Virus record (IMG/VR): IMGVR_UViG_3300020439_000068
Location: 1 to 26,016 of that record
Reading direction: 5' to 3' (one strand)
Length of the DNA stretch: 26,016 nt
Source: a virus
A program made the translations under genes and the position numbers. Shown here in pieces: positions 1-26,016 of the stretch (position 1 is its first letter; each line of letters starts with the position of its first letter). The notes beneath the pieces are model-generated. The model did not search any database. It worked only from the letters and a program-made list of their open reading frames with translations, and was not told where the DNA came from.

Positions 1-1
1 A

Positions 2-55
2 CAAGAACTTTCGGCAAAAGTCGAAGAATTAGAAAGTAAATTAAACGGAGAATAA
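2..55 (+). CDS. C-terminal end of a gene that enters from the left edge (partial)
   Basis: An open frame runs from the window edge to a TAA at 53-55 and gives 17 residues with a coiled-coil look (VEELESKLNGE at the end). The GGAG inside its last codons serves as the ribosome-binding site of the next gene, whose ATG is one base after this stop. That tight coupling supports it being a real late gene. Its function cannot be judged from this tail. Confidence 0.5.
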   Translation, partial: QELSAKVEELESKLNGE

Positions 56-56
56 T

Positions 57-332
57 ATGGCTCAAACAGTAGCAGAATGCTTAACAGCAGCAACAGATAG
101 CGTAACAGTTATTACTGACATTAATACTAATGGCAGCGATTCTGCGTATGTTTCAGAAGACTCTACGCAAGAAGAGATAAACGAGTTGGTACAACGTAAC
201 GTAGACCACTTAGAAGTTATCTTAGCTTACGATGGTGAAAATGATACTCCAGATGTTGCGGGTTCTAGTGAAGATAAATCATCTTACACAAGTGCTATAA
301 CAACTGGTAAAGCTTACATAGCAGCAAACTAA
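57..332 (+). CDS. Small acidic hypothetical protein (91 aa)
   Basis: The ATG follows a GGAG site (47-50) at suitable spacing. The product is small, acidic and rich in Thr, Ser, Asp and Ala, with no signal peptide or membrane segment; it ends in TTGKAYIAAN. It sits at the start of a block of late structural genes on the same strand, so a small virion or assembly role is possible, but I recognise no family. The next gene begins 15 bases later with its own AAAGGAG site, which suggests one operon. Confidence 0.7.
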   Translation: MAQTVAECLTAATDSVTVITDINTNGSDSAYVSEDSTQEEINELVQRNVDHLEVILAYDGENDTPDVAGSSEDKSSYTSAITTGKAYIAAN

Positions 333-346
333 TAAAGGAGTAAAAC

Positions 347-454
347 ATGGATATATTAATATCAATCATAGTGCTAGGAGTCTTAGCATACTTTGTAGTG
401 AAAACAAGAAAACCTGAATGGTTAGAACTTATAAAATCTAAGTTTAAGAAGTAA
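347..454 (+). CDS. Tiny single-span membrane protein (35 aa)
   Basis: A strong AAAGGAG site lies 8 bases before the ATG. Residues 3-18 form one hydrophobic segment (ILISIIVLGVLAYFVV), followed by a short basic, Trp-containing tail ending in KSKFKK. That is the layout of a small inner-membrane protein with a cytoplasmic basic tail. Its TAA overlaps the ATG of the next gene by one base (TAATG), so the two are probably translationally coupled. A holin-like or membrane-accessory role is possible, but the more convincing holin is at 11252. No family recognised. Confidence 0.6.
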   Translation: MDILISIIVLGVLAYFVVKTRKPEWLELIKSKFKK

Positions 455-696
455 TGGAATTTGACGGGCACTGGATTTGGAATATAATACTAACCTTAGT
501 AGTTGCCCCAATACTCTACAGCATCCGTGCAAACACGTCAGAGCTTAAAAGGCTTGACATACTTTTAAATAAAACGAGAGAAGAGATGGCAAAAGAATAC
601 GTAACTAAACAAGAACTATCAGATGGAATGAATAGAGTGTTTGATACATTAGATAAAATTGAAGAAAAGCTTGACAAACTCTTTGAAGTGAAGTAA
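454..696 (+). CDS. Membrane-anchored coiled-coil protein (80 aa)
   Basis: Residues 7-24 form one transmembrane segment (WIWNIILTLVVAPILYSI). The rest is a charged helix with heptad-like spacing of Leu, Ile and Val (KRLDILLNK and DTLDKIEEKLDKLFEV), so an anchored coiled coil is likely. The start codon shares a base with the stop of the 35-aa membrane protein upstream, and the pair probably acts together at the inner membrane. The topology (N-terminal anchor, long helix) is what an inner-membrane spanin subunit would have, but no outer-membrane partner lies nearby. The 122-aa protein at 15210-15578 on the other strand has the same layout. Confidence 0.65.
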   Translation: MEFDGHWIWNIILTLVVAPILYSIRANTSELKRLDILLNKTREEMAKEYVTKQELSDGMNRVFDTLDKIEEKLDKLFEVK

Positions 697-716
697 AATA
701 TATATAGGAAGTAATT

Positions 717-3269
717 GTGGCGAAAAAGTCTAACAAAAAGAATAGGAAAAGAAGCAGTAAAAAAAGATACAATTACACTCAAGGTGGACGTGTAGCTTTA
801 CAGCGTGGTGGACCTAATGAGCGTGTTGATCAAGTACGTCAAGATGGTCCTAGTGGTGAAATGCCTATGCCAACTCAACGAAAACCACAACCTGCACCTC
901 AACCTGTTGCACAAACTCAAGCACAACAACCTATTGAGCAAGCTCCAGTTGTAGAAGAACAAGTTCAACAACCTGCTCCTACACCTGCTCCTACACCTGC
1001 CCCAACTCCAACCGCAACTCCTGCAGCTACTGTTACAACTCCAACGACTAAAGTTGAACCTCCTGTTATGGAAGTTGGGAAAGGTCTTAGAGGAGCTCTA
1101 TCAGCTCAAGCAAAAAATGTAAAAGCAGTTGCAGATTATTATAAAGCACAACCAGATAACCCACTAGCAGCTCAATCTGATTTAGGTCAAAGAATCGCAG
1201 GTGGAGAATATATTAATTCAAACACATTTTACTGGATACAGCCTGATGGTACAATCGGTAAAACAAATGAAGGATGGAGTAGAGTACCTAAACAATTTCA
1301 AAATCAAGTATATTTAAACGAAGTAGATGCTATAGATAAAGTACAAGAATATTTAGAATGGGATAAATCAATGAGTGAAGATAATAATAATGGTAACGGT
1401 GGTGATACTACTGAGCCTACACCCGAAGAAATATTTCAAGAAAAAAGACAACAAAGAGTTTTAGAAACTGGAAGACAAGCAGAGCAGATGGCACAAGGAG
1501 TGTTGCCTGAAGGTATTCCTAGTATCCCTGATCCTGAAAAAATTAGTAGAGAAGGTACACTAATAACTCCAGAGAAAGCTGCTGAGTTACAAATGAAAAC
1601 TACTAAGGAAGCTCAAGCAGCTACTGTAGGTGCTGTATCTCCTGAACAAGTTACTACAATTGATGAAGTTGCTAAAGCTGCTGAACCTAAACCTTTTGAA
1701 GCAGCTACTATTGCTGCTGAAGATGTAGCAAAAGTACCAGAAGAAGTTGTAGTAGAAGCTGCAACAGGTAACGTGTCTCCAGAAGTCTCAGATGTTTTAT
1801 CTAAAGCTGCCGGAGTTGATAGAGTCGCTCCTATCGAAGCTGCTGAAGTTGAAGTTGTTTCCGGAGCTTTACAAGAAAGAGTTATAGGAACAATTAGTCC
1901 TGAAGCTAAAGCAAATGCTGCTAAAGTTGCAGGAACATCACTAGCCAAAGTTACCAGAGCCAAAAAACAATTAAGAAATGCAGGATTAAGTGAAGAGGAT
2001 ATTCAAGAACTAGGTAATGACCCTGAAGCTCTTGAAGTTAGATTAACAGATTTTACAGAAGAACAAAGAGGTATAGTTGAAGGATTACCTGAAGAAGCTT
2101 TAGTATCTAATCAGATTGATAGTTTACTTGAAGGTGTAGAGAATGGAAACATACCACCTTGGGCTTCACCTGCTGTTGCTGCTGTTGAGCAGATGTTAGC
2201 ACAACGAGGAATGAGTGCTTCTACAGTAGGAAGAGATAGTTTACTAAATGCTATAATTACATCAGCATTACCAATAGCTCAAGCTAATGCACAAGCTATA
2301 CAACAGAGCGTTACACAACAAAAAAGTATTGAAGCTACCGCAGCATTAAAAGATGCAGAAATGGCTCAGCAGACTGCTCTATTTAACGCACAGAACGTGT
2401 TTCAAATGGACATGGCACAGTTCTCAGCAGATCAACAACGAGCAGTTAACAACGCTAAGTTTTTACAAACAGTAAGTTTAACTAATGCAAATATGGAACA
2501 GCAAGCAGTTGTTCAAGATGCAGTATTATTATCTCAAGCAAACTTAGCAGAAGCTGATCAGAATACAAAGTTAGGTATTCAACATGCTCAAGCTTTCTTA
2601 GCTATGGATATGGCTAACTTAAACAATCGACAACAAGCTAACGTACTCAAAGCTCAACAGTTACAGCAAAGACTTTTAAGTAATCAATCAGCAGCTAATG
2701 CAGCACTACAGTTTAATGCTACAAGCGAACAACAGACTAATCAATTTATGGCAAGTTTAAAAGCCCAGACTGATCAGTTTAATGCTACACAAACAAATGC
2801 TATGGCTCAGTTTAATGTACAGCAAGAAAATGCAGCAGAAGCTAGAAGAGTAGCTAATGAGTTTGAAGCAGCTAAATTAGATGCTCAAATGGCTACAGAG
2901 ATTGATAAGTTTAATTCAGCACAAGCTTTTGCAAGAGAACAGTTTAATGTACAAAATGCTACAGCTATTGCTCAGTCAAATGTACAGTGGAGAAGACAAG
3001 CTAATACTGCAGATACAGCAGCTATTAATGCAGTCAATCAACAGAACGCTCAGAATGCTTTTGGTTTGACATCTGCTGCACAAAACTTTTTATGGCAAGA
3101 GTTAAGAGATGAAGCAGATTATATATTTAAAAGATGGGATAATGAAGAATCACGAAAAGCTTCTTTGATGATAGCTGCTCTAGGTAATGAAGGAGCTACA
3201 TCTAAAGAAAGTGCTTGGGGTACAAACTTAGCAGCTATAACAAAGTTAGTTGAAGGATGGTTAGATTAA
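717..3269 (+). CDS. Large Ala/Gln-rich virion structural protein (850 aa)
   Basis: The start is GTG, with AGGAAG about 6 bases upstream. The first 25 residues are strongly basic (KKSNKKNRKRSSKKR). Residues about 50-115 are a Pro/Gln/Ala linker with PAPT repeats. Residues about 290-420 are rich in Ala, Glu and Val, and about 500-790 are a long Ala/Gln/Asn helix-forming region in which a Phe-Asn dipeptide recurs (QFNAT, QFNVQ, LFNAQ). The C-terminal part holds aromatic residues (FLWQELRDEADYIFKRW). There is no enzyme motif. Position at the head of the large late genes and the composition suggest a rod-like internal virion or connector component. That role is inferred; only 'phage structural protein' is well supported. 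Confidence 0.8.
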   Translation: MAKKSNKKNRKRSSKKRYNYTQGGRVALQRGGPNERVDQVRQDGPSGEMPMPTQRKPQPAPQPVAQTQAQQPIEQAPVVEEQVQQPAPTPAPTPAPTPTATPAATVTTPTTKVEPPVMEVGKGLRGALSAQAKNVKAVADYYKAQPDNPLAAQSDLGQRIAGGEYINSNTFYWIQPDGTIGKTNEGWSRVPKQFQNQVYLNEVDAIDKVQEYLEWDKSMSEDNNNGNGGDTTEPTPEEIFQEKRQQRVLETGRQAEQMAQGVLPEGIPSIPDPEKISREGTLITPEKAAELQMKTTKEAQAATVGAVSPEQVTTIDEVAKAAEPKPFEAATIAAEDVAKVPEEVVVEAATGNVSPEVSDVLSKAAGVDRVAPIEAAEVEVVSGALQERVIGTISPEAKANAAKVAGTSLAKVTRAKKQLRNAGLSEEDIQELGNDPEALEVRLTDFTEEQRGIVEGLPEEALVSNQIDSLLEGVENGNIPPWASPAVAAVEQMLAQRGMSASTVGRDSLLNAIITSALPIAQANAQAIQQSVTQQKSIEATAALKDAEMAQQTALFNAQNVFQMDMAQFSADQQRAVNNAKFLQTVSLTNANMEQQAVVQDAVLLSQANLAEADQNTKLGIQHAQAFLAMDMANLNNRQQANVLKAQQLQQRLLSNQSAANAALQFNATSEQQTNQFMASLKAQTDQFNATQTNAMAQFNVQQENAAEARRVANEFEAAKLDAQMATEIDKFNSAQAFAREQFNVQNATAIAQSNVQWRRQANTADTAAINAVNQQNAQNAFGLTSAAQNFLWQELRDEADYIFKRWDNEESRKASLMIAALGNEGATSKESAWGTNLAAITKLVEGWLD
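972..1019 (+). repeat. 12-bp tandem repeat encoding Pro-Ala-Pro-Thr
   Basis: Two exact copies of CCTGCTCCTACA (972-983 and 984-995) are followed by two diverged copies (996-1019). They encode a PAPT linker inside the 850-aa structural protein, probably an extended, flexible spacer. Confidence 0.8.
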
Positions 3270-3270
3270 T

Positions 3271-4296
3271 ATGGGAAAATTAAGAAAGATAGGTAAAAAG
3301 ATTGCAAAAGGATTTCGTAAAGTAGGACGTGCTTTAAAGAAAGGACTTGGTAAGATTGGTAAAGCTTTTGGTAAGCTTGGTCCTTTAGGCTCGCTCGCTC
3401 TATCGTTTATACTTCCGGGAGTTGGTACGTGGCTCACGACAGGACCGTTAGCATCTATAGTCAATCCGGTTCTGAATGGTATTTCTAGTGCGACTAATTT
3501 TATTAAAGGTGGAGTTAAAACTGTATTTGGTAAAGTTACAGATGCTATCGAGTATGGAATGAATGCTGTTAGTAAACCGTTTATGAAAGAAGGAGCTAGA
3601 GGTGCAGGTAGTGCTTTTAGAGATTATGTAAGTGATGTAACTGGAGGATTTGTTGAAAGATCAAAGGTTGGGTTAAAAGATGATTTAGGAACTGAACTTA
3701 CAGACGAAGCTATTGCAAATCTAAGTCCAGAAGAATTAACTAAACTTCAAGATCGTAATAAGTTTATGAGAGATGTAGAAAAATTTGAAACTTCTAAAAC
3801 TTATAAAGATGGTAATTTTACTAAAGTTAAAACAGACAAAGGTTTTGAATATTATGAAACAAAACAAGTACACGGTAAAGAAGTTAAAGTTGGAGACCCC
3901 TATAAAGTAATAACGGAAACTACAGCCGAAGAAGCTGCCGAAGCTGCCAAAGAAGGACTAGCCGGAGTTAAAAGCAGCTACAAAAAAATTCAAGCAGTAT
4001 CATCAGCAAGTGATGTATTGACAGCTCAAGAAGAAGCTGAACAATTTAATCAATCCTATCAAAAACAACAAGCAGCCGATATTGCTTTAGAATCTTTACA
4101 AATACAAAGTGCACGTAGAAGAGGAATGGGTGTTGCTGATATGATGTTTATTGATTTAGATGGAGCAGGTAATTCTATGAACCCTGCTTTTGCAATTTAC
4201 AATGATATACTACAAGGAACTCCATTAGCTCCAAACACTAGACCTCAAGACATTTACAGTTCAATAAACACTTATCCTCAACTTCAACTCTCATAA
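3271..4296 (+). CDS. Virion protein with a Lys/Gly-rich amphipathic N-terminus (341 aa)
   Basis: The ATG comes one base after the previous stop, with no good Shine-Dalgarno nearby except GAAGG about 14 bases back, so coupling is likely. Residues 1-38 alternate Lys/Arg with Gly, Leu, Ile and Phe (GKLRKIGKKIAKGFRKVG), an amphipathic helix pattern like that of membrane-active peptides. A hydrophobic Gly/Pro/Leu stretch follows at about 39-70. The middle (about 130-220) is charged. Residues about 235-285 are a Gln/Ala/Glu-rich helix ending in LQSARRRGMG-type sequence, and the C-terminus reads as a Pro/Asn/Gln-rich tail. It has no signal peptide in the usual sense. I infer a virion protein that contacts DNA or membrane during ejection. 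Confidence 0.75.
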   Translation: MGKLRKIGKKIAKGFRKVGRALKKGLGKIGKAFGKLGPLGSLALSFILPGVGTWLTTGPLASIVNPVLNGISSATNFIKGGVKTVFGKVTDAIEYGMNAVSKPFMKEGARGAGSAFRDYVSDVTGGFVERSKVGLKDDLGTELTDEAIANLSPEELTKLQDRNKFMRDVEKFETSKTYKDGNFTKVKTDKGFEYYETKQVHGKEVKVGDPYKVITETTAEEAAEAAKEGLAGVKSSYKKIQAVSSASDVLTAQEEAEQFNQSYQKQQAADIALESLQIQSARRRGMGVADMMFIDLDGAGNSMNPAFAIYNDILQGTPLAPNTRPQDIYSSINTYPQLQLS

Positions 4297-4305
4297 GAGG
4301 TAACT

Positions 4306-4926
4306 ATGATTAGATCAGATAAAATAGACCCACGAGCAGTCGATCATGCTCTTGATGGTCCACTTCCCGGACAGTCGTTAACGAATAGTCCAGATCAACC
4401 TTATCCTTGGGAGCAACCACCTGAGTTTACAGGAGCTAAACAGTTAACAGAAAAAATCTTTTTTGATTTACTAAAGCCAGAAAACTTAGAAACCGTTACA
4501 GGCTTGATGTCTGAAGGAACTCCTGTAATGGATATTGCACAGATGCTATTAATGACAGGGTTTCAAAAAGGTAAGATGAACCCTGATATGATGCTTATGC
4601 AACTAGAGCCTACTGCTTACATGCTGTTAGCTATTGCAGAGAAAGCAGGAATTAATCCTGTACTAACTCGTGATGAAAACTTAGAGCCTGATGATGTTGA
4701 TGAAGATGAACAAGAAGAAGTACTCAGAGAAGTTGAAAACGTAAATAAAAATTCAATAGGAGATCGTGGTAGATTTCAAGATGCTAAGTTAGCAAAGATT
4801 AGTCCTACATCTGTTGGACCCGACATACAAAAACAAATAGAGACACTAGATACAAGTAAATTAAAAGCAAGCTTACTTCAAAAACGAGAAGACAATAAAA
4901 GCTTACTAGCTAAGAAAGAGGTATAA
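4306..4926 (+). CDS. Conserved phage structural/accessory protein with PGQSLT motif (206 aa)
   Basis: AGAGG precedes the ATG by about 6 bases. Near the N-terminus is PGQSLTNSPDQPYPWEQPPEF-like sequence (residues about 21-41), a motif I associate with unnamed proteins of marine phages. Helical Met/Leu-rich sequence follows at about 45-115, then a very acidic run around 125-140 (PDDVDEDEQEEVLREVE) and a Lys-rich C-terminus. No catalytic motif is visible. It lies between the 341-aa and 573-aa structural genes, with spacers of 2-9 bases, so it belongs to the same virion operon. Its size is close to T7 gp14 (196 aa) and it holds a roughly comparable place, but sequence similarity cannot be claimed. 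Confidence 0.75.
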   Translation: MIRSDKIDPRAVDHALDGPLPGQSLTNSPDQPYPWEQPPEFTGAKQLTEKIFFDLLKPENLETVTGLMSEGTPVMDIAQMLLMTGFQKGKMNPDMMLMQLEPTAYMLLAIAEKAGINPVLTRDENLEPDDVDEDEQEEVLREVENVNKNSIGDRGRFQDAKLAKISPTSVGPDIQKQIETLDTSKLKASLLQKREDNKSLLAKKEV

Positions 4927-4928
4927 TT

Positions 4929-6650
4929 ATGGCAGAAATGAGTGAGATAATGGATAGCTACAAAGATATGTCTATGTCTGAATTAGGCTCATCTTTGTTA
5001 CAACGAAAAGAAGAACGTGAACGCTCTGCTCGTAAAGATTCACGTAAACAACAAAGAATTGAACAAGCTTTAGGTCTTCTTGTTGCAGGGCAAGCTGTAT
5101 TTAAAGGTGCTTATAAAAAAAGAGAAAAAGAATTAGATAATGCTTTAGCTTTTGAATTAGAGAATAATAAATATCAAGCTAAACAAATTGAAGAAATATC
5201 TCAAATTGTACAATATTTACCAACGGATTTTGGCGATGCTAAAACTACAGATGAAAAAGTTGCACAGTTTGTAGCAAGCCCACAATTTGAATCATTTAAA
5301 AATGCTCTTAAACCTTATGCTGATGATCGAATGAAAAGAGGTTATGCAAAACCGCAAGATTGGATAGATTTTAGTAATACTACAGGCTATGACAATACGT
5401 TAGCATCTGTAGCACAAGAGTATGCTCGTGAGTATATTGAAGGTGATAAATATAAAACTTTTGAAGGTGAGTTACGTAGATTATTAGGAACAGGCGACAT
5501 TGATAGAGTAGAACTTTTTAAACAAGGTATAGGTATAACTGAAGAAAAATTAAATCAAGCTGAACGTAGAAACTATGAATTAATTTTAGATGAGTATCGT
5601 AAAAAAGGTAATCTTATGGGAGGTGTTAAAGAAGTTTTAACTAGAATTGGTTTACGAGACAAAGAAAAAACAAATGCTCGTGCAGTAGAATTAGGACTAT
5701 CACCAGATTATGATTTTAATCCTTTTGGTAAAATAGATTCAAATACGCTGCTCGGTCCTGATATGTCAAGTATTTTAGATAGTATGAATCTTAAAGGATC
5801 ATTAAATCAAATTATAGATCGTTCTCAATTGATAAGTTCACAGCCTGAAGTAGTTTGGAAAGAATTAGCCGGTCTTGAAAGTAAACGAAATTACAGAGAA
5901 AATATTTTAAGCATTTATTTACCAAGTCTACAAAATCAATTAGAAGTTGGTAATAAACCAATTGAAGGAAAACAATTTAATTTTGTAAATAAAAATACAT
6001 TTGAAGATGTCATTCAAGATTTAACATCTGATGAAAGTCAGAAAAATTTATTTATTACAGATGTAGCTGCGATAGGTTTACGTTTACAGGCAGACAAAAA
6101 TTTTATTAAAGGTGTGTACGCTCAAACAGATAAAACAATGAGTTTAGATAACTTTACTAAAAAAATTAGAGAAAACGAAGAATTTAGAAGTCACACTGCT
6201 GCTATGTTAGTTATTTCAGAAGGAGTAAAAAATAAAACATTTCGTGAGGGGTATACTTATACTTCAACAGGAACTCCCGAAATTATTTATGATCGCTCCG
6301 GTAGTGCTATAGTTCAATTAGTTGGGGAAGGTATTATGCCGCCTAAAAAAGAGGGTGGTAATTATACATACGGTGAAGGTTATGCTAACGCTACTGATAG
6401 AGTTAAAATAGAAATATATGATTCAATGGTAAATAAAATTCTTATTGAAAATTCTAATAATCCTAATAAACTAGATATAGAAATAACTAAATTCTTTAAT
6501 GATGTTCCGAACCCGTTAAATTTAAATCTTGGAGACTACCTCGAAAGATTGGCACAATTAAAAAATGAAGAAAGACGTAAACGTGAAGAAGAAGAACGCA
6601 CTCAAGAAGTCGCAACACGTGCTTTTTTAAGAGGTCGATCAGAAATTTAA
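4929..6650 (+). CDS. Probable internal virion protein (573 aa)
   Basis: The ATG follows GAGG and starts 2 bases after the previous stop. Residues about 20-75 are a basic, charged helix with a short hydrophobic patch (LGLLVAGQAVF) in the middle. The body is mixed helical sequence with no recognisable enzyme motif, and residues about 545-570 are a Glu/Arg-rich helix. It directly precedes a 1324-aa gene. In T7 the pair gp15 (747 aa) and gp16 (1318 aa) occupies the same relative place and forms the DNA-ejection channel. I infer the gp15-like role from position only. Confidence 0.7.
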   Translation: MAEMSEIMDSYKDMSMSELGSSLLQRKEERERSARKDSRKQQRIEQALGLLVAGQAVFKGAYKKREKELDNALAFELENNKYQAKQIEEISQIVQYLPTDFGDAKTTDEKVAQFVASPQFESFKNALKPYADDRMKRGYAKPQDWIDFSNTTGYDNTLASVAQEYAREYIEGDKYKTFEGELRRLLGTGDIDRVELFKQGIGITEEKLNQAERRNYELILDEYRKKGNLMGGVKEVLTRIGLRDKEKTNARAVELGLSPDYDFNPFGKIDSNTLLGPDMSSILDSMNLKGSLNQIIDRSQLISSQPEVVWKELAGLESKRNYRENILSIYLPSLQNQLEVGNKPIEGKQFNFVNKNTFEDVIQDLTSDESQKNLFITDVAAIGLRLQADKNFIKGVYAQTDKTMSLDNFTKKIRENEEFRSHTAAMLVISEGVKNKTFREGYTYTSTGTPEIIYDRSGSAIVQLVGEGIMPPKKEGGNYTYGEGYANATDRVKIEIYDSMVNKILIENSNNPNKLDIEITKFFNDVPNPLNLNLGDYLERLAQLKNEERRKREEEERTQEVATRAFLRGRSEI

Positions 6651-6659
6651 AACTTTAAA

Positions 6660-9600
6660 ATGTCAACAGAACTTGAAAAATATTTAGATTATCTGAATAA
6701 AGATAAACCTACAACTCCTACGTTAGACGAGCCGGAACAAGAAGTTCGTCCAGACCAACCAATTGAATATAGTACTATTCAACTTCCAAAACAACCGATA
6801 GCTAGAGAAGTACCTTTAGGTAAAACAAGTCTAACAGAGTTATCTCAAAGTGAAGAGTTTTCAAAAAGAGCTTCTCGTTTTTTAGAAGGTATTGGTAGTA
6901 ATGAAAATATCTTTGAATACCTTAGAGACTCAGATTATAGTTTATCATCTGCTATTGGTAGATCATTTGATGTAGGTAATTGGACAGATGAACAAAAAGA
7001 AGACTATTTATATTTAAAAACTGCATTTGACAACACAGACCTTAGTGGATTTAGAGAACGCTTTGGAGCTTTAAAAGATATTACTATTGATATTCTTGGA
7101 GACCCTGTTAACTATTTAACAGCATTATTTGCTATTCCAACTGGAGGTGCTTCGATAGCAGGTAAAGCTGCATTAAGTACAGCAGCTCAATCAGGTATTA
7201 AAAAATTTATATCTTCCAATCTTGGAAAAAGCACTTTATACGGAGCAAGCGAAGGAATGGCTTGGGGTGGATTACATAATTATTTTTTACAAGATGTAGA
7301 TATTGATTTAGGTGCAAGAGATGAAATGGATATAACAGACCTTGCAGCATCTACAGCACTAGGAGGTGTATTTGCAGGAACATTTGGAGGAGGAGCACGA
7401 TATTTAAGAGGTAGAAAATCTGGTGAAGCTGATGCTCCTGATGAGTTGGTTGGACCTGAAATGCCTGAAAGACATCAACAATTAGAATTTCAGTTTAGTA
7501 ATGAAGATGTAATTGATAAAACATATAAAGCTAGATCACGTCAACAAATTGAAAAAAACTATGAACGTGATATTGCTACTACCGAGCAACATCCAGAATT
7601 TGTAGGTCCTAAAAATCCTAATTTAACTGAAGAGTTTATAAATGATTCTTTAGAGTATAAAGGATCAAAATCTTTAAACTGGTGGTTGGCAAAGACAATT
7701 GGTAAATCAACAAGTGAATTTTTAGAAGTATCCAAACGATCTCCTTTGCTTCAAGAATTATTAAAAGATTTTAGATACGATTATGATGATAAAATATTTG
7801 GTAAAAAAAGAAGAGGAGTTAAGCGTGATTCATATGGCATGGCTGTTGGAAAAAGACAAGGTAGATATTTATATGCACTTGCTAAAGGACTCAACACTTT
7901 AGACTTTACAGGATTTAAAGCAAAATTAGCTCCTGATCAACAAGAATCAATTAATTTTTTATTAAGAGATAGAAAACTAACAGCTAATGATATTGATTTT
8001 TTTGTTGGTAAAAATTATTTAGGAGTTAATATAACTCCAGATATTGCTGCATCATATAAAAACTTACGAAATATACTAGACGAAACCTATGATGATTTAG
8101 CAGCCGAAGGTTTACTCAAAACAGGAACTATGTTTCGTAAAGGATATTTTCCTAGAATATTTAATAAAAGTAAACTCGAAAGAAATAGAAAACCATTTGA
8201 ACAGATGCTTGTAAAGTCAGGACATGCCAATCCTTTAAATACAGCAAAAGAAATTGAAATTAAAGTAGGAGATTCAGATACAGTTAAAGGTATTAAAGCT
8301 GATGCACGAGGTACAGATTTTGAAACTTTTGGTGTAGATTTTTTATCTGAAGCAGGTGTTAAAAAACGAGATGGTAATAACTTTTCTTTACTTGAAGATG
8401 CTACCCCTGCTCAAATTAGACGAGCTAAAAGATTAAAAGCTAAAGCAATTGTGGATGGTATGATTGGTCCAGAAGATAATCCAATTAATTTTGCATTAGC
8501 TCAGAAAAAAGATTTTGGAGGAGTTGTTCAACCTAGAAGATTTACGAATATTGATGATCAACAGATTAGTCAATTTTTAGAAAATGATACACAAACAATC
8601 TTACAAGATTATTTTATGGATGCTGCTAGAGCTATTGAGAGAAGCAGATTTTTTGGTAAAACCGTTGCTGACTTTCAAAAGAACAGACTAACACCTATTG
8701 CTAAAGAGCTATCTGACAGTGGACTAAGTACATCAGAAGTTCAAAAAGTTATTAACGAACTCGGAGGTATGCACGAACGAGTAACAGGAATTGAAACACA
8801 TGCAAGTTCTCCTTTAAGAAAACCCTATGTACAAGGATTTTTTGATTGGATGAAAGTAGTACAACAAGCAGCTCACTTACCTTTTGCAACTCTATCGAGT
8901 GTTACTGAGCCATTCATTTTATTGTCTCGTGCGAACGCAGTTGATTCTCCTGTTGTTATTAAAGACATTGCAGTTGCTTTAGCTAAAGAAGGAGCAAGTA
9001 TTGTAGATAGATCAGCTAAAGCAGTAACAAGAGCTTTTGGTGGGAGAACAAAAGGTATCAAAGATATTGATGATGAAGCATGGGGAGAACTTTATCAAAC
9101 TGGACTTGCACTGGAACAAGCTGTACAAGAAAGACTTGAAGGTTTAGCAGGAGAAGGTATACAAAATAATTTAGCTAGAACGATACAAGCCGGTTTTTTC
9201 AAAGTTAATTTATTAACACAATGGACTAAAGCTGTTCAATTAGCATCATTTACAACAGGTAAAAGATTGTTAAGACAAAATGCTGAGCAACTAGCTACAG
9301 GTAAAACCTTACTAGGTCGTAAGCTAACAAAAAGTAATCGTCAATATTTAAGTGATCAGTTAGAGGATTTAGGTTTAAACGTAGAAGATTCGATTGCATG
9401 GTATAATAGTTCATTAAAAAATGGAGAATTTAATGTTAATCTATCGAAAGGCTTAGATGATAATGGTAACTTACTCGCAGAAGGAGCACAAGGTTTTGGT
9501 AATGATTTATTTTACAAAACACAATACATTGGAGGAGCTAATAGATTTACAAAAGAAATTATATTAAACCCAAGCACTGCAGAAGCTAATAGACCTTTAT

Positions 9601-10634
9601 GGTTTTCAACCCCATCAGGACAACTTTTAACACAGTTTGCAGGATATCCAACAGTATTTACAAATACAATTCTTAAGAAGTTTGCAACAGAAATGAAAGA
9701 TAGTCCTATGCAAGCTATGCCTAAAGTTTTACCAACAGTTTTATTAATGACTGCTGTAGCTCATGTAGGTAATACAATACGTTCTTCAGGGGCAAATTTA
9801 AGAGACTATGAAACTGGTAAACGTAAAGATGAAGGAGACTTAGTATACGAAGCTGTACGTAGATGGGGAGGTTTAGGATTTTGGGATTATGCAGCTCGTT
9901 ATGATTCAGAACAAGAAAGAAATGTAGGACCGATAGCTGCTATTTCTAAAACTTTTTTAGGTCCTTTTCCTCAAGATGTTATTGATGGAATTTTATATCG
10001 TAAAGGTTTAACTGAACTAGCAGTGACTAACTTACCGGGATATGCGTTATATGATGTAATTGGTGGAGAAGGTACTAAAAAAGAATTACGTAGACTAGCT
10101 AGAGGAACTCCAGATGAAAAACCCTCTAAGTTAAGAAGTTTTAACGCTAAAGGTGGAATAGTTACCAATGTACCTAATGTAAAATCAGAGCCTGACGAAA
10201 TGCAAAGTAGAATAACTAAACGTCCTTTTAATTCTACGTCAGAAGCTGCTCAAGATGTCGAAGACAGGGAACTACGAGCACAACTAGAAAGTTTAGGTTT
10301 AAGAGAACCTTATGTATTAGGTGGTATTTCCAAAGCACTAGCAACTACAGTTAAAGGTGCATCAAGAAGTGGTAAAAGATTACGTAAAAATTACTTAGAC
10401 TCTAAGTATTTAGATACGTTAAAACCAAGATCAAAAAAAGCTGCAGCATCTTCCGAATTTAATGTCTCAGCTAAAGAAGTGCATGATTTATTACTTGATG
10501 GACAAATAAATATTAAACAAGCCGAAGTATTATTAAAGGACTATGGCTATCGAAAAGAAACTATAAAGAAAATTGTAAGAAGTTTTAAAGAAATCGACTA
10601 TGAATTAGGCGATGATTTTATTACGTATACTTAA
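6660..10634 (+). CDS. Very large internal virion / DNA-ejection-type protein (1324 aa)
   Basis: This is the longest gene in the window and close to T7 gp16 in length (1318 aa). The ATG has no Shine-Dalgarno; the upstream gene stops 9 bases before. Residues about 145-260 contain Gly/Ala-rich hydrophobic stretches (LTALFAIPTGGASIAGKAAL; LAASTALGGVFAGTFGGG) able to enter membrane. Another lies near 1020-1040 (KVLPTVLLMTAVAHVGN). Near residue 1160 is the motif GGIVTNVPNVKSEPDE, a conserved element I recall from large virion proteins of marine T7-like phages. I see no lytic transglycosylase Glu motif at the N-terminus, unlike T7 gp16. Ejection function is inferred from size, hydrophobic patches and position before the lysis genes. 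Confidence 0.75.
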   Translation: MSTELEKYLDYLNKDKPTTPTLDEPEQEVRPDQPIEYSTIQLPKQPIAREVPLGKTSLTELSQSEEFSKRASRFLEGIGSNENIFEYLRDSDYSLSSAIGRSFDVGNWTDEQKEDYLYLKTAFDNTDLSGFRERFGALKDITIDILGDPVNYLTALFAIPTGGASIAGKAALSTAAQSGIKKFISSNLGKSTLYGASEGMAWGGLHNYFLQDVDIDLGARDEMDITDLAASTALGGVFAGTFGGGARYLRGRKSGEADAPDELVGPEMPERHQQLEFQFSNEDVIDKTYKARSRQQIEKNYERDIATTEQHPEFVGPKNPNLTEEFINDSLEYKGSKSLNWWLAKTIGKSTSEFLEVSKRSPLLQELLKDFRYDYDDKIFGKKRRGVKRDSYGMAVGKRQGRYLYALAKGLNTLDFTGFKAKLAPDQQESINFLLRDRKLTANDIDFFVGKNYLGVNITPDIAASYKNLRNILDETYDDLAAEGLLKTGTMFRKGYFPRIFNKSKLERNRKPFEQMLVKSGHANPLNTAKEIEIKVGDSDTVKGIKADARGTDFETFGVDFLSEAGVKKRDGNNFSLLEDATPAQIRRAKRLKAKAIVDGMIGPEDNPINFALAQKKDFGGVVQPRRFTNIDDQQISQFLENDTQTILQDYFMDAARAIERSRFFGKTVADFQKNRLTPIAKELSDSGLSTSEVQKVINELGGMHERVTGIETHASSPLRKPYVQGFFDWMKVVQQAAHLPFATLSSVTEPFILLSRANAVDSPVVIKDIAVALAKEGASIVDRSAKAVTRAFGGRTKGIKDIDDEAWGELYQTGLALEQAVQERLEGLAGEGIQNNLARTIQAGFFKVNLLTQWTKAVQLASFTTGKRLLRQNAEQLATGKTLLGRKLTKSNRQYLSDQLEDLGLNVEDSIAWYNSSLKNGEFNVNLSKGLDDNGNLLAEGAQGFGNDLFYKTQYIGGANRFTKEIILNPSTAEANRPLWFSTPSGQLLTQFAGYPTVFTNTILKKFATEMKDSPMQAMPKVLPTVLLMTAVAHVGNTIRSSGANLRDYETGKRKDEGDLVYEAVRRWGGLGFWDYAARYDSEQERNVGPIAAISKTFLGPFPQDVIDGILYRKGLTELAVTNLPGYALYDVIGGEGTKKELRRLARGTPDEKPSKLRSFNAKGGIVTNVPNVKSEPDEMQSRITKRPFNSTSEAAQDVEDRELRAQLESLGLREPYVLGGISKALATTVKGASRSGKRLRKNYLDSKYLDTLKPRSKKAAASSEFNVSAKEVHDLLLDGQINIKQAEVLLKDYGYRKETIKKIVRSFKEIDYELGDDFITYT

Positions 10635-10637
10635 AAC

Positions 10638-11096
10638 ATGTATAAAGAATTTTTAGAGCACCTTGAACTTAGGGAAGGTAATGAAGAGTGCGTATATCTT
10701 GACAGTCTTAACAAGCCTACATGCGGTGTTGGGCACTTGTTAACTGAAAGAGAACGTGAAGTTTATAAAGTTGGAGATGAAGTTTCCAAAGAGCAAAGAG
10801 ATGCGTGGTTAGATCAAGATGCTGCTCAAGCTTGGGAAGCTGCAGCACAACAAATGCAAGTGTTAGGTGTTGAAGACCCACACTTTATTATAGCATTAGG
10901 TTCTGTTAACTTTCAACTAGGAACTCGATGGATGTCAAAGTTCCCATCAGCTTATCGAGCTTTAAAAAACAAAGACTACGATGAAGCAATTAAACAAGTC
11001 TCAACAGGTTCTGGAAAGGACGGTCAATCCAAATGGAAAGAACAAACACCGGTAAGAGTTGAAGATTTTGTGACAGCTATTGACAAATTGAAATAG
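10638..11096 (+). CDS. Endolysin, T4-type lysozyme (GH24, 152 aa)
   Basis: This muramidase would cleave the glycan strand of peptidoglycan at the end of infection. The GH24 triad is intact and correctly spaced: E13 in LELREGNE, D22 in VYLDS and T28 in KPTCGVGH. In T4 lysozyme the triad is E11, D20 and T26, the same 9- and 6-residue gaps. The later NFQLGTRW-x-FPSAYRAL segment matches the C-terminal lobe of the family. The 152-aa length is normal. There is no signal peptide, so it needs the holin encoded at 11252. The start is 3 bases after the large virion gene without a clear ribosome-binding site, so translation is probably coupled. Confidence 0.95.
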   Translation: MYKEFLEHLELREGNEECVYLDSLNKPTCGVGHLLTEREREVYKVGDEVSKEQRDAWLDQDAAQAWEAAAQQMQVLGVEDPHFIIALGSVNFQLGTRWMSKFPSAYRALKNKDYDEAIKQVSTGSGKDGQSKWKEQTPVRVEDFVTAIDKLK

Positions 11097-11105
11097 GACA
11101 TTATA

Positions 11106-11255
11106 ATGATATTGTACTTAGAAGATCAACTAGAAGCTTGTTATAGGCAATACTGCCTACATCAAATCAAACAAGACATGCCATTCATGAGTCTGGACGA
11201 TTTTAGAAATATGTTTGAAGACTTAATGGAAGTTATATATAAGGACGAAGAATGA
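11106..11255 (+). CDS. Small hypothetical protein in the lysis cassette (49 aa)
   Basis: The frame begins ATGATATTG and ends in a TGA that overlaps the holin ATG (ATGA), a strong sign of a real coupled gene. AGGAC lies about 11 bases upstream of the start. The product has the composition of a small soluble helical protein: MILYLEDQLEACYRQY at the start, two Cys, Met-rich middle and an acidic end (YKDEE). No membrane segment. It might modulate lysozyme or holin, but only position suggests that. Confidence 0.6.
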   Translation: MILYLEDQLEACYRQYCLHQIKQDMPFMSLDDFRNMFEDLMEVIYKDEE

Positions 11256-11722
11256 AAGATATGTTAAAAAATCTAGTAGGTGCTGTGGCTCCTACAATAG
11301 GTACTGCTCTTGGTGGACCGATGGGTGGAATGGCAGCTAATATGATAGCTGATGTTTTAGGTGTACCGAATACACCAAAGGCTATTGAGAAAGCTATACA
11401 AGAAGCTACACCTGAACAGATGCTTGAACTTAAAAAGGCTGAACAAGCTTTTGAGTTACAGATGAAAGAGCTTGATGTAGATGTATTCAAGTTAGAAGTA
11501 GGCGATACACAAGATGCTAGAAAAGCTTTTAGTAAAGACTGGACAGCACGTATTGTAGGTGTATCCGTAGTTGGTGGTTTTATGGGTTATATCTTTCTTG
11601 TAACACTTCAACCACCAGAACAAAATTCAGAAGCCTTGATAAACCTAGTCTTAGGATATCTAGGTGGATTGGCATCGGCAGTGATTAGCTTTTATTTTGG
11701 AGCATCACATAAATCAGATTAA
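11252..11722 (+). CDS. Holin, three-segment GTA/phage type (156 aa)
   Basis: The product fits the 'holin of 3TMs' family first described for gene transfer agent release. Residues 8-37 are a Gly/Ala/Met-rich hydrophobic segment. Residues about 42-95 form a charged linker ending in the typical GDTQDARKAFSKDW sequence. Two clear membrane helices lie at about 100-120 (IVGVSVVGGFMGYIFLVTL) and 129-150 (LINLVLGYLGGLASAVISFY). It would form the inner-membrane lesion that lets the lysozyme reach the cell wall. Its ATG overlaps the preceding small gene and its stop overlaps the following one (TAATG), so the cassette is a coupled unit. Confidence 0.85.
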   Translation: MKDMLKNLVGAVAPTIGTALGGPMGGMAANMIADVLGVPNTPKAIEKAIQEATPEQMLELKKAEQAFELQMKELDVDVFKLEVGDTQDARKAFSKDWTARIVGVSVVGGFMGYIFLVTLQPPEQNSEALINLVLGYLGGLASAVISFYFGASHKSD

Positions 11723-11892
11723 TGAAAAAGAAATTAAAAGACGTTATCGAGGACGGACGTTGGAATTGGTACGGACTCGCAGACGAAGAAGAAGACTCTC
11801 AAGACGATAATTATTATAAAGGATTGTTTTGGGATTATGAAACCAAAGAATTCCTAAGATGGAATGAACTTAATAAAAAGGAGTGTAAATAA
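11722..11892 (+). CDS. Small acidic, Trp-rich hypothetical protein (56 aa)
   Basis: The ATG shares its first base with the holin stop codon (TAATG). The product has a basic start (MKKKLKDV), an acidic middle (DEEEDSQDD) and several Trp and Tyr (WNWYG, LFWDYE, LRWNE), ending in KKECK. No membrane segment. No known family. The tight overlap with the holin is the main reason to call it. Confidence 0.55.
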   Translation: MKKKLKDVIEDGRWNWYGLADEEEDSQDDNYYKGLFWDYETKEFLRWNELNKKECK

Positions 11893-11902
11893 ACTGAAAG
11901 CA

Positions 11903-11980
11903 GTGAGTGACGGTATCTGCGTTATATGTATTGTTGGTTGGGTATACTTAGTAGTTTCGGGATACTACTATTTCTTCTAA
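11903..11980 (+). CDS. Possible tiny hydrophobic peptide (25 aa)
   Basis: A GTG-initiated frame encodes 25 residues that are nearly all hydrophobic or aromatic (CVICIVGWVYLVVSGYYYFF at the C-terminal end), i.e. one membrane span. The only ribosome-binding hint is GAAAG 3-4 bases upstream; GGAG at 11879-11882 is about 20 bases away. It fits in the gap between the lysis cassette and the exported-protein genes. It could equally be chance in AT-rich sequence. The rest of the gap (11981-12062) shows only weak A/T hairpins. Confidence 0.3.
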   Translation: MSDGICVICIVGWVYLVVSGYYYFF

Positions 11981-12062
11981 CCACTACTAAAACTTAAGAA
12001 GTATTTTAACGAACGCTATTGTTAGCTTCACAGGAAAAGTGCACTTTAAAATTGGAGATAGA

Positions 12063-13115
12063 ATGAAAAAAGTGTTGGGCACATTATTGGTGTCATTATT
12101 TACTGCTGTTTTATATTCAGATCAAACTGGAGACTGTACAGCAGGTTCTCAGTATTGTGAACAGAATAGTTTAGAGACTACAAATACGACAACTACAACT
12201 AATACAAATACAAACACAAATACTAATACGAATACTAACACTAATACCAATACCAATACTAATACAAATACTTCCACGAATACAAATACAAATACTAATA
12301 CCAATACAAATACTAATACGAATACTAATACCAGTACAAATACAAACAGTAATACGAATGTAAATACAAATACATCTACTGCTACAAATCAAAATACAAA
12401 CGTCAATACCAATACATCTACCAGTACAGTTAATTCAAGTGTAGATCAAAATGTTACGAACACTACGACAAGTACTTCAAATAATACAAATACCAATGTC
12501 AACACATCAAACTCGACAAGTACCACAAACAACACCAACGTTAATCAGTCTACTTCAGAGTCAAATGTCACGACTGATAACACGAATACTAATACCAATA
12601 ACAACAATACCGTATCTGATAATACTAACAGAAATATTAACGAATCAAATTCTACCCAGACTATAAATCAGAATGTTAAAACTAAAGCTCCTCCGGCTTC
12701 TGCTATTGCTCCTAGTATCATGTCTTACTCTCAAGACTTATGTACCACAGGAGTATCAGGTGCTTTTCAGGGGCAGGTCTTTGGTTTGTCAGGAGGGAAG
12801 GCAGTTCGTGATGAGAACTGTGAACGTCTAAAGCTTTCTAAGTATCTCTATGATACTGGTATGAAAGTAGCTTCTGTTTCAATCCTTTGTCAAGACCCAA
12901 GAGTTTTTAGTGCTATGGAAATGGCAGGAACTCCATGTCCTTATCAAGGTAAGATAGGTAAAGAAGCTGCCCAAGCTTGGAAAGAAAATAAACACGACAG
13001 ACCAGACTACGAAGAGTTAAAAGATAAATACGTAGCACACTGTAAGACACAACGAAACTCAAACGGTAAAAAGAAATCAGGACGTACCTGTGCTAAAGAA
13101 TTTTATAGCCAGTAG
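12063..13115 (+). CDS. Exported protein with long Thr-Asn repeat and Cys-containing C-terminal domain (350 aa)
   Basis: I place the start at the ATG at 12063, with GGAG (12054-12057) 5 bases upstream, rather than an in-frame GTG at 12039. This gives a classic signal peptide: MKKVLGTLLVSLFTAVLYS, cleavage probably near residue 19. Residues about 38-205 are almost only Thr, Asn, Ser and a few Val/Gln, starting as strict Thr-Asn alternation. A compact C-terminal domain of about 125 residues follows with several Cys (DLCTTGVSGA, DENCERLKLSKYLYD, SILCQDPRVF, GTPCPYQG), likely disulfide-bonded outside the cytoplasm. I recall similar C-terminal domains in marine phage proteins, without known function. 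The downstream gene begins inside its last codons. Confidence 0.8.
   Translation: MKKVLGTLLVSLFTAVLYSDQTGDCTAGSQYCEQNSLETTNTTTTTNTNTNTNTNTNTNTNTNTNTNTNTSTNTNTNTNTNTNTNTNTNTSTNTNSNTNVNTNTSTATNQNTNVNTNTSTSTVNSSVDQNVTNTTTSTSNNTNTNVNTSNSTSTTNNTNVNQSTSESNVTTDNTNTNTNNNNTVSDNTNRNINESNSTQTINQNVKTKAPPASAIAPSIMSYSQDLCTTGVSGAFQGQVFGLSGGKAVRDENCERLKLSKYLYDTGMKVASVSILCQDPRVFSAMEMAGTPCPYQGKIGKEAAQAWKENKHDRPDYEELKDKYVAHCKTQRNSNGKKKSGRTCAKEFYSQ
12201..12350 (+). repeat. Hexanucleotide (AAT-ACN) tandem repeat
   Basis: The 6-bp unit AATACN repeats almost without interruption, to about 12330 and then with substitutions. Thr codons rotate among ACA, ACT, ACG and ACC, while Asn is mostly AAT. It encodes the Thr-Asn array of the exported protein. 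The third-position variety indicates an old, protein-level repeat rather than recent slippage. Confidence 0.9.
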
Positions 13116-15213
13116 TCTACTGTGTTTTAGTACACTCGTAAGCTCTACATACATCTATGAAGGCAATCAATCTTTGATTGACCTTACAAATCAAACAGGA
13201 ACAACCAATCTTAACTCAGGTGACGACCAGTTATCTGCAGCATTTAATCTAGACTTTACGTTTAAGTTTTACGAAAACGACTATACATCGGCTCGTATGG
13301 CAACGAATGGTTGTTTGCATTTTGGTTTAGGTACAGGCAATGTTAATTACAATAACTATTGTGGTGATTACACTCCGGATCCTTTACCTCAATACAATTA
13401 TACGTTGTTTCCTTTTTGGACAGACTTGATAAGAGACAATCAATCTAAAATGCTTGCTAAGAACTTTTCAGACAAAGCAGTTTTTGGTTGGTATAATTTA
13501 AAAGAATATAATAGAAATAATACTGACAACAGCTTTGAAGTCATATTGTGGACCAACAACACCTATGAGTTTAGGTATGGTGCACTAGATATAATACAGC
13601 ATGATGTTTTGATAGGAGAACAAGGAAGTTCTTCTCAACTGTATACGTATTATTTCCATGATGAATGTAACACAGGCACAACAAACACAGCTACTTGTTA
13701 CAACTATGATTGGAATGCATCGGATAAGAACACGAACTTAGAGAATGGAGGTTCTTTATATAGTGAAGGCTATATAGACTGCAGTAACCCATTAAACAAT
13801 AGCAGTTGTTCAGGCTATGCAGCAGCTTACTTAGCTCAACAATGTGACATAGACTCGTTGTATGACACTAGCTGTCCTAATTATTGGGAAGCTTATGACG
13901 ACCAACAATGTGCAGAAGACCCTCAGTATGCTCCGTTCTGTGCCGGTTATCAACAAGAACAATCCATAGCTTACTATGTAGAAGATGAGTTTGATTATGG
14001 TTATGAGGAAGAAGAATACTACGAAGAGATTTTATTTGAAGAAGAATGGTATGAAGAACCGGTAGATGATTATGTATTTGTTGAACCTCAATACGAAGAA
14101 GAAGTCTTTGTTGTTATGTTTGACGAACCCTATGAAGAGGAAGTATACTTTGAAGAAATATTTGTAGAAGAATCGTATGAAGCTCTACCAGTCATTGAAG
14201 AAGAATATATAGTAAGCTTTGAAAGACTTGATGAGCCTGTAATATTTGCACATACAACTGAACTATTAGACGTATTTGAATTTGAAATTATAAGAGAGGA
14301 ATTAGAAGATGAACTTAGAAATGATGAAACAGATGAAGAAGAACTTGTTGAAGCGTTGGAAGAAATTGAAGAGTGGTTTGAAGAAGAACTGGAAGAAGTT
14401 CAAGAAGCTGATGAAGTCTTCGAGACTACAGAAAGTCGTGAAGAACTTCTTGCCGAAGCCGAAGAAATCAACGAAGAAGAGAGCGAAGAAAGCACCGAGC
14501 AAAAAAGCTCAGTAAGAATGTCAGCATTAGCTGTTGTAGCTAATACTATACAGACTGCTAGGAATAGTGTTTCTAGCTCCATACGTGGCTCTGGTGGAAC
14601 GAATAGAAGTTCAGGAGTATCTGCAGTTACATCTAGTGTAAGTGGGTCTTCAGGGTCCTCTATTTCATCTACCGGTGGGATAAGTACAACAAGCTCTCCA
14701 AGCATATCTGATCAAGTTGTCTCAGCATCAGTACAAAACCAACAAGTTTTGGCTATGAGTTCAGACGTAAATACCTCTTCAGGTAGTGTAACTATTAATA
14801 TGATGCCTGACTTAGATGGTACTCCACAAGTTGCAATGGTAGATGTACAAGTGCAAGATATGCAAGGTGAAATTGATACAGCTATCTCAGGAGTTATGAC
14901 AGCTAGTGAAGCTGATCAAATTGCTGATCAAATTGTATCTCAAAATATTCAAGAGCAACAGGACCAAGCAGAAGTAGAACAGCAAGAAACTGGACAATAC
15001 TCTGACGAGTCAACTCTTGTAGCTTATTTAGGATACGTTGTAGGCTTTGATGCTTATCGAGATTTAAGTATTCCGCAGCAAGAAACATGGTATGAACCAC
15101 GAGCTATTTATACTGATGCAATGATCAATGATAATACTCAAGCTTTCTCAGGGTTAGCTACTGTTAGCTTGAATAGACTAACAGAATTACAAAACCTACA
15201 ACCTAATCTTTAG
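13090..15213 (+). CDS. Exported nidogen-like (NIDO) protein with Cys repeats and acidic region (707 aa)
   Basis: A GTG start 8 bases after AGGA overlaps the preceding gene by 26 bp. Residues 1-19 form a signal peptide (MLKNFIASSLLCFSTLVSS). Residues about 50-190 resemble a NIDO domain: ATNGCLHFG, LFPFWTDLIRD, FEVILWTNNTYEFRYG. Residues 229-290 hold three units of about 22 aa with paired Cys (C231/C240, C252/C262, C274/C284) and a following Gly/Asn-Tyr. Residues about 298-470 are extremely rich in Glu, with Tyr and Phe. About 490-545 is a Ser/Gly linker, and the C-terminal 160 residues are Gln/Asp-rich. It is most likely periplasmic, surface or virion-adhesive; the exact role is unknown. Its TAG overlaps the stop of the converging gene. 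Confidence 0.8.
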   Translation: MLKNFIASSLLCFSTLVSSTYIYEGNQSLIDLTNQTGTTNLNSGDDQLSAAFNLDFTFKFYENDYTSARMATNGCLHFGLGTGNVNYNNYCGDYTPDPLPQYNYTLFPFWTDLIRDNQSKMLAKNFSDKAVFGWYNLKEYNRNNTDNSFEVILWTNNTYEFRYGALDIIQHDVLIGEQGSSSQLYTYYFHDECNTGTTNTATCYNYDWNASDKNTNLENGGSLYSEGYIDCSNPLNNSSCSGYAAAYLAQQCDIDSLYDTSCPNYWEAYDDQQCAEDPQYAPFCAGYQQEQSIAYYVEDEFDYGYEEEEYYEEILFEEEWYEEPVDDYVFVEPQYEEEVFVVMFDEPYEEEVYFEEIFVEESYEALPVIEEEYIVSFERLDEPVIFAHTTELLDVFEFEIIREELEDELRNDETDEEELVEALEEIEEWFEEELEEVQEADEVFETTESREELLAEAEEINEEESEESTEQKSSVRMSALAVVANTIQTARNSVSSSIRGSGGTNRSSGVSAVTSSVSGSSGSSISSTGGISTTSSPSISDQVVSASVQNQQVLAMSSDVNTSSGSVTINMMPDLDGTPQVAMVDVQVQDMQGEIDTAISGVMTASEADQIADQIVSQNIQEQQDQAEVEQQETGQYSDESTLVAYLGYVVGFDAYRDLSIPQQETWYEPRAIYTDAMINDNTQAFSGLATVSLNRLTELQNLQPNL

Positions 15214-15578
15214 TTTGCTAAAGGATTTTTATTATCTGCTAATATCTTATCAATCTCATCTTGCATGAATCTTACTTCAGCTTCTAAAGCAACGATATCT
15301 TGACGATCACCGTTTACTGATTCAGCAATAGTTTTTAAAGATGGGTTTATACCTTCATCAATACTCTTATTGATATAGTCAACAGATGTTTCTATTGATG
15401 CAAACCTTTCTTCAATAGCTTGTTGAGCTGTCTCGGTATCTCCAATCCCACCTATCTGTGCTTCAAGATTTTCAAGTCTGTTCACATAAGTAGCACCAGT
15501 ATATCCAAACCCTGCAAGAGTTCCGACAATACTAACTAAAGCTATTAATTGTGTAGTTTTATTTTCAAACCAGTCCAT
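15210..15578 (-). CDS. Membrane-anchored coiled-coil protein (122 aa)
   Basis: AGGAGA precedes the ATG by about 6 bases. Residues 9-31 form a membrane segment (TQLIALVSIVGTLAGFGYTG), followed by about 80 residues of charged helix with hydrophobic heptads (YVNRLENLEAQIGG; IVALEAEVRFMQDEIDKIL). The N-terminal anchor plus long coil is the layout of an inner-membrane spanin or a membrane scaffold. It is the last gene of the minus-strand arm, and its stop overlaps the stop of the converging plus-strand gene. No family name can be given. Confidence 0.7.
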   Translation of the reverse strand: MDWFENKTTQLIALVSIVGTLAGFGYTGATYVNRLENLEAQIGGIGDTETAQQAIEERFASIETSVDYINKSIDEGINPSLKTIAESVNGDRQDIVALEAEVRFMQDEIDKILADNKNPLAN

Positions 15579-15587
15579 ATTTTTCTC

Positions 15588-15812
15588 CTATTGTATTCTG
15601 CAGTGTAAATCTGCTTCTATTTGATTGTGTATTTTATCTAATTCTGTGGTTGCTTTACGCAACGTAGTTTTTAAAGTATAAAATTCTTCATCCGTGAAAA
15701 AAGGTTTTAGTTTTTCTACATCAGTACTGACACGTTCTGTGACAAGTTTACCTGATTTATCATACAGTAGAGTATAACTTAATAACCTCGCTTCTTTGCG
15801 TTTTGTTTTCAT
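15588..15812 (-). CDS. Small hypothetical protein downstream of nrdB (74 aa)
   Basis: Its ATG overlaps the nrdB stop (ATGA), so it is translated with the reductase. The product has a basic start (MKTKRKEARLL), a short possible beta-strand region (YTLLYDKSGKLVTERV) and a helical second half with regular Leu spacing (LKTTLRKATTELDKIHNQIE). It is predicted soluble. No family recognised; a role linked to nucleotide metabolism is suggested only by the operon position. Confidence 0.65.
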   Translation of the reverse strand: MKTKRKEARLLSYTLLYDKSGKLVTERVSTDVEKLKPFFTDEEFYTLKTTLRKATTELDKIHNQIEADLHCRIQ

Positions 15813-16786
15813 CCTTCTAATCCTGCAAATGTTATTTTACCATGATCTCCTCGCAGCCCTGCTTTCATATATGATGTTGCTTTACCTTCAAAAAAGTTTT
15901 GATGTTCAACACCGATTACTTCATCAATCCATTCTAACGGATTGTCCTTCTGTTTAAAGTTTGGTTTTAGACCAAGCTGTAACAATCTTCTATCTGCTAT
16001 GTATCTATTATATGCATACATTTCATCTTTAGTCAAGCCTTCAAGGTTTCCCATTTCAAAAACTAAATCAAGAAACTTATCTTCTAATTCTACCATCTTT
16101 CTGCAGATATCATACAATTCTTTCTTTAGATCATCTTTCCAGATGTCCGGATTTTCTTTGACAAACTCTCTAAATAGTTTAGTCATAGCTTCAACGTGTA
16201 AAGACTCATCACGTATAGAGTACGTTACAATCTGACCCATACCTTTCATCTTACCATATCTAGGAAAGTTTAACAAGATTGCAAAGCTACTAAACAACTG
16301 CAATCCTTCTGTAAAAGCAGAATAGACTGCCAAAGCTTTAGCTATTTCTCTTTTGTTGTTTCTTGTAGGTTTGAAGTCTAAAAGGTATTCATGTTTGTTA
16401 GCCATTTCTTCGTACTCTGCAAATGCTTTGTACTCTTTGTCAGGCATACCAATAGTTTCTAATAGTTGACTATAAGCTACCTGATGTATGCCTTCCATAT
16501 TTGCAAAAGCTGACATCATCAACTGTGCTTCGGGTTTACGAAACAACTTCATGTATTTATGGATGTAAGCTGAACCAACATCTACATCTGACTGTGTAAA
16601 CAATCTAAAGATTTGTTTAACTAGATTGCGTTCTTCATCTGACAGGTGATTGTTCCAGTCTTTTACATCTGTGTTTAGTGGTACATCGTTTGGTATCCAA
16701 TGCATCTGTTGTTGTAAATCCCAATAGTCAAACATCCAAGGATGCTCGAATGGTTTAAAATAATTTTGTGTTCCTAATAAGCTCAT
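15809..16786 (-). CDS. nrdB: Ribonucleoside-diphosphate reductase small subunit, class I (325 aa)
   Basis: This subunit makes the tyrosyl radical used by NrdA to reduce ribonucleotides to deoxyribonucleotides for phage DNA synthesis. All di-iron ligands of the family can be placed: D67 (TQSDV), E98 and H101 (MEGIH), E160 (FTEGLQ), and E194 and H197 (RDESLHVE). The radical Tyr is Y105, four residues after H101, as in E. coli NrdB (H118/Y122). The length is normal for class I beta. GGAGA precedes the ATG. Start and end are packed against the neighbours, within the nrdA-nrdB operon. Confidence 0.95.
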   Translation of the reverse strand: MSLLGTQNYFKPFEHPWMFDYWDLQQQMHWIPNDVPLNTDVKDWNNHLSDEERNLVKQIFRLFTQSDVDVGSAYIHKYMKLFRKPEAQLMMSAFANMEGIHQVAYSQLLETIGMPDKEYKAFAEYEEMANKHEYLLDFKPTRNNKREIAKALAVYSAFTEGLQLFSSFAILLNFPRYGKMKGMGQIVTYSIRDESLHVEAMTKLFREFVKENPDIWKDDLKKELYDICRKMVELEDKFLDLVFEMGNLEGLTKDEMYAYNRYIADRRLLQLGLKPNFKQKDNPLEWIDEVIGVEHQNFFEGKATSYMKAGLRGDHGKITFAGLEG

Positions 16787-16948
16787 TTATTCTCCATTTT
16801 TATGACTAGCATATTGCTGTAGTAGCCATTGATTATATTCTTTTATATACTCGTCTTGACTTAATATAGTCGAACCAAAGGATGAATTTTCATCACAGTA
16901 ATCTAACCACATTCGAGTACAAAACTGACGAAAGGTATCGTCTGCCAT
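16787..16948 (-). CDS. Small hypothetical protein between nrdA and nrdB (53 aa)
   Basis: An AAGGAG site lies 7 bases before the ATG, which directly follows the TAA of the preceding gene. The TAA stop abuts the nrdB start (no intervening base). The product is acidic and rich in aromatic residues (FRQFCTRMWLDYCDE at the start; YNQWLLQQYAS near the end), with two Cys. It is predicted soluble and helical. No known family; the strict packing inside the reductase operon is good evidence that it is a gene. Confidence 0.65.
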   Translation of the reverse strand: MADDTFRQFCTRMWLDYCDENSSFGSTILSQDEYIKEYNQWLLQQYASHKNGE

Positions 16949-17167
16949 TTAAAACTCCTTAAGTAATAAATCCAGTTTCTCTTGTGCTGTAGCCATCTTG
17001 TCCATTAATAAATCCATTGACTCGATTATATGTGGATGTTCAGCTACTCCCATTCCTAGCTCAAAATAAGTTTTCAATTCTGATTTAGCAATAGCTATTT
17101 CAGCTTCATACTTCTTTTGTAAAGCATCAAATCTATCTTCGTACATAGTGTTATATTTATCTTCCAT
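16949..17167 (-). CDS. Small coiled-coil-like protein between nrdA and nrdB (72 aa)
   Basis: An upstream GTG (17182) would give 77 residues. The ATG at 17167 has AAGGA 7 bases upstream and is the better start. The product is charged and helical throughout (MEDKYNTMYEDRFDALQKKY; MDKMATAQEKLDLLLKEF), so a small coiled coil is likely. It begins 4 bases past the nrdA stop. No family recognised and no metal or catalytic motif. Confidence 0.65.
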   Translation of the reverse strand: MEDKYNTMYEDRFDALQKKYEAEIAIAKSELKTYFELGMGVAEHPHIIESMDLLMDKMATAQEKLDLLLKEF

Positions 17168-17171
17168 ATTG

Positions 17172-19049
17172 TTATCCTTCACAGCTTATACATTCTGTGT
17201 CCTCTAAGTTTATTCTTTGTATTTTCATGTTAACATTCTCAGCAGACTTAGCTGCATCTGATCTTAGATAGTACAGTGATTTTAAATTATGCATAGCATA
17301 CCAATGTACATCATTTAAGTATTGTAAAAACTCATCATGTACTTCTTGAGACTCTGTAGCCTTTGGTGGTACAAAAAACAGATTAACACTTTGACTTTGA
17401 CAAATATACTCTTGTCTTATCTTTGCATGTTCTACTAAATGTAATTGATTTATCTCATCTGCTGTTTTAAATATTTCTTTTTCTTCTTTTTTAAATATTT
17501 TAATATTTTGTATAGAACCTCTTTCATTTGAAATATCTTTCCAAACCTTTTCTCTTTCTTCGGCACTTAGTCCTTTCTTTTTAAGAAGCTTTTCTAAAAA
17601 TTTATTTTTAACTTTGTAGTTACCCGATAAAGTTTTGTGCGTATATACGTTAGCACGATATGGTTCAATGCTAGGGGAAGTGCCACCACATATAATACTA
17701 CTACTGGCATTAGGAGCAACAGCCAAGAGATGAGAGTTACGCTTATTGCTACCATGTATATCAGGAGCTTCACCCCGTTCTTCAGCAAGTAGTTCAGTAG
17801 CTTGTATAGCTTTGGTTTTGATATGTTTAAATATTGCATTGTTAATTCCAGTTTGTTGTAGACCTTGAAAAGATAATCCTTTACTCTGGAGGTAGGCGTG
17901 AAATCCCATTGCACCCAATCCAACTGAGCGTTCTCTGTATGCTGAGTATGCAGCCTTGACCAAACCTTCTTTACCTTCTTTAACATAACTTTTAAACCTC
18001 TTAAAATTTGCAGTGTAACCACCAAGCTTTTCTGTGTATACAATATCACTAATAAAATGTTCTAATACATTATCGAGCATTGTTATTAAATCATTTATGA
18101 ACTCCGGATTGTTTTTCCATTTATCATAATATTCTAAGTTTACACTTGAAAGACAACAAACAGCAGTTCGTTCTTCGTTGGTAGGCAGTGTAATCTCAGA
18201 ACATAAATTACTTTGATTAATTTTTAATCCTAATTCTTTTTGTTGTTTGGGCAGAGTTTCGTTGCACGTATCAATATTGATAAGATAAGGCTCTCCAGTT
18301 TCGGCACGAGCTTCTAATAGTCGCATCCATAATTCTCTAGCACTGATAACTTTCGTAGGCTCATTAGTCTTAGGGTCTATCAATCTCCATTCATCATCAT
18401 TCTTAACAGCTTCTAAGAATTCATTAGTTATGTTGACTGCGTTGTGTAAGTTAAGATTCTTTCTATTGATATCACCACCTGATGATTTACGCATATTAAT
18501 AAACTCTTCGATCTCCGGATGAGATATATCAGAGTAAGCTGCATAACTTCCTCGTCTTGTAGTGCCTTGATTGAAGGCAAGCATTTGAGAGTCTACGACA
18601 TGCATAAACGGGATTGATCCAGTAGAACGAGAACCGTTGCCAGTTGACACCCCATCACTCCTAACATCTCCCCAATATCCACCGATACCTCCACCTGAAC
18701 TTGCGAGCCATATGTTTTCATCATAGTGATCAGATAAACCAACCCTCGAATCAGGTACGTAATTGAGAAAGCAGCTAATAGGTAAGCCACGAGTTGTTCC
18801 CCCGTTGCTAAGTATAGGAGTACTAAACATAAACCAATGATCGGATGCATAATTATATAACCTCTGTGCTAAATTAAAATTTATATGACCTTTATACGTA
18901 GCTCCAAAAACTGCAGCTCTTGCAAAAGCTTCTTGTGGACTTGTTTCTCCATCCCAAAAATATCGGTCCTGAAGAGTATCAATACTAAACTTGTCTAGTT
19001 TTTTATCCTTACTGTAATCTATTTGAATACCTAAATATTCTTTAATCAT
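17172..19049 (-). CDS. nrdA: Ribonucleoside-diphosphate reductase large subunit, class I (625 aa)
   Basis: This is the catalytic subunit that reduces ribonucleoside diphosphates, with radical supply from NrdB. Active-site residues are all visible: C93 (LPISCFLN) and C298/C299 (VCCLSS) as the redox pair, N281-x-C283-x-E285 (NLCSE) as the thiyl-radical site, the Tyr pair 593-594 (SLYYL) for radical transfer, and C620-x2-C623 at the C-terminus for re-reduction. The protein starts right at the catalytic core and lacks the N-terminal ATP-cone (E. coli NrdA has 761 residues). This implies that dATP inhibition through that site is absent. No intein is present. It overlaps the DUF3310 gene by 8 bp. 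Confidence 0.96.
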   Translation of the reverse strand: MIKEYLGIQIDYSKDKKLDKFSIDTLQDRYFWDGETSPQEAFARAAVFGATYKGHINFNLAQRLYNYASDHWFMFSTPILSNGGTTRGLPISCFLNYVPDSRVGLSDHYDENIWLASSGGGIGGYWGDVRSDGVSTGNGSRSTGSIPFMHVVDSQMLAFNQGTTRRGSYAAYSDISHPEIEEFINMRKSSGGDINRKNLNLHNAVNITNEFLEAVKNDDEWRLIDPKTNEPTKVISARELWMRLLEARAETGEPYLINIDTCNETLPKQQKELGLKINQSNLCSEITLPTNEERTAVCCLSSVNLEYYDKWKNNPEFINDLITMLDNVLEHFISDIVYTEKLGGYTANFKRFKSYVKEGKEGLVKAAYSAYRERSVGLGAMGFHAYLQSKGLSFQGLQQTGINNAIFKHIKTKAIQATELLAEERGEAPDIHGSNKRNSHLLAVAPNASSSIICGGTSPSIEPYRANVYTHKTLSGNYKVKNKFLEKLLKKKGLSAEEREKVWKDISNERGSIQNIKIFKKEEKEIFKTADEINQLHLVEHAKIRQEYICQSQSVNLFFVPPKATESQEVHDEFLQYLNDVHWYAMHNLKSLYYLRSDAAKSAENVNMKIQRINLEDTECISCEG

Positions 19050-19308
19050 CTTCCATGTCTCCCAAGTGAATGGCTATTATAGCATAATGTATAATCTTTA
19101 GCAAATCTCCTTGATTCTTTCCATTCTTTTTACCATAACGCATGGCATACTTCATAATATTACCTATGCAAAAACCTTCTCCATGTCCTGCATCTATAAT
19201 CATATCAGTTGCTTGGTACTTACCATTTGCATAATGCCTGTCGTATGTTTGATCTATATATCGTTTGATCTGTTGTATAGTATTTTCTTCGTTAAATTTA
19301 TAATTCAT
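19042..19308 (-). CDS. DUF3310 (SaV-like) protein (88 aa)
   Basis: The core EGFCIGNIMKYAMRYGKKNG (about residues 44-63), then QGDLLKIIHYAIIAI, is the signature of DUF3310, a small helical family common in phages. T7 gp1.7, a nucleoside monophosphate kinase, carries such a domain. Here the protein is about one domain long and has no P-loop, so kinase activity should not be assumed. It lies between the exonuclease and nrdA, which supports a role in nucleotide metabolism. The acidic tail (GDMEDD) overlaps the start of nrdA. Confidence 0.8.
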   Translation of the reverse strand: MNYKFNEENTIQQIKRYIDQTYDRHYANGKYQATDMIIDAGHGEGFCIGNIMKYAMRYGKKNGKNQGDLLKIIHYAIIAIHLGDMEDD

Positions 19309-19310
19309 AT

Positions 19311-20189
19311 TTATTTCACCATCTTGTGAGTTATCTCGTTGACTTTCGGTTCTCTAACAATCTTGGTTAGATAGTTTAAACCTTTAGAATATTCAAACAC
19401 ACGTAATCCTTTACCATCATTTGCATCTTTGTGGCATTCAAACTTATGAGGACAATATGTACACATTCTAGGAAGCTTCATGTTACCGGAAGCTCCATCT
19501 GGAATAGGTGTGTAACATCTATCGGGAGGAGTCTCAGCTTTTAATTGAGACTTGATCTTTTTTATTTTAGCTTTTATATTCGGTTTGTCAAGTTCTTGTG
19601 GTCTAAATAAAGCTAATTCTCCATTTTCTTTATTGATTGCTAGGAAACCTCCTTGATCTGTACCCTCTGAATGTTCGTATCCTGCTATCTGAGACATGTA
19701 ACCGAACGGGTCATCATCTGCTAGTGTTCCATTCTTAAACTTTTGAAAGGCATAACCGGATGCAGATTTAATATCTACAACTTCACCATCTATTTTACAA
19801 TCCATATGACCAAGCACACCACTAACCTTAACTTCTTTCTGCTCATCGGTAACTTCATGTCCGGCAAGTTCTGTTAAGAACAATACAACTCTTTCAAGTA
19901 TGTGACCATATAAAAACTTAATCATGGTTTCAGGTTTAATACCGATAGGTTCTCTATCAGATTTAAGATCGTACCATAATTGTCTTGATGGTTTACCTAC
20001 GTTTGACATTCTTAAAGTAGGTTTTTTATTTGCACGAGGAGTTAGCCAATCTTTGAGAGCTTCTTTCATAAACTCTGCATATTGATCTAACTGTTCTTCC
20101 GTAACCTCTAATGGTTCACCACGTCCTAGTATAGCTACTGTATCGTAGATATCTTGAACTACTGTATCAAGCTTTTTCTTTTTAGTCAC
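19311..20189 (-). CDS. PD-(D/E)XK exonuclease, Cas4/RecB-like, with Cys cluster (292 aa)
   Basis: The start is GTG with GGGAG 8 bases upstream. The nuclease core is readable: H96 and E99 in YGHILERV, D130 in GVLGHMD, D139-x-K141 in EVVDIKSAS, and Q167-x3-Y171 in SQIAGY. At the C-terminus C243-x2-C246-x5-C252 has the spacing of the Cas4/AddB iron-sulfur cluster. The fourth Cys candidate is C225, C-terminal rather than N-terminal as in Cas4. In T7 the matching slot after polymerase holds the gene 6 exonuclease, so host DNA breakdown, primer removal or recombination is likely. Iron-sulfur binding is inferred from Cys spacing. Confidence 0.85.
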   Translation of the reverse strand: MTKKKKLDTVVQDIYDTVAILGRGEPLEVTEEQLDQYAEFMKEALKDWLTPRANKKPTLRMSNVGKPSRQLWYDLKSDREPIGIKPETMIKFLYGHILERVVLFLTELAGHEVTDEQKEVKVSGVLGHMDCKIDGEVVDIKSASGYAFQKFKNGTLADDDPFGYMSQIAGYEHSEGTDQGGFLAINKENGELALFRPQELDKPNIKAKIKKIKSQLKAETPPDRCYTPIPDGASGNMKLPRMCTYCPHKFECHKDANDGKGLRVFEYSKGLNYLTKIVREPKVNEITHKMVK

Positions 20190-20496
20190 TTGTATTCTCC
20201 CTATGTTTTGACCACCTTAATTTACGAGTTTCAGGATTAAATAATAAAAACTTTACATTTAATTCTTTTTGCTCATCTGTCCTACCCATTTTACCTCTGT
20301 AGTTTGGACCATCTTTATCTTTCTGCATAGTCTTTACATCTACAAAAGTGGTATTTCCATCCTTCATTGCAATCATATCGATTGGACCAGTACATCCTGA
20401 GTTCTGAAAGACTTCATATCCATTATCCCATAACCAAGTGACTGCATAATATTCAGCTAGATCACCTTTTCTACTTAAATCGTTAGTGTGTTTCAC
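20182..20496 (-). CDS. Small PD-(D/E)XK endonuclease, Holliday-junction-resolvase-like (104 aa)
   Basis: An upstream GTG (20505) is too close to the AGGAGG site. The GTG at 20496 is spaced 8 bases from it and gives MKHTNDLSRKGDLAEYYA. The catalytic set is E15 (KGDLAE), D40 (GPIDMIA) and D53-x-K55 (TFVDVKT), the arrangement of Hjc-type resolvases and related small restriction-like nucleases. It probably resolves branched phage DNA, the job that T7 endonuclease I (gene 3) does. It overlaps polymerase upstream and the exonuclease downstream. Substrate is inferred from size and context. Confidence 0.75.
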   Translation of the reverse strand: MKHTNDLSRKGDLAEYYAVTWLWDNGYEVFQNSGCTGPIDMIAMKDGNTTFVDVKTMQKDKDGPNYRGKMGRTDEQKELNVKFLLFNPETRKLRWSKHRENTSD

Positions 20497-22222
20497 TCCA
20501 ATCACCTCCTATTTTATATTCACCATCTAAAGGACAACGCATCTTAAAATGCTGTCCGGCTTTAATTAAACTTTCAACTGCTCGTTCTCCAACAAAATTA
20601 GCAACGTCCTCCGGTACTTCTATCTGCCATTCATCATGTATGTTAGCTACAAACTTATAAGAGATAGCATTTAGTTGTAATAGGTCCTCTAATAATACTA
20701 GACCTTTCTTCATTACAATAGCACCACCACCTTGCAGTAAAGTATTTAATGCTGCATGTTCACTTCTAACATAAATTTTACGACCATCTAATCCTTTGAG
20801 GTATCCTCGTCTAGAAGCCTGTTGCACTCTATCCTTAAGTTTTTTAAGTGCAGGTAGATTATCGAGGAAACGCTTTCTAAGTTGAGAGCCATGCTTTCTA
20901 GTTCCTCCACTGATTTTGCCAATCTTTTCATCTCCTGCTCCGTACACGAGTGCATAGATGAATGTCTTAGCCTGATCTCTTGATTCAAGTCCTGCAAGTT
21001 GTTGATTAGTTGTGTGAATGTCTCCGTTGACAACTTCATTTACATACTCCTCGTCATTCATATAATGAGCTAACATCCTCAGTTCTAATCCTGAAGCATC
21101 AACTCCTAGTAAAACATTACCTTCATCAACAGTCCAACAGGCTCTACATTCTTGACCATAAGGACTGCTGATTGAAGGCACTTGAGCCACGTTTGGATGG
21201 TTGTGAGACATACGACCAGTGATTGTACCGTTAGGTATTACTGACCCATGAACTCTACCATCTTCCTCTACTGCATCAAGCCATGACTGAACTTGAGCTA
21301 TACGTTTTTGATACAACAAGAAGTCAGCAATCAGCTTGGCTTCTCTGATGTGTTCAATCTTTTTAAGAGTACCTTCATCTACAATAGGCTGACCAGTAGG
21401 TGTGAACCGTTCAGGCTTCCATCCAAAATCAATTAGATACTCACCGATTTGTTTCCGAGAACCAAGATTAAACTCTTGCAACTCTTGTCGCATAAATGGT
21501 TCATAGTTTCCAGTTGATATACATCTTTCATATTCATCAGCTCTGAGTCCAGACTTAGATAACTCACCATCCTTCTTCAGTTTCGGTATGACTCGTTTGA
21601 TATCAACCATCCTTGGTTTAAATGTTTTCTGCACTTCATCTGTAACTTCATTCATTCTAGTTTTAAGTTCAGCTAACAATAGAGTTGCTTGCTTTTCGTC
21701 AAACTTAAATCCATTGTTCTCTTGATCAATCATAACTTTAGCTACTTTATGTTCTAAAGCTACAGACTCTTCACTAAATCCTTGTTGTTCTTTTAGAAGT
21801 GCATGATAGACTAACTCATTTAGTCTTACATCATGACAACAGTACTCCAACATTTCCGGAGTAAAGACCTCAAAGTCTTCGGGTTGTTCTTGTTTAAAGA
21901 AGTTAACACGATAACCCCATGTCTTTAAACTGTGTCCATTTTCTCTGATAGGATTAAACAGACGAGACATTACTAAAGTATCTTCAATATCTTTATCAGA
22001 TAGATCAACACCATATAGCTTTTGAATTACTGGTATATCATAACTCAGTATGTTGTGTCCAATTAGAGTATCAGCTTCATTCAAGAATGCGATACCTTCT
22101 TCAATTTTATCTGGACCATACTTATAAATTTTACCATCTAACTCTTTTGCAACTAGACAATGTATAACGGTAGGCTGTAAACCATTACCTTCGATATCAA
22201 ATATTACTTTAGAATTGTTCAT
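20483..22222 (-). CDS. DNA polymerase, family A, T7-like, with 3'-5' exonuclease (579 aa)
   Basis: This is the replicative polymerase. Exo motifs are D9-x-E11 (FDIEGNGL), D62 (GHNILSYD) and Y127-x3-D131. Polymerase motif A is GVDASGLELR (D375), motif B is RDQAKTFIYALVYG (K419, Y423), and motif C is HDE (529-531). Thumb sequence PNGTITGRMSHNHPN-x-AQVP matches T7. Y423 equals T7 Y526 (E. coli F762). The length is well below T7 gp5 (704 aa). The region where T7 has its thioredoxin-binding loop is present but shorter and different, so a thioredoxin clamp is uncertain. A TTG at 22228 is better spaced from AGGAGG than this ATG and is an alternative start. Confidence 0.96.
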   Translation of the reverse strand: MNNSKVIFDIEGNGLQPTVIHCLVAKELDGKIYKYGPDKIEEGIAFLNEADTLIGHNILSYDIPVIQKLYGVDLSDKDIEDTLVMSRLFNPIRENGHSLKTWGYRVNFFKQEQPEDFEVFTPEMLEYCCHDVRLNELVYHALLKEQQGFSEESVALEHKVAKVMIDQENNGFKFDEKQATLLLAELKTRMNEVTDEVQKTFKPRMVDIKRVIPKLKKDGELSKSGLRADEYERCISTGNYEPFMRQELQEFNLGSRKQIGEYLIDFGWKPERFTPTGQPIVDEGTLKKIEHIREAKLIADFLLYQKRIAQVQSWLDAVEEDGRVHGSVIPNGTITGRMSHNHPNVAQVPSISSPYGQECRACWTVDEGNVLLGVDASGLELRMLAHYMNDEEYVNEVVNGDIHTTNQQLAGLESRDQAKTFIYALVYGAGDEKIGKISGGTRKHGSQLRKRFLDNLPALKKLKDRVQQASRRGYLKGLDGRKIYVRSEHAALNTLLQGGGAIVMKKGLVLLEDLLQLNAISYKFVANIHDEWQIEVPEDVANFVGERAVESLIKAGQHFKMRCPLDGEYKIGGDWSETH

Positions 22223-23867
22223 AATCAAATGTCTCCTCCTCGGTTACTTCGAATAGTCTACCAGTCTCACTGTTATAACGCAAGCTACAAGCTAATCCAG
22301 TATCCCCTGTATACCTAGATTTAAGTACACGAACTTTCGTAGTATTAGCTTCATCTTCATCTTCAGCTTGTTGATTTCTTTCAAGAGCAATCACACAGTC
22401 AGATAGTTGAGCTATACCTTGAGAACCTTTGAGGTGGCTGAGAGAAACCTCTACACCATTCTCATGTCCTCGATCACCACTAGCTCTACGTAAATGAGAT
22501 ACCAATATCATACCTACTCCTGTTTCTTCGACAAGACTACGTAATCTGTTCATCAACATATCAATTCCTCTGCGTTCATCACCTTCGGATAATACGTTGA
22601 CCAACATGTGTAAGTGATCTACCACCACCCACTTACATTCACAACCTACGATAATATATCTAAGCTTAGAAAATATTTCTTCAATATCGGTTGCTCCTAA
22701 GTGAGCATGGATAAACACTCGACCTTCCGGTATGACTTTATCAAATAACTTTACCAAGTCTTCTTCGGAATAGTTCTTACGTTTTTCTGTTAAGTATATT
22801 CTATCGTTTGCTTCAATAGATATGATACCATCAGCAGTACGTAACCAGTTCTCTTCAAGAGCTACAATACCTACGTTATCATCTGTATGTTTGATGAGCC
22901 AATGTTCAAGCTCACGAGTCACACTAGACTTACCAAGTCCTGTACCACCAGTCAGAGTAACTAGCTCTCCTTTTCGAAGACCATATAGTTTTTTGTTTAG
23001 TCCTTCCCAAGGATAAGCAATGCTTTCTTTTTCTTCTCGATGTAGCCAGTCACTCTTCTTAGAAGATAACTCCATAATACCTGAGGGAGTATATGTCTTA
23101 GCTTCCCACCATGAAGACATGAAATCTTGAAACTTCTTCTGTCTCAACATATCATTCGCATCTTTATATCCGTTAGGGAACGTCATGATCTTAGCCTTTC
23201 CGGGTTTTAAAATACGAGCTACATTCCTTGCGGCTTCCCGTCCTGCTTTATCATTATCAAAGCAAAGCACAACATTATCAAATGATTCTACAAACTCTAT
23301 GCTTTCCCGTATATCTTTGACAGCACCTGCTGCTCCACGTTTTAAAGATACACAAGCCCACTTAGATTGCATCAATTCATAAGCTGCCATTGCATCACAT
23401 TCACCCTCTGTAATAGTTAGATACTTACCTCCAGTATTTCTAAACAGTTGCTCACCAAACAATCCTGTACCTTCATATGTACCTGACGTGATGAAGCCTT
23501 TATTAGATATGTACCTTGTCTTAGTACCAACTACTTCATTACCATTAAAGTATGGGTAGATGTGTTCTTTAATACTACCATCTGGATTGTTGACTCTACG
23601 AACTCCAAACTTCCGAGCTGTTTCCTCAGAAATGTTCCTATCATTCAACGGTCCGAAGACACCAGTATAAGAATCTAAAAAAGTATTTTTAGGTTTATTG
23701 TCTATGTCCACAATCTTACCCTCCTCTGCATTATCATAATTGGAAAAATGTGTATTACAACTAAAGCAATGTGCTGAACCATCTTCATTCAAAGATACAG
23801 GGTCCGAACCTCCACATTTAGGACAGGGTAATTTATGTTTGACAAATTTACTTTGTACGCTTTCCAT
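22209..23867 (-). CDS. Replicative primase-helicase, T7 gp4-like (552 aa)
   Basis: The N-terminal zinc site is C15/C18 (CPKC) and C34/C37 (CFSC), for template recognition. The TOPRIM primase core has E154 (TITEGECDA) and D204-x-D206 (CFDNDKAG). The helicase domain has Walker A GGTGLGKSS (307-315), catalytic E339 (ALEE), Walker B D417 (VVVDHLH), H458 (VSHLRR), the SHLKGSQGIAQLSD segment (477-490), and the arginine finger near R518 (LKSRYTGD). It unwinds DNA 5'-3' and primes lagging-strand synthesis for the polymerase encoded just downstream, which it overlaps. The length is close to T7 gp4A (566 aa). AGGAG precedes the ATG. A terminator hairpin sits directly upstream. Confidence 0.96.
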   Translation of the reverse strand: MESVQSKFVKHKLPCPKCGGSDPVSLNEDGSAHCFSCNTHFSNYDNAEEGKIVDIDNKPKNTFLDSYTGVFGPLNDRNISEETARKFGVRRVNNPDGSIKEHIYPYFNGNEVVGTKTRYISNKGFITSGTYEGTGLFGEQLFRNTGGKYLTITEGECDAMAAYELMQSKWACVSLKRGAAGAVKDIRESIEFVESFDNVVLCFDNDKAGREAARNVARILKPGKAKIMTFPNGYKDANDMLRQKKFQDFMSSWWEAKTYTPSGIMELSSKKSDWLHREEKESIAYPWEGLNKKLYGLRKGELVTLTGGTGLGKSSVTRELEHWLIKHTDDNVGIVALEENWLRTADGIISIEANDRIYLTEKRKNYSEEDLVKLFDKVIPEGRVFIHAHLGATDIEEIFSKLRYIIVGCECKWVVVDHLHMLVNVLSEGDERRGIDMLMNRLRSLVEETGVGMILVSHLRRASGDRGHENGVEVSLSHLKGSQGIAQLSDCVIALERNQQAEDEDEANTTKVRVLKSRYTGDTGLACSLRYNSETGRLFEVTEEETFDYEQF

Positions 23868-23880
23868 TCTATCTCCTTGT

Positions 23881-23911
23881 AAAAATGGCTAGACTCCGAA
23901 AAGCCTAGCCA
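23881..23911 (-). terminator. Intrinsic terminator with UUCG loop, upstream of primase-helicase
   Basis: On the minus strand, TGGCTAG (23911-23905) pairs with CTAGCCA (23892-23886). Inner G-U, C-G, U-A and U-G pairs close a UUCG loop, and five T follow (23885-23881). The G-U pairs form only in the minus-strand RNA, so it acts in the direction of the replication operon. It lies between the small DUF6447-like gene and primase-helicase, so it likely attenuates rather than ends the operon. Confidence 0.85.
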
Positions 23912-23916
23912 CGTAT

Positions 23917-24171
23917 TTAAGAATCGTCAGAATCTTTTGGTTCTTCTTCTGACGGAACATCACCATTAACGATCTCAACGATTCGGTTAGAGAAAAAGTT
24001 AATCCCTGCCTGAACTTCTTCTAAGTCCAATGTAAGATTTACTTTCTTCTGATTCAATCGTTGCAGTCTACCGAAGATACCTTGACCTTCTTCAGGTAAG
24101 TCCTCTACGTTAATCTGTACATCATCAATAGTAATAAAAGGTTTTTCATCATTCATAACTTGGTCATTCAT
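23917..24171 (-). CDS. Small acidic protein, DUF6447-like (84 aa)
   Basis: GAGGAG lies about 8 bases before the ATG. The pattern (TIDDVQINVEDLPEEGQGIF, then a helical Leu-rich stretch and QAGINFFSNRIVEIV, then an acidic Ser tail) resembles DUF6447, a small two-part fold (beta strands then helices) frequent in marine phages and cyanobacteria. Function is unknown. It lies 2 bases after ssb and just before the terminator, so ssb and this gene would be made in excess over the replisome enzymes. The family match is from memory of the pattern. Confidence 0.6.
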   Translation of the reverse strand: MNDQVMNDEKPFITIDDVQINVEDLPEEGQGIFGRLQRLNQKKVNLTLDLEEVQAGINFFSNRIVEIVNGDVPSEEEPKDSDDS

Positions 24172-24173
24172 AA

Positions 24174-24590
24174 TTAAAACTCCTCACCATCGGTGAAAAA
24201 CTCATCACCATCACCGTTCTTGTAAGGCACAAGATCAATCACTTGTACAGCTTGTAAATCCAATCCGGTGTAAGGACCATACTTACCTTCACCACTGTAC
24301 TCGTTATATTGAACACGTACCTTCGAGCCATTACCGACAGCAAGATTAACTTCTTGCTTATCGTTGTCAAGTAATCTAGGTGCAGGTCTAATCATTCCAT
24401 TAGGACCATTCACTTTCCTCTTGATCACGACAGCAGGACCTTCATCGTGCTGTTTTATTTTATGACCCCTAGATGCAAAGTCGTCTGCAACATCTTGCTC
24501 TACAATAAGATCAAGAGTATAGACTGGCTCAAACTTTGTGTTTGGAGTCGTGATGCTTGCCCATTTGGCAATGCCATTTAATATAGCCAT
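24174..24590 (-). CDS. Single-stranded DNA-binding protein, T7 gp2.5-like (138 aa)
   Basis: AGGAGG lies 8 bases before the ATG. The protein begins AILNGIAKWASITTPNTKFE, typical of phage gp2.5-type OB-fold proteins. It has mixed beta sequence through about residue 120 (TLDLIVEQDVAD; SKVRVQYNEYSG; LDLQAVQVIDLV). It ends in an acidic tail with terminal Phe (DEFFTDGEEF). In T7 gp2.5 the acidic tail with terminal Phe binds polymerase and primase-helicase. The protein is shorter than T7 gp2.5 (232 aa). It is the first gene of the replication block, and its position before primase-helicase agrees with T7 order. Confidence 0.85.
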   Translation of the reverse strand: MAILNGIAKWASITTPNTKFEPVYTLDLIVEQDVADDFASRGHKIKQHDEGPAVVIKRKVNGPNGMIRPAPRLLDNDKQEVNLAVGNGSKVRVQYNEYSGEGKYGPYTGLDLQAVQVIDLVPYKNGDGDEFFTDGEEF

Positions 24591-24740
24591 ATAATTTACC
24601 TCCTTTTATTGCTAATTAAATTCTTTAAAAACTGTGAGAGTTTTGAGCGAACTACTCCCGAAGTCCCATTATATCGAACCAACTTTCTTTTATTGGAGAT
24701 AGAGGGCTTTATACATTGGTTACTCATTGTGTTTGTACCC
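24591..24740 (-). other. Intergenic leader upstream of ssb
   Basis: This is the longest clearly non-coding gap in the right arm. On the minus strand it holds a TATAAT box (in CGATATAATGG, no good -35), several small inverted repeats (GAGT-AGTTC-GCTC; AAAACT-CTCAC-AGTTTT; a distant AACCAA/TTGGTT pair) and the AGGAGG of ssb. No tRNA or known riboswitch is recognisable. It is likely a promoter region and 5' leader. Confidence 0.4.
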
Positions 24741-24769
24741 ATTCTACCATGTTTAATTTTCGTATGCAA
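24741..24769 (-). promoter_or_regulatory. Candidate sigma-70-type promoter for the replication genes
   Basis: On the minus strand, TTGCAT (24769-24764) is followed after 17 bases by TAGAAT (24746-24741), which is preceded by TGG, an extended -10. It overlaps the end of the upstream small gene and would start transcription about 140 bases before ssb. The -35 matches only partly and AT-rich sequence gives such hits by chance. Confidence 0.35.
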
Positions 24770-24959
24770 GTAATTTTTCTAAAAAGTTTTGCATACCTGA
24801 TTGTTCATTTGCATCTATGTACACATGAAAGCTATCAGATGTAGGCATATAATGTACCATATGTCCATCCTTGTTCTCGTATATTTCTTTGTAGTTATCT
24901 GTGCAAAAGTTATTCCACTCTTCGTACTCAGATTTTGTAAGCCTATAAAACTCTCTCAT
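24753..24959 (-). CDS. Small hypothetical protein (68 aa)
   Basis: AAGGAG lies about 5 bases before the ATG. The product is acidic and rich in aromatic residues (REFYRLTKSEYEEWNNFCTD; HMVHYMPTSDSFHVYID), with a helical C-terminus (MQNFLEKLLAYEN). It has no membrane segment. It overlaps the preceding small gene by 17 bp. No known family; position in the early region upstream of ssb suggests a host-takeover or regulatory role, which is only an inference. Confidence 0.6.
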   Translation of the reverse strand: MREFYRLTKSEYEEWNNFCTDNYKEIYENKDGHMVHYMPTSDSFHVYIDANEQSGMQNFLEKLLAYEN

Positions 24960-25128
24960 TTCTACTCCTTATTTTTTTTAAGCCTTTCAAGAACTTTCTT
25001 TTCTTGTAAACCTCTAATGTACCATCTGCGTAGTGAACTGTCAATACTCCATGATTAGCATGGAGAGCAGTTATTCTATCATGTTCCTGCTGTTGTTCAT
25101 ACAACTTACGAACATCATACTCTGTCAT
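24943..25128 (-). CDS. Small basic hypothetical protein (61 aa)
   Basis: The open frame extends further upstream, but that part overlaps the neighbouring gene for over 100 bases. The ATG at 25128, with GGTGG a few bases upstream, leaves only a 14-bp overlap and is the likely start. The product has a helical N-terminus (MTEYDVRKLYEQQQEHDRIT), a beta-hairpin-like centre (GVLTVHYADGTLEVYKKRKF) and a very basic end (KGLKKIRSRNERVL). Basic charge would suit nucleic-acid binding, but no family is recognised. Confidence 0.55.
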   Translation of the reverse strand: MTEYDVRKLYEQQQEHDRITALHANHGVLTVHYADGTLEVYKKRKFLKGLKKIRSRNERVL

Positions 25129-25609
25129 GTGACCACCATTTAGGTTTAGCTCTACCTTTCTCCCACTTAGCGTAATGCTTTTCATTGACCACATAAGTTC
25201 TGTAAGCAACGATAGGGTCCGGATGTTTGTATTCATCAGGCATAGCTTGTGCAAGCTTAGTCATTTTACCTTGTGTTATATTGTCAGGGCATTTAGCTAA
25301 TGCTTTGTGTAACTTGACATAGCTTGCGTGTTGCTTACCATACCTATATGTGTACTCAAAGGCTAGAGCAAGGAAGTGTTGATATAACCACTCGTAGTTA
25401 CCACTAGCTTCTCTAGCCCATATAGTACATGGGTGATTCCAATATGCTCGTTTATATAAACCATTAGCATCAGCATACTCGTCACCATCAAGCTCTCTAT
25501 GAGCTGTGCATAACATCTGTGCTGTTTCCAATGGCATCTTCACTAGCATCTTATCAGGTTGATCTTCTGCTGATTTGATCGGACATTCATTAAAATAAAA
25601 TATGTTCAT
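25115..25609 (-). CDS. Conserved marine-phage protein of unknown function (164 aa)
   Basis: It starts MNIFYFNECPIKSAEDQ and continues KMLVKMPLETAQMLCTAHREL (about residues 20-40), then WNHPCTIWARE and YEWLYQHFLALAFEYTYRYG. I recall this pattern (start MNIFYLD, then VKM-x-LE-x-AQLL-x-TAH, then NHP-x2-W-R) from many marine phages, always unnamed. The N-terminal text recalls pyrimidine-dimer glycosylases, but I do not see enough to assign that activity. The protein is predicted soluble and helical. Its ATG overlaps the stop of the upstream gene (ATGA). Confidence 0.7.
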   Translation of the reverse strand: MNIFYFNECPIKSAEDQPDKMLVKMPLETAQMLCTAHRELDGDEYADANGLYKRAYWNHPCTIWAREASGNYEWLYQHFLALAFEYTYRYGKQHASYVKLHKALAKCPDNITQGKMTKLAQAMPDEYKHPDPIVAYRTYVVNEKHYAKWEKGRAKPKWWSHDRV

Positions 25610-25956
25610 AGTTCTGTTGTTGGTTTAACTGTATAGACTAACGGTTCCATCCCATCTGCTATCGGCTCAAGATAATCTCTAACCTCATCATCTGTGGGAT
25701 ATCCATACATATTAACTTCGACAAAGACTTTGTATGGTAATACTACTCCTTCCCAATCTTCTACTTTGTCAAATGAAAACTTTCTGTATTCTGTTTGGTC
25801 ATTCTCTCCTGCAAATGTTCCTTCAAAACCATAAAAGTCTCCATAAAAACCAGTCGGAGTTATTATTCTTTCACGTTCCATGTAAGTAAATTTTACAGGT
25901 CTCTTTCTTCTAATAGCTTCAATAACATCTAGTGTTGCTTGTGATACATCAATCAT
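25606..25956 (-). CDS. WYL-like small protein (116 aa)
   Basis: AAGGAGGAG lies just before the ATG. Residues about 10-70 follow the layout of a WYL domain: a helix (TLDVIEAIRRKRPVKFTYM), then RIITPTGFYGDFYGFEGT, then EYRKFSFDKVEDWEG. In WYL regulators this SH3-like fold senses ligands or nucleic acid. Here there is no helix-turn-helix in front and the protein is short. The C-terminal 45 residues are acidic. It could be a stand-alone sensor or a modulator of host defence or transcription; the family call is tentative. Confidence 0.55.
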   Translation of the reverse strand: MIDVSQATLDVIEAIRRKRPVKFTYMERERIITPTGFYGDFYGFEGTFAGENDQTEYRKFSFDKVEDWEGVVLPYKVFVEVNMYGYPTDDEVRDYLEPIADGMEPLVYTVKPTTEL

Positions 25957-26015
25957 TTCTCCTCCTTTATATAACTATAAGTTTCACTATTCCATTTAAG
26001 TCCTAACAATTCTGT
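25953..26015 (-). CDS. C-terminal end of a minus-strand gene that runs off the right edge (partial)
   Basis: From the window edge a minus-strand frame gives 20 residues (LGLKWNSETYSYIKEEK at the end) and stops at a TGA overlapping the ATG of the WYL-like gene (ATGA). The overlap type is the same as at several other junctions in this arm. It is too short for any functional statement. Confidence 0.45.
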   Translation of the reverse strand, partial: TELLGLKWNSETYSYIKEEK

Positions 26016-26016
26016 T

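Follow-up and report, generated by a model that had tools for sequence, protein, structure and literature searches.

A previously unnamed module of linked genes in marine phages, with a possible role at the cell envelope

Results

Two Overlapping Genes for Putatively Exported Proteins

The DNA analysed here (hereafter, the window) is a 26-kb IMG/VR record (IMGVR_UViG_3300020439_000068; 26,016 nucleotides), in which two overlapping genes, A and B, are followed by a third one, C, on the opposite strand. Gene A (positions 12,063–13,115, plus strand) starts with ATG and encodes 350 residues, eight of them cysteines. Its product is predicted to be exported through Sec by a signal peptide of about 19 residues (12,063–12,119, ...AVLYS/DQTG) that, like all those reported below, was detected with a rule-based heuristic scan instead of SignalP. 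Behind it lie a low-complexity spacer delimited by its composition (residues 36–208; 12,168–12,686; 72% Thr+Asn, 84% when Ser is included) and a conserved domain with four cysteines, defined by alignment and AF2 modelling (residues 209–320; 12,687–13,022). The stretch ahead of this domain ranged from 18 to 317 residues among 129 relatives, and its four cysteines were invariant in an alignment of 10 divergent phages. The AF2 model of the domain was of moderate confidence (pLDDT 79.6, pTM 0.58), and neither Foldseek nor VIA-align linked it to a convincing PDB fold, all the matches being weak. No solved relatives of A were found by sequence, and its matches among predicted viral structures were exclusively uncharacterised phage proteins. 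The family phrog_20531 matched all the 61 A domains scanned (best value, 1.9e-15; E = 1.4e-12 for that of the window); it contains the A domain and holds no function, partner gene, or structure. The earlier note, made from the letters of the window, had suggested an undescribed system here, and the family libraries indeed hold nothing for it beyond this single unnamed PHROG.

Gene B (13,090–15,213, plus strand; 122 relatives in IMG/VR) starts with GTG 26 bp upstream of the end of A and encodes 707 residues, with 11 cysteines and a net charge of -115. Its product is also predicted to be Sec-exported, with a signal peptide of about 19 residues (13,090–13,146, ...TLVSS/TYIY) followed by a beta-rich N-terminal domain seen in the AF2 model (residues 22–230; 13,153–13,779), Cys-rich helical repeats supported by alignment and AF2 (residues 231–295; 13,780–13,974), a segment with 36% Glu and mostly low pLDDT (residues 296–480; 13,975–14,529), a linker in which Ser, Gly, and Thr add up to 44% (residues 481–606; 14,530–14,907), and a helical C-terminal tail conserved in the alignment, with the motif WYxxxxIYxxxxxxDN (residues 607–707; 14,908–15,210). 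A shorter form of this motif, IY..D[NLAI], was present within the final 60 residues in 103 of 105 full-length relatives. The model of the whole protein was largely disordered (mean pLDDT of 58), with mostly good local confidence for residues 22–290, and it gave weak matches only, none convincing, when compared with the PDB by Foldseek and VIA-align.

Searches with B against named families yielded nothing over the cut-off. At the level of motifs, the consensus of the window group showed a likeness to NIDO (PF06119) in the N-terminal domain, scoring 18.2 bits against a cut-off of 25 (E = 0.0027), and no single member reached E ≤ 0.01. B proteins of pelagiphages are Glu-rich as well, and in several of them the N-terminal domain resembles CBM_4_9 (PF02018), also below the curated cut-off, while those of roseophages are short and have no N-terminal beta domain. 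The N-terminal domain of B thus differs among groups (NIDO-like, CBM_4_9-like, or absent), and the tail is conserved.

Signals of the SPase-I type were detected in 132 of 133 distinct A-type ORFs and in 105 of the 108 of B type. The rule-based scan found no lipobox in A or B, nor any near the module in the window, the sole cases among the A- and B-type ORFs scanned being the small lipoprotein genes of roseophages described below (gene L), never A proper. Hydropathy analysis revealed no transmembrane-like segment in mature A or mature B. Everything that had been described for the pair from the letters alone (coordinates, length of the overlap, signal peptides, Thr-Asn array, Glu-rich and Ser/Gly regions) was confirmed.

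A Third Gene on the Opposite Strand

Gene C (15,210–15,578, minus strand) is convergent with B, both sharing four nucleotides at their 3' ends, and encodes 122 residues whose sequence predicts an N-terminal transmembrane segment (residues 11–29; 15,492–15,548; highest 19-residue hydropathy, 1.68, at residue 11), a coiled coil, and, a few residues from the C-terminus, an Asn-Pro-Leu motif (residues 118–120; 15,219–15,227). In an alignment of 31 sequences, 10–70% identical to C of the window, the Asn-Pro was invariant and the Leu was present in at least 90%.

In the close relative L003, C is encoded on the plus strand, with B on one side and the same minus-strand small gene on the other, and the convergent orientation was found in 14–16 loci. 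As C adjoins B in either orientation, their adjacency has outlived an inversion that changed the transcription unit of C. Phase-variable inversion was set aside as an explanation, since the only inverted repeats flanking C are imperfect (20 nt, 80%).

Family searches with C gave weak matches to phrog_739, "Rz-like spanin", in 5 of the 31 sequences (best value, 3e-4), among other coiled-coil matches, all of the kind that many coiled coils give. The Rz family PF03245 had no match over the cut-off in 25 records, and a canonical Rz was rejected on this ground. Existing annotations of the module genes read "hypothetical", "carbohydrate binding", "tonB", and, wrongly, "lysozyme"; the annotated lysozymes that seemed to adjoin the module in phages CRP-207 and CRP-810 are C itself.

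Linkage of A, B, and C

Gene A adjoined B in all 63 kept IMG/VR loci with usable sequence upstream of B, and a search starting from the A domain found a B-like ORF after A in 86 out of 86 cases with downstream sequence among the matches listed. The overlap between them in relatives is typically 26, 31, or 62 nt, or a single base. The coupling of two exported products proposed in the earlier note therefore holds for adjacency throughout the loci and for predicted export, and the widely separated homologues that it had regarded as evidence to the contrary were not found.

By strict criteria, no more than 400 nt separated the start of C from the end of B in 115 of 117 loci (432 and 676 nt in the remaining two), against a chance expectation of about 0.09; the same criteria applied to 1.26 Mb elsewhere gave no further credible C. 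A search with C only led to an adjacent B in all 72 testable loci, 58 of them co-directional and 14 convergent. When B of the pelagiphage type was used, 27 of 28 testable loci had A at most 1 kb upstream and 31 of 32 had C after B, and a search with roseophage A located C no farther than 1.8 kb away in 77 of 78. This linkage is far beyond chance. A, B, and C thus form one module, previously unnamed, and the two-gene pair first described turned out to be part of a larger unit that continues into C on the opposite strand and, in one branch, includes L.

Roseophage Lipoproteins and a Slot of Differing Content

In roseophages, A was preceded in 72 of 72 testable loci by a small ORF, gene L, with the Cys pattern of half an A domain. 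A simple lipobox pattern fitted L in 39 of the 72, and the others listed have ...TTAC or ...TSC in the corresponding position, and these, too, are probably lipoproteins.

Phages of the HMO-2011 group share a pair of flanking genes enclosing a slot whose content differs among them. In CRP-207, this slot contains L-A-B-C together with a holin-like gene; in CRP-13, holin-like genes and an endolysin; in CRP-603 and CRP-2, a single gene for a transmembrane/coiled-coil protein; and in CRP-1 it is empty, its endolysin and u-spanin being located elsewhere. When 12 genomes, complete or almost so, were scanned for lipoboxes, numbers too small to test spanin presence or absence, the scan assigned a u-spanin by its anatomy to the module-free CRP-1 and an Rz1-like lipoprotein to the module-free CRP-235, and found no other convincing spanin candidate in four module carriers.

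Lysis Genes in the Neighbourhood

Upstream of A, on the same strand, the window encodes a phage lysozyme (10,638–11,096, plus strand; Phage_lysozyme PF00959, E = 3e-9) and a holin-like membrane protein (11,252–11,722, plus strand; phrog_1544, whose function is not named, E = 1.4e-27), in agreement with the lysozyme and holin that the earlier note had placed there. An exact sigma-70-type promoter sequence, as a consensus match only, is found at 11,080–11,107, ahead of the holin-like gene, which probably belongs to the same transcription unit as A.

Among 53 loci, 38 had a holin-family or lysin match within 6 kb of the module, a count that carries no chance control, and 29 had relatives of the holin-like protein of the window near the module. 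A long distance separates it from the recognised endolysin in HTVC115P, HTVC202P, and Baldr. Of the two points that the earlier note had put up for checking, the constant co-occurrence of both genes was supported, and a position beside lysis genes was frequent without being general.

Distribution among Phages

IMG/VR contained at least 594 relatives of the A domain. With tblastn, the A domain was also found in 11 phage records of INPHARED, where B gave no match. The carriers include the pelagiphages HTVC202P, HTVC115P, HTVC023P, HTVC033P, Mosig (Kyanoviridae, T4-like), and Baldr, the roseophages CRP-207 and CRP-810 (HMO-2011-type), a Votkovvirus (Autographiviridae), and two spring-water phages. 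In the A-carrying phage records examined, a B-type ORF lay a few hundred nucleotides or less downstream of A, and tail-fibre-like genes precede the module both in HTVC115P and in the Votkovvirus. Distant A domains, with no evident B, were detected in EBPR podovirus 1 and in Achromobacter phage phiAxp-2. A scan of genome contigs with a degenerate pattern pointed to no cellular origin, as almost all the 15 loci recovered were on contigs of environmental MAGs or single-cell genomes.

The polymerase of the window is closest to that of Pelagibacter phage HTVC115P, with 50% identity, so that the T7-like affiliation supposed in the earlier note is not established for this record. HTVC115P and HTVC103P, the phages whose polymerases are nearest to that of the window, both infect HTCC7211, and HTVC103P has no module at the corresponding place. 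In the same way, host HTCC1062 is infected by two phages of the HTVC023P type, HTVC023P itself and HTVC027P, and the latter has no module between the capsid and tail genes common to both. No recognised spanin was found in HTVC103P or HTVC027P either, so the module is dispensable there. It is, therefore, an accessory module, dispensable in some phages and spread over unrelated marine phage genomes, among which several lineages of SAR11 phages are represented.

Discussion

Among known systems, the module is most readily compared with the two-component spanins Rz/Rz1. An i-spanin consists of an N-terminal transmembrane domain and a periplasmic domain, usually a coiled coil (PMC6139136), and Rz and Rz1 interact at their C-terminal ends. 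Judging from its sequence, C would have the anatomy of an i-spanin and a conserved C-terminal end; the module genes are likewise adjacent or overlapping, often near holin and endolysin genes, and the roseophage unit includes the small lipoprotein gene L. In contrast to spanins, the module adds two large, putatively exported proteins, A and B, apparently without lipobox, the branch of the window has no lipoprotein, and the exchangeable beta domain of B is not known from spanins. As for u-spanins, neither a lipobox nor a C-terminal transmembrane domain was found in A and B, nor a lipobox in C.

Our tentative reading, with a probability of about 0.38, is that A, B, and C constitute an accessory complex that spans the envelope and serves in phage exit, spanin-like and outside the spanin family. 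C would be anchored to the inner membrane through its N-terminal segment, with its coiled coil reaching into the periplasm and its Asn-Pro-Leu end acting as a docking site. A and B would be exported by Sec, and contacts among the three proteins would probably involve the four-cysteine domain of A and the conserved B tail, each binding the other as well as C, with the Thr/Asn, Glu-rich, and Ser/Gly stretches serving as flexible spacers. The variable N-terminal domain of B, or L in roseophages, may engage the outer membrane or the surface, and once the wall had been removed by the endolysin, the resulting tether could help to breach the outer membrane, as spanins do. We infer that an inner-membrane coiled coil, a Cys-bearing domain, a protein with long spacers, and, in one branch, a lipoprotein would suit such an envelope bridge. 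A spanin-like role in release has the best support, which comes from the lipoprotein L, the slot shared with lysis genes, and the resemblance of C to i-spanins in anatomy, and of the functions listed in the earlier note, help in release is the one that fits these parts best. Further points in favour of the proposal are the linkage of the genes, the place that C kept despite its inversion, the spanin candidates of the module-free CRP-1 and CRP-235 with no convincing counterpart in the module carriers scanned, and the holin-family or lysin matches near most loci. The gene linkage, the conserved motifs, and the differing N-terminal domains of B are direct observations; export and membrane anchoring are predictions from sequence, and complex formation is inferred. 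Since the window lacks the lipoprotein partner, we do not classify the module as a spanin.

Participation in lysis is the least certain element of this proposal. Known o-spanins are much smaller than A and B, and a device that only disrupts membranes would not be expected to have a binding domain that can be exchanged. In addition, no lipoprotein was detected in the window or in the pelagiphages scanned, and the distant endolysins of three phages, as well as the phages with neither module nor recognised spanin, also count against it.

The main rival is superinfection exclusion or receptor masking, in which A and B, held by C, would be displayed on the surface and the N-terminal domain of B would cover or bind surface glycans or receptors, so that competing phages would be blocked from adsorption or injection. 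We regard it as somewhat less probable than the spanin-like reading, and it is nearly as compatible with an accessory module of varying binding domain: the module occurs in unrelated genomes and is missing from HTVC103P and HTVC027P, the N-terminal domain of B differs among groups while its tail is kept, and both A and B are predicted to be exported. However, neither an outer-membrane anchor nor a route out of the periplasm was found (CsgG was absent in 25 records), and the module is often located beside lysis genes, where early protection would not be expected.

A role in the timing of lysis, with C as a membrane protein of the holin or antiholin type and A and B as periplasmic sensors or regulators, appears improbable. 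It would agree with a C predicted to have one transmembrane segment and a periplasmic domain, with an exported, Cys-bearing A, with holin-like genes as common neighbours, and with a layout comparable to that of T4 holin T and the exported antiholin RI, which is periplasmic and has a cleavable signal peptide (PMC8385771). Nonetheless, another holin-like gene is already beside the module in many loci, and a B protein of about 700 residues, with a beta domain and long spacers, far exceeds known antiholins. Finally, a virion-borne adhesin or decoration, with A and B as structural proteins used in attachment to cells, is very improbable and the least likely of the functions listed earlier, as despite the binding-domain character of the N-terminal domain of B and the tail-fibre-like genes preceding the module in HTVC115P and Votkovvirus, the cleavable Sec-type signals present in almost every A and B would remove them from the cytoplasm, the site of virion assembly, the genomic position differs among phages, and C is predicted to be membrane-anchored.

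Phage-borne curli, or type VIII secretion, is carried by pelagiphages (PMC9599517, PMC9004378), and it resembles the module in being accessory and multigenic, in its exported low-complexity proteins, in its presence in SAR11 phages, and in its spread between phage families. Unlike curli, the module includes a putative inner-membrane coiled coil, C, and none of A, B, and C had a curli family match over the cut-off. The curli/T8SS candidate was rejected, as CsgG (PF03783) was present in 0 of 25 module-carrying records, some of them fragments, and control genomes matched. A of the window had no curlin family match at Pfam E ≤ 1, but phage CsgA/B are divergent (PMC9599517). No description of the A-B-C module was found in the available portions of the literature on phage curli, spanins, and lysis genes.

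More generally, there is nearly an even chance that the module represents a widespread, undescribed, phage-only apparatus spanning the envelope, in which an inner-membrane coiled coil docking through its nearly universal NPL end, an exported Cys-bearing hub (A), and an exchangeable exported binder (B) would serve many ocean phages in outer-membrane opening or in control of the host surface, and which corresponds to no known lysis or exclusion system. It is common to hundreds of ocean phages, including phages of SAR11, among the commonest bacteria of the sea, and the handling of the outer membrane by such phages has been little examined. Naming the module provides a defined gene set and a candidate docking motif, with HTVC023P, HTVC033P, and CRP-207 as cultured carriers and HTVC027P, HTVC103P, and CRP-603, which lack it, as natural controls.

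Genes Associated with the Module and Spanin-Like Genes

The predicted small lipoprotein gene L, present in CRP-207 (L089:1725-1940), CRP-810 (L091:4558-4818), and the sequence L188 (886-1101), carries half of the Cys pattern found in the domain of A, the first predicted exported protein of the module, and was located 5' of A in all the testable roseophage-type loci (72/72). In CRP-810, a gene at L091:4316-4558 lies immediately 5' of L and A; a TM/coiled-coil protein encoded in the window (454-696, + strand) is, by eye, similar to it.

The roseophage proteins CRP-207 gp73 (L089:3292-3873) and CRP-810 gp51 (L091:6162-6584) are labelled as lysozymes in GenBank. This label was rejected, as their single TM segment, coiled coil, and NPL (Asn-Pro-Leu) end identify them as C, the TM/coiled-coil protein of the module. 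In HTVC115P, C corresponds to gp49, three genes beyond gp52 (L083:7917-8279), a second TM/coiled-coil gene, without NPL, found immediately after the gene for the exported protein B.

The window contains an exact TTGACA-N16-TATAAT sequence (11080-11107, + strand) where the lysozyme gene ends, with A, B, and the holin-like gene lying 3' of it, as well as a putative 25-aa hydrophobic peptide with a GTG start (~11905-11982, + strand), located between the holin-like gene and A.

Analysis of CRP-1 and CRP-235, HMO-2011-type phages that both lack the module, revealed unannotated spanin-like genes: by their anatomy, CRP-1 gp54 (L397:4870-5211) would be a u-spanin and a CRP-235 gene (24147-24392) would encode an Rz1-like lipoprotein.
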